A DNA stretch of 64,000 bases from Silvibacterium bohemicum. Lineage in GTDB: Bacteria > Acidobacteriota > Terriglobia > Terriglobales > Acidobacteriaceae. Within the stretch, counting starts at the first letter, position 1, and each line of letters starts with the position of its first letter. The notes below the pieces were generated by a model. That model had not been told where the DNA came from and searched no databases. It saw only the letters and a program-made list of their open reading frames with translations. The translations under genes were made by a program, and so were the position numbers. The stretch lies in assembly GCF_001006305.1 (NCBI RefSeq), contig NZ_LBHJ01000020.1, positions 558,001 through 622,000 of the forward strand, in the 5' to 3' direction. Below are positions 1-64,000 of this stretch, one piece after another.

Positions 1-1508
1 GCGATCAACGCCGCGGCGAACTTGTGGCGATCGCCTACCAGAGCGGCCTCGGCGACCAGCAGATGGGATTTCAGCTTGTTCTCGATGGGCTGCGGGGCGA
101 TGAGCTTACCGCCCGAAGTCTTGAGCAGCTCCTTCTTGCGGTCGGTGATGTAGAGAAAACCGTCGGCGTCGATGTGGCCGATGTCGCCGGTGCGAAACCA
201 TCCCGGAAATTCGAAGCTCTCGGGGGCCTGCGGCGGCTGCTTCCAATATCCGTTGAAGACATTCGGGCCCTTCACCAGCAGCTCGCCGTCCTCGGCAATG
301 CGGCAGGTGACCTGCGGCAGCGGCTTGCCCACCGAGCCCATGCGGTAGTTGACGGGATTGTTGACGGCGAGCACGGGTGAGGTCTCGGTGAGGCCGTAGC
401 CTTCGAGGACGCGAATGCCGACGCTCGAATACCACAGAGCGGTGTCCATACCCAGCGGCGCTCCGCCGGCGATGAAGTAACGGACGTGCCCACCGAAGGC
501 CTCGCGAACCTTTTTGTAGACCAGCCGGTCGGCCAGCCTCCATGACGTCGCAGCAGGCCGCTCTTCCCGCAGGATAGCTTCACGATGTTTGGCTCCTGTT
601 TCGAGAGCCCACTTGACCAGGCGGCGTTTGATCGGCGAGAGCGCGGCGCGGCGCTCCACTTCCTGGCGAACTTTCTCGTAGACGCGCGGCACGGCAACCA
701 GGATCGTAGGCCTGATTGCGGCCATAGCTGCGGGCAGCTGATCGAAGGCCGCGCAGTAGGCTACGGTGGCCTGCTTGGCGTAGATGGCGTAATCGAGATG
801 GCGCGCGGTGATGTGCGACAGCGGCAAAAAGGAGATGCAGGAGTCGCCGGCGGCAATCTCGAAGCCGAGCAGCGACTCGTTGACGTTGCAGGCTATGTTG
901 CCGTGGGTGAGGACAACACCCTTGGGCTCTCCGGTGGTTCCCGATGTATAGATGAGCGTTGCGGCATCCGACGGAGATATGTCGTAGGCACGGCGGTCGA
1001 AGGTGCTATCGTGCTCGGACGATCCACCGGCTCCCCCGATGAGCCCGGCTCCGGGAACGAGCGAAGAGAAGCGCACCGCGCCGGGAGCCTCCTCATCGTC
1101 CATGATGACGATTTTTTCGAGCGCGGTCTGCGCCCGCACCGACGCCACCTTTTCATACTGCGCACGATTGGAGACAAAGGCCACGCGCGAGCCGGAGTCG
1201 GCGAGCAGGATCGCTATCTGCTCGGCGGTGAGCGTGGGATAAATCGGTACGTCGATGGCTCCGATGGCCAGGGCTGCAAAATCGGCGACGGCCCACTCCC
1301 AGCGATTCTCCGAGAGGATGGCGATGCGGTCGCCCTTGGCGATTCCCCACTCCACAAGAGCAGCCGCCAGCATCCGCGTCCGCTGATAGACCTGCGCGCT
1401 GGAAATAGGCTGCCAGGCTCCGGCGCCATCCTTGGTGAGAATGGCGCGCTCGCGATCGCCGGAAGCGATGGTAAAGAAGATGTCGTTGAGCGTTCGGAAA
1501 TTGAGCAC
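1..1508 (-). CDS. Long-chain acyl-CoA synthetase (AMP-binding), 3' end cut by window edge
   Basis: It would activate fatty acids to acyl-CoA through an acyl-adenylate. I translated the minus strand directly. The frame is open from a GTG at 1508, with an in-frame TAA 15 bases upstream, so this is the only usable start. The P-loop YTSGTTGEPKG lies near 930-960. The later motifs EGYGLTETSP, GWFRTGDIG and the ITDRKKELLKTSGGK hinge are all present and in order, which matches the FadD15/long-chain type. About 502 residues are visible of roughly 600 expected, so about 95 C-terminal residues lie beyond the left edge. The nearest gene on the same strand is the VOC gene about 100 bases upstream. The substrate chain length is inferred from the family. 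Confidence 0.92.
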   Translation of the reverse strand, partial: MLNFRTLNDIFFTIASGDRERAILTKDGAGAWQPISSAQVYQRTRMLAAALVEWGIAKGDRIAILSENRWEWAVADFAALAIGAIDVPIYPTLTAEQIAILLADSGSRVAFVSNRAQYEKVASVRAQTALEKIVIMDDEEAPGAVRFSSLVPGAGLIGGAGGSSEHDSTFDRRAYDISPSDAATLIYTSGTTGEPKGVVLTHGNIACNVNESLLGFEIAAGDSCISFLPLSHITARHLDYAIYAKQATVAYCAAFDQLPAAMAAIRPTILVAVPRVYEKVRQEVERRAALSPIKRRLVKWALETGAKHREAILREERPAATSWRLADRLVYKKVREAFGGHVRYFIAGGAPLGMDTALWYSSVGIRVLEGYGLTETSPVLAVNNPVNYRMGSVGKPLPQVTCRIAEDGELLVKGPNVFNGYWKQPPQAPESFEFPGWFRTGDIGHIDADGFLYITDRKKELLKTSGGKLIAPQPIENKLKSHLLVAEAALVGDRHKFAAALI

Positions 1509-1609
1509 AGCCGCTTTACTTTAACGGAGATTGGGGGATCTTCACAAGTGAACCGGCGCTCTCCGCGCGCTCTTCCTGTCCGCTCGCCGCCCATCTTCGG
1601 GCTGCGTTT

Positions 1610-1975
1610 TTATCGGCTGGAAAACACGAACTCGTTGCCGTCGGGGTCCTTGAATTTCGCCATCGTGCCCCAAACCTCTTTTTTCGGCTCGGCTACCAAT
1701 TCCACGCCCCTGGACTGTAGCAGCTTGGCGGTGGCGAAGACGTCGTCACACCAGAAAGTGAGCGGTTGAAAGCCTCCGATGCGGCTCTCATGTCCTTCCG
1801 GGGTGAAGAGCGCAAGGCTGGTATCCGCACCGGGGATCAGCAATTCGATCCAGCGCTGTTTTCCGTTGAAAGGCTGGTCGGTGGCGACTTTGAACCCTAC
1901 TTTTTCCGTGTAAAAACGGAGCGATTCATCCTGATTGCGTACCGGGATGCTGACGATTTTGATGCCACGAATCAT
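1610..1975 (-). CDS. VOC-family (glyoxalase/bleomycin-resistance fold) protein
   Basis: This is a single VOC domain of about 121 residues. It opens with IKIVSIPVRNQDESLRFY, has the central QPLTFWCDDV strand and ends with FKDPDGNEFVFSSR, the usual end of one VOC half. Such proteins act as dimers with a metal at the interface. The substrate cannot be read from sequence. An in-frame extension runs to 2038, but the domain starts right after the ATG at 1975 and the extra 21 residues look unlike the family, so I prefer 1975. It reads in the same direction as the acyl-CoA synthetase, with about 100 bases between them. Confidence 0.85.
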   Translation of the reverse strand: MIRGIKIVSIPVRNQDESLRFYTEKVGFKVATDQPFNGKQRWIELLIPGADTSLALFTPEGHESRIGGFQPLTFWCDDVFATAKLLQSRGVELVAEPKKEVWGTMAKFKDPDGNEFVFSSR

Positions 1976-2052
1976 GGCGGCCTCCAGACTGGGATGCCTG
2001 CACCATAACCGCTCCAGATTGGGGTTGCAATCAGGCAAGCACTGCTATATCA

Positions 2053-2355
2053 ATGGCCGGTATAGATATGCCGCTTGTCGATGACTACGTGACGGACGTA
2101 TTGATGCGGGACCTAGTCGGTCACGACCGGAGGCCGGTCAGCTTCCTCGTCTATTTATGGCTGTTCGCCGAGCAGCAGCGGCGGAATGGACCGGTCGCCA
2201 TCAGCTACCAGTACCTGGCGGAATCCATCGGCGTTTCCAAAAGCTCGGCGCAGAGCGCGGTGGGCTGGCTGCTTCGGCGGAAGCTGTTGGCGGTGAAGAA
2301 GTCGAGTGCTACCGCGACGCCCGTCTACTCCGTGCAAAAGACCTGGAAGAGATAA
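2053..2355 (+). CDS. Small winged-helix DNA-binding protein
   Basis: This is a 100-residue protein. Its middle reads as a helix-turn-helix: ISYQYLAESIGVSKSSAQSA is a replication-initiator or GntR-like recognition region, followed by a short wing (LLAVKKSSATATPVYSV). No effector domain is present, so it would act as a DNA-binding protein alone or as a dimer. There is a second in-frame ATG at 2068 and neither start has a clear Shine-Dalgarno sequence. It lies divergent from the VOC gene, 77 bases away, and upstream of purQ. Target genes are unknown. Confidence 0.6.
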   Translation: MAGIDMPLVDDYVTDVLMRDLVGHDRRPVSFLVYLWLFAEQQRRNGPVAISYQYLAESIGVSKSSAQSAVGWLLRRKLLAVKKSSATATPVYSVQKTWKR

Positions 2356-2473
2356 GTCTGGACCAGGTATGTGGACCAGGTAATTGATAGCCCATACGAA
2401 TCCGGCGTTTTCCGGAGCATCCTTCGCCATCATTTCGCGGGCAAATTCGCCGCGCGCCTGCTAGCCTAGAGGG

Positions 2474-3172
2474 ATGAAGATTGGCGTTCTGGTCTTTCCT
2501 GGATCCAATTGCGATCACGATACCTATCATGTTGTAGCCGAACTGGCGAAGCAGCCGGTCACCTTCCTCTGGCATGACTCGCCGAGCCTGGAGAACTGCG
2601 ACGCGATCCTGGTTCCCGGCGGATTTGCCTATGGCGACTACCTGCGGACAGGCGCGATTGCGCGCTTCTCTCCGGTAATGCAGTCGGTGAAGAAGTTTGC
2701 CGCTCAGGGCGGCCCGGTGCTGGGCATCTGCAACGGATTTCAGATTCTCTGCGAGGCGGGACTTCTGCCCGGCGCGCTGATGCGCAATGCGGGGTTGAAG
2801 TACATCTGCAAGCAGGTCCATCTGCGCACGGAAACGGTCGACAGCCCGTTCACACAGACGCTCAAGGCGGGCGAGGTGGTGAAGATTCCGATCGGGCACA
2901 TGGAAGGCAACTACTTCTGCGATGAGGCAACGCTCGCGGAGTTGCACAGCGGCGACCGCGTGGCCTTCCGCTATGCAACGCCGGAGGGCGAGATCACGCG
3001 CGAAGCCAATCCCAACGGATCGCTGGATAACATTGCCGGCATTCTGAACGAGGGGCGCAACGTGCTGGGCATGATGCCGCATCCGGATCGCTCGAGCGAA
3101 GCCCTGCTGGGCTCGGCGGACGGCTTCGAGATCTTCCAGTCGCTGGTGGGAACTCTGGCAATCGCGCGCTAA
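2474..3172 (+). CDS. purQ: Phosphoribosylformylglycinamidine synthase, glutaminase subunit PurQ
   Basis: PurQ hydrolyses glutamine and passes ammonia to PurL in step four of de novo purine synthesis. The 232 residues form a class-I glutamine amidotransferase. The N-terminus is [15 protein letters not shown], the oxyanion region is [20 protein letters not shown], the nucleophile is Cys86 in GICNGFQIL, and the His of the triad is in [10 protein letters not shown] near the C-terminus. The length matches the small PurQ type that works with PurS and PurL. Neither partner is in this window, so the gene stands apart from a pur operon here. The 3' side carries an interspersed repeat. Confidence 0.96.
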
Positions 3173-3238
3173 GGTTCTTCGCAACAAGATTGCTGCTGTG
3201 AGCCAAGATTGATGACGAACCTTTGTAGTGCTAGCGGG

Positions 3239-3309
3239 GCGTTCCCTCAGTGGCTAAAGCCGCACTCCTTTTGCTTGATTTACGCACGGCCTGAAGGCCG
3301 TACCCTTCC
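3239..3309. repeat. Interspersed palindromic element, family A
   Basis: The element opens with CCTCAGTGGCTAAAGCCGCA and ends with the hairpin ACGGCCTGAAGGCCGT (3286-3301) followed by ACCCTTC. A close relative with the same two halves and spacing lies at 27492-27560. It sits between purQ and the PHP phosphatase gene. Its wide spread in the genome is assumed from its look, not seen here. Confidence 0.7.
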
Positions 3310-3360
3310 CAATTCAAGACTTTGTCAGCAATCTGGTGAACGGTTTCTTTGTCTTTAGCC

Positions 3361-4158
3361 ATGATCGATATTCATCACCATCTGCTGTTTGCTCTCGATG
3401 ACGGCTCGCCCGACCTGGAAACATCGGTGGCGATGGTGGAGGCTGCGGCAAACGACGGCATCACGCATATCGTCTGCACGCCGCATGCGAATTCACGCTT
3501 CCTCTTTCATCCCAGCCTCAACCACGAACGCGTGGAGATGCTTCGGGCTCGCATCGATAACAAGGTGACGCTGGGGCTAGGGTGCGATTTCCGGCTCTCC
3601 GAAGAGAATGTCGAAGACGCGTTGCAGAACCCGGCCAAGTACACCATCAATCAAAAGCAGTACCTGCTGATCGAGTTCGAGGACCAGCTGATCCCGCAGA
3701 GCGCGACGGGCACACTTCATCATCTGAGCAAGTCGGGGCAACGGCCGATCATCACTCATCCGGAACGCAACAGCGCGATCCAGCGGCATCCCGAGCGCAT
3801 GAAAGACTGGCTGCGCGATGGCGCGCTGGTGCAGGTGACCGCGTCGTCATTGACCGGACGCTTCGGGCGCACCGCCCAGTCGCTTGCCGAGCAGTTTCTG
3901 GACAAGAACTGGGTGCACTTCCTGGCTACGGATGCGCACAATCTGGAGTCGCGTCCGCCCAAACTCAGCGAGGCCTACGGGATTCTCGCTACCCGCTACG
4001 GAACCGAGACGGCGGAGCGGTTGTGCGTGACGAATCCCCGCGCCGTGTTCTTTGGCGAAGAGCTGGGAGCGCAGCCGGCGCTCCTGGACCTAGAGAACAC
4101 GGAAGAAGCGCCAGAGAGCCATAAGAAAGGCCTTCTGAGCCGATGGTTCTCGAGCTAG
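3361..4158 (+). CDS. CpsB/CapC-type PHP-domain tyrosine phosphatase
   Basis: These metal-dependent phosphatases remove phosphate from tyrosine kinases that control exopolysaccharide export. The metal-binding pattern of a PHP domain is visible: DIHHHLLFALDDG at residues 3-15, CTPHAN, THPERN and LATDAHN. The last 25 residues (EEAPESHKKGLLSRWFSS) are a polar tail. An in-frame TTG lies at 3349, but the ATG at 3361 puts the DIHHH motif at the very start as in the family, so I chose it. No clear ribosome-binding site is seen. No capsule genes or tyrosine kinase are adjacent, so the link to polysaccharide control comes from the family only. Confidence 0.85.
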   Translation: MIDIHHHLLFALDDGSPDLETSVAMVEAAANDGITHIVCTPHANSRFLFHPSLNHERVEMLRARIDNKVTLGLGCDFRLSEENVEDALQNPAKYTINQKQYLLIEFEDQLIPQSATGTLHHLSKSGQRPIITHPERNSAIQRHPERMKDWLRDGALVQVTASSLTGRFGRTAQSLAEQFLDKNWVHFLATDAHNLESRPPKLSEAYGILATRYGTETAERLCVTNPRAVFFGEELGAQPALLDLENTEEAPESHKKGLLSRWFSS

Positions 4159-4227
4159 CCTTCAGAATCCCAAGCGCATGGGATATTGACGCGGCTCTGC
4201 TGCAGCGCCGGCCTTTAGGAAAACTGC

Positions 4228-4271
4228 AGATCCCTCCACTACGCTTTGCTGCGGTCGGGATGACAATTGAG
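4228..4271. repeat. Interspersed element, family C (ends GGGATGACA)
   Basis: This is an imperfect palindrome beginning AGATCCCTCCACTACGC and ending GGTCGGGATGACA, between two converging genes. Related copies are at 23363-23400 and 29919-29947. Confidence 0.55.
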
Positions 4272-4312
4272 GACAGGAATCGCTGACTCAGGAGATTCTC
4301 CTGGCACAGGCG

Positions 4313-5038
4313 CTAAAGTCCCAGGCCGCCATCGACTCCCAGCAACTGCCCGGTGATAAAGTGCGGCCCCGTGGCGAAGAAGAGAACTGCAGCGGCTACT
4401 TCCTGCGGGCTTCCATTGCGCTGCATCGGAGTTTTGTGGGCGAAGTGTTCGTATTCCGCAGTGACCTCGCCGTTCACGATCATGCCCGGCGCAACGCAGT
4501 TGACGCTGATCTCCGGCGCGAAGGCCTTGGACATGGTCTGAGTCAGCATGTGCAAGGCAGCCTTTGAGGTGCAGTAGTGCGCGTGAGTCGCCCAGGGATG
4601 GATTCCGCCGAGCGATCCTATATTGACGATGCGGCCGCGGCTCTCTTTTAGATAGGGATGAGCGGCCTGTGCCACGAGAAACGGTCCGCGAGTGTTGGTT
4701 TCAAACATCGCATCCCATTGCTCGACGGAAATCTTTTCGAGAGCGGCGGTTTCAAAGCGGCCGGCATTGTTGACGAGGATATCGAGCCGTCCGAATCTGC
4801 CTGCCCCCTCTTCTACCGCAGTGCGAATGCTGGCGGGCTGGCGGAGATCGGCAGCTACGGCGTGGGCGCGAACACCCAGCCCTTCGAGCTCCTTCACAGT
4901 CTGCTGCGCCTCATCCGCGGACTCGCGGTAGGTAATGACGATATCTGCGCCGGCTTCGGCCAGTGCCAGAGCGATGCTGCGCCCAATCCGCTTTGCTGCG
5001 CCGGTGACGAGCGCTGCCTTTCCTTGTAACATCTGCAT
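4313..5038 (-). CDS. Short-chain dehydrogenase/reductase, PTR1/FabG-like
   Basis: This is an NAD(P)-dependent oxidoreductase of 241 residues. The nucleotide-binding motif TGAAKRIG is at about residues 13-20, NNAG is in the middle, the catalytic Ser is in NIGSLGG, and Tyr and Lys are in HYCTSKAAL. The C-terminal FITGQLLGVDGG is standard for the classical SDR group. The AKRIGR cofactor loop and overall form resemble pteridine reductases and 3-oxoacyl-ACP reductases. The substrate cannot be decided from sequence. A second ATG two codons in is possible. It points away from the sensor kinase gene, so it is likely a single transcription unit. Confidence 0.88.
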   Translation of the reverse strand: MQMLQGKAALVTGAAKRIGRSIALALAEAGADIVITYRESADEAQQTVKELEGLGVRAHAVAADLRQPASIRTAVEEGAGRFGRLDILVNNAGRFETAALEKISVEQWDAMFETNTRGPFLVAQAAHPYLKESRGRIVNIGSLGGIHPWATHAHYCTSKAALHMLTQTMSKAFAPEISVNCVAPGMIVNGEVTAEYEHFAHKTPMQRNGSPQEVAAAVLFFATGPHFITGQLLGVDGGLGL

Positions 5039-5146
5039 CAGTAAATTCTAAATGCCGCAGGCATCGTCGATGTCTATCTCCAGCCTGTAAGCAGCCCGAA
5101 TAACAAACGCGGCATCGAAGCGCAGAGAGTCTGACTCATTCACCTG

Positions 5147-7042
5147 ATGAAAGAAAAAGCCAGTGCCTTTTTGATCGGCGGAGCGTTATTCGCTGTCCTG
5201 CTGATCGTCTGCTTCAATTCCTGGCTGGCATTGCGCTCGGTCCAGGTGCTGGGCGAGGACGAGTATTGGGTCGCCCACACATGGCAGGTGATCAACGCAG
5301 TCGAGCAGGTCATCGGATCGGCCAAGGATGCCGAAACCGGCAATCGCGGCTTTCTGCTCACCGACGACGACAGCTATCTGGAGCCATACACGCGCGCGGT
5401 TCGGGAGCTGCCCGCAGAAATCGACAAGATTCAGCAGCTGACCGTCGATAATCCGCGGCAGCAGGCGCGAATTCCCGAGATGCGCGCGGTCGTCGACCAG
5501 CGGCTCAAGCTGCTCGAACAAGGCATCGATGCCAGGCGTGCCGGTGAGGGAAATACCCTTCGCCTGCTGGTGCTGAGCGGTACAGGCAAGAGCGAGATGG
5601 ATCACCTGCGGAGCATTGTGGCAGCGATGCAGGATGAAGAGCAGCGCCTGCTCACGCAACGCACAGCGCGGTCGAAGACGGCGCGGGTGCGGGCGCAGTG
5701 GACGGTGCTGGCGGCAAGCATCTTCGATGTCGTCATGATCGCCCTATCGTTCTGGCTGCTGAGCCGGGAGCGCGGCTTTCGCCAGCGCGCCGATCAGGCG
5801 GCGCAGCGGCTGGAAAAACTGCAGGCCATCAGCGATGTGGGGCTGACGCAGTTGAATATCGCCGATCTCACCTCGGCTCTGTTAGAGCGGCTGCGCTCGG
5901 TCATCAACGCCGACGGCGTCGTGCTTTGCAACTGGCATGGCGGCGAACTCGAAGTGGTGAGGGGCAACGGAGTTGCGGCGCGGCCGGGACACCGTCTGCA
6001 GCTGACGCCTCAAGATCCGCTCTACATGGCGGCAATGGAGAATCGTCTGATCACCGCCTCAGGCAGCGCTGCACAGGCTATCCCGCTGGAGGGTCTGCGT
6101 AACCAGATGCAGACGGTGCTGATCATTCCTCTGACCATCGAGGGTCGCGTCGCATCCCTGCTGCTGGCGGGACGGCGCGAGGAAAATGCGTTCAAGGATC
6201 AGGACCGCGAGCTCCTCACCGTAGCCGCCGATCGCATATCGATGGCGCTCGATCGCTCCAATGCCTATGAGGCCGAGCGCGTTGCCCGGCAGCTTGCGGA
6301 GGCCAGTGCGCTTGAAGTGCAGACGCTCAACTCCGAGCTGGAAGACAGGGTTCGACTCCGCACCGCCGAGCTCGAAGCCATCAATCGCGAGCTGGAGGCA
6401 TTCAGCTATTCGGTTTCGCATGATCTGCGCGCACCGCTGCGCTCGGTCGACGGCTTCAGCCTCGCACTCGAAGAGGATTTCCAGGAAGCCCTCAATGCGG
6501 AGGGTAAGGACTTCATACGCCGCATTCGCGCAGGTGTGCAGAAGATGGGGCAGCTTATCGATTCCCTGCTGCAGCTTTCGCGAATCACCCGGGCGGAGAT
6601 TGTGCGCGAGGATGTGAACGTCAGCGAACTTGCGGAAGATGTAGCCCGTGAATTGCGTCTTCAGAATCTGGACCGCAATCTAGTTTTCACTATCCAGCCG
6701 GGCCTTGTGGCGAATGCCGATCCGCGGTTGCTTCGCGTGGCCCTGGAGAATCTTCTCGGAAATGCGGTGAAGTTCACCGCCAACGTATCGGAAACGCACA
6801 TCGAATTCGGGCGGTCGGAGGAGACCGGCGAGTTTTATATTCGCGACAACGGCGCCGGCTTCGATATGAAATACGCCAACAAGCTTTTCATCGCCTTCCA
6901 ACGGCTGCATGGCGATAAGGACTTCAAAGGATCGGGAATCGGGCTGGCCACCGTCTCCCGTGTCATCCGCCGTCATCAGGGCGCCATCCGGGCGGAGGGC
7001 GCAGTGAACCAGGGTGCGACCTTCCGCTTTACGTTAGGATAG
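5147..7042 (+). CDS. Membrane sensor histidine kinase, CHASE3-GAF-HisKA-HATPase
   Basis: The 631 residues begin with a transmembrane helix (about 8-26) and a CHASE3 periplasmic domain with the typical AKDAETGNRGFLLTDDDSYL stretch. A second helix (about 186-205) and a GAF domain (about 230-375) follow. The phosphoacceptor is His425 in FSYSVSHDLRAPLR, the form seen in phytochrome-like kinases. The ATPase domain has NLLGNAVKFT, RDNGAGFD and GSGIGLATV. It would sense an extracytoplasmic or membrane signal and phosphorylate a receiver. The next gene, a lone receiver 9 bases downstream, is the obvious partner. The signal is unknown. Confidence 0.93.
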   Translation: MKEKASAFLIGGALFAVLLIVCFNSWLALRSVQVLGEDEYWVAHTWQVINAVEQVIGSAKDAETGNRGFLLTDDDSYLEPYTRAVRELPAEIDKIQQLTVDNPRQQARIPEMRAVVDQRLKLLEQGIDARRAGEGNTLRLLVLSGTGKSEMDHLRSIVAAMQDEEQRLLTQRTARSKTARVRAQWTVLAASIFDVVMIALSFWLLSRERGFRQRADQAAQRLEKLQAISDVGLTQLNIADLTSALLERLRSVINADGVVLCNWHGGELEVVRGNGVAARPGHRLQLTPQDPLYMAAMENRLITASGSAAQAIPLEGLRNQMQTVLIIPLTIEGRVASLLLAGRREENAFKDQDRELLTVAADRISMALDRSNAYEAERVARQLAEASALEVQTLNSELEDRVRLRTAELEAINRELEAFSYSVSHDLRAPLRSVDGFSLALEEDFQEALNAEGKDFIRRIRAGVQKMGQLIDSLLQLSRITRAEIVREDVNVSELAEDVARELRLQNLDRNLVFTIQPGLVANADPRLLRVALENLLGNAVKFTANVSETHIEFGRSEETGEFYIRDNGAGFDMKYANKLFIAFQRLHGDKDFKGSGIGLATVSRVIRRHQGAIRAEGAVNQGATFRFTLG

Positions 7043-7051
7043 TAAGGAATT

Positions 7052-7492
7052 ATGGCAGACACACCGAAGACCATCCTGCTGGTGGAAGACGATCCGGATC
7101 ATGAAGTATTGACCGTCCGGGCATTGCGAAAGTCAAATATCGTGAACGATATTCTCGTGGCCCGGGACGGCGAGGAAGCGATTCGACTGCTCTTCGGCGA
7201 AGGCGAGGAAACGCTGCAGGCCGTTCCTCAGCTCATTCTTCTGGATTTGAAACTCCCCAAGATCGACGGGCTCGAAGTTTTACGGCGCATCCGCGAAAGC
7301 GACAAGACGGGGATGCTGCCGGTGGTTATCCTCACCTCTTCCGATGAAGAAAGCGATATTGTGCGCAGCTACCGACTGGGCGTAAATAGCTACATCCGCA
7401 AACCGGTGAACTTCACCGAGTTTGCCGAAGCCACGAGGCAGCTGGGCATGTATTGGCTGGTATTGAACGAATGCCCACCGAGCGCCAACTGA
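7052..7492 (+). CDS. Single-domain response regulator, Rcp1-like
   Basis: This is a stand-alone receiver of 146 residues without an output domain. The acidic pocket is VEDDPDH, the phosphoacceptor is Asp65 in LILLDLKLPKIDGLEV, the switch Thr is in VILTSSD, and the Lys is in YIRKPV. The extended C-terminus resembles Rcp1, the partner of cyanobacterial phytochrome kinases. A good ribosome-binding site (TAAGGA) precedes the ATG. It likely receives phosphate from the upstream kinase and signals by protein contact, perhaps to the next gene product, whose ATG lies inside this gene. Confidence 0.93.
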   Translation: MADTPKTILLVEDDPDHEVLTVRALRKSNIVNDILVARDGEEAIRLLFGEGEETLQAVPQLILLDLKLPKIDGLEVLRRIRESDKTGMLPVVILTSSDEESDIVRSYRLGVNSYIRKPVNFTEFAEATRQLGMYWLVLNECPPSAN

Positions 7493-9024
7493 ACGATACT
7501 CCGCTCCGCGTCCTGCTAGTGGAGGACAACACGGAGGACGCGTTTCTTCTCACGCGACACCTGCAGCGCGCGGGCTACGATCCGACATTGCTGCGGGTCG
7601 AGACCGCGGAAGCCATGCGGAATGCGCTGGAAGAGCCTGCAGGCTGGGATCTGATTCTGGCCGACTATCATTTGCCCGACTTCAGCGCGCCCGCGGCGTT
7701 GGCGCTGCTGAAGTCCACGCGGCACGATATCCCCTTCATCATGATGTCGGGCGCAATCGATGAAGATACCGCGGTATCGGCGATGCGCGCCGGCGCTCAC
7801 GACTACGTTGCAAAGCAGAATTTGAGGCGGCTGGTTCCGGCCATCGAGCGCGAGCTCAAAGAGGCGGAAGGGCGGCGTCTGAAACGGGATGCGGAAGCCG
7901 CTCTGCGCTTCAGCGAGCAACGCTTTCATCGCCTGGTGGAGGCCATGCCGCTGGCTCTGCTGATCAGCGACGCGCAAGGCCGCATCACCTATGCCAACGA
8001 TGCAGTAGAGCGTCTTCTGGGCTATACCCAGGGCCAATTCGAGAGCGGCAACGTCACCTTGACCTCCATCTTCGGCACCCAGGGAAGCGCCTTTACCCTG
8101 ACCGGAAGCGACTGGCTGCGCGACAGCAGCGAGCCCTTCGAAGTGGAGTGCATCAACGTACGCGGCGACAAAGTAGCGGTGTTGATTGGAGCCGCCGAAC
8201 TGAACCCAGAGGCCGCTCCGCAACAGCGCCAGATTGCCGCATTTCTCGCCGATCTCACCGAACAGAAGCGCAGCCAGGAAGTGCTGCGGCGCACGGAAAA
8301 GCTGGCAGCCGCGGGCCGGCTCGCCGCATCGATCGCTCACGAGATCAACAACCCGCTCGAGGCGGTCATCAACTGTCTCTACCTGATGGGCCACGTTCCC
8401 TTGCCGGAGCCGGCACAACATTTTCTTTCGCTGGCGCAGCGCGAGCTGGACCGCGTGGTGCATATCACCACCCAGACCCTTCGCTTCTATCGCCAGAGCA
8501 CGAAGCCGATCGAGACGGATATCCACGAACTTTTCGAAACCGTGATCACCCTCTATGAGGGCCGACTGCGCTCGCTCTGCATCGCGGTCGACCGCCGGTA
8601 CGGAAAAATCCCGCCTATCGTGGCCTACGATGGAGAGATCCGGCAGGTGCTTTCCAATCTGGTCGGCAATGCTATCGACGCCATGGCCCAGCAGCAGCAC
8701 GGCCGCGTGATTCTGCGAACCGCCCCCGGACGCGACTGGAAGACCGATCGCGAGGGCGTGACCATCACTCTCGCCGATACGGGAGCGGGCATGGATGCGG
8801 ACACAATGAGCCGAATCTTCGAACCGTTCTTTTCGACCAAAGGCATCACCGGAACCGGGCTCGGACTGTGGGTGAGCCTTGGAATTATCAACAAGCATCA
8901 CGGCAAGGTCGCGCTGCGCTCCCGCACCGGACAGAACGGCGGCACGGTCTTCCGCGTTTTTCTACCCTTCGATTCTGTGCGGGTCGAATCCGGCGAGCCT
9001 CCTCTGCTGCAAGCTTCGGCCTAA
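7471..9024 (+). CDS. Hybrid sensor protein REC-PAS-HisKA-HATPase
   Basis: This is a soluble protein of 517 residues. A receiver (about 12-130) has phosphoacceptor Asp65 in [14 protein letters not shown] domain (about 150-265) starts [20 protein letters not shown]. The kinase core has His290 in [15 protein letters not shown], then [26 protein letters not shown] and GTGLGLW. The NtrB-like HEINNPL box differs from the first kinase. The ATG at 7471 overlaps the preceding receiver gene by 22 bases. An in-frame TTG at 7453 is less likely. The overlap points to coupled translation of a three-protein relay. Confidence 0.92.
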
Positions 9025-9127
9025 AATCGATTACCGCGCTCCCCGCGCATACGAGCAACACCGCGGCGCATCCCTGCCTCTGATTAGAGAACCTCTAAAT
9101 CAATTCACAGCTGAAAGAAGAGAACGA

Positions 9128-11266
9128 ATGACGAAACACACGCTTCTTCCAGGCAGGCCGTATCCATTGGGCGCGAAATGGGACGGCACGGGAGTCAACT
9201 TCGCGTTGTACTCAGAGAACGCTACCTGCGTGGAGCTATGTCTCTTCGCCGAAGACGGCGCGCAGAGCGACAAGATCGAACTGAAAGAGACGACGGCCTT
9301 TGTCTGGCATGGATATATTCCGGGCATTCAACCGGGACAGCGGTATGGCTATCGGGTGCACGGACCGTGGGAGCCGGAGCGCGGGATGCGCTTCAATCCG
9401 GCCAAGCTCTTAACCGACCCTTACGCGCAGGCCATCTCCGGGAAAGTGGATTGGAAGGAGCCGATCTTTCCCTATCAATTCGGAGAGAAAGATGCAGACC
9501 TCGTGCGCGATGACCGTGACAGCGCGGCGGGCGTGCCCAAGTGCATTGTTGTAAATCCTTATTTCGATTGGGAGCACGATCATCCTCTGCGCACCCCTCT
9601 ATCGGACTCGATTATTTACGAGACGCATGTGCGCGGCTTCAGCATTCAGAATCCCGAGGTCCCGGAGCAGTTGCGCGGAACCTATGCCGGTCTGGCCTCA
9701 CCCGCCAGCCTGCGGCACCTCAAGAAGCTGGGCATCACCGCGGTCGAACTGATGCCGGTGCACCACTTCATCAACGACAGCTACCTTGTCGAAAAAGACT
9801 TGACCAATTACTGGGGATACAACACGCTCGGTTATCTCGCGCCTGCAGGCCGCTATTGCTCGACCGGCGATCTGGGAAATCAGGTGGCCGAGTTCAAGGC
9901 CATGGTGAAGGCGCTGCATCGAGAAGGCATCGAAGTAATTCTCGACGTCGTTTACAACCACACCGCCGAAGGGAATCAACTGGGCCCCATGCTCTCGATG
10001 CGCGGCATCGACAACTCGACCTACTACCGGCTGGTCGCGGACAATCCCCGCTACTACATGGATTACACGGGCACGGGCAACAGCCTGAACGTGCGCCATC
10101 CGCAGGTGCTGAAGCTCATCATGGACAGCCTGCGCTACTGGGTGCTGGAGATGCACGTCGATGGGTTCCGCTTCGATCTCGCCTCCGCGCTGGCCCGCGA
10201 GCTACATGATGTCGATCGGCTCAGCGGATTCTTCGACATCATTCACCAGGACCCGACCCTGGCCGAGGTGAAGCTGATCGCCGAGCCCTGGGACGTGGGC
10301 GAAGGTGGCTATCAGGTGGGCAACTTCCCCATTCTCTGGGCGGAGTGGAACGGGAAATATCGCGACACGGTGCGACGCTACTGGAAGGGCGATGAAGGGC
10401 AGCTCTCGGACCTGGGATATCGCCTTACGGGATCGAGCGACCTTTATCAGCACGATGGGCGCAGGCCTTATGCCAGCATCAATTTTGTAACCGCGCACGA
10501 CGGCTTCACGCTGCGCGATCTGGTCAGCTACAGCGAGAAACATAATGAAGCGAATGGGGAAAACAATCAGGACGGAGAAAACGATAACAACTCGTGGAAC
10601 ATGGGAGTGGAGGGGGAGGCCCACGACGAGGGCATCTGCCAAGCGCGCGAGCGGCAGATACGCAACCTGCTGGCGACGCTGCTGCTTTCGCAAGGCGTGC
10701 CCATGATCTCCGGCGGCGATGAAATCGGACGCACCCAGAACGGCAATAACAACGCCTACTGCCAGGACAATCCCACCAGCTGGTACGACTGGTCGCCGAC
10801 CGAGGAGAAAGAGGCGCTGGTCGAATTCACCTGCCGGCTGATCGAGATGCGCAAGAAGCATCCCAACCTGCGGCGGCGCAAATTCTTCCAGGATCGCGCC
10901 ATCCACGACTCGAATGATATCGCCTGGTATGGCACCAACGGCCGCGAGTTGAGCGGGACGGCGTGGACCTCCGGCTGGGTGCGCAGTTTCGGCATGATCT
11001 TAAACGGACAGACACTCAGCATTAGCGATGATCTGGGCAATCCGGTCATCGACGATACTTTTCTGCTGCTGTTCAACGCGCATCACGAGGCAGTGGGCTT
11101 TACCCTGCCGCTTGCTCCTGCGGGCGGACGATGGCGGGTATTGCTCAACACCGACGACCTGGTCAATCCGTTTAAGGTGGGCCACACGCGAACGCGCGTG
11201 AAAGTGGAAGGCCGGTCGCTGATGCTGCTCTGCGAGCGCAAGGCTAAGGAGAATATTCTGCCGTAG
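9128..11266 (+). CDS. glgX: Glycogen debranching enzyme GlgX (isoamylase type, GH13)
   Basis: The enzyme hydrolyses alpha-1,6 branches of glycogen or limit dextrin. An N-terminal CBM48 domain starts at [20 protein letters not shown]. The GH13 catalytic residues are Asp350 (nucleophile, [10 protein letters not shown]), Glu386 (acid/base, LIAEPWDVG) and Asp458 next to His457 (VTAHDGFTL). The length of 712 residues matches GlgX. The frame is open upstream to 8879, but the family N-terminus fits the ATG at 9128, which follows a purine-rich GAAAGAAGAGAACGA leader. It lies 103 bases after the signalling genes on the same strand. A GH15 enzyme at 21-23 kb may act in the same glucan/trehalose metabolism. 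Confidence 0.96.
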
Positions 11267-11330
11267 CGTGGCAGCTTGAATTCCGTGGTCTCCTACCCTT
11301 CACGATGCAGATGTGAAGGATGGGGCCACC

Positions 11331-11346
11331 CGGCGAGCGCTCGCCG
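11331..11346. terminator. 16-base palindrome between converging genes
   Basis: CGGCGAGCGCTCGCCG is a perfect palindrome in the 90-base gap between the 3' ends of glgX and the glycosyltransferase. It is flanked by AAAAAGCTTTT but lacks a clean U-tract, so a terminator role is only possible. Confidence 0.35.
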
Positions 11347-11356
11347 AAAAAGCTTT

Positions 11357-12544
11357 TCAGCGCAGACGCCCTGCGTTCTTGCGCAGCTCGGCGAGCGGGT
11401 AGAGCGTGCCGCGCCATTGCACCCCTCCCCGCGCCAGCGTGACCACCATGGAACGTACGATCGCGTACACCACCAGGCAGGCTGCGACGGGAAAGGTGAT
11501 CGCGTAGTACGTCGCAATGGATGTGTAACGGCGATAGTAGCGATAGAGCAGAACCAGCATGAGCAGCACCAGTGCGGCGGGGATGCACATGGCGAGGCCG
11601 CCGGCGCAGGCTACAAAGGGTCCCGCGCAAAATACGAAGAGCAGCATGCTGGCGATCAGGGTCAGACCCACGCGGAAGCGGAAGACGGCAAAGAAATTCT
11701 TGGTGATGTTGCGGATGATGCCGGCAAGACCGACGGCCCAACGCACGCGCACCAGATCACGTCCAAACGCGACACGCTGCCGGAATCCTTGATGCTTGAC
11801 TTCGAAGCCGAAGCGCAGATCTTCGAGGACCTCCATGCGCAGCGCCTCGAAGCCTCCCATCGCGCGATAGATGTCGGCGCGAACCATGTTGAAGGCGCCA
11901 ACACAGATAGATTCCTTGGCCTTCGGATCGGGGATGCGCCAGAAGCGGGAGGATATTCCGCCGATCCCTTGAAAGAAGGCCATGATCATGCGCTCGCCGA
12001 AGCTCTTCAGGATGAGCGTCGGCAGGATAACCATGTGATCGGCACGCTCCGCTTCAACGAAATTCAGAGCGCGAAGCAATGCGCCGTTATGGAACAGGAT
12101 GTCGGCGTCGGTGAAGAGCAGCCAGGGTGCGGATGCCTGACGAGCGGCGAGGGCCATGGCGTGCGTCTTGCCCATCCACCCACTCGGAAGCTCGGTCACG
12201 TGCAATACTCGCAGGATCTTTCCCGCTGCTTGCGCCTCGGCCGCAATCCGTTCCATGATCTCGCCGGTCGCGTCGGCCGAACGATCGTCGACAGCGATGA
12301 TCTCGATGGTCACAGACTCGATTGCCAATAGAGAGCGCAGACAGGCCTCGATCGATTCCGCTTCATCGCGGCCGGGAACGATGACCGAGATCAGCGGCAC
12401 GTGCGAGGGCGGCAGAGCTTTGGCGTAGCGGTCATCCAGCAGATCGGGGATGCGCGGCAGATTGCGGAGCGCAGTCAATGTGGTCGCGGTCCATAGAAAA
12501 GCGATAAGCCAGTCAAGCGTTAGAACGACAATATGCAAATACAT
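11357..12544 (-). CDS. Membrane glycosyltransferase family 2, HpnB-like
   Basis: The protein has about 395 residues. An N-terminal transmembrane helix is followed by a GT2 domain starting PLISVIVPGRDEAESIEACL. The motifs VDDRSAD and FTDADI bind metal and nucleotide-sugar. The stretch LPSGWMGKTHAMALAARQAS and the acceptor-site MEVLEDLRFGFEVKHQG resemble the hopanoid-associated HpnB family. The C-terminus holds several membrane helices. The ATG at 12544 is 11 bases after the MFS stop codon. A GTG at 12559 overlaps that stop (GTGA) and has AAGGA just upstream, so the true start may be there. It forms an operon with the MFS gene. A sugar acceptor of hopanoid type is inference; carotenoid or other lipid acceptors are alternatives. 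Confidence 0.75.
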   Translation of the reverse strand: MYLHIVVLTLDWLIAFLWTATTLTALRNLPRIPDLLDDRYAKALPPSHVPLISVIVPGRDEAESIEACLRSLLAIESVTIEIIAVDDRSADATGEIMERIAAEAQAAGKILRVLHVTELPSGWMGKTHAMALAARQASAPWLLFTDADILFHNGALLRALNFVEAERADHMVILPTLILKSFGERMIMAFFQGIGGISSRFWRIPDPKAKESICVGAFNMVRADIYRAMGGFEALRMEVLEDLRFGFEVKHQGFRQRVAFGRDLVRVRWAVGLAGIIRNITKNFFAVFRFRVGLTLIASMLLFVFCAGPFVACAGGLAMCIPAALVLLMLVLLYRYYRRYTSIATYYAITFPVAACLVVYAIVRSMVVTLARGGVQWRGTLYPLAELRKNAGRLR

Positions 12545-12555
12545 TTCGAAGTGGG

Positions 12556-13806
12556 TCACGCTTCCTTGGCGAGAGGCTGCGCGAAACGCGCGCCGGCGAA
12601 GAGAATAATTCCGGACAGCGTGAGCGTGATCAGCGTAATGCTCAGGCCGACACGCAGGTTGGTCGCGTCGGAGATTCTTCCGATCAGGTGCGGAGAAAAG
12701 GCGTCGCCCAGCGCATGGATGATAAAGAGATTGACCGAGATGGCAGTGGCGCGAATGGGCGCGGCCACCGAGTTCACGATCGCGGCGTTGAGTGGGCCGG
12801 TGCCGAGGAATAGAAAAAATTCCGCAGCGAAGGCGGCGGGAAACAGCATGCTGGGCGGCCCGAAGAGAACCAGTGCGACGAAGGGAATGGCCAGGATCGA
12901 TCCCCAGGCGGAGAGCAGATAGAGGGCGCGGTGATTGCGGCGCATCCATAGCTGGGCGATCCATCCTCCCACCACCGTGCCGAGCAGGCCATCGATGACC
13001 GTCAGGCCTCCTGAGACCGTGCCAGCCTTAGCCACCGACATCGAGCCGAAGCGCACGAAGAAGGTGGGCAGAAAAGTGGAGATGCCGCCGACGGCGAAGG
13101 TCCACATGGCGAGTCCCAGTGTGGCAGCCCAAAATGCGGGATTGTGGGCAAGACCTGCAATCGTTGTCCGGTCGAGCGTCTGGGCGAGCTTGTCGGCGCT
13201 TCCCCGCTCCGGCTCGCGGACGAAGAAGTAAAAGCCGGCGGCGATGAGCACTCCAGGCAGCGCAGCGATGAAGAAAGGCATGCGCCATCCGTATTGCTGG
13301 CCGAGCACTCCGCCTAACACGTAGCCGAGAGCGCCTCCTACGGGAATCGTGACGTAGAAGATGCTGAGGACGCGGTTGCGATCGGCTTCAGGATAGAAGT
13401 CTGAGAGCAATGCGGGTGCAAAGATGCTGAAGGTCGCCTCGCCGATGCCAACCACGGCGTGTCGGATAAGCAGAGTTTCGTAGCTGTGGACCCTGGCTGT
13501 GAGCAGCGTGGCGAAGCTCCACAGCAGCGCCCCGATCACGATCAGCGGCTTGCGGGGATAGCGGTCGCCCAGCCATCCGGTCAGCGGAGCGGCGAGCATG
13601 TAGGTGAAGAAGAACGCGGTGGTCAGCAGGCCGATCTGCGCATCGTTGACGTGGAATTCCTTCTGCACCAGCGGCTGCACGCCAGGCAGGATGTAGCGGT
13701 CGATGAAGTTGAAGAGATTGAGGCAGGTGAGCAGGAACAGAGCCGTGCCTGCGGTGCGGGCCGCACTGATGCGCTGGGTGTTGGGGGTGGACACGTCGGC
13801 TGCCAT
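12556..13806 (-). CDS. MFS transporter, Spinster-like
   Basis: This is a 416-residue carrier with 12 predicted membrane helices. Helix one contains NLFNFIDRYILPGVQPLV, a pattern typical of the Spinster subfamily, and the loop 2-3 motif is GWLGDRYPRKPLI. Spinster-type proteins move lipids or organic anions. The downstream gene, a membrane glycosyltransferase, overlaps or nearly abuts it, so the two are likely co-transcribed, and the carrier may move the lipid product or a precursor. That link is inferred from position only. Confidence 0.85.
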   Translation of the reverse strand: MAADVSTPNTQRISAARTAGTALFLLTCLNLFNFIDRYILPGVQPLVQKEFHVNDAQIGLLTTAFFFTYMLAAPLTGWLGDRYPRKPLIVIGALLWSFATLLTARVHSYETLLIRHAVVGIGEATFSIFAPALLSDFYPEADRNRVLSIFYVTIPVGGALGYVLGGVLGQQYGWRMPFFIAALPGVLIAAGFYFFVREPERGSADKLAQTLDRTTIAGLAHNPAFWAATLGLAMWTFAVGGISTFLPTFFVRFGSMSVAKAGTVSGGLTVIDGLLGTVVGGWIAQLWMRRNHRALYLLSAWGSILAIPFVALVLFGPPSMLFPAAFAAEFFLFLGTGPLNAAIVNSVAAPIRATAISVNLFIIHALGDAFSPHLIGRISDATNLRVGLSITLITLTLSGIILFAGARFAQPLAKEA

Positions 13807-13996
13807 GAACTGATGTGAGAATAGTGGTATCTCGCCCTATGCGCAAAGTGCGTGCGCAGGAGTGAGCATGCCAGCCATCGTCGATTCCAAACGCCAAGCT
13901 TCGAAAAGGCCAAGCCACGAGGCTTCGCTCTTAAGGCAGACTTAATATCACACCCGCACGATGATGCAGGCATGGAATTTTTCGGCGCAAATTCTG

Positions 13997-14437
13997 TTAT
14001 CTCTTTAGCGCGAAGTTGGGGGGCTCGACAATGGGGCGCGGCCAGCGGGCTTCGACGATCGTGGAGATGCCGCCGCGCGGACGGAAGTCGCCGTGGACGT
14101 GCGCCCATACCGGACTGCAGGCCTTGACCACGTCTTCGAGGATCTGATTGACGATGTTTTCCTGAAAGATGCCGAGGTTGCGGTAGCTGAAGAGATATTC
14201 CTTCCACGACTTGAGCTCCAGGCAGAGATCGCGCGGCATGTAGCGGAGTTTGATCACGCCGAAGTCGGGGAGGCCGGTTTTGGGACAGACCGAGGTGAAT
14301 TCGGGATCGTCGATGAGGATTTCGTAGGCGGGAAACTGGTTCTGCCAGGTTTCGATGGCGGGAAAGGCAAAATCCAGACCGGCCTTCGCGTGCTCATCGG
14401 TGTAGCGGGAGAGATTGGTGTTTGCAGCCGTTACCAT
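13997..14437 (-). CDS. queF: NADPH-dependent 7-cyano-7-deazaguanine reductase QueF
   Basis: QueF reduces preQ0 to preQ1 in queuosine synthesis. The short (unimodular) form is seen at 146 residues. Cys51 in TSVCPKTGLPDFG forms the thioimide with substrate, and Asp58 follows. The QueF signature ELKSWKEYLFSYRNLGIFQE is intact, and the C-terminal GDFRPRGGI is present. The frame extends 13 residues further to 14476, but the ATG at 14437 gives the usual family N-terminus. No other queuosine gene is nearby. It is divergent from the HlyD gene, with about 145 bases between the two starts. Confidence 0.96.
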   Translation of the reverse strand: MVTAANTNLSRYTDEHAKAGLDFAFPAIETWQNQFPAYEILIDDPEFTSVCPKTGLPDFGVIKLRYMPRDLCLELKSWKEYLFSYRNLGIFQENIVNQILEDVVKACSPVWAHVHGDFRPRGGISTIVEARWPRPIVEPPNFALKR

Positions 14438-14582
14438 AAAACTATTGTAAAAGACCACGGCAACCGGTGGCTTCACGAGGATGGAGGCGATATTTTGACG
14501 CCGAATCGCATCCTGATGAGTCCTATACCTGTTAGCGATATACTTACACTCGATCGACGTATTTCAGGCCTCCAACCCACGC

Positions 14583-15821
14583 ATGGTCACGAAGAAGAGA
14601 ACGAGCAACATTTGGTGGATCTGGCTAGCTGCGGCGATCGCGGTCGCGGTAGTCTTTTACCTCGTTCACTTGGCTACCAGAACGCGCGTTCCTATTCGAA
14701 TCGCAACCGTCGTCCGCGGGGAGTTGAAGAGCACCACCGCGACTAACGGCCGGGTCGAACCTCAGGTCAACTACGAGGCGCACTCCCCTTTTCCGGGGAC
14801 GATCAAGCAGCTTTATGTGCGTGAGGGCGACAAGGTGCCGGAGGGCAAAGTGCTGCTTTCCATGGATGACACCGACGTCAAGACCCGCATCGCGACCGCA
14901 CTCGCGGCCCTGCGCAATGCCCAATCCTCATACGACTCCACCATGAAGGGTGGAACGCAGGAAGAGCGGCTCTCGCTCAGCAGCGATCTGGCCAAGGCGC
15001 AGGTCGATCGGGACCAGGCGCAGCGGGACGTGAATGCGCTGCAGAAATTGCAGCTTACCGGCGCGGCATCGGCCAATGAGGTTGCCGCGGCGCAGCAGCG
15101 CCTGGCGGCTGACGATGCCTCCCTGCAATCGCTCCAGCAGAGGAAGACACAGCGATACGATGAGGGCGATGTGGCCCGCGCGAAGAGCGTTTTCGCAGAG
15201 GCGCAGGCTGGATATTCCGCCGCACTGGAGCTGTTGAAAGAGTCCAATCCGCGCGCTCCCTTTGCGGGCACGGTGTATTCGCTGCCTGTCTCGCGCACCG
15301 AATATGTGCAGCAGGGCGACAAGCTGCTGCAGATGGCGGACTTGACCAAGATGCAGGTGCGGGGCTACTTCGACGAGCCGGAGATCGGCAAGCTGCAGAT
15401 GGGCCAGCCCATCACCATCGAATGGGACGCTCAACGGAACAAGGTATGGCATGGCCACGTGGCACGGGTACCTTCAACCATCATCACCTATGGAACGCGC
15501 AACGTCGGCGAGGTTCTGGTGACGCTGGACGACGCCGATGGCGCTCTTCTTCCGGCGACCAACGTGCGCATTACGGTCACCATTGCCAATGAGAACAACG
15601 CGCTGAATATTCCGCGCGAGGCGCTGCACACCGAAGCTGGGCAGGATTACGTATATCGAGTGGAGAAGGACGTGCTGCACCGGGTAGTGGTGAAGATTGG
15701 AAATATCAATCTCACGCAAGTAGAGATCACAAGCGGCTTGAAAGAGGGCGACGTGGTCGCGCTGGGCAGCACCAACGGACAGCCGATCGGCAACCGCGTG
15801 GCCGTCGTGCCCATACAGTAG
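14583..15821 (+). CDS. HlyD/MacA-type periplasmic efflux adaptor
   Basis: This is a membrane-fusion protein of 412 residues. It has one N-terminal helix (about 10-30), a lipoyl half-motif (SPFPGTIKQLYVREGDKVPEG), a long coiled-coil hairpin rich in Ala and Gln (about 95-215), the second lipoyl half (NPRAPFAGTVYSLPVS) and a beta-barrel region. It would bridge an inner-membrane pump and a TolC channel. The channel gene follows after one TPR gene, but no ABC or RND pump gene is present here. The 14-base gap to the next gene indicates an operon. Confidence 0.9.
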   Translation: MVTKKRTSNIWWIWLAAAIAVAVVFYLVHLATRTRVPIRIATVVRGELKSTTATNGRVEPQVNYEAHSPFPGTIKQLYVREGDKVPEGKVLLSMDDTDVKTRIATALAALRNAQSSYDSTMKGGTQEERLSLSSDLAKAQVDRDQAQRDVNALQKLQLTGAASANEVAAAQQRLAADDASLQSLQQRKTQRYDEGDVARAKSVFAEAQAGYSAALELLKESNPRAPFAGTVYSLPVSRTEYVQQGDKLLQMADLTKMQVRGYFDEPEIGKLQMGQPITIEWDAQRNKVWHGHVARVPSTIITYGTRNVGEVLVTLDDADGALLPATNVRITVTIANENNALNIPREALHTEAGQDYVYRVEKDVLHRVVVKIGNINLTQVEITSGLKEGDVVALGSTNGQPIGNRVAVVPIQ

Positions 15822-15835
15822 GCAGAGAATCAGCA

Positions 15836-16840
15836 GTGAAGTCGCGTTTGTATGCAGGAATCATTTTGGGTCCGGTCATGGCATTGACCGCGGCCGGCTG
15901 GTGTGCGGGCATGTCACAGGAGGCAGGCGATGCGGCGCGAACGGCGCTCAATCGCGGCCAGGCCGATGACGCGCTCCGGCTGCTGGATACCGCCCTCCAG
16001 GAGAATGCCTCCGATGCCGAAGCCTTGAATTTGCGCTGCCGGATGCTGTTTGCGGAGCAGCGATGGGATGAGGCTATCGGGGCGTGCGAGCGTTCGGTGC
16101 AGATCGCGCCGGGCAGCAGCAGTTATCACATGTGGTTGGGCCGGGCATACGGAGAAAAGGCAGATCGCGTGAGTTTTGTGACGGCATACAAAATGGCCAA
16201 GCGGATCCGGGCCGAGTTCGAAGCGGCGGCCACGCTCGATCCGCATAATGGTGACGCGCTCTCCGATCTCGGACAATACTACGTCGAAGCGCCGGCATTT
16301 CTGGGCGGCGGCGAAAATAAGGCAGAGGCGCTCGCTGCGCAGCTCGATGGCTTTGCGCCGGAGCGATCTCACGAGTTGAGGGCGCGCATCTTCGAGCAGA
16401 AGAAAGATTACGTGGGTGCGGAGAAGGAATTTCGCGCCAAGATCTCGGCTGCCTCTCATGCTTCGGGCAATGCGGCCCAGGCCTGGATGGATCTGGGAAG
16501 CTTCTATCGGCGAAGAGCGCGCTGGGACGAGATGCTGGCCGCATTGCAGAGCGGAGCGGTCGCAGCCAGCGCCGATCATGGCTCGGCATTGGCCGATGGC
16601 GCCTCGACGTTAACCAAAGCCAGCCGCGAGCCGGAGCTGGCATCCGCGTGGATGCAGCAATATCTTGGTGGCAATGCGCTGAGCGAAGAAGCTCCGGCGT
16701 TTGTGGTGCACACCGAACTCGGCAATCTGTATAAGCGCCAGGGCGACCAGCAGCGGGCGGAACATGAATATGCCGCGGCCCGGGCGCTGGCTAGCGGATT
16801 TGCTCCAGCACAACAAGCCAAGACGAATACAGGTCGTTAA
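15836..16840 (+). CDS. Exported TPR-repeat protein
   Basis: The product has 334 residues and starts at a GTG. Residues 1-24 look like a signal peptide (LYAGIILGPVMALTAAGWCAG). The rest is made of TPR-type helical pairs, for example ALNRGQADDALRLLDTALQE and LGNLYKRQGDQQRAEHEYAAA. It lies between an efflux adaptor and a TolC-like gene with short gaps, so it is likely co-expressed and may be a periplasmic assembly or scaffolding part of that system. No enzyme motif is seen. Confidence 0.8.
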   Translation: MKSRLYAGIILGPVMALTAAGWCAGMSQEAGDAARTALNRGQADDALRLLDTALQENASDAEALNLRCRMLFAEQRWDEAIGACERSVQIAPGSSSYHMWLGRAYGEKADRVSFVTAYKMAKRIRAEFEAAATLDPHNGDALSDLGQYYVEAPAFLGGGENKAEALAAQLDGFAPERSHELRARIFEQKKDYVGAEKEFRAKISAASHASGNAAQAWMDLGSFYRRRARWDEMLAALQSGAVAASADHGSALADGASTLTKASREPELASAWMQQYLGGNALSEEAPAFVVHTELGNLYKRQGDQQRAEHEYAAARALASGFAPAQQAKTNTGR

Positions 16841-16894
16841 GACCCGCATCTGCCGCCGGACGGTAAAATCGGTTTTGCCTTTGCAGTGAGAGGG

Positions 16895-18220
16895 ATGGCG
16901 TTGAAGAGACAGCTCGGCTATTGGATCGGGATTGGTGCGCTGCTGGCAGGACAGCAGGCGAGCGCCCAGGTTTCCCTATCCACCGTCGTCGATCTGGCGG
17001 TTCGTAACAGCACGCAAGTACACATCGCCATGGCGAATGTGGAGCGTGCCCTGGCCGGCCTCACCGAGACGAAGGACGCCTATCTTCCCAGCTTCGTGCT
17101 GGGATCGAGCCTGGGATACTCTTACGGATTTCCGGTCGGACAGCCTTCGGTTTACAACGTTGGCTCCCAATCGCTGATCTATTCCTTCTCACAGCCCGAT
17201 TACATCCGCGCCGCCCATGCATCATTAAGGGCCGCCCAGCTCAGCCTGAAAGATGGCGAGGAGCAGGTAGCTCTGGATACGGCCCTGGCTTATGTCCAGC
17301 TCGACAACGACCTGCACGAACTGGCCGCTCTGGAAGAAGAAAAAGGCTTTGCCGAAAAGCTGGTGGAGATAGAACAGCAGCGGCTGGAGGCCGGAGTTGA
17401 CGGGCGCATGGAGTTGACCAAGGCCGAGCTGACCTCTGCGCAGGTGGACGAAAAGCGGCTTCACATCGAGGACGACGCCAATCAGCTTCGGCAGAAGCTG
17501 GCGCACCTGAGCGGCCTTCCTGCTACGAACCTGACGACCGAGGGCAAAAGCATTCCGGCAGATCCCAATATTCTGCCCGATAGTCCGGGCGAAAACCGGG
17601 CTGCTTCGAGTGCCTCGATTCAGGCCGCGTACGAAACCGCGAAGTCGAAGGCCGAGCTCTCCTTCGGCGATGCGAAACAGAACTACCGGCCGCAGTTCGC
17701 CTTCGGCGCCGAATACAATCGCTACGCCAAGTTCAATAATTACGCAGAATATTACCTTCGTTTCCAGCACAACAACTTCGATATCGGCGTGCAGATTACG
17801 ATTCCCCTCTTCGATGCCAGCCGTCGCGCCAAGGCGCGCGAATCGGCGGCCGAGGCGGTTAAGGCGACCTCAGAAGCCGATCAGGCAAAGAATCAGGTCA
17901 GTGAGCAGGTGTTGTCGCTTCGCCACAGTATCGACGAGCTGAAGGCGCAGCGCAGAATCGCCGCGCTGAAGAGCGATCTGGCCGGGGAACAATTGGCCGC
18001 AATCCAGACACAGATGCAGAACGGCAGTGGGTCGCCGAATGCTCCGCAGGTCTCGCCAAAGGATGAGCAGCTGGCTCACATCCAGGAGCGCGAGCGCTAT
18101 CAGGATGCCCTCGACGCCAGCTTCCAGGTCACCAGCGTGGAGCTGAACCTTATGCGGTCGCTGGGAGAGATTCAGGACTGGGTCCACTCCAGCGCGCCCA
18201 GGACGCAGGTTAACCCCTGA
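16895..18220 (+). CDS. TolC-family outer-membrane efflux channel
   Basis: The protein has about 441 residues with a signal peptide ending near GQQASAQ. Two OEP repeats rich in Ala, Gln and Glu form the helical barrel: RAAQLSLKDGEEQVALDTALAYVQLD in the first half, and FDIGVQITIPLFDASRRAKA, a typical TolC strand-to-helix join, in the second. It would form the trimeric exit duct for the upstream adaptor. The ATG at 16895 was chosen. A GTG at 16886 and a TTG at 16901 (with GAGAGGG six bases upstream) are also possible. A TTG start would give a classic signal peptide beginning with Lys-Arg. Confidence 0.88.
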   Translation: MALKRQLGYWIGIGALLAGQQASAQVSLSTVVDLAVRNSTQVHIAMANVERALAGLTETKDAYLPSFVLGSSLGYSYGFPVGQPSVYNVGSQSLIYSFSQPDYIRAAHASLRAAQLSLKDGEEQVALDTALAYVQLDNDLHELAALEEEKGFAEKLVEIEQQRLEAGVDGRMELTKAELTSAQVDEKRLHIEDDANQLRQKLAHLSGLPATNLTTEGKSIPADPNILPDSPGENRAASSASIQAAYETAKSKAELSFGDAKQNYRPQFAFGAEYNRYAKFNNYAEYYLRFQHNNFDIGVQITIPLFDASRRAKARESAAEAVKATSEADQAKNQVSEQVLSLRHSIDELKAQRRIAALKSDLAGEQLAAIQTQMQNGSGSPNAPQVSPKDEQLAHIQERERYQDALDASFQVTSVELNLMRSLGEIQDWVHSSAPRTQVNP

Positions 18221-18358
18221 TATTGCCAATCATTGGCCCACGGTTGCGGAATCCTGGGTCAAGTCGGCATCCTGTGCAAGTACCTCTACCGATACTGCAA
18301 TCCAGGCCCCAAAAGCGGCTTCAACCCTACGCAAAGTGATAAAATTACGGTTACTGAC

Positions 18359-19837
18359 ATGCCTCTGAAAACACTGTTTTTGAACCCACCCTCATTCGAG
18401 AATTTTGACGGCGGCGCGAGTTCGCGCTGGCCTGCGACGCGCGAAATCGAGTCCTATTGGTATCCGGTCTGGCTGGCTTATCCGGCTGGCATGCTGGAAG
18501 GCTCGCGCCTGCTGGACGCGCCTCCGCACCATGTCACCGCGCCGGAGACCATCGAGATTGCCAAGGGGTTCGATTTCCTGGTGCTTTTCACCAGCACCCC
18601 CGGTTGGACGGGCGATCAGAAGCTGGCCGAGGCGATCAAGAAGGCCAATCCGAATATTCGTGTGGCGTTCGTCGGACCGCCGGTCACCACGTCGCCGGAC
18701 CGCGCACTGAATGAGTGCCCGACCATCGACTTTGTCTGCCGCCGCGAGTTCGATTTCTCCGTGGTGGAGTTTGCCAACGGCAAGCCGCTGAATGAAATTC
18801 TCGGCATCAGCTATCGCCAGGACGGCAAGATCGTGCACAATCCCGACCGGCCGCAGGTGGAAGATCTGGACGCCATGCCGTGGGTCACAGACATCTATAA
18901 GCGCGACATGGACGTGACCAAGTACAACGTCCCGTTCCTGCTGCATCCTTATGTTTCGCTCTATTCGACGCGCGGCTGCCCGGCGCAGTGCACCTTCTGC
19001 CTTTGGCCGCAGACGCTCTCCGGCCACGCCTGGCGCAAGCGCTCGACCGATGATGTAGCGGCCGAAATGGCCCACGCCAAGAAGCTCTTCCCGCATGTGA
19101 AGGAATTCTTCTTCGACGACGACACCTTCAACATCCAGAAGGCGCGCACTGTCGAGCTCTGCGCGAAGCTCAAGCCGCTCGGACTCACCTGGTCCTGCAC
19201 CTCGCGCGTTACCACCGACCGCGAGACGCTGAAGGCCATGCGCGAGGCCGGCTGCCGGCTGCTGATCGTTGGCTACGAGTCGGGCGATCCGCAGATCCTC
19301 AAGAACATCAAGAAGGGCGCCACCGTCGAGCGCGCCCGCGACTTCACCAAGGACTGCCACGATCTCGGTCTCACCATCCATGGCGACTTCATTCTCGGCC
19401 TGCCCGGCGAGACCAAAGAATCGATCCGCAACACCATCAACTTCGCCAAGAGCCTGGACGTCGAGACCATTCAGGTTTCGATTGCCCACGCCTATCCGGG
19501 AACAGAATTCTACGACTTCGCCCGCGAGAATGGCTTCATCGTGAACGACGGCCAGATGGTCGACGACGAAGGCCACCAGCTGGCGCACATCGAGTATCCG
19601 GGACTGCCCAAGGAATACGTTCTGGAGATGGTGCATCGCTTCTACGACGAGTACTACTTCCGTCCCAAGGCAGCGGCGCGCGTAGTTTGGAAGGCCATCG
19701 TCAATCGCGATATTCCGAGACTTTATGCGGAGTCGAAGTCCTTCCTGAAGCTGCGTGCGCAACGAAACAGGGTTGTGAAGCAGGCCAAGTCGGATTCGAC
19801 AGCGAAGACCACAACGCCGGCCAACGCCGGAGTTTAG
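18359..19837 (+). CDS. hpnJ: Hopanoid biosynthesis radical SAM protein HpnJ
   Basis: HpnJ is required for the last step to bacteriohopanetetrol cyclitol ether, where a sugar ring is contracted. The 492 residues begin with the family N-terminus KTLFLNPPSFENFDGG and YPVWLAYPAG. A B12-binding-like domain comes next, then the radical SAM cluster Cys207-X3-Cys211-X2-Cys214 in RGCPAQCTFCLWPQ. The SAM-binding part holds EFFFDDDTF and FILGLPGE. The frame opens at 18233, but the homologous start is the ATG at 18359. The glycosyltransferase HpnI and deacetylase HpnK, which act just before it, are not adjacent. A stem-loop follows, then two EamA genes. Confidence 0.88.
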   Translation: MPLKTLFLNPPSFENFDGGASSRWPATREIESYWYPVWLAYPAGMLEGSRLLDAPPHHVTAPETIEIAKGFDFLVLFTSTPGWTGDQKLAEAIKKANPNIRVAFVGPPVTTSPDRALNECPTIDFVCRREFDFSVVEFANGKPLNEILGISYRQDGKIVHNPDRPQVEDLDAMPWVTDIYKRDMDVTKYNVPFLLHPYVSLYSTRGCPAQCTFCLWPQTLSGHAWRKRSTDDVAAEMAHAKKLFPHVKEFFFDDDTFNIQKARTVELCAKLKPLGLTWSCTSRVTTDRETLKAMREAGCRLLIVGYESGDPQILKNIKKGATVERARDFTKDCHDLGLTIHGDFILGLPGETKESIRNTINFAKSLDVETIQVSIAHAYPGTEFYDFARENGFIVNDGQMVDDEGHQLAHIEYPGLPKEYVLEMVHRFYDEYYFRPKAAARVVWKAIVNRDIPRLYAESKSFLKLRAQRNRVVKQAKSDSTAKTTTPANAGV

Positions 19838-19854
19838 TCCGCGATCAGTGATAC

Positions 19855-19883
19855 GAACGGCCAGCCATTCACGCTGGCCGTTC
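19855..19883 (+). terminator. Stem-loop after hpnJ, likely terminator or attenuator
   Basis: GAACGGCCAGC and its exact complement GCTGGCCGTTC form an 11-pair stem with a 7-base loop, followed by CTGTTTA. The U-tract is weak. It lies between hpnJ and the first EamA gene, whose ATG is only 17 bases further on. Confidence 0.65.
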
Positions 19884-19900
19884 CTGTTTATGAGCAGTAG

Positions 19901-20365
19901 ATGACCAAATCGACGATGACATTCCGGCGCTATGTGGTGCTAGGCGTGGTGGCCGTGACCGCTCCGCTTGGCGACACGCTGTTGAGCGCGGGGATGGAAA
20001 AGGTCGGGCCGGTTTCGCTGCACCATCTCTCCGCTCTTATCTACGCGATACAAACGCCGCAGATCCTGCTGGGCATCGTTCTCCTGATCGCCTTCTTCGC
20101 ATCGTATCTGGCTTCCCTCTCCTGGGCCGACCTCACCTATGTGCTGCCGGCGACCTCCATCGGCAATGTAATCGTCGCCTTGCTCGCGCGGTTCTGGCGG
20201 CATGAGCAGATCTCGCCGCTGCGCTGGCTGGGAATTCTGCTGATTACGGCTGCCGTCGGCTTTGTGGCACAGGGACCTTCGTACACCGAAGTCGAGGAGA
20301 AAAAGCCGGTTCCTTGCGAGATTTCGCCTGAGTCTGTCGGCACACCAACGAGGCAATCCTCATGA
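19901..20365 (+). CDS. Half-size EamA/SMR-like membrane protein (first of pair)
   Basis: This protein of 154 residues has four predicted membrane helices of the EamA (drug/metabolite transporter) half type. Examples are ILLGIVLLIAFFASYLASL and LGILLITAAVGFVAQG, with a loop PATSIGNVIVALLARFWRHEQ. The C-terminal 25 residues are polar. It overlaps the next gene by four bases (ATGA), so the two are translated together and probably form a heterodimer, as ArnE and ArnF do for a lipid-linked sugar. Its position behind hpnJ suggests transport of a polar hopanoid lipid. That role is inferred. Confidence 0.75.
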   Translation: MTKSTMTFRRYVVLGVVAVTAPLGDTLLSAGMEKVGPVSLHHLSALIYAIQTPQILLGIVLLIAFFASYLASLSWADLTYVLPATSIGNVIVALLARFWRHEQISPLRWLGILLITAAVGFVAQGPSYTEVEEKKPVPCEISPESVGTPTRQSS

Positions 20366-20748
20366 TTCAACATGGATGGGCGGACGCCGCCATGATCGGG
20401 GCTATCGTTGTCTTCGCCACCATCGGCGATGTGTTGATCGCAGCCGCCATGCGCGCCATCGGTGACCTGGATGACATCAAGGCTGCGCGCGGGCTAGGCG
20501 GAGCTATCCTCGCCGTGCTGGGCAGCGTGCGCTTCGTCTCCGGCGTCTTCTTCATGGCGCTCAGCTTCTTTTCGCTGCTCTTCGCGTTGAGCCACGCGGA
20601 TCTAAGCCTGATCGCGCCGGCTTCTGCATCGCTGACGTTTGTAACGAATGCGGTGGCGGCGAAGATCTTCCTCAAAGAAAATGTCGACCGGCGCCGCTGG
20701 ATTGCGGCGGTCTGCGTCTGCGCTGGCGTCATCCTGATGGCGCACTGA
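20362..20748 (+). CDS. Half-size EamA/SMR-like membrane protein (second of pair)
   Basis: The 128-residue product has four predicted helices. Its third and fourth helices carry the EamA hallmark LSHADLSLIAPASASLTFV, then KIFLKENVDRRRWIAAVCVC, the usual end of the fold where a conserved charged loop (KEN) precedes the last helix. Its ATG overlaps the upstream stop codon. Two half-size proteins of this kind make one antiparallel transporter. The next gene, 54 bases on, is an AhpD-like protein and may be separate. Confidence 0.77.
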   Translation: MIQHGWADAAMIGAIVVFATIGDVLIAAAMRAIGDLDDIKAARGLGGAILAVLGSVRFVSGVFFMALSFFSLLFALSHADLSLIAPASASLTFVTNAVAAKIFLKENVDRRRWIAAVCVCAGVILMAH

Positions 20749-20802
20749 AGCTACGCTCGTCAGGCTCGCGAATCTCGATCATTGCAATGGAGGATTACTC
20801 AA

Positions 20803-21210
20803 GTGGCTACCGTAAAGCTCTGGAGCGATGAGGAAGTCGCTGCCGTTCCAGCCGTAAAAGCTGTGTTCGACGATATCCGCGCCACCCGCAAGTCAGATTT
20901 TGTGAACAATTTCTGGCGTGCTCTCGCGAACCAGCCCGCTCTTCTCGAGCGAACTTGGTCGAGCGTCAAGCAGGTCATGATTGAGCCTGGCGTGCTCGAC
21001 CCGCTCACCAAAGAATTGATCTACATCGCGGTGTCTACGGCGAACAGCTGCAGTTATTGTGTTCACTCTCATACCGCCGCGGCGCGAGCCAAGGGCCTGT
21101 CCGGCGAGCAGTATGCGGAGTTCCTGGCTGTTATCGGTATGGCCGCGGAGACAAATACTCTAGCCAATTCCATGCAGATTCCTGTGGATCGTGAGTTCCT
21201 CCTCGGCTAA
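20803..21210 (+). CDS. AhpD-like carboxymuconolactone decarboxylase-family protein
   Basis: The protein of 135 residues carries the full AhpD signature E-X11-C-X2-C-X3-H: Glu in TKELIYIAV, then SCSYCVHSH. In AhpD these residues give lipoamide-linked peroxidase activity. The rest of the CMD fold is present. A GGAGG motif lies about 10 bases upstream of a GTG at 20803, which I chose over an in-frame TTG at 20782. A decarboxylase role is unlikely, because that group lacks the Cys pair. Its link to the neighbouring lipid genes is unknown. Confidence 0.82.
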   Translation: MATVKLWSDEEVAAVPAVKAVFDDIRATRKSDFVNNFWRALANQPALLERTWSSVKQVMIEPGVLDPLTKELIYIAVSTANSCSYCVHSHTAAARAKGLSGEQYAEFLAVIGMAAETNTLANSMQIPVDREFLLG

Positions 21211-21211
21211 G

Positions 21212-21250
21212 CGCGGCACTCGATTCGAAACAACCTCATCGAGTGCCGCG
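21212..21250. terminator. Stem-loop between converging genes, likely bidirectional terminator
   Basis: A 13-pair stem (CGCGGCACTCGAT with its exact complement) encloses a 13-base loop. It lies directly after the AhpD-like stop codon and just before the 3' end of the GH15 gene. No T-run follows. Confidence 0.6.
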
Positions 21251-21258
21251 GGAAGACC

Positions 21259-23118
21259 TCACCGCCACGGCGTGTTGTCTTTCCCCGACAAGGCGCGATC
21301 GAGATAGGAAGCTGCGCTGATCAGAGCGAGATGAGTGAAGGCCTGGGGAAAATTCCCGAGGTGCTCGCCGCTCGATCCCAACTGCTCGGAGTAAAGCCCG
21401 ACGTGGTTGGCGTAGCCAAGCATCTTGTCGAAGAGCAGCCGCGCTTTATCCACCTGGTGCGAGCGCGCGAGGCACTCGATGAACCAGAAGGAGCAGGCGG
21501 TGAAGCTGCCCTCGCCGCCACGCAGTCCATCCACCGGCGCATCGACGTTGTTGTAGCGATAGACCAGGCTGTCTTCGGTGAGATATTTCTCGATCGCATC
21601 CATTGTTGAAAGCCAGCGGTGATCTGTGGGACTGATGAAACGCATCAGCGGCATCAGCAGCACCGACGCATCGACCGCTTTGCCGCCCTTGAACTGCACG
21701 AACGATTGCAGATCCTCATTCCAGAAGTTGGTGTGAATGTCGTTGTAGATGGTGTCGCGAATCTCCCGCCATTTCTCCACCGGCGCGGCCAGCGATCGTT
21801 TTTCGGAGAGCCGGATCATGCGGTCGAAAGCGACCCAGCACATCAGGCGCGAGTGCAGAAATTCGCGCGCTCCTCCGCGAACCTCCCAGATGCCTTCATC
21901 CGCTCGCTGCCAGTTTTCGGCCAGCCAGCCGAGAACTCTCTGCATGTTCTGCCAGCCGCGATAGGAGATGCCGTCGCCATACTTGTTCGCGAGATACACA
22001 GCGTCCATCAGCTCGCCATAGATATCGAGCTGCAGCTGCTGATACGCCGCGTTGCCGATGCGCACCGGTTTCGAATTTTTGTAACCGCACAGCGAATCGA
22101 GAATCTCCTCTTCGAGCTCCTGCCGCCCATCCGGGTGATACATCACCTGCAGCGGTCCTCGCTGCGCATCGTCGTGGAGACGGTCTCGTATCCAATGCGT
22201 GAAGCTGCGCGCCTCTTCGACGAAACCGAGGCGCATAAAGGCGTACAGGCTAAACGACGAGTCTCGCAGCCAGGTATAGCGATAGTCCCAATTGCGCTCG
22301 CCGCCCACGCGCTCCGGAAGACCGAAGGTGGGCGCCGCGATCAAGGAGCCGTATTCGACGCTGCACATGAGTTTCAGGATTAGCGCAGAGCGGTTGACCA
22401 TCTCGCGCCAGCGGCCTGTATAGTTCGAGCGCGCAATCCACTTTCGCCAATAGCGGGCGGTCTCCTCAAAGCGCATGTTTACGCTGTCGGCATCCAGGCT
22501 CGCCGGCCCCGTCTTCTCTTCTTCGTCCACCTGGCCAAAGGCCAACATGGCGGTCTCGCCGGCATTCAGAGTGAAGGAAGCAACCGCATCGCTGCCATCG
22601 AGCTGCATCGGGAAGGTCGCATGCAGCGCCATATTCGAACATCCCGCCGATTCCGGCACAAAACAGATGCCGCCCTTTTCCAGATGAGCCGTGTGCGCGG
22701 ATCGAGCATAGTTAAAGCGCGGTGCGCAGCGCATCTCGAACGCAACCTGCCCCTTGATGACACGAAGCATGCGCACGATGTGATGCCCGTAAGGATGCTT
22801 GTCTTTTGTTTCCACCACCGGCATGAAGTCGGTGAGTTCGGCGACGCCATCCTCGGAAAGAAAACGGGTGAGCAGGATGTTCGTTTCCGGCAAGTAGAGC
22901 TGCTTGATGCGCATGCCATCTTTGACCGGCGCCAGGCGAAGCGAGCCTCCGCGGTCGGGGTCAAGCAGAGCAGCGAAGACGGTGGGTGAATCGAAATTCG
23001 GGAAGCAGAGAAAGTCGATGCTTCCCTCGACGCTCACCAGGGCGACGGAGCGCATGTTGCCGATGACGCCATAATTTTCAATGGGCTGAAAGCGCGAGTC
23101 CTGCTCGGTCTCTGACAT
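21259..23118 (-). CDS. Glycoside hydrolase family 15 (glucoamylase or trehalase type)
   Basis: This enzyme of 619 residues has the N-terminal beta-sandwich typical of GH15 (YGVIGNMRSVALVSVEGSIDFLCFPNFDSP). The (alpha/alpha)6 barrel has GGERNWDYRYTWLRDSSFSL for the catalytic acid region and FTACSFWFIECLARS for the catalytic base Glu. Bacterial members of this form without a secretion signal include trehalases and cytosolic glucoamylases, and sequence alone does not separate them. No signal peptide is seen. It lies downstream of the hopanoid run on the same strand but 343 bases away, so it is probably a separate unit. Confidence 0.9.
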   Translation of the reverse strand: MSETEQDSRFQPIENYGVIGNMRSVALVSVEGSIDFLCFPNFDSPTVFAALLDPDRGGSLRLAPVKDGMRIKQLYLPETNILLTRFLSEDGVAELTDFMPVVETKDKHPYGHHIVRMLRVIKGQVAFEMRCAPRFNYARSAHTAHLEKGGICFVPESAGCSNMALHATFPMQLDGSDAVASFTLNAGETAMLAFGQVDEEEKTGPASLDADSVNMRFEETARYWRKWIARSNYTGRWREMVNRSALILKLMCSVEYGSLIAAPTFGLPERVGGERNWDYRYTWLRDSSFSLYAFMRLGFVEEARSFTHWIRDRLHDDAQRGPLQVMYHPDGRQELEEEILDSLCGYKNSKPVRIGNAAYQQLQLDIYGELMDAVYLANKYGDGISYRGWQNMQRVLGWLAENWQRADEGIWEVRGGAREFLHSRLMCWVAFDRMIRLSEKRSLAAPVEKWREIRDTIYNDIHTNFWNEDLQSFVQFKGGKAVDASVLLMPLMRFISPTDHRWLSTMDAIEKYLTEDSLVYRYNNVDAPVDGLRGGEGSFTACSFWFIECLARSHQVDKARLLFDKMLGYANHVGLYSEQLGSSGEHLGNFPQAFTHLALISAASYLDRALSGKDNTPWR

Positions 23119-23230
23119 GTCACCGGGTTAGATGTGCCGGACGAGGAAAGGTTGATCGCCGAAAAAGATGTTTCCGACCGCATCGATTCAGGAAGTGGAA
23201 TGTATCCCGGAGCTGAAGTCATCCTTATAA

Positions 23231-23310
23231 GCTCAAAGCGGCACGACTGGAGTCGTGCCCTGATACGAGCCATTCGTGATATGGCTTCGCTCCGCTGGCA
23301 TGATTTTTTA
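23231..23310. repeat. Interspersed palindromic element, family B
   Basis: The core hairpin is GGCACGACT-GG-AGTCGTGCC (23240-23259), a perfect nine-pair stem. CTGATACGAGCCATTCGTGA and a GCTTCGCTCCGC stretch follow. The hairpin has the same type of stem as the family A element but a different sequence. Confidence 0.55.
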
Positions 23311-23362
23311 AATTCAAAATGCGGGCGCAAACACAAGATTGATGATCGTACAGGCAAACTAC

Positions 23363-23400
23363 AGGTCCTTCGACTCGCTTCGCTCGCTCAGGATGACAAC
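23363..23400. repeat. Interspersed element, family C
   Basis: It runs from AGGTCCTTCGACTCGC to CTCAGGATGACA and matches the 4228-4271 copy in layout: a TCCYTC start, a CGCTT centre and a GGATGACA end. Confidence 0.55.
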
Positions 23401-23461
23401 TTCCGAGAGGGAGTTTGAGTATCGGACAAAACCATACAGCCTCCAGCGGGGAAACCGTGGC

Positions 23462-24388
23462 TCAGCTACCCCTGATGCGATTGAAGAACGATTGCGCCAT
23501 GCCGCAGGCCAGTATCGACAATTTCTTTGCCGTCGAGACCTGGACGCGCTTCGCGAAGACCTCGTAATTGTGCCGCTCGATCTCCTTGAGCAGGCAGTGG
23601 TAGATCGAGATCAGCACCCAAAGCGCGGGACGGGCATCGGCCGAGATAAGCGGCAACAGCGCGCGGCCGGATTCGTAATAGTGTTCGGCACGTTTTGCCT
23701 CCATCTCCAGCAGTTCACGCGGATTCAGCGTGAGATGGCCCTTACCCTGCGCCAACTTGCTTAGATCCTGTATAGAGACGGAGTGGCTCTCGAGATCTTC
23801 CAGAGGAAGATAGACTCTTCCTCGCTCCAGATCCTCGCGCACATCGCGGAGGATATTGGTGAGCTGGAAGGCGATGCCAGTCTCTTCGGCGAGCTTCTCC
23901 GCGCCGGGATCGGTATAGCCGAAGATGCGGATGCAGACCAGTCCCACGACCGAAGCCACCAGGTAGCAGTAACGATAGAGATCGTCGAAGGTCTCATAGG
24001 TGTCGTACTGCAGAGGATGAACGGAGTCTGGCTGATCGCGATGCAGATCCATGGCTGTACCTTGAACCAGCTGATCGAGGAGCTGCGATGAAATCTGAAA
24101 GCGGGCCTGCGCATCGGCGAGCGCGATGAAGACAGGATCGGCTGTCGGCTCACCTTGTGAAGCGTGGTGCCACGCATCGATCCAGGCGGCCATGCGATCG
24201 CGGCGCTCCGCTATGGGGAGCGATTCGTCGTCGGAGAGGTCGTCGGCGTGGCGCATGAAGGCATACACCGCGCAGATTGCGTCGCGCTTGGCGCGAGGCA
24301 ACGCGACGAAGGAGTAGTAGAAATTCTTGGCTTCGCGCCGGGCAATCTCTCGACAGGCCCGATACGCGTCTTCGACGGAAGGATTCAC
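23462..24388 (-). CDS. hpnD: Squalene/phytoene synthase family, HpnD-like presqualene diphosphate synthase
   Basis: Enzymes of this family join two farnesyl or geranylgeranyl diphosphates head to head. HpnD makes presqualene diphosphate for hopanoids. The first Asp-rich motif is in MRHADDLSDDES, the second in ILRDVREDLERGRVYLP, and YCYLVASVVGLVCIRIFG lines the active site. It has 308 residues and starts at GTG. Its position downstream of hpnA, hpnG and two dehydrogenases favours HpnD over phytoene synthase. HpnC and HpnE are not seen in this window, so I cannot exclude a carotenoid role by context alone. Confidence 0.72.
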   Translation of the reverse strand: MNPSVEDAYRACREIARREAKNFYYSFVALPRAKRDAICAVYAFMRHADDLSDDESLPIAERRDRMAAWIDAWHHASQGEPTADPVFIALADAQARFQISSQLLDQLVQGTAMDLHRDQPDSVHPLQYDTYETFDDLYRYCYLVASVVGLVCIRIFGYTDPGAEKLAEETGIAFQLTNILRDVREDLERGRVYLPLEDLESHSVSIQDLSKLAQGKGHLTLNPRELLEMEAKRAEHYYESGRALLPLISADARPALWVLISIYHCLLKEIERHNYEVFAKRVQVSTAKKLSILACGMAQSFFNRIRGS

Positions 24389-24526
24389 GCGGCCGATCTT
24401 CCCGCTGCTGTCGCCAGCTTCCCTCCCAGAAATTTCTCTGTGTGAGCGTGCCGCGACCGCGCGGTCGAATCCTGTTTCATGGTATCTGTAACCGTTTCTG
24501 GGCTCATTTATTCCTACGGATGATTC

Positions 24527-25585
24527 CTACGGGATGATCGCGGTCTTGATGTCGCCCAGCCCGTCCTGCCGCGAGCGGTTCATAAGTCCGCGCAGAACGC
24601 CATCGAGGTCGGCCAGCGGCGCACGGCCGGTGATGGTCTCACGGCAATTGAATTTACCGCTGCTGATCAGCTCGAAGGCGCGGCGCGCCGTTCCCGGCGT
24701 GTGATGGAAGCTGGCCTTGAGCGTGATGTCGTGATAGTGCAGCCGGTTGGTATCGAGCTCGACTTTGGTGCCGGCTGCGGGGCCGCCGAAGAAGTTCACC
24801 GTCCCGCCCTTGCGCACCATCTCCACCGCCCACTGCCAGGTTTCGGGAACGGCTACGGCCTCGATGGCGATGTCGACGCCGCGGCCTTCGGGAGTGAGTG
24901 CGCGCACCGCTTCAATCGGATCGTCGACGGCGACGGTCTGCACCACATGCTCGGCGCCAAAGGTGCGGGCGGCTTCAATCTGCTCATCGTGCTTCACTAC
25001 GGCGATCACGCGCATGCCCGCCAGCTGCGCCGCGTGCATGAACATCAGCCCGATGGGTCCGGCGCCGATCACGGCGAGCAGGTCTCCGGGCTGCGCATTG
25101 CTCTCTTCCAATCCGCGCAGGACGCAGGCCAGCGGCTCGGTGAGGGCGGCATATTCGAAGGGAAGCTCGTCGGGAATGAGCAGCGTGTTCTTGGCAACGA
25201 TGCGCGCCGGAATGCGCAGGAACTCGGCGTAGGCTCCGTTATTGAAGAGCAGATCGTCGCAGAGATTCTGCTGACCGCGCAGGCAGAAGTAGCAGGCGTC
25301 GCAGGGAGCCGAGTTCAGCGCGACGACGCGGTCGCCGGGCTTGAAGCAGGTCACTCCCGCGCCAACCTCATGCACCGTTCCGGCCAGCTCGTGGCCAAAG
25401 GGGATTGGCGGCTGCAGCATCTTGGCGTGATAGCCGCGGCGATAGACCTTCACGTCCGTGCCGCAGGTGAGTGCGGCGTGTACACGGACGACAATTTCGC
25501 CCTCATCCGCCCGGGGTATGGGCAGGCGCTCGATGCGCAAATCCTCGCGTCCATAAAGGACCGCGGCTTTCATCTCCGGGGCCAT
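24527..25585 (-). CDS. Zinc-dependent alcohol dehydrogenase (MDR family), second of tandem pair
   Basis: An enzyme of 352 residues. The catalytic zinc ligands are visible in LTCGTDVKVYRRG and PFGHELAGTVHEVG. The structural zinc site is in APCDACYFCLRGQQNLC. The Rossmann motif is VIGAGPIGLMFMHAAQLAGM. The closest functional types are sorbitol, threonine and sugar-alcohol dehydrogenases. The substrate cannot be read off. It lies 78 bases downstream of the other dehydrogenase and upstream of hpnD, all on one strand, so it is likely in the hopanoid transcription unit. Confidence 0.87.
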   Translation of the reverse strand: MAPEMKAAVLYGREDLRIERLPIPRADEGEIVVRVHAALTCGTDVKVYRRGYHAKMLQPPIPFGHELAGTVHEVGAGVTCFKPGDRVVALNSAPCDACYFCLRGQQNLCDDLLFNNGAYAEFLRIPARIVAKNTLLIPDELPFEYAALTEPLACVLRGLEESNAQPGDLLAVIGAGPIGLMFMHAAQLAGMRVIAVVKHDEQIEAARTFGAEHVVQTVAVDDPIEAVRALTPEGRGVDIAIEAVAVPETWQWAVEMVRKGGTVNFFGGPAAGTKVELDTNRLHYHDITLKASFHHTPGTARRAFELISSGKFNCRETITGRAPLADLDGVLRGLMNRSRQDGLGDIKTAIIP

Positions 25586-25663
25586 CTGTCGTCTTTCGTA
25601 CTCGTATCTATTTTCTCAGAGTTGCGGCATTCCGCGCCGGGCGTTCTGTTCTGGGGATGGGAA

Positions 25664-26770
25664 TTAAGGCTCGATAAAAATTTTCATAGATCCAGCCGTG
25701 GGGTGGGAGGCGACATCGATCGCCTCAACTGCGTTCTCCAGGGAAAAACGGTGCGAAATCAAGCGAGTGAGGTCGAAACCATCATGATAGCCCTCAAAGA
25801 CCAACTTCGCTCCCTCCTCCTGAATTTCAACCGAGGCGCTGTAGGAGCCGAGCAGGGATTTCTCGTCCATACAGATGGCGGCCGGGTCGACCATAGCATC
25901 GCCATGTTGGGTTTGCGCAAAAAGCAGGACACGTCCGCCGGGCCGCGCCGCGTCCATGGCGGTTTTGATGAGGGCGTCCACGCCCACGGCAAGGATGACG
26001 GCATCGGCGCCGCGGCCTTCGCTGGCCGCGCGGGTAGCCGCGATCACATCCGACTGCCCCGAGAGGATGGGATGCTTCAGGCCATAGGTTGCGGCGACAG
26101 CGTGGCGCTCGGCATAGAGGTCGGACGTCAGGACCTTGGCCCCGGTCCGTGCAGCCAGCGCGGCGAGCAGGATGCCGATGGGTCCCTGGCCGATCACGAG
26201 AACCGTTTCGTCCGGCGCAAGTGACAGATTTTTTATGGCCTTATAGCAGGTGTTGACGGGCTCCACGAACGCCGCCTGCTCGAAAGGAACGCCATCGGGA
26301 ATCTTGAGGAGGCCGCCCTCGACGATCCAGTCCATGACCCGCACATACTCGGCAAAACCGCCGCCGGAGGGCTCGAAACCTGCGGCGCATCCGACCTTTT
26401 TATAGACCGGGCACTGCGCGAAGGTTTTTTTGCGGCAGTAATAGCAATGGCCGCAGGGGATGTGGTGGAAGACCATCACGCGGTCGCCGACGGCGAAGTT
26501 TCGCACGCCCTCACCTACCGCGGCGATGGTTCCGGCCGTCTCATGGCCGAAGATGCGCGGCGCGGAGTGGGAGCCGGTGTGGATCTTCTTGAGGTCGGTT
26601 CCACAAACGCCGCAGGCGGCGACGCGGATCAGGACTTCGCCCCGTCCGATCTCGGGCACGGGAACCGTTTCTACGCGCACGTCATTCACGCCGCGGTATA
26701 CGGCCGCGCGCATGGTTGCGGGGATTTTCTCCTGCCCCGCCGAATACTTTACTGCTGAAACTGTCGCCAT
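25664..26770 (-). CDS. Zinc-dependent alcohol dehydrogenase (MDR family), adjacent to hpnG
   Basis: This product of 368 residues has the zinc ligands in CGVCGTDLKKIHTGSHSAPR and IFGHETAG, the structural Cys set in HIPCGHCYYCRKKTFAQC, and the nucleotide motif VIGQGPIGILLAALAARTGA. It resembles threonine/sorbitol dehydrogenases. The ATG at 26770 follows the hpnG stop by 14 bases, with AAAGAG as the ribosome-binding site, so the two are coupled. HpnG releases ribosylhopane, an aldose. An MDR enzyme next to it could reduce that aldehyde form to bacteriohopanetetrol. This is inference from position and chemistry. Confidence 0.87.
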   Translation of the reverse strand: MATVSAVKYSAGQEKIPATMRAAVYRGVNDVRVETVPVPEIGRGEVLIRVAACGVCGTDLKKIHTGSHSAPRIFGHETAGTIAAVGEGVRNFAVGDRVMVFHHIPCGHCYYCRKKTFAQCPVYKKVGCAAGFEPSGGGFAEYVRVMDWIVEGGLLKIPDGVPFEQAAFVEPVNTCYKAIKNLSLAPDETVLVIGQGPIGILLAALAARTGAKVLTSDLYAERHAVAATYGLKHPILSGQSDVIAATRAASEGRGADAVILAVGVDALIKTAMDAARPGGRVLLFAQTQHGDAMVDPAAICMDEKSLLGSYSASVEIQEEGAKLVFEGYHDGFDLTRLISHRFSLENAVEAIDVASHPTAGSMKIFIEP

Positions 26771-26784
26771 AAATGCTCTTTAGA

Positions 26785-27516
26785 TTATAAAGTTTGCGTC
26801 AACGATTCCCGTGCCAATGTGGCTAACGCCGAGGCGGCAGCGCGGCTGGCGGTCCCAAGCTTGACCAGCGACGGCCAGTACCATGGGCGGAGGCCAATAT
26901 AGGCCAGGAAGGCTGGCATGCGCAGCTCCCCTTCCCACGAGATGAAGCGGCTGAAGTCCGGCAGACGGTCGGTATATCCATCGGAAACGCCTTTGAAGCA
27001 ATAGAAACGGCTCTTCTGCTGGCTGGCCAGCCGGGCGACCGCAGCCGCTTCCATGTCGACCAGGACGGCCTGGTTCCTCTCCGCCAGCTTGCGCTTTTCG
27101 TGTAGACGGGCGACGCGGTTCAGGGTGAGCAGGCGGGTTCCGGCGGAATCTCCGGTGGCGAATCGCTTTCCCGACTGGAGATCGATCACCTCGGAGATGG
27201 ACGCGGCCATGCCCGGCTTGATGGCGCAGGTCAGAGCGCCAGCCCATCCGTAGGAGACGAGTACGTTGGGGTGAAACTCGGAGTTCGCCTGCGCCACGGC
27301 GCGATTGGCGGCAGCGGCGCCCATGCCTCCGGCTATGGCGATACAGGGGTAGTCGCCAATGGAGCCGGTCCAGGCATGCTTCCCGGTCTGCTTCCATCCC
27401 TGGACGAGCGGCTTCAACTCGCCGGGAAGAGCGGCGATGATGGCGATGCGTGTTTGAGAAGACGATGGAGGCGTAGATTGAACCAGAGAGCGATCCCTCA
27501 GCGGCTGAAGCCGCAC
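26785..27516 (-). CDS. hpnG: Hopanoid-associated nucleoside phosphorylase HpnG
   Basis: HpnG removes adenine from adenosylhopane to give ribosylhopane or its phosphate. The 243 residues fit the purine nucleoside phosphorylase/MTA nucleosidase fold: IAIIAALPGELKPLVQGW at the start, GGMGAAAANRAVAQA, VSYGWAGAL, and the substrate-binding VDMEAAAVARLA and FKGVSDGY. The only start codon in this frame is a GTG at 27516. It lies inside the family A repeat, so about 20 N-terminal residues (RLQPLRDRSLVQSTPPSSSQ) derive partly from the repeat. Context (hpnA upstream, dehydrogenases downstream) supports HpnG over a general phosphorylase. Confidence 0.78.
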   Translation of the reverse strand: MRLQPLRDRSLVQSTPPSSSQTRIAIIAALPGELKPLVQGWKQTGKHAWTGSIGDYPCIAIAGGMGAAAANRAVAQANSEFHPNVLVSYGWAGALTCAIKPGMAASISEVIDLQSGKRFATGDSAGTRLLTLNRVARLHEKRKLAERNQAVLVDMEAAAVARLASQQKSRFYCFKGVSDGYTDRLPDFSRFISWEGELRMPAFLAYIGLRPWYWPSLVKLGTASRAAASALATLARESLTQTL

Positions 27517-27560
27517 AGATTTGGTTATTCCATGTACGGGCTGAAGCCCGTACCCTTCAA
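27492..27560. repeat. Interspersed palindromic element, family A (second copy)
   Basis: It has CCCTCAGCGGCTGAAGCCGCA, then TACGGGCTGAAGCCCGTACCC, the same layout as 3239-3309. It covers the hpnG start codon on the minus strand. Confidence 0.7.
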
Positions 27561-27620
27561 CTAAAGCCCGTACCCTTCACGATAGCCCGCACCCTTCACT
27601 CAAACCCGTATTCTCAACGC
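27541..27620. repeat. Decaying 20-base tandem repeat
   Basis: Four consecutive 20-base units derive from the right arm of the family A element: CTGAAGCCCGTACCCTTCAA, CTAAAGCCCGTACCCTTCAC, GATAGCCCGCACCCTTCACT and CAAACCCGTATTCTCAACGC. Similarity falls from left to right. They fill the gap between hpnA and hpnG. Confidence 0.75.
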
Positions 27621-27696
27621 AAGACGGCACCCATCGCCCGGATTCTTTAGGTCCGACCCCTGCGACTTGACGATCGGGCGAATGTCTCTCCGAAGG

Positions 27697-28692
27697 TCAT
27701 GCCGGCGGCGCGTATCCGTGCGCGCGAAACCAGGCGATGGCGGCTCGCAGTGCCTCATAGACCGGGACGATGCGGAAATCGAGTTCGCGCTGGGCCTTGG
27801 CAGATGAAGCGAACATCTTCTTCCTGCCCATGCGCACCGCTTCCATGGTAGCCCGCGGCTCCTTGCCCAGGATGCGGCCGGTGATGGTTTCATCGAAGAA
27901 GGCGAAGATCATGGCGACGGAGTGCGGCACCTTCATTGTCGGCGACGGGAGGCCGGTAATAGCGGACATCTTGTCCAGAATCTGCTTCAGCGTGAGGTTC
28001 TCCCCGCCGAGAATGTAGCGCTCGCCGGAGCGGCCTTTTTCGAGCGCAGCCGCATGGGTTCTGGCGACCTCCGCCACATCCACCAGGTTCAGCCCGGTAT
28101 CGACGTATGCGGGAAATTTCTTGTTCAAAAAATCGACGACGATACGGCCGGTCGGCGTAGGTTTGACGTCCTGCGCGCCGATAGGTGTGGTGGGGTTCAG
28201 GATGATGACCTGCTGGCCGGCGCGGGCGGCTTCGATCGCCACCTGCTCGGCCATGAACTTCGACCGCTTGTAGTGGCCGACCATGTCGGCGAGTGAGACG
28301 GGCGTGGTTTCGTCGACGATGGTACCGTCCGATTTGAATCCCATGGTGGCTACGCTGGAGGTGTAGACGACGCGCGCGATCCCCTCTTCCCGCGCAATGC
28401 GCAACAGGGAGCGCGTGCCCTCGACATTGGCGGCATACATATCCTGCGGATCGCGAACCCAGAGGCGGTAGTCGGCAGCGACGTGCATCAGGGCGTCGCA
28501 GCCGCGGATCGACGAACGCAGCGTTTCGGGCTGCCGCAGGTCGCCGACGATGGTCTCGGCCTGCAGCCCCTCCAGATTCGCCATGTTGCTGGTGGGCCGC
28601 ACCAGCAGGCGAAGCTGCGCTCCCTGCAATGCAAGGTGCTTCGCGACATGCGCGCCGACAAAACCTGTAGCTCCAGTGAGAAAGACCTTCAT
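27697..28692 (-). CDS. hpnA: Hopanoid-associated sugar epimerase HpnA
   Basis: This is an extended SDR (NAD-dependent epimerase/dehydratase) of 331 residues. The Rossmann motif is GATGFVGAHVAKHL. VRPTSNMANLEGLQAETIVGD is the characteristic opening of the HpnA group. The catalytic residues are Ser in YTSSVATMG and Tyr-Lys in HYKRSKFMAEQ. HpnA occurs in hopanoid gene clusters, but its exact reaction is not established. It is the first gene of the minus-strand run hpnA-hpnG-adh-adh-hpnD. The gap to the divergent radical SAM gene is 150 bases and must contain both promoters. Confidence 0.8.
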   Translation of the reverse strand: MKVFLTGATGFVGAHVAKHLALQGAQLRLLVRPTSNMANLEGLQAETIVGDLRQPETLRSSIRGCDALMHVAADYRLWVRDPQDMYAANVEGTRSLLRIAREEGIARVVYTSSVATMGFKSDGTIVDETTPVSLADMVGHYKRSKFMAEQVAIEAARAGQQVIILNPTTPIGAQDVKPTPTGRIVVDFLNKKFPAYVDTGLNLVDVAEVARTHAAALEKGRSGERYILGGENLTLKQILDKMSAITGLPSPTMKVPHSVAMIFAFFDETITGRILGKEPRATMEAVRMGRKKMFASSAKAQRELDFRIVPVYEALRAAIAWFRAHGYAPPA

Positions 28693-28842
28693 GTGATAGG
28701 GAAAGAACTTCTGCCCGAACGGTCATTTTACGGGAAGCAGGCCTGGACCGTATTCAGGATGCGCGAAGACGTCCCGCCAATCGAATGACATTCCCGTGAC
28801 ATCCGCGCCGTCCGCGTGGCGATACCCTGAAGAGGTCCCGAT

Positions 28843-29907
28843 ATGACGACTTCTCTCGTCCAGATAGCGACGCCTCCTGCCGCCTCTTCGCTTGCCTCGC
28901 AGGTGATCGAACAGCTGCCGGTGCTGGTGCTTTTTCCGCACAATCGCTGCAACTGCCGGTGCCTGATGTGTGACATCTGGAGGATTCGCGAGGTTCGCGA
29001 GATCCGGACTGAAGATCTTCTGCCTCACCTCGAGTCGTTTCGCGCGCTGGGCACGCGCTGGATCGCGTTGTCTGGCGGCGAAGCACTGCTGCACCAAGAC
29101 CTGCGCGGCTTCATGGAGGTTTTGCGTAACGAAGGCATCCGCATCACGATACTTTCGACCGGCCTGCTGCTCGGCGAGAAGGCCGCAGAGATCGCCGAGT
29201 TCGTCGACGACGTGATCGTCTCACTGGATGGCCCACGCGAAACCCATAACAAAATTCGCCGCGTTCGCGACGCCTTCGAGCAGATGGCGCATGGCATCGC
29301 TGGCCTGCGATCGCTACGCAAAGACATGCAGATTGCGGCGCGCAGCACCGTACAGAAGAATAACTTCCGGCAGATAGCGCAGACCATCGACGCGGCGCAC
29401 GAGCTGGGGTTGGACTCCATCTCGTTTCTTCCTGTCGATGCGACGTCGGAAGCCTTTAATCGCGAGGATGGATGGAGCGATGACCGGCAGGCGACGGTCA
29501 CACTGAGCCGCGAAGAAGTCACCGAGCTTTCGGATGGGCTGGAACAGTTGAGCATCGACTATGCCGAGGATTTCCGGAGCGGGTTCATCCGCGAGAGCCC
29601 GGAGAAGATGCGCCGCATCGTCCATCATTTCCGCAGCGCGCTCGGGGATGCGGAGCCGGTCGCTCCTCGCTGCAACGCGCCCTGGGTCTCGGCGGTCGTC
29701 GAGGCCGATGGAACGGTGCGGCCCTGCTTCTTTCATCCCAGCATCGGCAATTTTTATGAGCGTCCGCTGGCTGAGATCGTGAACAGCGATGCCGCCCTGC
29801 GCTTTCGCGCTTCGCTGGATATCGAGAGCAACGCCATCTGCAAGAAATGCGTCTGCTCGCTCTACTACTCGGAAGCTCCTATCAATTCCGAAGACGCCGC
29901 GAGATAG
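28843..29907 (+). CDS. Radical SAM protein with SPASM-type C-terminus
   Basis: The protein of 354 residues has the 4Fe-4S motif Cys36-X3-Cys40-X2-Cys43 (with an additional Cys38) in RCNCRCLMCDIW. SAM-domain strands include WIALSGGEALLHQDL and VIVSLDGPRETHNKIR. The C-terminal part has CNAPWVSAVVEADGTVRPC and ends CKKCVCSLYYSE, a SPASM or twitch auxiliary-cluster pattern as in MoaA/PqqE-like maturases. It is not HpnH, whose motif differs. A ribosome-binding site (GAAGAGG) precedes the ATG. The substrate is unknown. The divergent arrangement with hpnA suggests a link to lipid chemistry. Confidence 0.85.
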   Translation: MTTSLVQIATPPAASSLASQVIEQLPVLVLFPHNRCNCRCLMCDIWRIREVREIRTEDLLPHLESFRALGTRWIALSGGEALLHQDLRGFMEVLRNEGIRITILSTGLLLGEKAAEIAEFVDDVIVSLDGPRETHNKIRRVRDAFEQMAHGIAGLRSLRKDMQIAARSTVQKNNFRQIAQTIDAAHELGLDSISFLPVDATSEAFNREDGWSDDRQATVTLSREEVTELSDGLEQLSIDYAEDFRSGFIRESPEKMRRIVHHFRSALGDAEPVAPRCNAPWVSAVVEADGTVRPCFFHPSIGNFYERPLAEIVNSDAALRFRASLDIESNAICKKCVCSLYYSEAPINSEDAAR

Positions 29908-29918
29908 CTCGCCTGAGC

Positions 29919-29947
29919 TGAGTTTCCTCGGCTTCGCTCGGAATGAC
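29919..29947. repeat. Interspersed element, family C (short form)
   Basis: It has GTTTCCTCGGCTTCGCTCGGAATGACC, the same ending type as the copies at 4228 and 23363. It sits just before a terminator. Confidence 0.45.
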
Positions 29948-29960
29948 CTCCTGAAGAAAT

Positions 29961-29992
29961 AAAGGCGCGGCATTGAGATGCCGTGCCTTTTT
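29961..29992. terminator. Bidirectional Rho-independent terminator
   Basis: AAAGGCGCGGCAT and ATGCCGTGCCTTT pair with one G-U and a four-base loop. An A-tract on the left and a T-tract on the right let it serve both converging genes (radical SAM and inositol-phosphate synthase). Confidence 0.88.
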
Positions 29993-30023
29993 CATTTCCG
30001 ATTCGCTGGAACGCGATTCAGGG

Positions 30024-31346
30024 TTAGTCGTAGTACTCGAGTCCGAGGTGGGTGATCAGCTCATGCCCCATGATGTGGCGGAGGGTGTTCTTGAGCTTCA
30101 TCTGCTGGATGAAGAGATCGTGCTCGGGATACAGGCCGGGGGCGCTCTGCGGGGACTTGAAGTAGAAGCTCAGCCACTCCTGAATGCCTAAGTGCTTCAG
30201 CGCCGGAGTCCGCTGCGCGAGGTCCAGAAGGATGACCAGATCGAGGGCCAGAGGCGCGGCGAGGATCGAATCGCGGCAGAGGAAATCAACCTTGATCTGC
30301 ATGGGATATCCGAGCCATCCGAAGATGTCGATATTGTCCCAACCCTCTTTGTTATCACCGCGCGGCGGGTAATAGTTGATGCGAACCTTGTGGTACAGAT
30401 CCTTGTAGAGATCGGGGTAAAGCTCGGGCTGGAAGATGTAATCCAGCACACCCAGCTTCGACTCTTCCTTGGTCTTGAAGGACTCGGGATCGTCCAGCAC
30501 CTCGCCATCGCGGTTGCCGAGGATGTTGGTCGAGTACCAGCCGCTGACTCCCAGCATGCGCGACTTGAAGGCCGGAGCGAGAACCGTCTTGATGAAGGTC
30601 TGGCCGGTCTTGAAGTCCTTGCCGCAGATGGGTGCGCCGGTCTGCTTGGAGAGCTCGATCATGCAAGGCAGGTCGACGGTGAGGTTCGGTGCTCCGTTGG
30701 CGAAGGGAATGCCCTCCTTAAGGGCGGCATAGGCGTAAATCTGCGAGGGAGCGATGGCGGGGTCGTTGTCGACCAGTCCCTTCTCAAAGGCGACAAGGGT
30801 CTGGTGAACAGCCGTGGGCTCGAGGAAGATCTCGGTCGAGCCGGTCCAGATCATGACCACGCGCTCCACCTTGGACTTGAAGTTCTGGATGTCGGCAATG
30901 ACCTGCTGGGCGAGATCGCACTTGTTCTTGCCAGTCTTCACGTGCGTGCCGTTCAGCCGCTTGACGTAGTGCTGGTCGAAGACGGCGGGCATCGGCTTGA
31001 TGTTCTCGAGAAACGGCTTGATGGTGTTCAGGTGGTCGTTGTCCAGCACCTGGGCGTGCTTGGCCGCCTCGTACATGTCCTCGGGGAAGATTTCCCAGCC
31101 AGTGAAGACGATGTCGTCGAGTGAGGCCAGCGGCGCAAAATCCTTAATCAGCGGCGTGTTGTTGTCGGTCCGCTTGCCGAGGCGGATGGTCCCCATTTGG
31201 GTGAGTGAGCCAATCGGTTTGGCCAAACCTTTGCGGACCGCCTCGACCCCGGCAATCAGCGTGGTGGCCACGGCGCCCATGCCGACCACCATGACTCCAA
31301 GTTTTCCTTCTGCTGGCTGAATGTTTTCAGCCTTGGGTGTAGACAT
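30024..31346 (-). CDS. myo-Inositol-1-phosphate (inositol-3-phosphate) synthase
   Basis: The enzyme turns glucose-6-phosphate into inositol phosphate with catalytic NAD. The 440 residues have GVMVVGMGAVATTLIAGVEA (NAD site), SGWYSTNILGNRDGEVL (conserved core with substrate contacts) and PQLYPDLYK-like sequence in the dimer region. DSILAAPLALDLV closes the active site. The length matches the bacterial and archaeal group with a long insertion. The product could serve inositol phospholipids, lipid headgroups or compatible solutes. It is alone on its strand here, with a 206-base leader to the next gene upstream. Confidence 0.93.
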   Translation of the reverse strand: MSTPKAENIQPAEGKLGVMVVGMGAVATTLIAGVEAVRKGLAKPIGSLTQMGTIRLGKRTDNNTPLIKDFAPLASLDDIVFTGWEIFPEDMYEAAKHAQVLDNDHLNTIKPFLENIKPMPAVFDQHYVKRLNGTHVKTGKNKCDLAQQVIADIQNFKSKVERVVMIWTGSTEIFLEPTAVHQTLVAFEKGLVDNDPAIAPSQIYAYAALKEGIPFANGAPNLTVDLPCMIELSKQTGAPICGKDFKTGQTFIKTVLAPAFKSRMLGVSGWYSTNILGNRDGEVLDDPESFKTKEESKLGVLDYIFQPELYPDLYKDLYHKVRINYYPPRGDNKEGWDNIDIFGWLGYPMQIKVDFLCRDSILAAPLALDLVILLDLAQRTPALKHLGIQEWLSFYFKSPQSAPGLYPEHDLFIQQMKLKNTLRHIMGHELITHLGLEYYD

Positions 31347-31552
31347 CGCGTGCTGGTCTTCCTCTCAATTGAAAATGTTTGAGGTTACAAACATTTCAGT
31401 GTCGCCCGCGCCGCGCAGGTTTGGCAAACATCGCGGGCTCAAGCGGTGGATTCCGCACTTCAATGGAGAAGACCGGCCATCCAGTGACAGCCGGTAGGTT
31501 TTCCTCCCGGCCATCCCTGCTTCGCGGCCTAATCTTCGGGGATCTGGGGGTT

Positions 31553-32296
31553 CTAGCGGATTACGCCGTTGGCGATCTTCATCCAGAACGGCGGAGCCTT
31601 CAGCAACAGTTGAATGGCGAAGGTCTGAACGACGATCAACGCGGGTAGCGCGTAGAGATACACCGGATGCACTCGCCTGTTGAGGATCAGGTCGCGCACG
31701 ACGCCGAGAAAGATCAGCAGGTCAACGCCTGCATAGAACCACGGAAATGGCAGAAGGTATTCCGGAAAACGCCCAAAAGCGGCCGCAGTAAGCGCGCAGG
31801 AGGCGATCAGGACCAGGCGGCGATGAAACTCAGGCTTCTTCCGCCAGAAAATTGCCAGCGCAAAGGGAACAGTGAACGAGGCGATATCACAGAACTGTAC
31901 GCTCAGAAACGGAACCACCGAGTCGTCATGGAGATAAAGGATGTGAAACCGCGCCATGCCGACGGCGGCGGATATCCCTAGAACGGGAATTACCACACCC
32001 AGAGCGGCGCCGAACCAGCCGAGGCTGCGATGGATACGCACATTGCGGGTACGGACCAGCGCAGACTGCAGGATGAAAAATACTACCCATCCCGAAAAGA
32101 CCGTCGCGTGAAGATAGAGGAGCCATGGACGGCGAGGTGTGGCATGGATCAGGTTGTGGTCAATGGTATGGCTGAAGCCATAAATCACAGTCACCGCAAT
32201 CAGCAGGGACATGAAGAAGTAGAAGTACTTGTTCAGCAGACTCACGAATGGAGTGGTTCCAGCCTGCCTGGCAATACCCGCGTACATGGTATTCAT
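31553..32296 (-). CDS. Multi-pass membrane protein, unknown function
   Basis: I do not recognise it with confidence. The 247 residues contain about seven membrane helices. A His-rich pattern (HTIDHNLIHATPRRPWLLYLHATVFSG and RIHRSLGWFGAALG) resembles DUF2306-like and haem-associated membrane families, but that match is uncertain. Its stop codon is 206 bases upstream of the inositol-phosphate synthase start, so they may share a transcript or not. Confidence 0.7.
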   Translation of the reverse strand: MNTMYAGIARQAGTTPFVSLLNKYFYFFMSLLIAVTVIYGFSHTIDHNLIHATPRRPWLLYLHATVFSGWVVFFILQSALVRTRNVRIHRSLGWFGAALGVVIPVLGISAAVGMARFHILYLHDDSVVPFLSVQFCDIASFTVPFALAIFWRKKPEFHRRLVLIASCALTAAAFGRFPEYLLPFPWFYAGVDLLIFLGVVRDLILNRRVHPVYLYALPALIVVQTFAIQLLLKAPPFWMKIANGVIR

Positions 32297-32516
32297 AGAG
32301 GCCTCAATGGAGTCCGATTAATTTTTTGTGGGGAGAGAAAAATGGTAGCACGCAGGCATTAACACCGGCTGCCCGTCCTGTATTCCTGCAGGCAGCCGAT
32401 TCAAGTACTGTTTCCGTTGCATGGGGCAGGCGTGAGCGCCGCAAACAGCCGCCAGTTCACGGCGCAGCGCTCAGAGAAGAATGGAGCCGGCGCATTTTGA
32501 CACCGGAAGCGGGTTC

Positions 32517-33155
32517 TTATGCCTGGCTAGGCCGCACGCGGTCCTTCCAGTGTGTCCAGACGAACCAGACGATGCCAGCGAGAATCACGATTTCGACGGC
32601 GAGGTGGAAGCGATGGAAGGCGGTCTTAAACGCGGGATTGGTCTCCCAGGCCTGACCGAGCTTCATGCCTACGTAGGCCAGGACGAAGCACCACGGCCAT
32701 GATCCGAGAAATGTGTAGATATGGAAGCGAAGCTGGTTCATGCGCGCGATTCCGGCGGGAAGCGCGATGAATGTGCGGATGACGGGGAGCAGACGGCCTA
32801 CGAAAACGGTGATCGATCCGTAGCGGCTGAAAAAATGTTCGGCGCGATCCAGATCGCGTTGATCGAGCAGAACGAACCGCCCATATTTGGCAATGAAGGG
32901 CCGACCTCCCCACGCGCCGATCCAGTAGGCGATGGCCGAGCCGAGATTGCAGCCGATGGCTCCGGCGGTGGCCACGCCGATCAGAGTGAGTTGTCCGGCA
33001 TGCACCAGATAGCCGGCGAAGGGCATGATGATTTCAGAAGGAAGCGGGATACAGGCGGATTCGATGCCCATCAGCGAAGCGACGCCGGCATATCCGGAAG
33101 CCGAGATAACAGCGATGATGAAGTGGGCCAGAAGAGCGATGATTTTCTCAGACAT
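32517..33155 (-). CDS. DedA-family membrane protein
   Basis: The protein has 212 residues. DedA proteins are polyprenyl-phosphate or phospholipid flippases. Family marks are MGIESACIPLPSEIIMPFAGYL near the N-terminus and VFVGRLLPVIRTFIALPAGIARM, which contains the conserved Arg and Pro residues of the membrane-dipping loop. Five to six helices are predicted. The gap to the upstream anti-sigma gene on the same strand is about 90 bases, so a joint transcript is possible. The substrate is not defined. Confidence 0.92.
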   Translation of the reverse strand: MSEKIIALLAHFIIAVISASGYAGVASLMGIESACIPLPSEIIMPFAGYLVHAGQLTLIGVATAGAIGCNLGSAIAYWIGAWGGRPFIAKYGRFVLLDQRDLDRAEHFFSRYGSITVFVGRLLPVIRTFIALPAGIARMNQLRFHIYTFLGSWPWCFVLAYVGMKLGQAWETNPAFKTAFHRFHLAVEIVILAGIVWFVWTHWKDRVRPSQA

Positions 33156-33247
33156 TCGTGGGCAGTATACGTGAGGACTCCGCGTCGCAGCGATACGCGC
33201 CTCAGCGTTGGCATTGGTTGGCCGCGTCGCTGTAAAACCTGAGCGGC

Positions 33248-33709
33248 TCAGTCAATCTGCGGTTTGTCGCGGCGCACCGCGTACCAGAGCCCGCTGCAGA
33301 CGAAAACGGCGGCGAAGCCGGCTCCTGCGATGGATTCGGTCATGGTCTTTGCCGTAAGCCCGGGCAGCATGGACTCTCCCGCATGCGCGGACAGCGCACG
33401 CATTCCCCAGGCGATGAAGATCACGGCGTAGAGCAGGCCTGCGCCTTTGAGTACACGAACCACGCGCTCGGCGCGATCGAGCGCAGAAACTCTCTGACGG
33501 CGCTGGACAGCGGCCCACAGCTGCATGGCGGGCGGCAGCTCAGCACGAGCTTTCAGCTTCGCGGCATCGCTGCGGAGGGCAGGTGCGATCTCCAATGCCT
33601 GCCGGCAATCTGCGCAGGCATCTTTGTGGCGCAGCAGCGCGGCCGGCCAAGCGCCGGAGCGCTGCGCCCGGATCATCTCGCCCTCGAACTTGCATCGCAT
33701 CGCGCTCAT
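33248..33709 (-). CDS. Zinc-finger anti-sigma factor, membrane-anchored
   Basis: The 153 residues start with a short region holding the zinc motif H-X3-C-X2-C (RHKDACADC), typical of anti-sigma domains that clasp ECF sigma factors. Two membrane helices (about 90-107 and 128-145) follow the linker, so a signal may cross the membrane. Its ATG overlaps the sigma gene stop by four bases, as expected for a sigma/anti-sigma pair. The signal is unknown. Confidence 0.82.
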   Translation of the reverse strand: MSAMRCKFEGEMIRAQRSGAWPAALLRHKDACADCRQALEIAPALRSDAAKLKARAELPPAMQLWAAVQRRQRVSALDRAERVVRVLKGAGLLYAVIFIAWGMRALSAHAGESMLPGLTAKTMTESIAGAGFAAVFVCSGLWYAVRRDKPQID

Positions 33710-34308
33710 TTCTTCTCCATTGTAGACAGAGTTCCTTGATTCGCCGGACCTCCCGGCAGCAGCATCGAAGCTGCGCGGCGGCGCGCACGAAAGAGCAGCA
33801 GCCGGATGCTCAGCGCGCTGAGGCCGGTGGTCGCGGCGATCTCCGCGTGGCTCATGCCTTCCACATACGCCAGCCAGAGCAATTGCCGCTCCCGCGGCTT
33901 CATCCGCTGCATGGCGCGCTGGACATCCATGCGGGCGGCTTCGTCTCCCGCCAAAGTTGGCAGGTCGGGCATCGGCTCGTCATCGATTGCGTGGCCATAG
34001 ATTGCCTGATCGTGCATCGCCTGCTCGCCGCCGCGCCGCCACCGGTCATGCAGAAGATTGGTGGCGATGCGGAAGAGATAGCTGCGGGTCTGCGCCTCGT
34101 CGAGGCCACGCGGATTGCGGACGAAGAAGCGGCAATAAGTCTCCTGCAACAGATCGTCGGCGACATCGGCACGCCCGGAAACTCTTCGCAGATAGGCCCA
34201 GAGCGGACGCGCCGTGCGGTCATAGATGACCTTGAAGGCCTCTTCATCCATGGCGGCGTCGCGGCTGCTGCCTCCGGCGTAGTTCGTGATGGTGTCGGCC
34301 AGGGTCAT
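33706..34308 (-). CDS. ECF RNA polymerase sigma factor
   Basis: The protein of 200 residues has sigma-2 (about 20-85, DVADDLLQETYCRFF) and sigma-4 (about 130-185, MKPRERQLLWLAYVEGMSHA then EIAATTGLSALSIRLLLFRA). The spacer between them is short, as in ECF types. The downstream overlapping gene encodes its anti-sigma factor. Three 14-base tandem repeats lie about 15 bases upstream of the start and may hold its control region. Confidence 0.92.
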   Translation of the reverse strand: MTLADTITNYAGGSSRDAAMDEEAFKVIYDRTARPLWAYLRRVSGRADVADDLLQETYCRFFVRNPRGLDEAQTRSYLFRIATNLLHDRWRRGGEQAMHDQAIYGHAIDDEPMPDLPTLAGDEAARMDVQRAMQRMKPRERQLLWLAYVEGMSHAEIAATTGLSALSIRLLLFRARRRAASMLLPGGPANQGTLSTMEKK

Positions 34309-34322
34309 TGAAAAAATTTGCG

Positions 34323-34364
34323 CTAGCTTCGCGGTCCTAGCTCCGTAGTCCTAGCTCCGTGGCC
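34323..34364. repeat. Triple 14-base tandem repeat upstream of the ECF sigma gene
   Basis: Three units, CTAGCTTCGCGGTC, CTAGCTCCGTAGTC and CTAGCTCCGTGGCC, lie head to tail. The last unit contains the stop codon of the upstream gene (34351-34353). Confidence 0.7.
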
Positions 34365-34791
34365 CACGATCGAAAAGCCCGAACGAGCGAGAGAGGAAGA
34401 ACGACACAACGGCAGCGACGCCGAAGCCCACGCCTAACGCCACCGCCAGGATTCCGAAGATGGTGAAAGCTTCGTCCGAGAACGGCAGCTTCGAGCGCAG
34501 CACCAGTAGCGCCGCTCCAAAGCAGGCGATGATGATGCCGGCCTGCGTGCTGCTGAGAATACGTTCGTAAGGCGTAACTCGTTCCGTGGTCAGATCGGCA
34601 ACGAACTTCTGGCCAGAGGGCGTGTTGACATAGGCCAGCACATTTTCAGCCGAGCCCAATTGGTGCAACAGCCGACTCTGCACATCGGCTTGAAATCTTG
34701 CAATTTTGTAGCGGCGGATCGAAGAGAAGAGAACCCAGACGATCCAGCCGATCATGAAAAATAAGCTTCCCGGTACGAGAACATCCTGCAT
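34351..34791 (-). CDS. Small membrane protein, unknown function
   Basis: The 146 residues are unrecognised. A membrane helix spans about residues 8-24 (FFMIGWIVWVLFSSI). A soluble region with TPSGQKFVADLTTERVTPYE is followed by two more helices (IIIACFGAALLVL and GILAVALGVGFGVAAVVSFF). The chosen ATG has GGAG eight bases upstream. An in-frame start at 34827 gives 12 more residues. It reads into the ECF sigma gene on the same strand with a 42-base gap, so it may be controlled with it. Confidence 0.65.
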   Translation of the reverse strand: MQDVLVPGSLFFMIGWIVWVLFSSIRRYKIARFQADVQSRLLHQLGSAENVLAYVNTPSGQKFVADLTTERVTPYERILSSTQAGIIIACFGAALLVLRSKLPFSDEAFTIFGILAVALGVGFGVAAVVSFFLSRSFGLFDRGPRS

Positions 34792-35009
34792 GGCGTGCGC
34801 TCCTGTGGAGGAAATAACCGCGTTCATCCGATAAAACGAGCGGATGGGTGGAACGGTTAACAGGGGGAGCAGATTTTTATTTTGGGGACAGTCGCCGGCT
34901 GCGCCGCAGGCTGATATTGGCGGGCGCGCAATCCCCGCCGCGTGCTAGAAAGCATACCGTTTTCGCCTGTAATTCGGATGCGTTCGGGAGAGATGCTGGA
35001 CTGGTTGCC

Positions 35010-35303
35010 TTAGGCGCTCCGCAGCCCAGCTTCGGCAATTGCTGCCGAGATAATCTCGTCCTTCACGCCACGCCTGCGCAGGCTCTCAGCAAGTGCTTTG
35101 GCCGGTGAATTTTCCAATCGCGCCAGATCCTTCCGCAGGCCCTGTCCAATGTAAGCGCGGATCAGAGGTTGATAGCCGGAGAAACCAAGCTCCGGTGCTA
35201 TTTCTTTTAGATCCTCGATGACATCTTCAGGAAGACGCATACTGATCGTGGTCATGGCGCGATCCTTCACCAGCCGCTTCTTCATCCGGTCATTCATCTT
35301 CAT
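35010..35303 (-). CDS. brnA: BrnA-type ribbon-helix-helix antitoxin
   Basis: The 97 residues have a ribbon-helix-helix DNA-binding region (TTISMRLPEDVIEDLKEIAPELG) and a C-terminal tail that would bind the toxin. The gene overlaps the brnT 3' end by 14 bases and reads after it, which is the usual toxin-first order of brnTA. The MTTISMRL start at 35255 is an alternative with a shorter N-terminus. It would repress its own promoter, where a perfect palindrome is seen. Confidence 0.82.
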   Translation of the reverse strand: MKMNDRMKKRLVKDRAMTTISMRLPEDVIEDLKEIAPELGFSGYQPLIRAYIGQGLRKDLARLENSPAKALAESLRRRGVKDEIISAAIAEAGLRSA

Positions 35304-35586
35304 ATCGCCTCCGCTCCTGCGCCGTTGCGATTCGAGCCGAAACGATCCGAATCGTCTCTCCTTCGCGCATGAGGTGAATTACATACAGCACGTTCCAGTC
35401 TTCTGTCAGACCGATAGCAGCTTCCCGCTGTTCTTCATCAGTGCCGCCATCTTCAATCCGAACAAAAGGATCGAAGAAAACCTCGCACGCGTGCTCGAAA
35501 GCCACGCCATGCTTAGCCAAATTGGTCGCAGCCTTCTCCAAATCCCAGGTAAATTGCTGCCCGTGATAAAGGAAAACTGCGTTCAT
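35290..35586 (-). CDS. brnT: BrnT-family ribonuclease toxin
   Basis: The product of 98 residues matches BrnT, an RNase-fold toxin. The family marks are FTWDLEKAATNLAKHGVAFEHA, VFFDPFVRIED and the Arg-rich end RIVSARIATAQERRRYED. The upstream frame opens at 35664, but the ATG at 35586 is preceded by GAGGGCAG and fits the family start. Together with brnA it forms a type II toxin-antitoxin module. The activity is known for the family and was not tested here. Confidence 0.87.
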   Translation of the reverse strand: MNAVFLYHGQQFTWDLEKAATNLAKHGVAFEHACEVFFDPFVRIEDGGTDEEQREAAIGLTEDWNVLYVIHLMREGETIRIVSARIATAQERRRYEDE

Positions 35587-35596
35587 CTGCCCTCTT

Positions 35597-35610
35597 AACG
35601 TATATACGTT
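35597..35610. promoter_or_regulatory. Operator-like palindrome upstream of brnT
   Basis: AACGTATATACGTT is a perfect 14-base palindrome beginning 11 bases upstream of the brnT ATG. TATATAT-rich sequence beside it can serve as a -10 region. A ribbon-helix-helix repressor such as BrnA commonly binds a site of this kind. Confidence 0.65.
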
Positions 35611-35667
35611 GTATATATTAGCAGCAGCACTGTTCAAAACGCCCGCTATGCTTGATACGAGCACCCC

Positions 35668-36342
35668 ATGCCCATCCTCCTCGATACCGATGAAGTTCGC
35701 GTGCTCGGCGCGCTGATCGAAAAAGAGATCACGACGCCGGAGTATTACCCGCTCTCGCTCAATGCGCTGGTCAACGCCTGTAACCAGAAATCAAGCCGCG
35801 ATCCGGTGATGCAGCTGGATGAAATCGCGGTCGAGAGGGCGCTCTCGCGTCTCGAAGAGATGGATCTGGTGCGGCGGGTTCACGACAGCCGCGTGCCCAA
35901 GTTCGAACACCAGTCACGCAGCCGTCTCGACCTGAAGCGGCCGGAGATCGCGGTGCTCTGCCTGCTGATGCTGCGCGGGCCGCAGACGCCGGGCGAGCTG
36001 CGCAACCGCTCCGACCGCCTCTACACCTTCGACGACATTGCCACCGTGCAGGCCACGCTGGAGCGCATGATGCGTCAGCCTACTGAGGAAGACTCCGCGC
36101 AGCGCAAGGAACAGGGGCCGCTGGTAACGCTGCTTTCCCGTCGCTCCGGGGAAAAGGAGGCGCGGTATGCGCACACGCTGTCCGGAATTCCCGAGGTGAC
36201 GCGGAGCGAAGTCGCCATTGCGAGCACAGCCAATGCCAGCACCGATCGGCTTACGCTGCTGGAGGGCGAGGTCGCTGCTCTGCGGGAGCAGCTGGAAGCA
36301 GCGTTAGAACGAATCGCTGTGCTGGAAGCTCTTCGGGGATAG
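35668..36342 (+). CDS. YceH/DUF480 (UPF0502) family protein
   Basis: The 224-residue product begins with LDTDEVRVLGALIEKEITTPEYYPLSLNAL, the family signature. Two winged-helix domains follow: the first contains NACNQKSSRDPVMQLDE, the second starts IAVLCLLMLRGPQTPGELRNR. A coiled coil (LLEGEVAALREQLEAALERIAVLE) ends the protein. The function is unknown; DNA binding is likely from the fold. It is divergent from brnTA, with 81 bases between the two start codons. Confidence 0.92.
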   Translation: MPILLDTDEVRVLGALIEKEITTPEYYPLSLNALVNACNQKSSRDPVMQLDEIAVERALSRLEEMDLVRRVHDSRVPKFEHQSRSRLDLKRPEIAVLCLLMLRGPQTPGELRNRSDRLYTFDDIATVQATLERMMRQPTEEDSAQRKEQGPLVTLLSRRSGEKEARYAHTLSGIPEVTRSEVAIASTANASTDRLTLLEGEVAALREQLEAALERIAVLEALRG

Positions 36343-36407
36343 AGAGTTTTGCCGACCTTTGAGATACCGACATTTATGGCGAAACCGCACGATAAGGCTC
36401 TTTATAT

Positions 36408-37187
36408 TCACACGTTGTTGCCCGTTGCGCTTGGGGTGCTGCTTCCGTACAAGGCATCCAGGCTGGTAAGACTTTGGTCAATTGCTGTTCCTGATTTCGA
36501 CTCCAGGAGAGTCGAGATGATGTTGAGCAGTGGGCTGCTTGATATCGTTCCTGGATTATCCCCAGCGTAGGTTGCGAGGTCGGTGATTTGCTGAGTCCGA
36601 GTCTGCGCCGAGGAAGACGGGGTGTCCGTAGCATGCTCGGAAAGACCATTGATCGTGATGGCGCTAGCCTCCGCTGCTGCGCTCGTGGCGCTGTAGCCTT
36701 GCTGGACTAAATAGTCGCTAATATTTGCTGTGCCTTCTACCATAAGCGCTGCTTCACCTGCAGTATCCCCTTTGCTTATCGCCGTGGATATTCCGCCCGC
36801 TACATTATCGGGCGCGGCAAGCTTTGCCGTGGCGAGAATTGACTGCGCCTCCCCCAAATTGCCTGAAGCGGCCGCGTTCTTTAGGTCGGAGAGATCCGTC
36901 AGGTACTGGGCCGAAGGGGTTGTATACGGACTATCGTATACGTTCGAACTCGACAGGCTCGACGTATACGTATCGATCGCGCTCCCCACACCGGCGAGGT
37001 TGTCTGAGTTCAATATGTCTGTATTGAGAACGGAGAACAGGCTGTCGGCATTCGACGCGTTCACCGTATTCGCATCTCCACCCAAAGCGAAATCGATGCT
37101 CTCTGTGCTTAGTGATACCGGGTTCGAAGCTGCTGTGTTTCCTCCTACGTAGCCTGCGTTACTGCCTAATCCAGAAATGCCGGTCAT
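36408..37187 (-). CDS. Ser/Asn/Thr-rich protein of unknown function
   Basis: The 259 residues contain no Cys and no Trp. Composition is dominated by Ser, Ala, Thr, Asn, Gly and Leu, unlike neighbouring proteins. Residues about 90-115 (LTDLSDLKNAAASGNLGEAQSI) resemble short helical repeats found in some extracellular or cell-surface proteins. There is no classical signal peptide at the Met-Thr-Gly-Ile start. AGGGGG lies eight bases upstream of the ATG. Its base composition is lower in GC than the surroundings. A gene-free 443-base region lies upstream. I do not recognise it. Confidence 0.55.
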   Translation of the reverse strand: MTGISGLGSNAGYVGGNTAASNPVSLSTESIDFALGGDANTVNASNADSLFSVLNTDILNSDNLAGVGSAIDTYTSSLSSSNVYDSPYTTPSAQYLTDLSDLKNAAASGNLGEAQSILATAKLAAPDNVAGGISTAISKGDTAGEAALMVEGTANISDYLVQQGYSATSAAAEASAITINGLSEHATDTPSSSAQTRTQQITDLATYAGDNPGTISSSPLLNIISTLLESKSGTAIDQSLTSLDALYGSSTPSATGNNV

Positions 37188-37211
37188 GAAAGTACCCCCT
37201 GATCAGCTCCA

Positions 37212-37227
37212 AGCACGCCGGGAACCA
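37212..37227 (-). promoter_or_regulatory. Possible sigma-54-like -24/-12 element
   Basis: On the minus strand TGGTTCCCGGCGTGCT has GG and GC separated by 10 bases, the spacing of sigma-54 promoters, about 25 bases before the ATG of the Ser/Asn-rich gene. Only part of the consensus matches, and TATAAG at 37231-37236 is a competing -10 box. Confidence 0.25.
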
Positions 37228-37357
37228 TTCCTTATACTGGCTTCCCTTTAACCTAAATTACAAATAATGTTGAGATTTCTTATTGAGTTAGTAAGTGGAT
37301 AACTCACACAATGGCTAACTCAGCCCATACGGCACTTCCAAATCAACAAGCATAGGG

Positions 37358-37396
37358 CGGCAAAACTTGCCGATCAAAGATGGGCAAGTTTTGCCG
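37358..37396. repeat. Perfect 14-base inverted repeat
   Basis: CGGCAAAACTTGCC pairs exactly with GGCAAGTTTTGCCG across an 11-base loop. It could be a terminator or a protein-binding site. Neither is established. Confidence 0.6.
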
Positions 37397-37630
37397 GGGG
37401 TGTGCCAGTTGCGTGCGACGATCCGTTGAAAAATCTCCGCTGCCGGGCGAGTCCTGATACATCTCGCCCGGAGAAGCGGGGGGCGCGTGACGTCCTTTGT
37501 CGATCACTACCACGCAGTTGTGCCGTCCTCATGGAACAAGGAGCCTGCATAGTTGGCTTCCTGTCGATGCACTTCCCAATCCCATCCCGAAGCACACCTG
37601 ATCGAATTCCTGTAAAACATTCCTATCGCC

Positions 37631-38398
37631 ATGCCAATCGCCAAGAAAGCCCCGACCAAGCCAACAAAGACTGCAAGCAAGAAGACGGCTTCCGCAAAAG
37701 CGGTCGAGAAGAAGCCGCTGACCGCACAATCAAAGGCCGGCGCGAAGTCTGACCTGGCGCCGGAGCGCATTGCCGACATCCTGAAGCGTCTGCAGGAGGC
37801 GTATCCCAACGCGGAGTGTGCGCTGCACCATCGCAACGCCTGGGAGCTGCTGGTGGCGACCATCCTCTCGGCGCAGTGCACCGATGTTCGCGTGAACATG
37901 GTCACGCCGGAGCTCTTTCGCAAATACCCCACGCCGAATGCCATGGCCGAGGCTTCTCTGCCCGCCATCGAGGAGGAGATTCGCTCCACCGGCTTCTACC
38001 GCAACAAGGCCAAGTCCATCTCCGGCGCGGCCAAGAAGATCATCGGCGACTTCAAAGGCCAGGTCCCACGCACGCTGGCCGAACTTACGACAGTTCCGGG
38101 CGCGGCGCGCAAGACGGCCAGCGTGGTGCTTGGCGTGGCATATGGACTGGCCGAGGGCATCGTGGTCGATACGCATGTGCTGCGCCTCTCGAAGCGCCTG
38201 AGTCTTACCCAGGCCACGGAGCCGAAGAAGGTCGAACAGGATCTGATGCAGATCATTCCTAAAGACCACTGGATTCAGTTCTCGCACGAGCTGATCCATC
38301 ACGGACGGCAGGTGTGCATCGCGCGCAAGCCACGCTGCGTGGATTGCACGCTGGAGACGGTGTGCCACTCATCGGATAAGACGTGGAGTAGCTGGTAG
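37631..38398 (+). CDS. nth: Endonuclease III (DNA glycosylase/AP lyase)
   Basis: It removes oxidised pyrimidines from DNA and cuts the abasic site. The helix-hairpin-helix region TTVPGAARKTASVVLG carries catalytic Lys161, and Asp180 is in VVDTHVLRLSKR. The 4Fe-4S cluster ligands are Cys229-X6-Cys236-X2-Cys239-X5-Cys245. The enzyme has 255 residues, about 40 more than usual, because of a Lys/Ala-rich N-terminal tail (residues 1-40, KKAPTKPTKTASKKTASAK). The tail is basic and may add DNA contact. It converges with hemD. Confidence 0.95.
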   Translation: MPIAKKAPTKPTKTASKKTASAKAVEKKPLTAQSKAGAKSDLAPERIADILKRLQEAYPNAECALHHRNAWELLVATILSAQCTDVRVNMVTPELFRKYPTPNAMAEASLPAIEEEIRSTGFYRNKAKSISGAAKKIIGDFKGQVPRTLAELTTVPGAARKTASVVLGVAYGLAEGIVVDTHVLRLSKRLSLTQATEPKKVEQDLMQIIPKDHWIQFSHELIHHGRQVCIARKPRCVDCTLETVCHSSDKTWSSW

Positions 38399-38461
38399 GG
38401 AGCAGCTAAAAAGCGGGTGGCTGAGAAGCGGTTCGCTTAAGTCCGGTCAGCTAAGAAACGG

Positions 38462-39265
38462 TTAGCGAACGGCTAAAACCTGCACGGTTGCAGCGATCAA
38501 TCCGTGCAGGTCGTGGGGGCTGGCTTCGGTGGATGGTTCCCATTGATGGTCGCGTAGGGTTTGGCTGGTGACCGGTCCAATCGAGATGGCTTTCATCTCC
38601 TCAGGAGGACGGTCGATTCCGGCTTCCTGCAGCAGCAGAAAGAAGTTTGTCACCGCAGAGGAACTGGTGAAGGTTGCCGCGTGTGGAATTGTCTGCTCCG
38701 AGGCAAAAACTTCTGCGATCCTTTTCGCTGAGTTTTCCGGAACCATCGTCCGGTAAGCATCGATGACGTCGATATGTGCCCCGTGCGCAAGGAGCGTCTC
38801 CGGAATAATGTCCCGCGCTATCGCCGACCTGGCCAGGAGCACGCGCGCGCCGGAAAGATTATCACCGAGAGAAATCAGGAGCGATTCCGCGACGTATTCC
38901 TTCGGCGTTATGTGAACGCTGAGCGCAATTTCGCGCAAGGCGTGCGCGGTTGCCGATCCCACAGCAGCGATCTTCAGATGTGTAAAAGCGTTTGCATCGA
39001 TTCCGGTCACGGCCATGCGCTCGGCCAGAACGCGAACCGTGTTGGCGCTGGTCACAATGAGCCACTGGTAGCGATCCAGGCTGCGAAGAGCGGCGTCCAG
39101 CGGGTCGTAAGAAGCAGGCGGCAGAATTTCGATTGCGGGAATTTCGATAACCTCTGCACCCTGCGCCATGAGCTGCGACGAGAGCTGTCCGGCCTGGTGG
39201 CGGGCGCGGGTGACCAGAATTCGTTTCCCGGTCAGCGGCTGCATTCCGCTTTCGTCTGCGATCAC
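38462..39265 (-). CDS. hemD: Uroporphyrinogen-III synthase HemD
   Basis: It closes hydroxymethylbilane to uroporphyrinogen III. The 267 residues form the two-lobed HemD fold: KRILVTRARHQAGQLSSQL at the N-terminus, IPAIEILPP, WLIVTSANTV, AAVGSATAHAL, ATFTSSSAVTNF and AISIGPVTSQTLRD. Sequence identity in this family is low, but these marks and the neighbours leave little doubt. A GTG at 39265 overlaps the hemC stop by four bases. A later ATG at 39244 is possible. It is the last gene of hemX-hemA-hemC-hemD. Confidence 0.92.
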   Translation of the reverse strand: MIADESGMQPLTGKRILVTRARHQAGQLSSQLMAQGAEVIEIPAIEILPPASYDPLDAALRSLDRYQWLIVTSANTVRVLAERMAVTGIDANAFTHLKIAAVGSATAHALREIALSVHITPKEYVAESLLISLGDNLSGARVLLARSAIARDIIPETLLAHGAHIDVIDAYRTMVPENSAKRIAEVFASEQTIPHAATFTSSSAVTNFFLLLQEAGIDRPPEEMKAISIGPVTSQTLRDHQWEPSTEASPHDLHGLIAATVQVLAVR

Positions 39266-40251
39266 GGCGTGGTGACGCCGGTCTGAAGCGGCGGCGATTC
39301 GATCAACGCGAGAATTGGCCCAGCTCCCTGCTCGACGAGATGAGCAGCCAGCTTCTTCCCCAGAGCTTCGGGACTTTCATCGTGGCGGCAATCGAGTTCA
39401 GCGCGCAGGATGCTGGCCCCGTCCGGCGAAGCGACCACGCCCAGAATGTCGAAGCCATTCGAGATCGGCCAGCAGTGCACGCCGATGGGCACCTGGCAGC
39501 CTCCGCCGAGCGCGGCGAGCGTTGCGCGTTCCGCGGTGACGGCGAAGCGGGTCGCGGCGTCATCGAGAAAGGCCAGGGCTTCGAGGGTCGCGGTGTCCTC
39601 CGCGCGCGCTTCGATGGCCAGCGCACCTTGGCCCGGCGCGGGGCAAAGGATCAACGAGGGAAAGCGCTCGCGAAGATCTTCCGTACGCTCCAGGCGATCA
39701 AGGCCGGCGGCCGCGAGGATGATGGCTTCCACCTGGCCCTCGGCGAGCTTGCGCAGGCGCGTGTCGACGTTGCCGCGAAACTCGACGTATTCCAGATCGC
39801 GGCGCTGCGCGCGAAGCTGCGACTGGCGGCGCAGGCTGCTGGTGCCCACGCGCGCGCCCTGCGGCAAAGAGGCGAAGGTCTCATACTTCACCGAAACGAA
39901 TACGTCGGAAGCATCGGCGCGTACGGGGATAGCAGCAATCGTAAAGGGATCGGCAAGATCAGTCGGCAGATCCTTCAGGCTGTGGACGGCGAGATCGATG
40001 CGTTTCTCGAGAAGTGCTTCTTCGATCTCCTTGGTGAAGATGCCCTTCGAACCCGTCTGCACGCCAACCTGAGCGAAGGTTAAATGCTGCATCGCGTCGC
40101 CAGTGGTGCGGATAATCTCGATGGAAACTTCGTGGCCGCGGGCGCGGAGTTTGTCCGCGATGTGATGGGCCTGCCAGAGAGCCAGCTGCGATCCGCGTGA
40201 GCCGATGCGCAGGGCGCAGAGTGCAGAGTGCGGAGGATTGCGATCAGTCAT
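39262..40251 (-). CDS. hemC: Hydroxymethylbilane synthase HemC
   Basis: It joins four porphobilinogens through a dipyrromethane cofactor. Family marks in the 329 residues are LRIGSRGSQLALWQAHHIAD, KGIFTKEIEEALLEKRIDLAVHSLKDLP, GTSSLRRQSQLRAQRRDLEY, FRGNVDTRLRKL and the cofactor-binding Cys in LGGGCQVPIGVHC. The ATG at 40251 has AGGA five bases upstream and overlaps hemA by eight bases. A TTG at 40263 would also work but is less likely. HemB is not in this cluster. Confidence 0.96.
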   Translation of the reverse strand: MTDRNPPHSALCALRIGSRGSQLALWQAHHIADKLRARGHEVSIEIIRTTGDAMQHLTFAQVGVQTGSKGIFTKEIEEALLEKRIDLAVHSLKDLPTDLADPFTIAAIPVRADASDVFVSVKYETFASLPQGARVGTSSLRRQSQLRAQRRDLEYVEFRGNVDTRLRKLAEGQVEAIILAAAGLDRLERTEDLRERFPSLILCPAPGQGALAIEARAEDTATLEALAFLDDAATRFAVTAERATLAALGGGCQVPIGVHCWPISNGFDILGVVASPDGASILRAELDCRHDESPEALGKKLAAHLVEQGAGPILALIESPPLQTGVTTP

Positions 40252-41569
40252 TCTCTTCCTCAAAGGAATGCGGGTGCCCCGCCTCTCGATGCGACGTGGG
40301 ACTCACTGACTCTTGAGTCTCATTCAACTGGAAGGCGGTGCGGATTGCATTCAGCGCGTCAGTGTTGCCATCGCGAGCCGCGCTCTTGAGCGCCTGCAGG
40401 GGATGATGCAGGAATTTGTTCACCAGCCCACGCGTGACGGCTTCGACTGCGGCCATCTGATCTGGAGTGAGCGACTGCAGCCGCGAATGCGCGCGCCGCA
40501 GCTCGGCCTGCCGCACGCTTTCGGCATAGGATTGCAGACCGACCAGGGTCGGCACCACGTCCAGCGACTCGATGCGGCGCTGGTAGCGAGCCACTTCCTC
40601 CTGAAGAATCGTCTCAGCGCGCTCGGCCTCGCGCGAACGCCCGGTGAGATTCGAAGTTGCCAGCGATTGCAGATCGTCGATGTCGTAGAGGAAGATGCCG
40701 TCCAGCCGGTTCATCTCGGGCTCGACATCGCGCGGCACGGCAATATCGATGAAGATCATGGGGCGGTTGCGGCGGCGGTGCAAAAACTGCTGCGCGTGTG
40801 GCGTGCGGAAGAGGAACTCCGGCGATCCGGTGGAAGTGATGACGATGTCGGCTTCGTCGCCGCGCGTGTAGAGATCTTCGAAGCGGATGACGTGGCCATC
40901 GAACTTCTGCGCCATCTTCACCGCCCGCTCGTGGGTGCGGTTGGATATCAGCAGCGAGCTCGCACCGTGTCCCAAGAGGTGACGGGCAGCCAGCTCGCTC
41001 ATCTTGCCTGCTCCCACCAGGAGCACGCGCTTGCCTTCGAGCGAACCGAAGATCTTTCGCGCCAGATCGACAGCTACCGATGCAATGGATACCGAAGAAG
41101 CGCCGATCTGCGTCTCGCTGCGGATCTTTTTCGCGGTGGAGAAGGCGCCCTGCAGCAGCCGTTCCAAATTTCCGCCGACCGCGCCGACGGAACGGGCGAC
41201 GGTGTAGGACTCTTTTACCTGGCCGAGAATCTGCGGCTCGCCAACCACCATCGAGTCGAGGCTGGAGGCGACGCGGAAGAGATGGCGGACGGCTTCAGTC
41301 TCACGATAGTGATAAAGATGCGGAAGCAGCGAAGCAGCGTCGACCGAATACTGGCGATTGAGATACGTCTCCAGCTCCGGGTCATCGCCTTCGTAGGCGA
41401 CCAGCAGCTCCACGCGATTGCAGGTGGAAAGAATCAGGCCTTCGCGAATGCCGGGATGCGAGAGCAGCGAGCGCGTCTCCTCGGCGAGCTGATCCGGAGC
41501 GATAGCCAGCCGCTCGCGCAACTCGACGGGCGCGGTCTTGTGATTCAGGCCTGTGAGCAATATCTTCAT
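40244..41569 (-). CDS. hemA: Glutamyl-tRNA reductase HemA
   Basis: The enzyme reduces glutamyl-tRNA to glutamate-1-semialdehyde, the first step of haem synthesis from glutamate. The 441 residues start LTGLNHKTAPVELRERLAI. Cys50 in LSTCNRVELL is the nucleophile. The NADPH site is GKRVLLVGAGKMSELAARHL, and FIDIAVPRDVEPE follows. The C-terminal domain gives the dimer helix. The frame extends to 41719, but the ATG at 41569 overlaps the hemX stop by four bases and gives the family start. The order hemX-hemA-hemC-hemD is a classical hem operon. Confidence 0.96.
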   Translation of the reverse strand: MKILLTGLNHKTAPVELRERLAIAPDQLAEETRSLLSHPGIREGLILSTCNRVELLVAYEGDDPELETYLNRQYSVDAASLLPHLYHYRETEAVRHLFRVASSLDSMVVGEPQILGQVKESYTVARSVGAVGGNLERLLQGAFSTAKKIRSETQIGASSVSIASVAVDLARKIFGSLEGKRVLLVGAGKMSELAARHLLGHGASSLLISNRTHERAVKMAQKFDGHVIRFEDLYTRGDEADIVITSTGSPEFLFRTPHAQQFLHRRRNRPMIFIDIAVPRDVEPEMNRLDGIFLYDIDDLQSLATSNLTGRSREAERAETILQEEVARYQRRIESLDVVPTLVGLQSYAESVRQAELRRAHSRLQSLTPDQMAAVEAVTRGLVNKFLHHPLQALKSAARDGNTDALNAIRTAFQLNETQESVSPTSHREAGHPHSFEEEND

Positions 41570-42381
41570 GGAGCGCTGAACCTGTGCACTGTACTGAATA
41601 GATTCGCGGCCCACACACTCAGCATCACCAGAAAGACGATGGAGGATAAATAAACGGCGCGGCGGCCGCGCAGGCCGGTGCTGCGGCGCACAAAGAGCAT
41701 CACCACGTACAGGCCCCACATCACGAAGGACAGCAAGACTTTAGGATCGGCGAAGTAGGCCGCACCTACGCTCTCCTGGGCGATGAGCGAACCGGCGAGA
41801 AGTCCAATGGTCATGCCATGGAAACCGAGAATGAGCGTTCTTTGGGCGATCTGATCCATCGTATCGAGGGGCGGCAGCCAGTTCAGGAAGCCGGGCGAGC
41901 GCTTGTCCTTAAGCCGCCTCTCTTGAATTAGATAGAGAAAGCTGGCGATGAGACTGAAAATAAGCGCCGCGTAGGCCATCAGCAGGGCCGTGACGTGAAC
42001 GAAAAGCCAGCCGCTGCGAATGACGGGCGAAGCAAAGGTGTACTTGTCAGGCCCGAGCGCCGGCACCACGACCAATAAAAAGGCCAGGGGAAGCGCAAAA
42101 ATCCCGAAAGACAGGGTCCGATAGCGTAAGGCAATGACCAGAAAGACCGTGGAAATCAGCAAGGCCAGCATGGACTGAACCTCATGCATTCCCACCGGCA
42201 TCAGGCGGTGCGCAAGGGCCAGCATTTCCACCGAGGAGACCAGGTGCGCAAACCAGGCTAGCCCGGCCAGCGGAAGGCAGATCGTTCTCCATCGCGGCCG
42301 GTTGCCGAAGACGGCGGCGAAGACCGACACGGAGGCCAGTCCATAGAGAACCGCAGCCAATCGGAGCCACAAGAGAAACAT
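41566..42381 (-). CDS. HemX/CcsA-like cytochrome c assembly-family membrane protein
   Basis: The product of 271 residues has eight predicted helices (for example LWLRLAAVLYGLASVSVFAAVF and LFVHVTALLMAYAALIFSLIAS) and belongs to the CcsA/CcmC/HemX group. The full Trp-rich haem-handling motif is not evident: only VMWGLYVVML remains. It therefore resembles HemX, the partner of HemA in Bacillus that lowers HemA levels, more than a CcsA haem exporter. The ATG at 42381 gives a membrane start. The frame opens at 42519. It is the first gene of the hem operon. Confidence 0.85.
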   Translation of the reverse strand: MFLLWLRLAAVLYGLASVSVFAAVFGNRPRWRTICLPLAGLAWFAHLVSSVEMLALAHRLMPVGMHEVQSMLALLISTVFLVIALRYRTLSFGIFALPLAFLLVVVPALGPDKYTFASPVIRSGWLFVHVTALLMAYAALIFSLIASFLYLIQERRLKDKRSPGFLNWLPPLDTMDQIAQRTLILGFHGMTIGLLAGSLIAQESVGAAYFADPKVLLSFVMWGLYVVMLFVRRSTGLRGRRAVYLSSIVFLVMLSVWAANLFSTVHRFSAP

Positions 42382-42608
42382 AATTGCCTTAAACGGAAGT
42401 AGATTCTTCAGTATAAGCGTTTCTGTGCAGGCGTTGCGGGGAGCAGCGGTCGCGCGCAGCGCATCCCCGGACCGTGATCCCGCGAAAAAGGATCGCCGAA
42501 AAGTTTGACCATGCGTCAATCGTTGTTATTCCTGCACCGATGGTCGTATCCGGAGCACATCCAAGTCTGTGAGGCATGTCACAATCCTGCCGAATCGGAG
42601 AGAAATTT

Positions 42609-42872
42609 ATGGATTATCGTGTGAAACCGGGCGACCTTCAGGAAGATCAAGTTTCCTCTTACCTGGAAAGCCAGTCGGCGAAGCTGCCTTCGAGCTTTTA
42701 TCTGGGAGCAGCCATTGCTTCCATGGCCGCATCGCTGGCCCTGAAGGCTGCGGGGAAAGACAACTACGCGCTGTTCATCGGGCAATGGGCAGCCCCATTC
42801 CTGATCATTGGGACATATAACAAGATGGTGAAACAGCACGGCAGCGACCCCACGGCACGAGCCACCAACTAG
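42609..42872 (+). CDS. Small membrane protein, unknown function
   Basis: The 87 residues are unrecognised. Two membrane segments are likely: FYLGAAIASMAASLALKAAG and LFIGQWAAPFLIIGTYNKM. The start was chosen at 42609 because GGAGAG lies about six bases upstream. The frame opens at 42576. It lies divergent from the hem operon, about 230 bases from its first ATG. Confidence 0.65.
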   Translation: MDYRVKPGDLQEDQVSSYLESQSAKLPSSFYLGAAIASMAASLALKAAGKDNYALFIGQWAAPFLIIGTYNKMVKQHGSDPTARATN

Positions 42873-43020
42873 CTCCCGCATCCGCCTTTCCGGCCCCCCC
42901 TTTCCGACAGCAAAGTCGTAAAGAATGGGCGCTCAAGCATGGGCGAAGCGAGCGAAGCAGTAACCGAACGCGCCGAAGGCGCAGACGTCTGGGCGACAAG
43001 TGCCGGCTAGTCCCACTGGT

Positions 43021-43050
43021 GGCCAGCATGTCCTTCGCGATATGCTGGCC
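43021..43050. promoter_or_regulatory. Hairpin five bases upstream of mutS start
   Basis: GGCCAGCAT and ATGCTGGCC form a nine-pair stem with a 12-base loop, followed by TTTCC and the mutS GTG. No Shine-Dalgarno sequence is visible between the stem and the start. It could hide the start region or end an upstream transcript. Confidence 0.55.
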
Positions 43051-43055
43051 TTTCC

Positions 43056-45704
43056 GTGTCCGATATTTTGATTCCCCAGAACGAGGCGGCTCAGACGCCG
43101 CTGATGCGCCAGTATTGGGCGGCCAAGCGCCAGCACCATGATGCCCTGCTGTTTTTCCGCATGGGCGACTTCTACGAGCTCTTTTACGAAGACGCGAAGG
43201 TCGCTTCGCGCGAGCTGCAGATCACGCTCACCGCCCGCGACCGCGAAAAAACTCAGCCCATGTGCGGCATGCCCTACCACTCGGCCGAGAGCTATATCAC
43301 GCGGCTGCTGCGCAAGGGCTACCGCATCGCCATCTGCGAGCAGATGGAAGACCCGAAGCTCACCAAGAAGATCGTGCGCCGCGATGTGATCCGCGTGCTC
43401 ACGCCGGGGACGGCCATCGACCCGGCACTGGGGTCCAGCGAAAATAACTATCTGGCTGCAGTGCACGTCGCTGGTGGAATGGTGGGCCTGGCCTATCTTG
43501 ACCTCTCGACCGGCGATTTTCGCGCGACCGAATTTTCTGGAGCCACCGCGCTCCTGCAGTGTGCGGATGAACTCCAAAAGCTGGGGCCGACCGAGGTGCT
43601 GGCCAGCGCCAGCAATCCTTTGCTGAGCGAGAGCAAAGAGCTGGCCGAGGCGTTGGGACGAGCCCGCACCAAAACCAGCGTCGACGATTGGGCTTTCACG
43701 ACGGATTACGCAATTCCACTCTTAGAACGGCAGATGGGCACGATGTCGCTCGAAGGCTTCGGCCTGGCGCAGCATCGAGCCGCGGCGGTTGCTGCCGGCG
43801 TGGTCATTCACTACGTGCGGCAGACGCAGCAGAACGACGCCGGCCACGTCGACGCCATCCGCTACTATGAACGCAGCCAGCACATGCACCTGGATCAGGT
43901 GACAGTGCGCAATCTGGAGCTGCTCGACCCCATCTTCACCGATGCCGGAACAGAGGCCACGCTCTTTCGCACTCTCGACTGCCTGATGACGCCGATGGGC
44001 AAGCGCCTGCTGCGCTCTTCGCTTCTGCGGCCGCTGCTTGAGGCCGCAGACATTCAGCAGCGATACGACGCCGTTGCCGAGGCCAAGCAGAACCTCATCC
44101 AGCGCGAGCAGTTGCGGCGCAGCCTGGGCGGCATTCTGGATCTCGAACGGCTGCTGGCGCGCATCTCTCTCGATAGCGCAGGGCCCCGCGATGTGCTGGC
44201 GATGGCTGCATCGTTGAAGCACCTGCCGCAGCTGTGCCGGGATGTGGCCATGCTCGCGGCTGAATTATGGCGCGGCGCGTACGCGCGTCTCGATACCTTG
44301 GAAGACCTTTGCGCTGCGATCACGAAGACGTTGGTGGCCGAGCCTCCGCTCACGCTTGCCGATGGCGGAGTGATTGCGGCAGGCGTAAACAAGGAGCTGG
44401 ACGAGCTGCGCGACATCAGCCACAGCGGGCGCTCGTCCATTGCCGCAATCGAAGAGCGCGAACGGCAGCGGACAGGCATTCAATCGCTCAAAGTGAGATT
44501 CAATTCCGTCTTCGGCTATTACATCGAGATCACCAAATCGAACCTCGCCCATGCGCCCGCGGACTACGAGCGCAAGCAGACGCTGGTCAATGCCGAGCGC
44601 TTCACCACACCGGAGCTGAAGGAATACGAGACCAAAGTTCTCACCGCGCACGAGCGCTCCATCGACATCGAGAAGCAGATTTTCGCCGAGCTGCGGCGGC
44701 AGTTGATGGAGAACTCCGGCCGCATTCGCAAGACCAGCGCGGTCGTTGCAGAGATCGACCTGCTGGCGAACTTCGCTCATCTTGCCTCGCTACGCAATTA
44801 CACGCAGCCGCAACTGGAATCGTCGCCGGTGCTGGAGATCGCGGCAGGGCGGCATCCTGTCATCGAGTGTTTGATGGAAGAAGCGGGTGAAGGCCGATTC
44901 ATTCCGAACCATCTCTATCTCGATTCCGAGGGGCCGAGCCTGCTGCTGCTGACCGGGCCGAATATGGGCGGCAAGTCTACCTATCTGCGGCAGGCCGCGC
45001 TGCTCGCGATCATGGCGCAGATCGGCTGCTTCGTTCCTGCCGAACGCATGCGCTACGGCATCGTGGACCGCGTCTATACGCGCATCGGCGCCAGCGATAA
45101 CGTCGCGCGCGGCCGCTCCACCTTCATGGTGGAGATGATGGAGACGGCGACCATTCTGAATACGGCCACCTCGCAGTCGCTGATCCTGTTGGATGAGATG
45201 GGCCGCGGTACGTCCACCTTTGATGGCCTGGCCCTCGCCTGGGCCACGGTCGAATACCTTCACGCGCGGGTGGGCGCCCGCACTCTCTTTGCCACGCACT
45301 ATCATGAGCTCACCATTCTCGCCGAGCAGCTCACCAAGCTGAAAAATCTGCGCGTGGCGGTGAAGGAATCGCCGCAGGGGATCGTCTTTCTGCACTCCAT
45401 CGAAGAAGGCCCGGCGAACAAGAGCTACGGCATCGACGTGGCGCGGCTGGCGGGGCTTCCGCCGCAGGTCATCCAACGCGCACGACAGGTTTTGAAGCAG
45501 CATGAGCGAGCCGAACGCATGAATGTCGCGGTCGAAACCGAGGCACCGTTGCAGATGACCATGTTCACTCCGTTGTCGCAACACGTGATCGATCGCCTGG
45601 AAGAGACCGATATTAACTCGCTGACTCCGTTGCAGGCGCTGAATCTGCTGGAAGAATTGAAGGCCGAGATCAAAGCCGGACAGGCAGGAGCGGCGAAGGC
45701 ATGA
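43056..45704 (+). CDS. mutS: DNA mismatch repair ATPase MutS
   Basis: MutS recognises mismatches and recruits MutL. The 882 residues have the mismatch-contacting region ALLFFRMGDFYELF near the N-terminus, connector and lever domains, and the ATPase with Walker A LLTGPNMGGKSTYLRQ (about 630-645), Walker B LILLDEMGRGTSTFDGLAL and signature ATHYHELTIL. The C-terminal tail ends AEIKAGQAG. The start GTG at 43056 puts TPLMRQYW at the usual place. Its stop overlaps nagZ by four bases. Confidence 0.97.
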   Translation: MSDILIPQNEAAQTPLMRQYWAAKRQHHDALLFFRMGDFYELFYEDAKVASRELQITLTARDREKTQPMCGMPYHSAESYITRLLRKGYRIAICEQMEDPKLTKKIVRRDVIRVLTPGTAIDPALGSSENNYLAAVHVAGGMVGLAYLDLSTGDFRATEFSGATALLQCADELQKLGPTEVLASASNPLLSESKELAEALGRARTKTSVDDWAFTTDYAIPLLERQMGTMSLEGFGLAQHRAAAVAAGVVIHYVRQTQQNDAGHVDAIRYYERSQHMHLDQVTVRNLELLDPIFTDAGTEATLFRTLDCLMTPMGKRLLRSSLLRPLLEAADIQQRYDAVAEAKQNLIQREQLRRSLGGILDLERLLARISLDSAGPRDVLAMAASLKHLPQLCRDVAMLAAELWRGAYARLDTLEDLCAAITKTLVAEPPLTLADGGVIAAGVNKELDELRDISHSGRSSIAAIEERERQRTGIQSLKVRFNSVFGYYIEITKSNLAHAPADYERKQTLVNAERFTTPELKEYETKVLTAHERSIDIEKQIFAELRRQLMENSGRIRKTSAVVAEIDLLANFAHLASLRNYTQPQLESSPVLEIAAGRHPVIECLMEEAGEGRFIPNHLYLDSEGPSLLLLTGPNMGGKSTYLRQAALLAIMAQIGCFVPAERMRYGIVDRVYTRIGASDNVARGRSTFMVEMMETATILNTATSQSLILLDEMGRGTSTFDGLALAWATVEYLHARVGARTLFATHYHELTILAEQLTKLKNLRVAVKESPQGIVFLHSIEEGPANKSYGIDVARLAGLPPQVIQRARQVLKQHERAERMNVAVETEAPLQMTMFTPLSQHVIDRLEETDINSLTPLQALNLLEELKAEIKAGQAGAAKA

Positions 45705-46765
45705 ACCTGCGACAACAGGTTGGGCAACTCATCATTGCCGGCATAGAAGGCCCCCAACTTACGGCGCTCGAGCGCGCGTGGCTGAGGTTGATCCAGCCCG
45801 GTGGAGTGATCCTGTTTCGCCGCAACATCGAGGGGGCAGCGCAGGTCGTGAATCTGCTGCGCGAAAGCGCAGACATAACACCGGTAGCGCAGTTTCGCTG
45901 CATCGATCTCGAAGGCGGGCTCGTCGACCGGCTTCGCGATCTGATCGCGCCGATGCCATCGGCGGCAGCGGTCTTTGCCACCGGCCGCAGCACAAACTAT
46001 GTGAAGCACGGCCGCCTCATCGGCAAAGAGGCGCGTGCGCTGGGCTTCAACATCACCTTCGCTCCGGTGCTCGACCTGGCTCTGCCTGCGTCGGAAGCCG
46101 TGATGCGGACGCGGGTGGTTGCCGATGATCCGCAGGACGTGATCGCGTACGCCGACGGCTTTCTCGACGGGCTTGCGCAAGAGCATGTGCTCGGCTGCGG
46201 CAAGCATTTTCCTGGTCTCGGCGGAGGAACGCTCGATTCGCATCACGCCATGCCGGTCATCGATCGCAGCTGGAACGAGCTTTGGGATAACGACCTGGCT
46301 GTCTTTCACTCGCTGGCTCGCAAGCTGCCGATGATCATGGTCGCGCACGCGGCTTATTCCCTGGTGAAGGATAAGAAACCGGCATCGATCTCGCCTTACT
46401 GGATCTCCGATGTTCTTCGCAAGAAGATCGGGTTCAAGGGGCTCATCCTCTCCGACGACATGGAGATGGGCGGCATCCTCACGCAGACATCGATTGAGGA
46501 AGCCGCGGTGCAGACCATCGCAGCGGGCACCGACATCGTTGAAATCTGCAGAGATCCCTCGCTGGTGTTGCGCGCCTATGAATCTCTGCTTGCTGAAGCC
46601 GAACGCTCGGCGGCCTTCCGCAGGCGAATCGAAACAAGCTGCCGTCGAGTCCTGTCCTGCAAGCGCCGCAACCTCACTTCGCCTCTTCCTAAAATCCCCT
46701 CTGACGCCGCGATCTCGCGTCTGCGCCTTGCCGTAGAAAAATTCGCCAAGGACGTGGCGGCATGA
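45701..46765 (+). CDS. nagZ: Beta-N-acetylhexosaminidase NagZ (GH3)
   Basis: NagZ removes N-acetylglucosamine from muropeptides in peptidoglycan recycling. The 354 residues form a GH3 barrel: LRQQVGQLIIAGIEG at the start, then GCGKHFPGLGGGTLDSHHAMP, which includes the Asp-His pair used as the general acid/base, and the nucleophile Asp252 in LILSDDMEMG. There is no signal peptide, so it is cytosolic. It overlaps mutS and anmK by four bases at each end, which indicates coupled translation. Confidence 0.94.
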   Translation: MNLRQQVGQLIIAGIEGPQLTALERAWLRLIQPGGVILFRRNIEGAAQVVNLLRESADITPVAQFRCIDLEGGLVDRLRDLIAPMPSAAAVFATGRSTNYVKHGRLIGKEARALGFNITFAPVLDLALPASEAVMRTRVVADDPQDVIAYADGFLDGLAQEHVLGCGKHFPGLGGGTLDSHHAMPVIDRSWNELWDNDLAVFHSLARKLPMIMVAHAAYSLVKDKKPASISPYWISDVLRKKIGFKGLILSDDMEMGGILTQTSIEEAAVQTIAAGTDIVEICRDPSLVLRAYESLLAEAERSAAFRRRIETSCRRVLSCKRRNLTSPLPKIPSDAAISRLRLAVEKFAKDVAA

Positions 46766-47928
46766 AGAAGAGCATGATCGTCGCCGGTGTAATGAGCGGG
46801 ACTTCGGCCGATGGGATCGATGTTGCGCTGGTGAAGATTTCTCGTGGCGCAGGTCAGCCGCGGCTCAAGCTGCTCGCGCATCACTCGGTCTCCTATCCGA
46901 AAGCTTTGCGCAATGCCGTGCTGTCGGCCATGAACGCGCAGGAAACATCTGCTGCGGAGCTGGCGCGATTGAACTGGCGTCTGGGTATGGCTTACGCCGA
47001 AGCAGTGAGCGCAGCGGTGGCCGCATATCCTGTGAAGCTGGATCTGGTTGGCTGCCATGGACAGACCATCTACCACCAGGGCAAGCCGGCAACATACGCA
47101 GGACGCTCGTTCGCATGCACCTGGCAGTTGGGCGAGCCGGCGTTGATTGCGGCTGAACTGGGCGTGCCTGTTGTATCGAATTTCCGCCCGGCTGATATGG
47201 CTGCGGGCGGGCAGGGCGCGCCGCTGGTTCCCTTCCTCGACTTCACTCTCTTTGCACATGCGAAGCGGGCGCGCGTGCTGCAGAATATCGGTGGCATCGG
47301 CAATCTCACCTTCCTTCCCGCTGGAGCAAAACTCGGTCAGCTCATTGCCTTCGATACCGGCCCAGGCAACATGGTCATCGACGCGCTGGCCGAGCAGCTC
47401 TTTCAGCAGCGATTCGATCGCAACGGCAGTATTGCAAGGCGGGGACGGGTCTTGTCCGATGTGATCGAAACGGTCGTGCGAGACAAATATTTCGGCGAGG
47501 CTCCTCCAAAGTCGGCGGGGCGCGAGCAATTCGGGGTGGAATTCACAACGCGATTGCTCGACATGTGCAGAAAGCAAAGCGCGAGACCCGAGGACGCTAT
47601 CGCAACCGCAACCGCGCTAACCGCGGCGACCATCGCGGAATCCTATCGGCGTTTTGTTCTACCGCTTGCGAAGAATTCCGCGGTTGACTACATCGTCTCC
47701 GGCGGAGGCGCTCGGAACGGGGCGTTAATCGCCATGCTGCGCGAGCGGCTGGAGCCGTTGGGCTGCAAGGTTTCGCTGATCGACGATGCAGGCATGCCTT
47801 CGCAGGCCAAGGAGGCAGCGGCCTTCGCATTGCTTGCTTGGCAAACATGGCATCGGCTACCTGCGAACGTCCCCAGCGCAACGGGAGCGGACCGTGCTGT
47901 GATCCTAGGTGAGATCTGCTATGGCTAG
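46762..47928 (+). CDS. anmK: Anhydro-N-acetylmuramic acid kinase AnmK
   Basis: AnmK opens and phosphorylates 1,6-anhydro-MurNAc, returning it to sugar metabolism. The 388 residues have GVMSGTSADGIDVAL (phosphate-binding), VGCHGQTIYHQG, FRPADMAAGGQGAPLVPFLD, QNIGGIGNLTF, FDTGPGNMVIDAL and YIVSGGGARNGALI, all in the order of the AnmK family. Together with nagZ it makes a recycling pair. Its 3' end overlaps the ATG of the binding-protein gene by eight bases. Confidence 0.96.
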   Translation: MKKSMIVAGVMSGTSADGIDVALVKISRGAGQPRLKLLAHHSVSYPKALRNAVLSAMNAQETSAAELARLNWRLGMAYAEAVSAAVAAYPVKLDLVGCHGQTIYHQGKPATYAGRSFACTWQLGEPALIAAELGVPVVSNFRPADMAAGGQGAPLVPFLDFTLFAHAKRARVLQNIGGIGNLTFLPAGAKLGQLIAFDTGPGNMVIDALAEQLFQQRFDRNGSIARRGRVLSDVIETVVRDKYFGEAPPKSAGREQFGVEFTTRLLDMCRKQSARPEDAIATATALTAATIAESYRRFVLPLAKNSAVDYIVSGGGARNGALIAMLRERLEPLGCKVSLIDDAGMPSQAKEAAAFALLAWQTWHRLPANVPSATGADRAVILGEICYG

Positions 47929-49459
47929 CAGCCTCGCGCGGGCTCTCTGCGCCTCACTTATGCTCGCTTGTGTGGCCTCCTGCTCCCGACACGATGCGGC
48001 GGAGAACACAGTCACCATGCTCATCGAGAGCAGCCCTACCAATCTCGATCCACGCGTTGGCACGGATGCGCAGTCGGAGCGCATCGATCCGCTCATCTTC
48101 GATTCCCTGGTGGAGCGCAATAACAACTTCGGGCTCGATCCGGAGCTCGCGGAGCGATGGGAGATTCCGAATCCACTTACTTACATCTTTCATCTGCGCC
48201 AGGGAGTGAAGTTTCAGAACGGCCAGCTTCTCACCTCGCGCGATGTGAAGTGGACGCTCGATTCGCTTTTGAACGGCACAGTTGTGACCATCAAGTCGGG
48301 CGCCTACCGAACCATTCAAAATGTTGAAGCACCGGATGACAGCACGGTTGTCATCCACATGAAGAAGCCCGATCCCGCATTCATCTGGAATCTCTGCGAT
48401 GGAGCCTTTGGCGTCGTGCCTTATGGCAGTGGGCGCGATTTTTGGCGGCATCCGGTCGGCAGCGGAGCGTTTCGCTTTGTCAGCCAGGAGACGGACAAAG
48501 ACGTGGTGGTGGAACGCTCTCCAAATTATTGGGGACCCGCGCCCCATATCGACAAAATCCGCTTTGCGGTTGTTCCCGACTCGACCACGCGGGCGCTCGA
48601 GCTCGAAAAGGGCTCGGCAGATATCGAGATCAACGCTCTTCCTCCGGACATGGTCGATGCCCTGCGCAGAAAGCCCAGCCTGGCCGTTGAGAACGGCCCC
48701 GGCACAGTGCTCAACTATATCGTCTTCAATGTTCGCGATCCGCTGCTGAAGGACGCGCGGGTGCGCCGCGCCATTGCCCTGGCCATCAATCGGCCGCTGA
48801 TTATCCAATCGCTGCTGCGCGGGCTGGCGCGGGAAGCCGACAGCATCTTTCCGCCCGAACAGCCCGCCTACTGGAGCTCGAAGAACGATCCCACTCGAAT
48901 TACCTTCGATCCAGCTCAGGCAAGCGCATTACTTGACGCGGCCGGCTATCATCGCGGCCCGGATGGCATTCGTTTTCACCTAGGGATGAAGACTTCGACC
49001 GACGAGACCACGCGGCTGCTCTCGGTAATTGTGCAACAGCAACTGGCACAAATAGGGATCGCGCTCGATCTGCGCAGCTATGAGTTCGCAACATTTTACG
49101 CGGACCTGACCAAAGGCGCGTTCCAACTGGCTCCGTCACGCTGGATCGGCGGCAACGAGCAACCGGACATCTTTCATTACGCCTATTCCGCCGCCAGCTT
49201 TCCTCCTCACGGCGGCAACCGTGGATACTATGCCAGCGCCGAGCTCGATCATCTGCTCGACGACGCAGCCGCAAGCATCGACCCGCAACATCAGCGGGCC
49301 GATTATGTGCAGGTGCAGCAGATTCTGGCCCGCGATCTGCCTTCGATCAATCTTTGGTATCTGGATACGGTCGTTGTCCACTCGCGTCGATTGGGCGGCG
49401 TACACACCTCGCCCTCCGGAAACTTTGAATTCCTGCGGACGGCAACACTTACTCATTAA
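47921..49459 (+). CDS. Peptide-type ABC transporter substrate-binding lipoprotein (SBP family 5)
   Basis: The product of 512 residues starts at ATG 47921. A signal peptide with a Cys near VASCSRHD gives a lipobox (LMLAC is another candidate). The SBP family 5 fold is shown by IESSPTNLDPRVGTDAQSERI, AERWEIPNPLTYIFHLRQGVKF, LTSRDVKWTLDSLL and VRRAIALAINRPLI. No permease or ATPase gene is beside it. Its overlap with anmK suggests uptake of murein peptides, similar to MppA. That is inferred. Confidence 0.88.
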   Translation: MASSLARALCASLMLACVASCSRHDAAENTVTMLIESSPTNLDPRVGTDAQSERIDPLIFDSLVERNNNFGLDPELAERWEIPNPLTYIFHLRQGVKFQNGQLLTSRDVKWTLDSLLNGTVVTIKSGAYRTIQNVEAPDDSTVVIHMKKPDPAFIWNLCDGAFGVVPYGSGRDFWRHPVGSGAFRFVSQETDKDVVVERSPNYWGPAPHIDKIRFAVVPDSTTRALELEKGSADIEINALPPDMVDALRRKPSLAVENGPGTVLNYIVFNVRDPLLKDARVRRAIALAINRPLIIQSLLRGLAREADSIFPPEQPAYWSSKNDPTRITFDPAQASALLDAAGYHRGPDGIRFHLGMKTSTDETTRLLSVIVQQQLAQIGIALDLRSYEFATFYADLTKGAFQLAPSRWIGGNEQPDIFHYAYSAASFPPHGGNRGYYASAELDHLLDDAAASIDPQHQRADYVQVQQILARDLPSINLWYLDTVVVHSRRLGGVHTSPSGNFEFLRTATLTH

Positions 49460-49512
49460 TGTGGGATGGCCTGCGTGAGGCCACTAACGATAGCGGCCCC
49501 ACGCACAGATGC

Positions 49513-50892
49513 TTAACAGAGAACGACGTTGTCCGAGGCGATGCCCTTGGTGGCGTTGCGCGTGTCCACTACCAGCCGGGACTCTCGCACGATGCGCGCA
49601 TAGTCGTAGTCGGAGTGGTCGGTCACGATTAGAACGCAATCGTATTGACCCAGGTCATCGAGAGGCACGCTGCGCATGTCGAGGTGATAGTGGCGTCCAT
49701 GACCGACGTACGGAAAATATGGGTCGTTGTACGAGACAACCGCGCCCCGCTTGCGCAGCAGCTCGATGATAGTCAGCGAAGGAGATTCGCGCAGGTCATC
49801 GACGTCGCGCTTGTACGACATGCCGAGCACGAGGATCTTCGAGTTCTTCAGCGCCTTGGCCTGCTCGTTGAGCGCCGCTGCGGTCTGCTCGATCACGTAA
49901 TACGGCATGGCGGTGTTGACCTCGCCGGCCAGCTCGATGAAGCGTGTGCGGAAGTCGAATTGCTTCGCCTTCCACGAAAGATAGAACGGATCGATGGGAA
50001 TGCAGTGGCCGCCCAATCCGGGGCCGGGATAGAACGCCTGAAAGCCGAAGGGCTTGGTCTTCGCAGCATCGATCACTTCGAAGATATCGATGCCCATCCG
50101 CTGGCAGAGCTGCTTCAGCTCATTGACCAGCGCAATGTTGACGCAGCGATAGATGTTCTCGAGAAGCTTGGTCATCTCCGCGGTCGCGGGAGTGGAGACG
50201 GGAATCGTTCGATTGAAGATACTCGAGTAGACGGCCGAAGCCAGCTCCAGCGCCACCGGTCCAGCTCCGCCGATCACCTTGGGCAAATCGCGGCGCGCCA
50301 CGGTGTCATTGCCTGGATCTTCGCGCTCCGGCGAAAAGGCCACATAGAAGCCGTTTGCAGACGCATCGCGCGCCGCACGCAGACCATGCGCGTTGTCCTC
50401 TTCCAGGATCGGAATCAGCACTTCTTCCGTAGTGCCCGGATAGGTCGTGCTCTCGAGGATGACAAGCTGTCCCTCATGTAGATGAGGCGCGATAGCCTCG
50501 GCAGTATCGCGAATGTAGCTCAGGTCCGGTTCGTGAAACTCAGTGAGCGGCGTGGGGACGCAGATGATGATCACATCCATCTGCGCGATCTGGGCATAGT
50601 CGGCAGTCGCGCGAAATCCACTGCGCTGTGCGGCTTCAATCTCGGTTGCGGGAATGCGAACGATATACGAGCCGCCCGCGTTCAGCGTGCTCACCTTCTT
50701 CTCGTCCACGTCGAAGCCGGTCACGGCGAAGCGTTCTTCACTGAAGAGCAAGGTGAGAGGCAGCCCAACATAACCAAGCCCGATGACGCCGATCCGGGCA
50801 GTGCGGTTGTCAACCTTGTTCAACAGCGACGGGCTTGCGGCTGTCGAGGGTAGCGCGATTTTCATCTCTTTTTTTGTTACCATCGGGATCAT
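49513..50892 (-). CDS. UDP-glucose/UDP-N-acetylhexosamine 6-dehydrogenase family
   Basis: The enzyme oxidises the C6 hydroxyl of a UDP-sugar to a uronic acid with two NAD. The 459 residues have IGVIGLGYVGLPLTLLFSEE (NAD site), CVPTPLTE, ESTTYPGTTEEVLIP, AEMTKLLENIYRCVNIAL, and the catalytic Cys in GPGLGGHCIPIDPFYLSWK. SYKRDVDDLRESP is near the end. This form, with HCIPIDP, is close to the WecC/WbpA group, but the exact UDP-sugar is not certain. Several start codons (50892, 50883, 50865) are possible. No cell-surface polysaccharide genes lie adjacent in this window. Confidence 0.92.
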   Translation of the reverse strand: MIPMVTKKEMKIALPSTAASPSLLNKVDNRTARIGVIGLGYVGLPLTLLFSEERFAVTGFDVDEKKVSTLNAGGSYIVRIPATEIEAAQRSGFRATADYAQIAQMDVIIICVPTPLTEFHEPDLSYIRDTAEAIAPHLHEGQLVILESTTYPGTTEEVLIPILEEDNAHGLRAARDASANGFYVAFSPEREDPGNDTVARRDLPKVIGGAGPVALELASAVYSSIFNRTIPVSTPATAEMTKLLENIYRCVNIALVNELKQLCQRMGIDIFEVIDAAKTKPFGFQAFYPGPGLGGHCIPIDPFYLSWKAKQFDFRTRFIELAGEVNTAMPYYVIEQTAAALNEQAKALKNSKILVLGMSYKRDVDDLRESPSLTIIELLRKRGAVVSYNDPYFPYVGHGRHYHLDMRSVPLDDLGQYDCVLIVTDHSDYDYARIVRESRLVVDTRNATKGIASDNVVLC

Positions 50893-51191
50893 TCAATGAT
50901 ATCCAATATCTAAACAACACAAAACAAGGGGTCATAGTAAAGAGCAAGTATATTTACTAATCAATAAACAGATAGCCCCGCTCAGGTAACATTCCGATAG
51001 TACTGTTGAGTGTTACCGCCCCCTCTGCTACTTTACGTTGTGTCACGCTCCTTACTTCCACACTGTGAGCGGACAGCCTTCGGCTTAGTGAATATTCCAC
51101 TCTTTCCCTTTTAGCGTCTCTGCGCTTTTGCTCTTGTACGTCTGCCAAAACTGCTGATTTGTGGCCCACAACGCCGCGGAAAGAGCTGAGA
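50893..51191. other. AT-rich divergent promoter region
   Basis: This 299-base gap separates divergent genes (nucleotide-sugar dehydrogenase and the DUF1800 gene). It is AT-rich near 50880-50970 and should hold both promoters. The ORF at 50957-51169 has no family resemblance and no ribosome-binding site. I see no clear operator. Confidence 0.5.
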
Positions 51192-54100
51192 ATGACTCGC
51201 TATCGGTCCCTTGATTGGGCGCGCAGGATATCCCTGCTTATTTTTGGAATTCTTGTTTTGGCTTTCGCTGTTCGCCCTGGCGAGGCCGCGACGCAACTTG
51301 CGATCAAACTCAATGCCGCGAGCGTAGACGGAAACAACAGCGGCACAGCCCGGCTGGGAATGCACGTCTCCATGACGGCAACGGTGGCGGCCACGGCGAA
51401 TGCTCCGATGACCTGGAGTCTGCAGGGCGCGGGAACGCTGACTTCGGCCGGCCTCTATGCGGCTCCCGAAGAGATGCCGGCAAATCCCACAGTCGTTATC
51501 ACTGGCACCTCCGTAACTGCGCCGTCTTCCTCGGTCTCTTATACCTTCACGCTGGTGAACGCGGTGCCGAATATCGTTGGGCTAAGCCCGGCGGCCGTGG
51601 CTGGCGGCGGAGTGACATCGCAGATCGGCGTTTACGGCAGCGGCTTTACACCGGGCAGCGTGGTGATGGTCAACGGGACCGCGGTCCCGACGACCTTCGT
51701 ATCGTATGTGCAGGTCAACGCTAAAGCGGTCGTGAATTCAACCACTAATGCGCCTCTTGCCATCACTGTTTTCAATCCTGCTCCCGTTGGCGGAACGAGC
51801 AACTCGTTCTCGATGCCGGTGACCGTGCCTGCGCTCAAATTGAATGCGGCAAGCGTCGATGGAAACAACAGCGGCACGGCGAGGATGGGCATGCACGTCT
51901 CCATGACGGCGACGCTCTCCGGAACGGCTACCACGGCTATCAATTGGACTCTGCAAGGGGCGGGCACCCTGAGCGCTGCCGGACTTTACACCACTCCGAC
52001 AGAGATGCCGGCCAGCTCTGCTGTCACGATCACCGGCACGACCACGACTTCTCCGATTGTCTCGGCTTCCTACACTTTCACGATCATCAACGCCGTGCCG
52101 AACATCGTCGGCTTGAGCCCGGCCGCCGCCCTCACCGGCACTACGCCCTTCAAATTCGGTGTCTACGGCACTGGTTTCGTACCCGGCAGCGTAGTCCACA
52201 TCAACGGCTCTGCGGTCACGACGACATTCGTCTCCGATGTCCAGGTCAACGCGCAGGCTACGCTCAGCGCATCGACCGCTGGACCATTAGCGATCACGGT
52301 TGTAAACCCGGCTCCGGGCGGCGGAACGAGCACCGGCTTCGCCATGCAGATAGCGAACTCGTCGCTCAAGCTGAATGCCGCAGGCTCGGACGGCAACAAC
52401 AGTGCGCTCGCTCGTTTGGGCATGCACCTAACCTTAACGGCCACCCTCGCCGGAACGCCGACCACCGCGATCAACTGGACATTGCAGGGCGGCGGCAGCA
52501 TCAGTAGCGCCGGTCTTTACAGCGCGCCAGTCACAATGCCCGCGAACTCCAGTGCGACCATCACTGGAACAACGACATCGTCGCCAACCTTGTCTGCGAC
52601 CTACACCTTCACTCTGATCAATCCCACACCGGCGATTGAAGGCTTTCAACCAGCGGTTTTGACTTCGACTTCGAACAAGCTTGAGGTATGGGGAACGGTG
52701 CTGGTTCCGGGAACCACGATCCTGGTCAACGGATCACCCGTGGTTACGACTTCCGTCTCGTCCAACGAGGTTTCGGCCATCGTGCCGGCAACCGCAGGAC
52801 AGACCACTCCCCTGTCGGTCACGCTGATGAATCCAGCGCCCGGCGGAGGCACCAGCTCCGCGATCAGCGTTCCCGTTGCGGTTCCCGGTGGCGTTTTAGT
52901 CTCGCCAGCAACTCTGGGAACGGGCACAACGACCATCACCATCACCGGCGCCAACTTCAGCTCCGCATCCATCGTTTATGTCAACGGAGAAGCGGCGCCG
53001 ACGACCTTCGTTTCTGCGAGCAAGCTGACGGCCTCAGCCTTTGTCGCGCCGTGGAGGACCGCAGCCGTTCCGATCGGCGTGGGTAACAGCACTGCCCCCA
53101 CAAGCACGGTCAGTGTTCCTGTCGTGAACACCACGGCGGTCACCTACGATGCGGCTGCTCGCTTCACCACACAAGCCGCATTCGGTCCGCGGCCGGACAT
53201 CGTTCAGCACATTCAGCAGGTCGGCTTCACGACGTTTCTGAATGAGCAATTCGCGCAGCCGGTCTCGGTTTATCCCACGCCGACATCCACCACCCCCGTC
53301 GATCAGCCAAAGATCCAGTTCACCCTCAACGCGGTGACGGGCAACAATCTCCTTCGTCAGCGGGTGGCCTTCGCCTTTGAGGAGTTCATCACTGCGGCGA
53401 TGACGAACAACGCTTCGTGGCAAACCGGTGTGCCCTGGCAGCTGATGCTGGAGAACGATGCATTCGGGAATTTCCGCGACCTGATGACCGATGTCACGCT
53501 CAGCCCCACCATGGGCTCGTGGTTGAACCTCGGCAATAACTGGGCTCCGACTACCCCCGGTGTTCATCCCAACCAGAATTACGCCCGCGAGCTGATGCAG
53601 CTCTTTACCATGGGCCCGGTCCAGCTCAACGATGACGGAAGCGTGGTGATGGGCAGCAACGGGGCGCCAACACCGACCTACGATGACGCGACTGTGATTG
53701 ACCTGAGCCGCGCGCTCACCGGTTGGGGACTGCCAGCTGCGAACGGATCGACCGACAGCACATGGTGGGGTGTCAATTACGGCACGCCGATGATCGCGAA
53801 CGACAGCCAGCACGATCACGGCGCGAAGACGCTCTTCGACACCGTCAACCTTCCTGCAGGACAAACCATCCAGGAAGACTTGAAGTCAGCGCTCGACACG
53901 GTCTTTAATCAGCCGAACGTTCCGCCCTTCGTGTCGAAGATCCTCATCCAGCACCTGGTGAAGAGCAATCCTACTCCCGCGTATATCGAGAGAATCTCGC
54001 ACGTCTTCGAGAATGATGGAACCGGCGTGCGCGGCAATCTCAAGGCCGTGGTGCAGGCGATTCTGCTCGACCCCGAAGCCAGAGCAGGCGACAGCGGCAG

Positions 54101-54602
54101 CGTTCAGGTCGCCGACGGACATTTGCAGGAGCCAATCATCTACTTCCTTTCCGTGATGAGCGCTCTGCAGACGGCGCCGACCAATACCATGCTCGTCTAT
54201 GCAGAACGTGGACTGGCGGAATCGATCTGGCAGCCTGATTCGGTGTTCAGCTTCTACAGTCCATCGTTCATGATTCCCGCCACGCAGATCAACGCGCCCG
54301 AATTTCAGATCTTCGATGGCAACTACGCGATGCAGCGATCGCAGATTCTTTACAACATTCTGCGCGGCAGCCAATCTGGCTTCTCCAATGGTTACCGCAC
54401 CTCTTCGTGGATGATGCAGAACTTCGTCAGCATTCCCGATCTGCTCGACGCAGTGAACCACACTTTCTATCACGGGACTATGCCCGCAGGAACGATCAGC
54501 GCGATCGAGACCTTCTGCGCAACTCTTCCCAATGCTTACACGCAGCAGCTGGAAGCGCTGTACCTGGCGCTGAACTCCGATACGTTCCAGGTCTCGTACT
54601 AG
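51192..54602 (+). CDS. Exported DUF1800 protein with three tandem Ig/IPT repeats
   Basis: The 1136 residues start with a signal peptide (LLIFGILVLAFAVRPGEAA). Residues about 40-570 hold three copies of a 177-residue unit, each with a TITGT strand and an IPT/TIG-like half (VPNIVGLSPAA...). A further, partial IPT unit (SPATLGTGTTTITITGANFS) follows. The C-terminal part is a DUF1800 domain: AARFTTQAAFGPRPDIVQHI, NLLRQRVAFAFEEFI, NQNYARELMQLFTMG, ALTGWG and HDHGAKTLFD. Its function is unknown. It stands before a DUF1501 gene, with which DUF1800 genes are regularly paired. The start at 51192 follows GAGCTGAGA. The upstream frame opens at 51159. Confidence 0.9.
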   Translation: MTRYRSLDWARRISLLIFGILVLAFAVRPGEAATQLAIKLNAASVDGNNSGTARLGMHVSMTATVAATANAPMTWSLQGAGTLTSAGLYAAPEEMPANPTVVITGTSVTAPSSSVSYTFTLVNAVPNIVGLSPAAVAGGGVTSQIGVYGSGFTPGSVVMVNGTAVPTTFVSYVQVNAKAVVNSTTNAPLAITVFNPAPVGGTSNSFSMPVTVPALKLNAASVDGNNSGTARMGMHVSMTATLSGTATTAINWTLQGAGTLSAAGLYTTPTEMPASSAVTITGTTTTSPIVSASYTFTIINAVPNIVGLSPAAALTGTTPFKFGVYGTGFVPGSVVHINGSAVTTTFVSDVQVNAQATLSASTAGPLAITVVNPAPGGGTSTGFAMQIANSSLKLNAAGSDGNNSALARLGMHLTLTATLAGTPTTAINWTLQGGGSISSAGLYSAPVTMPANSSATITGTTTSSPTLSATYTFTLINPTPAIEGFQPAVLTSTSNKLEVWGTVLVPGTTILVNGSPVVTTSVSSNEVSAIVPATAGQTTPLSVTLMNPAPGGGTSSAISVPVAVPGGVLVSPATLGTGTTTITITGANFSSASIVYVNGEAAPTTFVSASKLTASAFVAPWRTAAVPIGVGNSTAPTSTVSVPVVNTTAVTYDAAARFTTQAAFGPRPDIVQHIQQVGFTTFLNEQFAQPVSVYPTPTSTTPVDQPKIQFTLNAVTGNNLLRQRVAFAFEEFITAAMTNNASWQTGVPWQLMLENDAFGNFRDLMTDVTLSPTMGSWLNLGNNWAPTTPGVHPNQNYARELMQLFTMGPVQLNDDGSVVMGSNGAPTPTYDDATVIDLSRALTGWGLPAANGSTDSTWWGVNYGTPMIANDSQHDHGAKTLFDTVNLPAGQTIQEDLKSALDTVFNQPNVPPFVSKILIQHLVKSNPTPAYIERISHVFENDGTGVRGNLKAVVQAILLDPEARAGDSGSVQVADGHLQEPIIYFLSVMSALQTAPTNTMLVYAERGLAESIWQPDSVFSFYSPSFMIPATQINAPEFQIFDGNYAMQRSQILYNILRGSQSGFSNGYRTSSWMMQNFVSIPDLLDAVNHTFYHGTMPAGTISAIETFCATLPNAYTQQLEALYLALNSDTFQVSY
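51306..52898 (+). repeat. Three direct repeats of 531 bases inside the DUF1800 gene
   Basis: Units begin at 51306, 51837 and 52368, exactly 531 bases apart, and each starts with a Lys-Leu-Asn-Ala-Ala encoding stretch. The in-frame period of 177 codons is preserved. The units have diverged at many codons, so they are not a recent copy. Confidence 0.9.
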
Positions 54603-54653
54603 AAGCTGCAATTGACTTGCTGAAGAATTCAGATCATTTCCGAAGGTGGGACT

Positions 54654-55979
54654 ATGTTTGACAGACGCGGATTTCTAAAATTCGGAGCCAAGACCGGACT
54701 CGCAACGGCCTTCATGCCCCTGTGGATGCGGCTTGCAGGAGTTGAGGCTTACGGGCAATCGACGAGCGGCTACAAGGCCATCGTTTGCATCTCCCTGGTC
54801 GGCGGCAACGACGGCAATAACATGATCGTTCCGCTCGATGCCGCTACTTACAACCAATATGCCAGCGTGCGCCAGTCGCTCGCGCTCTCGCAGAGTTCGC
54901 TGCTGCCGGTGCAAACCTCATCAGGCAAGACGTATGGATTTCACCCCAGCCTGCCCAACCTCAGCTCGATCTTCAGCAGCGGAAGCGCTTCGATCATCGC
55001 CAACTGCGGCCCCATGGATCAGCCTGTGACCAAGCAGGCTCTGCAGCAGAATCCCAATCTGCTGCCCCAGCTCTTCGGATCGCATCCGGTGGGCCTGGCG
55101 CAGTGGGAGAGCGCGACCGCGGAGAGCGCACCCAGCAGCGGATGGGGAGGACGCATCGCCGATCAGATTGCGAGCCAGTCGGGGCTGTTGCCGCCGGTTC
55201 TCAGCCTCAGCGGTGTGAGCACCTTCACGGTGGGCGAATCGGTGCAGTCGGTTTCCATGATGCAGGCCTCGGCGGGAGATCAGCCGCTTCCCCCGGAGCT
55301 GCTCGATCCCACCATCAGCATCGCCAATATCGACAGCCAGTCCAACAACGAGATCGTGCAGCGCGCTGCACAGCTCCGCAACTCTGCACTGCAGATGCAG
55401 ACCATCCTGCAGCAGAGCCAGACGCTCGGCTCGACGATCAAGACGGTATTTCCGACTAGCACCCTCGGACAAAATCTGCAGACCATTGCGCAGGTCATTA
55501 ACGGAAAACAGGTGATCGGGGCGTCGCGCCAGCTCTTCTATGCGAACGTCGGAAATTACGATACGCATGGTGCTCAATCGGCGACCCACGCCTCTCTGCT
55601 CTCGGATCTCGACAGCAGCCTCGGCGCATTCGTGGCCGCGCTGAAGGAGATTGGCATGTTCCAGAACGTGCTCATCCTGACTCTCTCAGATTTCGGGCGC
55701 ACCATGGAGTCCAACTCCACCGCCGGCAGCGACCACGCCTGGGGCAATCACCAGTTCCTTATCGGCGGAGGATTGGCGGGCAACCGCATCATCGGCAGCC
55801 TGCCCGATTTCGATATCGGAGGCAGCCAGGATTACACCGGCCAGGGCGTTTGGATTCCGACCATCGCCACGCAGCAGGTGGCGGCCAATGTTGCAACGTG
55901 GCTGGGCCTCAACTCCTCGCAGATCGCGAGCATCTTCCCCAACCTCGCAAGCTTTTCGGCAACGCCCGTTTCATTCTGA
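54654..55979 (+). CDS. DUF1501 protein with Tat signal
   Basis: The 441 residues begin with DRRGFLKFGAKTGLATAFMPL, a twin-arginine export signal (RRGFLK). The rest matches DUF1501, a sulfatase-fold family: ISLVGGNDGNNMIVPLD, VGNYDTHGAQ, LILTLSDFGRTMESN and DHAWGNHQFLIGG are metal- or core-type motifs. It follows the DUF1800 gene after 51 bases, which is the standard pairing. Its function is unknown. A strong terminator ends the unit. Confidence 0.92.
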   Translation: MFDRRGFLKFGAKTGLATAFMPLWMRLAGVEAYGQSTSGYKAIVCISLVGGNDGNNMIVPLDAATYNQYASVRQSLALSQSSLLPVQTSSGKTYGFHPSLPNLSSIFSSGSASIIANCGPMDQPVTKQALQQNPNLLPQLFGSHPVGLAQWESATAESAPSSGWGGRIADQIASQSGLLPPVLSLSGVSTFTVGESVQSVSMMQASAGDQPLPPELLDPTISIANIDSQSNNEIVQRAAQLRNSALQMQTILQQSQTLGSTIKTVFPTSTLGQNLQTIAQVINGKQVIGASRQLFYANVGNYDTHGAQSATHASLLSDLDSSLGAFVAALKEIGMFQNVLILTLSDFGRTMESNSTAGSDHAWGNHQFLIGGGLAGNRIIGSLPDFDIGGSQDYTGQGVWIPTIATQQVAANVATWLGLNSSQIASIFPNLASFSATPVSF

Positions 55980-56001
55980 TCGAATCCTGCTTTCGTTCTT
56001 T

Positions 56002-56039
56002 CACAGAGGCCGCTCTCTCGAGAGCGGCCTCTGTGTTTT
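56002..56039 (+). terminator. Strong Rho-independent terminator after the DUF1800/DUF1501 unit
   Basis: A 34-base near-continuous palindrome (CACAGAGGCCGCTCTC with its exact complement) is followed by TTTT. Confidence 0.93.
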
Positions 56040-56082
56040 GCAGGCTGCAATCTCCGGGGACTGGCGTCTAAAATAGAATTCA

Positions 56083-56111
56083 TTGACAAACACACATGTG
56101 TAGTAGATATT
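56083..56111 (+). promoter_or_regulatory. Promoter with BlaI-type operator upstream of blaI
   Basis: TTGACA at 56083-56088 and GATATT at 56106-56111 are separated by 17 bases. The spacer contains the palindrome ACACATGTGT (56092-56101) next to GTAGTAGA, which resembles the TACA-N4-TGTA type operators of BlaI/MecI. Self-repression is likely. Confidence 0.7.
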
Positions 56112-56132
56112 CCTATACATATCGGAGGCCGC

Positions 56133-56513
56133 ATGACGAAACCGAAATTGTCCAAACTCGAATTTCAGATCATGGAGACGCTCTGGTCCAAGCGCGAAGC
56201 CTCGATTCGCGAAATTCAAGATTCTTTCTCGACTAAAAAGAAGCCAGCCTACACCACCATTCAAACCACCGTGTACCGGATGGAAGCCAAGGGAGTGGTG
56301 CGGCGCGTAAAGAAGGTTGGCAACTTCCACGTCTTCGCCGCGTCTATCACTCGCGATGCGGCTCAGCGAAGGCTTATCGACGATCTGCTGGCTCTTTTTG
56401 GAGGAAGCTCGCAGCCGGTCATGGCTCATCTCATCGAGTCCGGCAAGCTCTCTCTCGAAGATGTGAAGGAAGCGGAAAAGACGTTAAAACGGCTGTCTCT
56501 CAAGGAGAAGTAA
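56133..56513 (+). CDS. BlaI/MecI-family repressor
   Basis: The product of 126 residues has a winged helix: KLSKLEFQIMETLWSKREASIREIQ, then PAYTTIQTTVYRMEAKGVVRR. A C-terminal dimerisation part follows (RRLIDDLLALFGGSSQPVMA). GGAGG precedes the ATG. In BlaI systems the repressor is cut by the M56 protease of its partner. The partner gene starts two bases downstream. In this genome the controlled targets may be the TIGR03435 genes or an efflux gene, not a beta-lactamase. Confidence 0.94.
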   Translation: MTKPKLSKLEFQIMETLWSKREASIREIQDSFSTKKKPAYTTIQTTVYRMEAKGVVRRVKKVGNFHVFAASITRDAAQRRLIDDLLALFGGSSQPVMAHLIESGKLSLEDVKEAEKTLKRLSLKEK

Positions 56514-56515
56514 CG

Positions 56516-58348
56516 ATGGTGTTCCCGGCGATCTGGAATGAGACTTGGACCGCAGCATTGGTCAATCATCTCTGGCAGTCAACCGTAGTTATTGTTTTCG
56601 CGTGGCTGCTCACGTTGGCGCTGCGAAAAAATCAGGCGCGGATGCGCTACCGGGTCTGGATGATCGCCTCGATCAAATTCCTGCTGCCCTTCACTCTTCT
56701 CATCTCCGCCGGCGAGTCTCTGCAGACTAAGCTGGCAACACCAGTCCAACATCCGGCAATCGCGGCCGCGATGCAACAGATCACGCAGCCCTTCCCGGCA
56801 TCCTCCACAAGCAATGCAGCTTTTTTTGACGGCGAGGATGCGTGGACTGCGACGCCGCAAAGCCATTCCCTGCCTCTGATTCTGGCCACTCTCTGGCTGT
56901 GCGGTTTTCTTGCCATCACCTTTTCTTGGGCCAGAAGCTGGTGGAAGCTTCGCGCCACGGTCCGCACCTCTTCGCCGATGACGATCTTCGCGGACGTGCC
57001 TGTTCTCTCCTCTGCTCGCCTTTTCGAGCCGGGCATCTTCGGAATCCTCCGCCCGGTGCTGCTGATGCCGGAGAACATCACGGACCGGCTCTCCGCGGAT
57101 CAACTCCGCGCCATTCTCGCGCACGAGATGTGCCATGTGCGGCGGCGCGACAACCTTACGGCAGCGATTCACGTGATGGTCCAGGCGCTCTTCTGGTTTC
57201 ATCCCGCTGTGTGGTGGATCAAGGCACGCCTGATCGAAGAGCGGGAGCGCGCCTGCGATGAAGCCGTGCTGCAATCGGGCAATGAGCCAGAACTCTACGC
57301 AGAGAGCATCCTGAATGTCTGCAAGTTCTACGTGGAATCCCCGCTGGCCTGCATGTCAGGAGTAACCGGCTCGGATCTTAAGAGGCGCATCGTTCGCATC
57401 ATGACAGAGCAGGTAACGCGCAAGCTCGATTTCAGCAGGAAACTGTTGCTCGGCGCCGCTGCCGCTGCTGCGGTCGCAATCCCCATGATCTTTGGATTGA
57501 CCCACACCGCACAGGTGCGCGCTCAATCCACAGCAGAGACGGCCGGTCTATCCGGGACCTGGCAAGGCACGCTGCACGCGGGCAAAGACCTGCGCATCGT
57601 AGCCAAATTTACAAAGGGCGATGACGGCGCATACAAGGGCATGTTTTACAGCATCGACCAGGGCGGCAACGGCATTCCTGCGGACAAGGTCACGCTGGAC
57701 GGCACGACCGTCAAGATGGCGGTCGGCGCCATCGGCGGCACGTATGACGGCAAGCTGAGTTCAGATGGCAACACGATTACAGGCAACTGGAGCCAAGGGC
57801 CTACTCCCGTACCTCTTGTCTTCATCCGGGCCACTCCCGCGACAGAATGGACTATTCCTCCGGCGGCGCCGCCAACGCCACCCATGGCAGCTGACGCCAA
57901 TCCCAGCTTTGAGGTCGCGACCATCAAGCCGAGCACTCCTAATCGGCCCGGTAAAGGATTCGGGTTCCGCTCCGGAAAGGTCATGACGATGAATACCAAT
58001 CTGAATGATCTGATCGCCTTCGCCTATGGCCTTCACACCAAGCAGATCGTAGACGCGCCCGCATGGTTCGGCACCGATCTCTATGACATCCAGGGCAAGC
58101 ATGATGCAGAAGGCCGGCCAAGCCCGAAGCAGATGGAATTGATGATGCAGAAGCTGCTGGCAGAGCGCTTCAAACTCACCTTTCATCATGACAAGCGCGA
58201 GCTTTCTGTTTACGTAATTACCGTTGCAAACGGTGGACCCAAGATGACAAAAACCGCATCCGCTTCAAATGCACCCCCGACTTTCGTTTTCAGAAGCCTC
58301 GGGGACCTGCTGGTGAGAAACCTCAATATGGCCGAGTTTGCGACCTGA
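56516..58348 (+). CDS. BlaR1-like M56 metalloprotease fused to TIGR03435 domain (ends at an in-frame TGA)
   Basis: The 610 residues comprise M56 membrane helices, the zinc site H203-E-M-C-H207 in AHEMCHVRRRD, and a downstream zinc-ligand region (EERERACDEAVL). A further helix (about 309-326) and a beta-rich segment (SGTWQGTLHAGKDLRIVAKF, about 340-440) precede a DUF3738/TIGR03435 domain (FEVATIKPSTPNRPGKGF). The frame stops at TGA 58346-58348 after FATW-type sequence, and the same frame continues at once for another 89 codons with the expected domain end. The protein is likely truncated. It is the partner of the upstream BlaI repressor. Confidence 0.85.
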   Translation: MVFPAIWNETWTAALVNHLWQSTVVIVFAWLLTLALRKNQARMRYRVWMIASIKFLLPFTLLISAGESLQTKLATPVQHPAIAAAMQQITQPFPASSTSNAAFFDGEDAWTATPQSHSLPLILATLWLCGFLAITFSWARSWWKLRATVRTSSPMTIFADVPVLSSARLFEPGIFGILRPVLLMPENITDRLSADQLRAILAHEMCHVRRRDNLTAAIHVMVQALFWFHPAVWWIKARLIEERERACDEAVLQSGNEPELYAESILNVCKFYVESPLACMSGVTGSDLKRRIVRIMTEQVTRKLDFSRKLLLGAAAAAAVAIPMIFGLTHTAQVRAQSTAETAGLSGTWQGTLHAGKDLRIVAKFTKGDDGAYKGMFYSIDQGGNGIPADKVTLDGTTVKMAVGAIGGTYDGKLSSDGNTITGNWSQGPTPVPLVFIRATPATEWTIPPAAPPTPPMAADANPSFEVATIKPSTPNRPGKGFGFRSGKVMTMNTNLNDLIAFAYGLHTKQIVDAPAWFGTDLYDIQGKHDAEGRPSPKQMELMMQKLLAERFKLTFHHDKRELSVYVITVANGGPKMTKTASASNAPPTFVFRSLGDLLVRNLNMAEFAT

Positions 58349-58618
58349 ATGCAGGCAGGCGTGATGGACAGGCCAGTGGTGGACCAGACCGGGCTCACAG
58401 ACAAATACGATTTCCAGTTGAAGTGGACTCCCGACGACTCGCAATTCGCTCAGTTCCGAGGGACCGGCGCGACACCGACACCGCCAACCGATGATGCCAA
58501 AGCACCGCCGAGCCTTTATACCGCCATTCAGGAGCAACTCGGCCTGAAGATGGGACCGGCGAAGATTCCCGACGACGTAATCGTCATCGACCACGTCGAG
58601 AAGCCTTCGGAAAATTAA
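58349..58618 (+). pseudogene. C-terminal remainder of the TIGR03435 domain after in-frame TGA
   Basis: The 89 residues from Met at 58349 (MDRPVVDQTGLTDKYDFQLK) are the normal end of TIGR03435 and read in the same frame as the gene before them. A separate start may occur at 58349, but no ribosome-binding site or signal peptide is present. A single G-to-A change (TGG to TGA) would explain it. Confidence 0.75.
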
Positions 58619-58732
58619 GGCTCATTCGATGCCTGGGCAGAGCGTAAAGAGGGTGAGCGGCGTCTCGTAATTGTTTCTCCTCTATCGGGAAACATAAGTT
58701 CCGGTTATCTCTCCGGAGAAGCGAGTCGCGCG

Positions 58733-59530
58733 ATGACCAAGCAATGGTTCGGCACGGTTTGTCTGGCTTTCGTGTTTATACAGTCACTGACTCATGCGCA
58801 AACCGCCGCCTCACAGGAGACGGCGGACGCAAAGATACCTGTTTACGACGCGGTCGCGATCAAGCCGAATGACTCGGGCAGCGGTTCCTCGCGCATTTCG
58901 AGCAATATGGATCGCTACAGCGCTACCAATGTTTCTCTGAAGAGCCTTTTAGAGGATGCATATGGCGTCAAAGAAGACATGATCACGGGAGTTCCCAAGC
59001 CGATGGAATCCGCACACTTCGATATCGCAGCAAAAGTAATCGATCCCGACCCCGCTGTACTGAAGAAACTGGACCGTGAGCAGCGACAAGCCATGCGACG
59101 GGAAATTCTGCTGGACCGTTTCCAGTTGAAAGTCCACACCGAAGTGAAGACGCTGCCGGTGTACGAAATGTCGGTGATGAAAGGCGGAGCTAAGTTGAAA
59201 GTATCGTCCAGCACCGGGAACGGCTCGAGCACGCACACGCATAACGTCGCTCACGGCACAGAACTCAACGCCCGCAATGTTTCGATGGCTGCCTTTGCAA
59301 GCACGCTCTACTCCCAGGTGCATCGCACCGTGGTGGATAAAACCGGCCTCGCCGGCAAGTATGATCTTGACCTCACATGGTCGCCCGATGACCGCTCCGC
59401 CCCTGACCCCGATGCTGAACCGTCTATCTTCACTGCGTTGCAGGATCAGCTTGGGTTGAAGCTGCAATCGGCCAAAGGGCCGGTGGAGATTCTCGTCATC
59501 GATCACGTTGAAATGCCGTCGGCTAACTAG
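58733..59530 (+). CDS. Exported TIGR03435 (DUF3738) protein
   Basis: The 265 residues have an N-terminal signal peptide (QWFGTVCLAFVFIQSLTHAQ). The TIGR03435 domain is intact: YDAVAIKPNDSGSG, VSLKSLLEDAYGVKEDMITG, ARNVSMAAFASTLYSQVHRTVVDKTGLAGKYDLDLTW and a final LVIDHVEMPSAN. The function is unknown, though the family is abundant in acidobacteria. It is a paralogue of the C-terminal domain of the BlaR1-like protein and shows the region lost there. The TonB-receptor-like gene follows after 17 bases. Confidence 0.93.
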   Translation: MTKQWFGTVCLAFVFIQSLTHAQTAASQETADAKIPVYDAVAIKPNDSGSGSSRISSNMDRYSATNVSLKSLLEDAYGVKEDMITGVPKPMESAHFDIAAKVIDPDPAVLKKLDREQRQAMRREILLDRFQLKVHTEVKTLPVYEMSVMKGGAKLKVSSSTGNGSSTHTHNVAHGTELNARNVSMAAFASTLYSQVHRTVVDKTGLAGKYDLDLTWSPDDRSAPDPDAEPSIFTALQDQLGLKLQSAKGPVEILVIDHVEMPSAN

Positions 59531-59547
59531 GATCGGATAGAAAACCG

Positions 59548-62500
59548 ATGACACGGCCCCCCGGGCATCGAATCCTCGACTTGGTTTGCATCCTGGCTGC
59601 GCTGCTTTTCCCCAGCCTGGCCGCGGCTTCGGAGTATCACGGCGAAATTGTCTTCGCCGGTTTTGCTGTTCCTGGCGCTACGATCACCGCGACACAGGAA
59701 GCGACACAGGGCGCAAAGACATTCAGCACCATCTCCGACCCAGGCGGCCTCTATAACTTTCCCGATTTAACGGATGGGCCCTGGACGATCGAGATCGAGA
59801 TGCAGTGTTTCGTCACGATCCATGCCGACGTGAACGTCACACCTAAGACCCCGGCAGCGAAGTGGGAGCTTACACTGCTCCCCGCCGATCAGATCATGGC
59901 GCAGTCAAAGCTCGCGCCCAGAATATTGATCCCCGCGCCTGTGCAGCAGGCGAAGAAGCCTGAGACCTCCGGCTCAACCAACGCGCCGGAGATACCGAAG
60001 CCACAGGAGGATGCAGGCCAGCAGTCTTCCGATGGGCTCTTGGTCAACGGCAGCGTGAACAATGCGGCAACGTCGAAGTTCTCCATCGATCAGGCCTTCG
60101 GCAATCGAAGGTCGAACAGCAAAAGCCTCTACACCGGCGGGCTCGCGGCGATTCTCGACAACTCCGCACTCGATGCGCGGCCATATTCGCTCAGCGGTCT
60201 CAATACACCCAAAGCTTCTTACAATCGCATCACCGGCATCCTGACACTCGGCGGACCGCTCAAGATTCCTCACCTGCTGCCGCACGGACCTAACTTCTTT
60301 TTCGCCTACCAGTGGACGCGCGATCATGACGCCGCGACAGAGTCCGGACTTGTTCCCACGGCTGCCGAACGAAGCGGCGACCTCTCCGGCTTGCTCAATG
60401 CTCTGGGCCAGCCGGTGCCCATCTTCAATCCCATGACCGGAGCGGCCTATCCCGGCAATATCGTCCCCGTCAGTGGGCAGGCTCAGGCGCTGCTCAAGCT
60501 TTATCCGCTGCCGAACATCGCGGGCGACTCGCTCTACAACTATCAGGTGCCGGTGCTCAACAGCAGCCATCAGGATCTGATTCAATCGCGCCTCGATAAA
60601 ACGCTGGGCCGGAAAGACCAGCTCTACGGAGGCTTTAACCTGCAGAGCACGCGCGCCAGCAGCGCGAATCTCTTCGGCTTCAATGACACGACGGACACAC
60701 TCGGCATCAACACGAATATCAACTGGTCGCATCGCTTCAATCAGCATCTTTTCCTCCACGCGGGATATCACTTCAGCCGGCTGAGAACGCAGATCGTGCC
60801 TTATTTCGACAATCGCGAGAACATCTCGGGCGCAGCCGATATCACGGGGAACAATCAAGACCCAACCAACTGGGGCTCGCCTGCGCTTAACTTTTCAAGC
60901 GGCATCACGGCGTTGAGTGATGCGCAGAGCTCATTCAATCGCGCCCGCACCGATTCCTTCTCGGGCTCCACGGCCATCTATCGCGGCCGCCACAACCTCA
61001 CTCTTGGTGGCGATCTGCGCAAGCAGCAGTTCAACGATTTCTTCCAGCAGGACCCGCGGGGTACTTTCACTTTTACCGGCGCAGCTACGCAGGGCACCGC
61101 AAACAATGCGGCCACCAGCGGCTCCGATCTCGCCGACTTTCTCATCGGCGTGCCAGACACCAGCTCGATCGCGTTCGGCAATGCGGACAAATATCTTCGC
61201 GAGCCGGTCTACGATCTTTACGGAACGGACGATTGGCGCATCCTGCCCCAACTCACCATCAACGCGGGCATGCGCTGGGAGTACGGCGCGCCGATCACGG
61301 AGATTCACGGGCGTCTGGTCAATCTCGACCTGACGCCGAACTTCGCCGCCGAAGCTCCTGTGCTTGGCAACGATCCGATTGGTCCGCGCACCGGCAATCG
61401 CTATCCCAGCTCGCTCATTCGTCCGGACAAGCGGGGGTTCGAGCCACGCGTGGGTGTTTCGTGGCGTCCTATTCCAGCTTCGACCATCGTGGTTCGCGCC
61501 GGCTACGGTGTCTATCACGATACTTCCGTCTATCAGACGTCCGCACTGCAACTCGCACAGCAAGCGCCGCTCTCGAAGAGTCTCAGTGTGCAGAACAGCG
61601 CCTTGTGCCCGCTTACGCTGGCCGATGGCTTCAACCCATGTTCGTCGATCACCTCCGACACCTTTGCGGTCGATCCGAATTTTCGCGTGGGCTATGCGCA
61701 GACCTGGCAGCTGGCGGTGCAGCGCGACCTTCCCAAGGCGCTGCAGCTCACTGCGACGTATCTTGGAGTAAAAGGCACGCGCGGCGTGCAGCAGTTTTTG
61801 CCCAACACGTATCCGATTGGCGCAAGCAATCCGTGCCCCACGTGTCCGGCGGGCTTCGTCTTTCAGACATCGGGCGGAGACTCGACGCGTGAAGCTGCGC
61901 AGATCCAGTTGCGCCGCAGGCTGCGCAATGGCATCACCGCATCGGTGCTTTATACCTATGCGAAGTCGATCGATGACGACGCCTATCTCGGCGGCCTGGG
62001 TCACGTTACGGCCAGCACGCCAACGCAAGGATCGTCGCAAGCCGCGCCAACTCAGGCTGCGGCAGCACCTGCGGCTTCCATCGCGCAGAACTGGCTTGAC
62101 CTGCGCGGCGAACGCGCCCTCTCCACCTTCGACCAGCGCCATCTCCTCAACGCGCAGCTGCAATATACCAGCGGCGAGGGACTTGGTGGCGGCGATCTGA
62201 TGAGCGGCTGGCGCGGACGCTTGCTCAAAGAGTGGACGATGCTAACGCAGATCGTGACGGGCACCGGCCTGCCGGAGACGCCGGTTTATCTCGCTGCTGT
62301 TCCCGGCACTGGATTCACCGGCACAATTCGACCCGACGTCACCGGGGTACCGCTCTATAACGCACACGCGGGGTTGCATCTTAACGCCGCGGCCTATGCG
62401 GCTCCAGCAACAGGCCAATGGGGAACGGCAGGCCGAAACTCGATCACCGGCCCGGATCAGTTCAGTCTCAACGCTTCCCTCGCCCGCACCTTTCGCCCGA

Positions 62501-62661
62501 GCACTCGCTATTATCTCGACGCTCGCGTGGATGCTACCAACCTTCTCAATCGCGGCGTCTTCACTGCCTGGAACACGGCAGTGAACAGCACGCAATTCGG
62601 GCTTCCGCTGGCCGCCAACCCTATGCGCAGCCTGCAGACCACGCTGCGGCTGAGGTTCTGA
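59548..62661 (+). CDS. TonB-dependent-receptor-like outer-membrane protein with carboxypeptidase-regulatory domain
   Basis: The 1037 residues start with a signal peptide (LVCILAALLFPSLAAASEYH), then a CarboxypepD_reg-type beta-sandwich (FAGFAVPGATITATQEA...GLYNFPDLTDGPWTIEI). A proline-rich linker joins a large beta-barrel. It has LYGTDDWRILPQLTINAGMRWE-type strands and ends LQTTLRLRF, the Phe-terminated end of an outer-membrane barrel. It resembles the Oar-like receptor group. The ligand is unknown. The plug is not well defined by eye. It is followed one base later by the VWA gene. Confidence 0.88.
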   Translation: MTRPPGHRILDLVCILAALLFPSLAAASEYHGEIVFAGFAVPGATITATQEATQGAKTFSTISDPGGLYNFPDLTDGPWTIEIEMQCFVTIHADVNVTPKTPAAKWELTLLPADQIMAQSKLAPRILIPAPVQQAKKPETSGSTNAPEIPKPQEDAGQQSSDGLLVNGSVNNAATSKFSIDQAFGNRRSNSKSLYTGGLAAILDNSALDARPYSLSGLNTPKASYNRITGILTLGGPLKIPHLLPHGPNFFFAYQWTRDHDAATESGLVPTAAERSGDLSGLLNALGQPVPIFNPMTGAAYPGNIVPVSGQAQALLKLYPLPNIAGDSLYNYQVPVLNSSHQDLIQSRLDKTLGRKDQLYGGFNLQSTRASSANLFGFNDTTDTLGINTNINWSHRFNQHLFLHAGYHFSRLRTQIVPYFDNRENISGAADITGNNQDPTNWGSPALNFSSGITALSDAQSSFNRARTDSFSGSTAIYRGRHNLTLGGDLRKQQFNDFFQQDPRGTFTFTGAATQGTANNAATSGSDLADFLIGVPDTSSIAFGNADKYLREPVYDLYGTDDWRILPQLTINAGMRWEYGAPITEIHGRLVNLDLTPNFAAEAPVLGNDPIGPRTGNRYPSSLIRPDKRGFEPRVGVSWRPIPASTIVVRAGYGVYHDTSVYQTSALQLAQQAPLSKSLSVQNSALCPLTLADGFNPCSSITSDTFAVDPNFRVGYAQTWQLAVQRDLPKALQLTATYLGVKGTRGVQQFLPNTYPIGASNPCPTCPAGFVFQTSGGDSTREAAQIQLRRRLRNGITASVLYTYAKSIDDDAYLGGLGHVTASTPTQGSSQAAPTQAAAAPAASIAQNWLDLRGERALSTFDQRHLLNAQLQYTSGEGLGGGDLMSGWRGRLLKEWTMLTQIVTGTGLPETPVYLAAVPGTGFTGTIRPDVTGVPLYNAHAGLHLNAAAYAAPATGQWGTAGRNSITGPDQFSLNASLARTFRPSTRYYLDARVDATNLLNRGVFTAWNTAVNSTQFGLPLAANPMRSLQTTLRLRF

Positions 62662-62662
62662 G

Positions 62663-64000
62663 ATGAGATTGCTGGGCACTTCACTCACTCGTTTCGCCGC
62701 CTGCGCTCTCTTAGCTGCTGCGAGCGCAGCCGCGCAGCAGGTGGGACAAAACACGTCGCCCAACGCTTCTGGAACCTATACTCTCTCGGTGAAATCGCAG
62801 CTGGTGGTCGAGACGGTGGTGGTCAAGGACAAGCAGGGCAATTATATTCAGGGACTCACCGAGAAGGACTTCGCGCTTACCGAAGACGGAGTGACGCAAA
62901 AGATCAGCTTCTGCGAACATCAGGACCTCGTCAAAAATGCGGAACCGATGCCGGTCGCGGCACCCGGCTCCGAAGAGATCAAACTGTACAATCGCCTCAC
63001 CCGCACGCAGGTTGTACCTGAATCGCCCGACAGCGAGCGCTATAAGAATCGCCGGCTGCTGGCTCTCTATTTCGATATGTCAGCCATGCGGCCGGCGGAC
63101 CAGCTTCGCGCCCTCTCGGCCGCGGAGCAATTCGTTCGCACCCAGATGACGACTGTCGATCTGATCTCTATCTTGCGCTACCAGGGCGGCTCGGTCGACA
63201 TCCTTCAGGACTTCTCTTCGGACCGCAATAAGCTGCTCAGTATTCTCGAAACGCTCGTTGTTGGAGAAGGCCAGGGTTCGGCCGAGACCATCGACGATGC
63301 CAGCAGCGCCGATACCGGAGCGGCGTTCGGCCAGGACGACAGCGAGTTCAACGTCTTCAACACCGACCGCCAACTCTCCGCCCTGCAAACCGCGGCACAG
63401 ATGCTTGGTCAGCTGAACGAGAAAAAGTCGCTCATCTATTTCGCGGGAGGACTGCGGCTCAACGGCATCGACAACCAGGCGCAGCTTCATGCGACCGTCG
63501 ACGCCGCGATCAAGGCCGGTGTCACGTTCTGGCCGGTCGATGCGCGAGGCCTCGTCGCCCAGGCGCCGCTGGGCGATGCCACCCAAGGCTCGCCGGGCAA
63601 CTCAGGTTTATACACCGGAGCAGCCGCGCTCGCCACCACTACCAACTTCCAGCAATCGCAGGACACGCTCTTCACACTCGCGGAAGACACAGGAGGCAAA
63701 GCCCTCTTCGATAACAACGACCTTACGCGCGGGATTGTGCAGGCCCAGCAATCGGTCTCGGACTACTACATCCTTGGCTACTACACGACGAACACTGCCC
63801 GGAATGGACACTTTCGCAAGATCAAGGTTGCACTCACGAACGATGTTGGCGCGAGCCTCAGCTATCGGCAGGGTTACTATGCAGACAAGGAGTTCAGCCG
63901 CTTTACCGCAGTGGACAAAGAGCGGCAGCTGGAAGACGCGCTGATGCTGAAGAATCCCATCACCGAGCTCTCCATCGCCATGGAGATCGATCACTTTCAG
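62663..64000 (+). CDS. VWA-domain protein of TIGR03436 type, 3' end cut by window edge
   Basis: About 446 residues are visible. A signal peptide (CALLAAASAAAQQ) leads to VVVKDKQGNYIQGLTEKDFA with TEDGVTQKISF, typical of acidobacterial VWFA-related proteins. The VWA-like fold has LLALYFDMSAMR and KSLIYFAGGLR, in which the metal site is altered from DxSxS to DMSAM. Its position next to the TonB-receptor-like gene, one base after it, indicates co-expression. The gene runs off the right edge. Confidence 0.9.
   Translation, partial: MRLLGTSLTRFAACALLAAASAAAQQVGQNTSPNASGTYTLSVKSQLVVETVVVKDKQGNYIQGLTEKDFALTEDGVTQKISFCEHQDLVKNAEPMPVAAPGSEEIKLYNRLTRTQVVPESPDSERYKNRRLLALYFDMSAMRPADQLRALSAAEQFVRTQMTTVDLISILRYQGGSVDILQDFSSDRNKLLSILETLVVGEGQGSAETIDDASSADTGAAFGQDDSEFNVFNTDRQLSALQTAAQMLGQLNEKKSLIYFAGGLRLNGIDNQAQLHATVDAAIKAGVTFWPVDARGLVAQAPLGDATQGSPGNSGLYTGAAALATTTNFQQSQDTLFTLAEDTGGKALFDNNDLTRGIVQAQQSVSDYYILGYYTTNTARNGHFRKIKVALTNDVGASLSYRQGYYADKEFSRFTAVDKERQLEDALMLKNPITELSIAMEIDHFQ

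Follow-up and report, generated by a model that had tools for sequence, protein, structure and literature searches.

Hopanoids are sterol-like lipids of bacteria, made by many soil Acidobacteria with a gene cluster of the kind described here. In sediments, bacteriohopanetetrol and related compounds find wide use as bacterial biomarkers. The window analysed here, a stretch of 64,000 nucleotides from Silvibacterium bohemicum, carries on its minus strand a run of genes in the order hpnA, an hpnG-like gene, two zinc MDR dehydrogenase genes (ADH1 and ADH2) and an hpnD-like gene (Table 1). The open reading frames lie at the places given in the earlier note, with a spacer of 14 bases between the hpnG-like gene and ADH1. 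Another hopanoid gene, hpnJ, is found nearby on the opposite strand. No promoter-like sites were found around the locus and terminators occurred at chance level, so that these searches are uninformative on transcription.

Table 1. Genes of the hopanoid-related locus in the window.
Feature	Position	Strand	Basis of assignment
hpnJ, radical SAM (BHT cyclitol ether step)	18233..19837	+	769.5 bits, over cut-off
hpnD-like squalene/phytoene-synthase family gene	23462..24388	-	HpnD 233.6 bits, HpnC 166.7, each under own cut-off; Pfam
ADH2, zinc MDR dehydrogenase, NADP-type motif	24527..25585	-	ORF of 352 aa; Pfam; adjoins hpnC/hpnD-type genes
ADH1, zinc MDR dehydrogenase, NAD-type motif	25664..26770	-	ORF of 368 aa; Pfam; zinc ligands; Asp at end of beta-2
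hpnG-like nucleoside phosphorylase/hydrolase (PNP_UDP_1)	26785..27516	-	TIGR03468 83.6 bits, below cut-off, best family; Pfam
hpnA, SDR 'hopanoid-associated sugar epimerase'	27697..28692	-	TIGR03466 504 bits, cut-off 367.65

The gene names used in the earlier note differ in firmness. That of hpnA stands, while 'HpnG' and 'HpnD' are softer: each is still the best family for its gene, but the scores stay below the respective cut-offs of 187.1 and 278.6 bits. The curated HpnG cut-off was reached in none of 46 acidobacterial genomes searched, and is therefore unsuited to Acidobacteriota; a match at 1e-8 was obtained in 43 of them.

Both dehydrogenases contain ADH_N and ADH_zinc_N domains above the Pfam cut-offs and have intact zinc ligands, which bears out their description as zinc MDR enzymes. 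Among the alignment rows of families f1, f2, f28, f50 and f39, some of which share genomes, the catalytic Cys-His-Glu ligands and the four-Cys structural site are kept in 105/105 ADH1 and 76/76 ADH2 rows. An acidic residue ends strand beta-2 in all 105 ADH1 rows and is missing in 75 of the 76 ADH2 rows. Judged by this motif, linked ADH1 is of the NAD type and linked ADH2 of the NADP type. The ADH2 proteins of f47, f45 and f25 have the acidic, NAD-type motif, as do their partners, which deprives the NADP argument of generality and excludes a rule of one NAD and one NADP enzyme for all pairs. Scores for L-threonine 3-dehydrogenase (TIGR00692; ADH2 161.4 bits, ADH1 148.9, cut-off 458.35) and for scyllo-inosose 3-dehydrogenase IolM (NF041097; ADH2 168.8 bits, ADH1 150.8, cut-off 450) fall below the family cut-offs.

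The arrangement seen in the window is conserved. Genome contigs were scanned, and among the best 80 loci with an ADH1 relative, all titled Acidobacteria or genera of that group, 78 have a same-strand HpnG match whose end lies no more than 500 bases upstream of ADH1. Of the two remaining loci, one has its match 1073 bases away, and none was detected in the other (L120). The linkage of ADH1 to the gene before it is therefore not due to chance, and the co-occurrence with hpnG predicted by the earlier note is seen, with exceptions in both directions. ADH2 lies at most 500 bases downstream of ADH1 in 55 of these 80 loci, often followed by HpnC, HpnD and HpnE, and the pair thus belongs to an operon whose fullest form reads ispA-shc-hpnH-ug3-hpnA-hpnG-ADH1-ADH2-hpnC-hpnD-hpnE. 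Three more families keep a similar order at about 50% identity, and in 11/11 loci of families f2, f28 and f50 the two dehydrogenase genes share a 4-base overlap. In f28 the pair follows HpnA without HpnG in between, and the three HpnG-like matches of this family that were tested all scored best as nucleosidases or futalosine hydrolase. The 80 stretches fetched were picked by hand and their genes called with a home-made codon score.

To follow the pair beyond these loci, we compared gene content across 247 acidobacterial genomes, with genome sets compiled by hand. An ADH2-clade gene is present in 62 genomes and HpnH in 62, and 52 have both (Fisher p 7e-33, genomes and families being non-independent samples). 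The ADH2 clade was delimited at 306 bits (next match 276), a threshold chosen, like the 18-genome control set, after the scores were known. Counted by family, both occur in one genome in 8, HpnH only in 7, ADH2 only in 3 and neither in 54 (p 6.5e-5); the table leaves out f25, where HpnH and ADH2 were each found in a different genome, and the total of 73 families follows from f73 being the highest label. As a control, a related MDR clade was examined and had no association (4/18, p 0.71). The association with HpnH extends to f47 and f32, in which the pair lies apart from hpn genes. The two dehydrogenases are also co-inherited: all 38 genomes with a strong ADH1 match have a strong ADH2 match, although the pair is unlinked in 17 of them, and an ADH1-type match is present in 62/62 ADH2-clade genomes, adjacent to ADH2 in 42. 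Three genomes of f32 (G096, G123, G165) combine ADH2 with an unlinked match of 425–434 bits, putatively of the ADH1 type.

The position of ADH2 beside the squalene genes raises the alternative that the dehydrogenases serve squalene synthesis. ADH2 still adjoins HpnC and HpnD where the cluster is split, in all eight loci examined (L046–L053) of 17 such genomes, and its counterpart ug2 is linked with hpnC, hpnD and hpnE in the wording of the available part of PMC5462960. However, ADH2 is found in 32 of 33 genomes with both HpnE and HpnH and in only one of 34 with HpnE but without HpnH, and of the 29 HpnH genomes in which no HpnE reaches the cut-off, 20 keep it, the genome of the window among them. 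ADH2-clade genes thus track hpnH, not hpnE, in Acidobacteriota; a squalene role is for this reason rejected as the main reading and appears highly improbable.

The exceptions to the association run both ways. Ten genomes have HpnH but no ADH2-clade gene (G007, G029, G059, G071, G092, G099, G119, G208, G235 and G246; G099 is 71% and G208 89% complete). Nine of these have an HpnG match, so that another enzyme would be needed there, if tetrol is made. In the tenth, G007, which has shc besides hpnH, ADH1 is absent as well, and HpnG and HpnA were unmatched at the limits used; this genome thus counts in favour of a side-chain role of the pair. The idea that one reductase serves every hopanoid maker of the phylum was rejected, as no ADH2-clade gene was found in seven HpnH families sampled, nor in G029 (f25). 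Conversely, ten genomes have ADH2 without HpnH. Two of them, G113 (93% complete) and G211 (84%), possess a hopanoid-type cluster nevertheless; the other eight are 96–100% complete.

ADH1–ADH2 pairs also occur outside hopanoid clusters. In f25, f32, f45, f47, f60 and f34 there is no hpn gene within the fetched stretch, and none was seen in f66, where the contig is too short to tell. No common neighbour was found among the annotated genes, which encode prephenate dehydratase, MscS, dxs, a CHAT protein, and solute-binding and TonB-type proteins. General sugar or polyol dehydrogenases merely riding along in the operon would fit such scattered pairs, and the solved structures nearest in sequence (best PDB matches 7y9p for ADH1 and 1e3j for ADH2) are those of xylitol dehydrogenase and of a ketose reductase. 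We regard this as very unlikely: both the gene order and the overlaps of 4 bases are retained where proteins are only about 50% identical, and the HpnH association includes the families with a pair away from hpn genes (f47, f32).

Relatives on plasmids were also sought; the best were at 37% for ADH1 and 47% for ADH2, where 2 of 10 and 3 of 10 listed matches, respectively, were opened. The two on the ADH1 side belong to sugar-transport clusters and do not group within the clade. A zinc dehydrogenase on a plasmid of Rhodococcus opacus (WP_242323970.1) groups inside the ADH2 clade with 100/99 support on a long branch. It shares the FHHTP signature with ADH2 (49% at best) but, unlike linked ADH2, has an NAD-type motif. 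Its neighbours (FGGY kinase, class II aldolase, DeoR-type regulator, MFS transporter) form a sugar-catabolic cluster. Because of the conserved operon, the tracking of hpnH rather than hpnE and this relative in a sugar-catabolic cluster, ADH1 and ADH2 probably act at some step of hopanoid side-chain synthesis.

The enzyme converting ribosylhopane to bacteriohopanetetrol is stated as not established in the available part of a 2025 paper (PMC12583986), in line with the earlier note. That note had proposed a side-chain reduction; the side-chain part is upheld by the above evidence, while reaction and direction are inferred. That the pair constitutes the ribosylhopane reductase is the reading we prefer, with somewhat less than even confidence. 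The note had favoured the dehydrogenase next to hpnG, ADH1, whereas the cofactor motifs make ADH2 the better candidate. Substrate, product, direction and division of labour would then be as follows. ADH1 and ADH2 would act as a co-inherited zinc MDR pair downstream of HpnH, on the polyol side chain derived from ribose. ADH2 would most likely be an NADPH-dependent reductase that turns the open-chain aldehyde of ribosylhopane, at C-35, into the primary alcohol of bacteriohopanetetrol. ADH1, being of the NAD type, would work on this chain too, either in that direction or in reverse; it might convert the tetrol back into an oxo compound from which other products are made or, together with ADH2, invert a hydroxyl.

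The last option leads to a redox epimerase. Here the NAD-type enzyme would oxidise a hydroxyl of the side chain to a ketone, which its NADPH-type partner would reduce from the opposite face; the product would be a tetrol stereoisomer, for example 34R. The joint retention of the two types in 38/38 genomes, even when unlinked, agrees with such a scheme, and 34R and 34S tetrols exist and are not well separated, according to the accessible text of PMC12583986. The pairs of f45, f25 and f47, with an acidic NAD-type motif in both members, argue against it, and the portions of literature examined, those of PMC5462960 included, yielded no data on the stereochemistry of acidobacterial tetrol; the epimerase appears quite unlikely. 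We also hold it doubtful, as a broader proposal, that a co-inherited two-enzyme redox module derived from sugar-alcohol dehydrogenases, using NADPH and NAD, both reduces and stereochemically sets the bacteriohopanetetrol tail in Acidobacteria. If true, such a module would supply a step of C35 hopanoid synthesis that lacks an assigned enzyme, and might explain the tetrol stereoisomers used as biomarkers.

A further candidate for the reduction lies in the same operon. HpnA, like ADH1 and ADH2, belongs to an NAD(P)-dependent oxidoreductase family, though SDR/epimerase rather than zinc MDR, and the 2017 authors proposed it for the step from ribosylhopane to tetrol (PMC5462960, in the part available). 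HpnA might reduce ribosylhopane and leave to the pair a further, lineage-specific change of the side chain. HpnA was sought in 42 genomes and HpnG in 46, both sets being hand-picked. HpnA is over cut-off in 30 of the 32 HpnH genomes tested (of 62; exceptions G007 and G059), a rate not comparable with that of ADH2 because the set was chosen to include all ten exceptions. Where HpnH occurs without ADH2, 8 of the 10 genomes have HpnA over cut-off. With the HpnA-bearing G113 and G211 set aside, none of 8 HpnH-negative genomes does, though 5 of these have weaker matches. The second NCBIfam match of hpnA in the window is SdmB, a sterol-demethylation protein (222 bits, cut-off 600). On the other hand, no HpnA reaches the cut-off in G059, where HpnH and an HpnG match are present, and evidence cited in the same part of PMC5462960 includes a non-essential role of hpnA for tetrol in Burkholderia cenocepacia and a Rhodopseudomonas without hpnA. 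We consider HpnA a strong rival of the pair, although this alternative is somewhat unlikely. With two conserved candidates and HpnA as a ranked rival in culturable Acidobacteria, the gap has become testable.

Both dehydrogenase genes had been flagged before. The available part of Sinninghe Damste et al. (2017, PMC5462960) lists two unknowns: ug1, which follows hpnA-hpnG, and ug2, which precedes hpnC and, in many cases, carries the annotation of a Zn-binding alcohol dehydrogenase (about 350 aa). By position, ADH1 appears to be ug1; by position and annotation, ADH2 is ug2. The strains KBS 83, KBS 89 and TAA166 and the species T. roseus are named there and are also represented by our loci L159, L149, L183 and L193, in which ADH1 follows HpnG. 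In that part of the paper ug1 and ug2 are given no function, ug2 is tied to squalene genes, ug1 is not called a dehydrogenase and the two are not treated as a pair. The present finding is partly known already and usefully sharpened.

Among characterised enzymes, ADH1 and ADH2 compare best with the zinc MDR polyol dehydrogenases (xylitol and sorbitol dehydrogenase, NADP ketose reductase), with which they share the domain family, the catalytic Cys-His-Glu and the four-Cys structural zinc site. They differ in the putative substrate site. Neither has the Arg-Tyr of the Phe-Arg-Tyr segment typical of sorbitol/xylitol-type enzymes, the Arg of which presumably binds the substrate in enzymes of the 7y9p/1e3j type. 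This segment of 7y9p and 1e3j is replaced with Ser in 105/105 ADH1 rows and with His-His in 75 of 76 ADH2 rows, the remaining one having a gap.

ADH1 and ADH2, two zinc MDR dehydrogenases, follow hpnA and hpnG on the minus strand and are followed by an hpnD-like gene. Open reading frames reproduce this order, which an earlier note on this DNA had read as hpnA, hpnG, adh, adh, hpnD-like, as well as its gap of 14 bases between hpnG and the first dehydrogenase; the next gaps are 78 bases (ADH1/ADH2) and 138 bases (ADH2/hpnD). The zinc MDR label proposed there also holds, both domain halves being matched by Pfam in each protein. In the NCBIfam model search neither protein reached a cut-off; ADH2 scored best with IolM (168.8 bits against a cut-off of 450) and ADH1 with an L-threonine dehydrogenase model (152.6 bits against 380). 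The hpnH gene of this genome is located on a different contig. At a limit of 1e-25 HpnE gave no match in this genome. Contig C16 carries a second squalene-synthase-family gene (G000:C16:847931-848800, locus L214). Some relatives likewise have such a second gene and no HpnE, according to PMC5462960.

Genes of the hopanoid region in the window
Gene	Position	Strand	Assignment
hpnJ	18233-19837		two small EamA/SMR-type genes adjoin
EamA/SMR-type, first	19901-20365		adjoins hpnJ; overlaps the second
EamA/SMR-type, second	20362-20748		overlaps the first
hpnD-like	23462-24388	minus	best family HpnD, under NCBIfam cut-off
ADH2	24527-25585	minus	zinc MDR, both Pfam halves
ADH1	25664-26770	minus	zinc MDR, both Pfam halves
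hpnG-like	26785-27516	minus	best family HpnG, under NCBIfam cut-off
hpnA	27697-28692	minus	over NCBIfam cut-off
SPASM radical SAM	28843-29907	plus	beyond hpnA
inositol-phosphate synthase	30024-31346	minus	beyond hpnA

Several other genes recur near hopanoid loci. The EamA/SMR-type duo also lies by hpnJ in L054, L062, L063, L101, L119, L132, L162 and L175, not in L095; it resembles a two-component flippase like ArnE/ArnF, putatively for a sugar-bearing hopanoid. L118 has both the SPASM radical SAM and the inositol-phosphate synthase gene by hpnA; L054 and L119 have just the synthase gene there. The gene ug3 (L055:6485-6931 and relatives), which stands after hpnH in numerous acidobacterial loci, encodes a protein of ~148 residues; a single such protein was tested and had no Pfam match at 1e-5.

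Genome contigs were scanned with an ADH1 profile, and the best 80 loci, all titled Acidobacteria or genera of the group, were retained by ADH1 similarity, gene context playing no part. In 78 of them HpnG is matched upstream of ADH1 on the same strand, the match ending no more than 500 bases away; in one further locus the distance is 1073 bases, and L120 gave no HpnG match. In 55 of the 80, ADH2 lies no more than 500 bases downstream. The fullest order among the loci is IspA-Shc-HpnH-ug3-HpnA-HpnG-ADH1-ADH2-HpnC-HpnD-HpnE. Among 60 fetched neighbourhoods, the order HpnA-(HpnG)-ADH1-ADH2-SQS (squalene-synthase-family gene) is repeated in the genome families f1, f2, f28 and f50. The ADH1 proteins of f2, f28 and f50 are only ~50% identical, yet gene order is kept, and ADH1 and ADH2 overlap by 4 bases in all 11 loci of these families. 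In the f28 loci L065-L072 and L075, ADH1 directly follows hpnA, and HpnG is absent from that place. Eight f28 genomes have an HpnG-like hit elsewhere; for each of the three hits tested, the top-scoring model is an MTA nucleosidase or a futalosine hydrolase. A nucleosidase may stand in for HpnG in this family.

All 38 genomes with a strong ADH1 (>350 bits; next match 192) retain both dehydrogenases, which lie apart in 17. HpnC and HpnD adjoin ADH2 in the eight split loci examined (L046-L053). With broad profiles, an ADH1-type match was found in all 62 genomes of the ADH2 clade (boundary 306 bits, next 276), adjoining ADH2 in 42 and apart in 20.

One set of 247 Acidobacteriota genomes was searched for HpnH, HpnE, ADH1 and ADH2, and with the broad profiles of both dehydrogenases. 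HpnH exceeds its cut-off in 62 genomes and HpnE in 67. The ADH2 clade and HpnH occur together in 52 (Fisher p 7e-33). At family level, eight families have both in one genome, seven HpnH only, three ADH2 only and 54 neither (p 6.5e-5), f25 being excluded as its HpnH and ADH2 sit in different genomes; both p values still contain shared ancestry. A neighbouring MDR clade, used as control, has HpnH in 4 of 18 genomes (p 0.71). ADH2 is present in 32 of the 33 HpnE genomes with HpnH versus 1 of the 34 without, so the dehydrogenases go with extension of the side chain and not with squalene synthesis. This qualifies the tie of ug2 to squalene genes made in 2017. The co-occurrence with hpnG/hpnH that the earlier note proposed to survey is seen within Acidobacteriota, for hpnH with ten exceptions each way.

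HpnH occurs without ADH2 in G007, G029, G059, G071, G092, G099, G119, G208, G235 and G246, and ADH2 without HpnH in G055, G078, G098, G113, G132, G176, G207, G211, G221 and G230. Among the latter, G113 (93% complete) and G211 (84%) contain a hopanoid-type cluster; the other eight are 96-100% complete. The f1 genome G007 (locus L094; ~100 contigs, estimated 100% complete) has shc and hpnH. Searches for HpnG at 1e-8, HpnA at 1e-60 and, at the limits applied, hpnE and both dehydrogenases found no match in it, and its HpnH contig stops ~2.4 kb past HpnH. These absences fit block loss of the HpnA-HpnG-dehydrogenase stretch; from its gene content, hopanoid synthesis is predicted to end at adenosylhopane. 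The f47 pair is adjacent by coordinates in 11 of 11 genomes, five of which were fetched, and no hpn genes were seen beside the pair in the f47 and f32 stretches examined. In HpnH lineages with no linked pair (loci L096, L103 and L104), shc-hpnH-(hpnA)-(hpnG) lies beside mevalonate-pathway genes and a squalene-synthase-family gene; the mevalonate-type cluster is annotated in L104 and assigned by similarity in L096 and L103.

HpnA is a rival for the reduction, as the 2017 paper (PMC5462960) suggests. Among 42 genomes searched, HpnA exceeds its cut-off in 30 of 32 with HpnH, including eight of the ten without ADH2. G113 and G211 also exceed this cut-off; the eight other HpnH-negative genomes do not.

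In the trees, the paired dehydrogenases separate into an ADH1-type and an ADH2-type group. Within both, linked families are nested next to unlinked-pair rows; several rows have long branches, which the tree programme flagged. Pairs outside hopanoid clusters are thus old relatives of the two-gene unit. The residue signature over the pairs shown is Tyr-Ser in ADH1 and Phe/Tyr-His in ADH2. Within f1, f2, f28, f50 and f39, the zinc ligands are all present (105/105 ADH1 and 76/76 ADH2 rows). Asp or Glu ending the second beta strand is the usual mark of NAD binding, its absence together with Lys/Arg that of NADP. An acidic residue ends this strand in 105/105 ADH1 rows and is missing in 75/76 ADH2 rows, most with adjacent Lys/Arg. 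This split is retained in f32, f60, f66 and f34; in f45, f25 and f47 both dehydrogenases carry the acidic residue.

The enzyme converting ribosylhopane to the tetrol is not established, as stated in PMC12583986, which cites Bodlenner 2015. Acidobacterial hopanoid clusters A, B and C, with ug2, ug3 and ug1, were defined in PMC5462960, where Zn-binding alcohol dehydrogenase is a frequent annotation of ug2; from its position in the strains named there, we infer that ug1 is ADH1. Among the open-licence papers listed for hopanoid dehydrogenases/reductases, HpnA and acidobacterial clusters, no entry shows a functional assignment of the ADH1/ADH2 genes. They were already flagged in 2017; their pairing, the split in cofactor motif and the tracking of hpnH rather than hpnE narrow a standing open question to a short experiment.

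The dehydrogenases quite probably belong to the hopanoid side-chain pathway. That one of them reduces ribosylhopane is a tentative proposal, to which we give a little less than even credence. As the bacteriohopanetetrol tail is a ribose-derived polyol, the simplest fit for this candidate step would have ADH2 reduce the aldehyde of ribosylhopane. The two may instead act as a pair or carry out an epimerisation. Among solved structures, ADH1 has its best sequence match in a xylitol dehydrogenase, and ADH2 in a ketose reductase that uses NADP. A Rhodococcus plasmid gene within the ADH2 clade is NAD-type and neighbours an FGGY sugar kinase, a class II aldolase and a DeoR regulator; two more plasmid relatives (38%), outside the clade, have FGGY kinases nearby. 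In our reading, these enzymes belong to a lineage of sugar-alcohol dehydrogenases, and hopanoid-linked ADH2 would be a biosynthetic, NADPH-using form of it.
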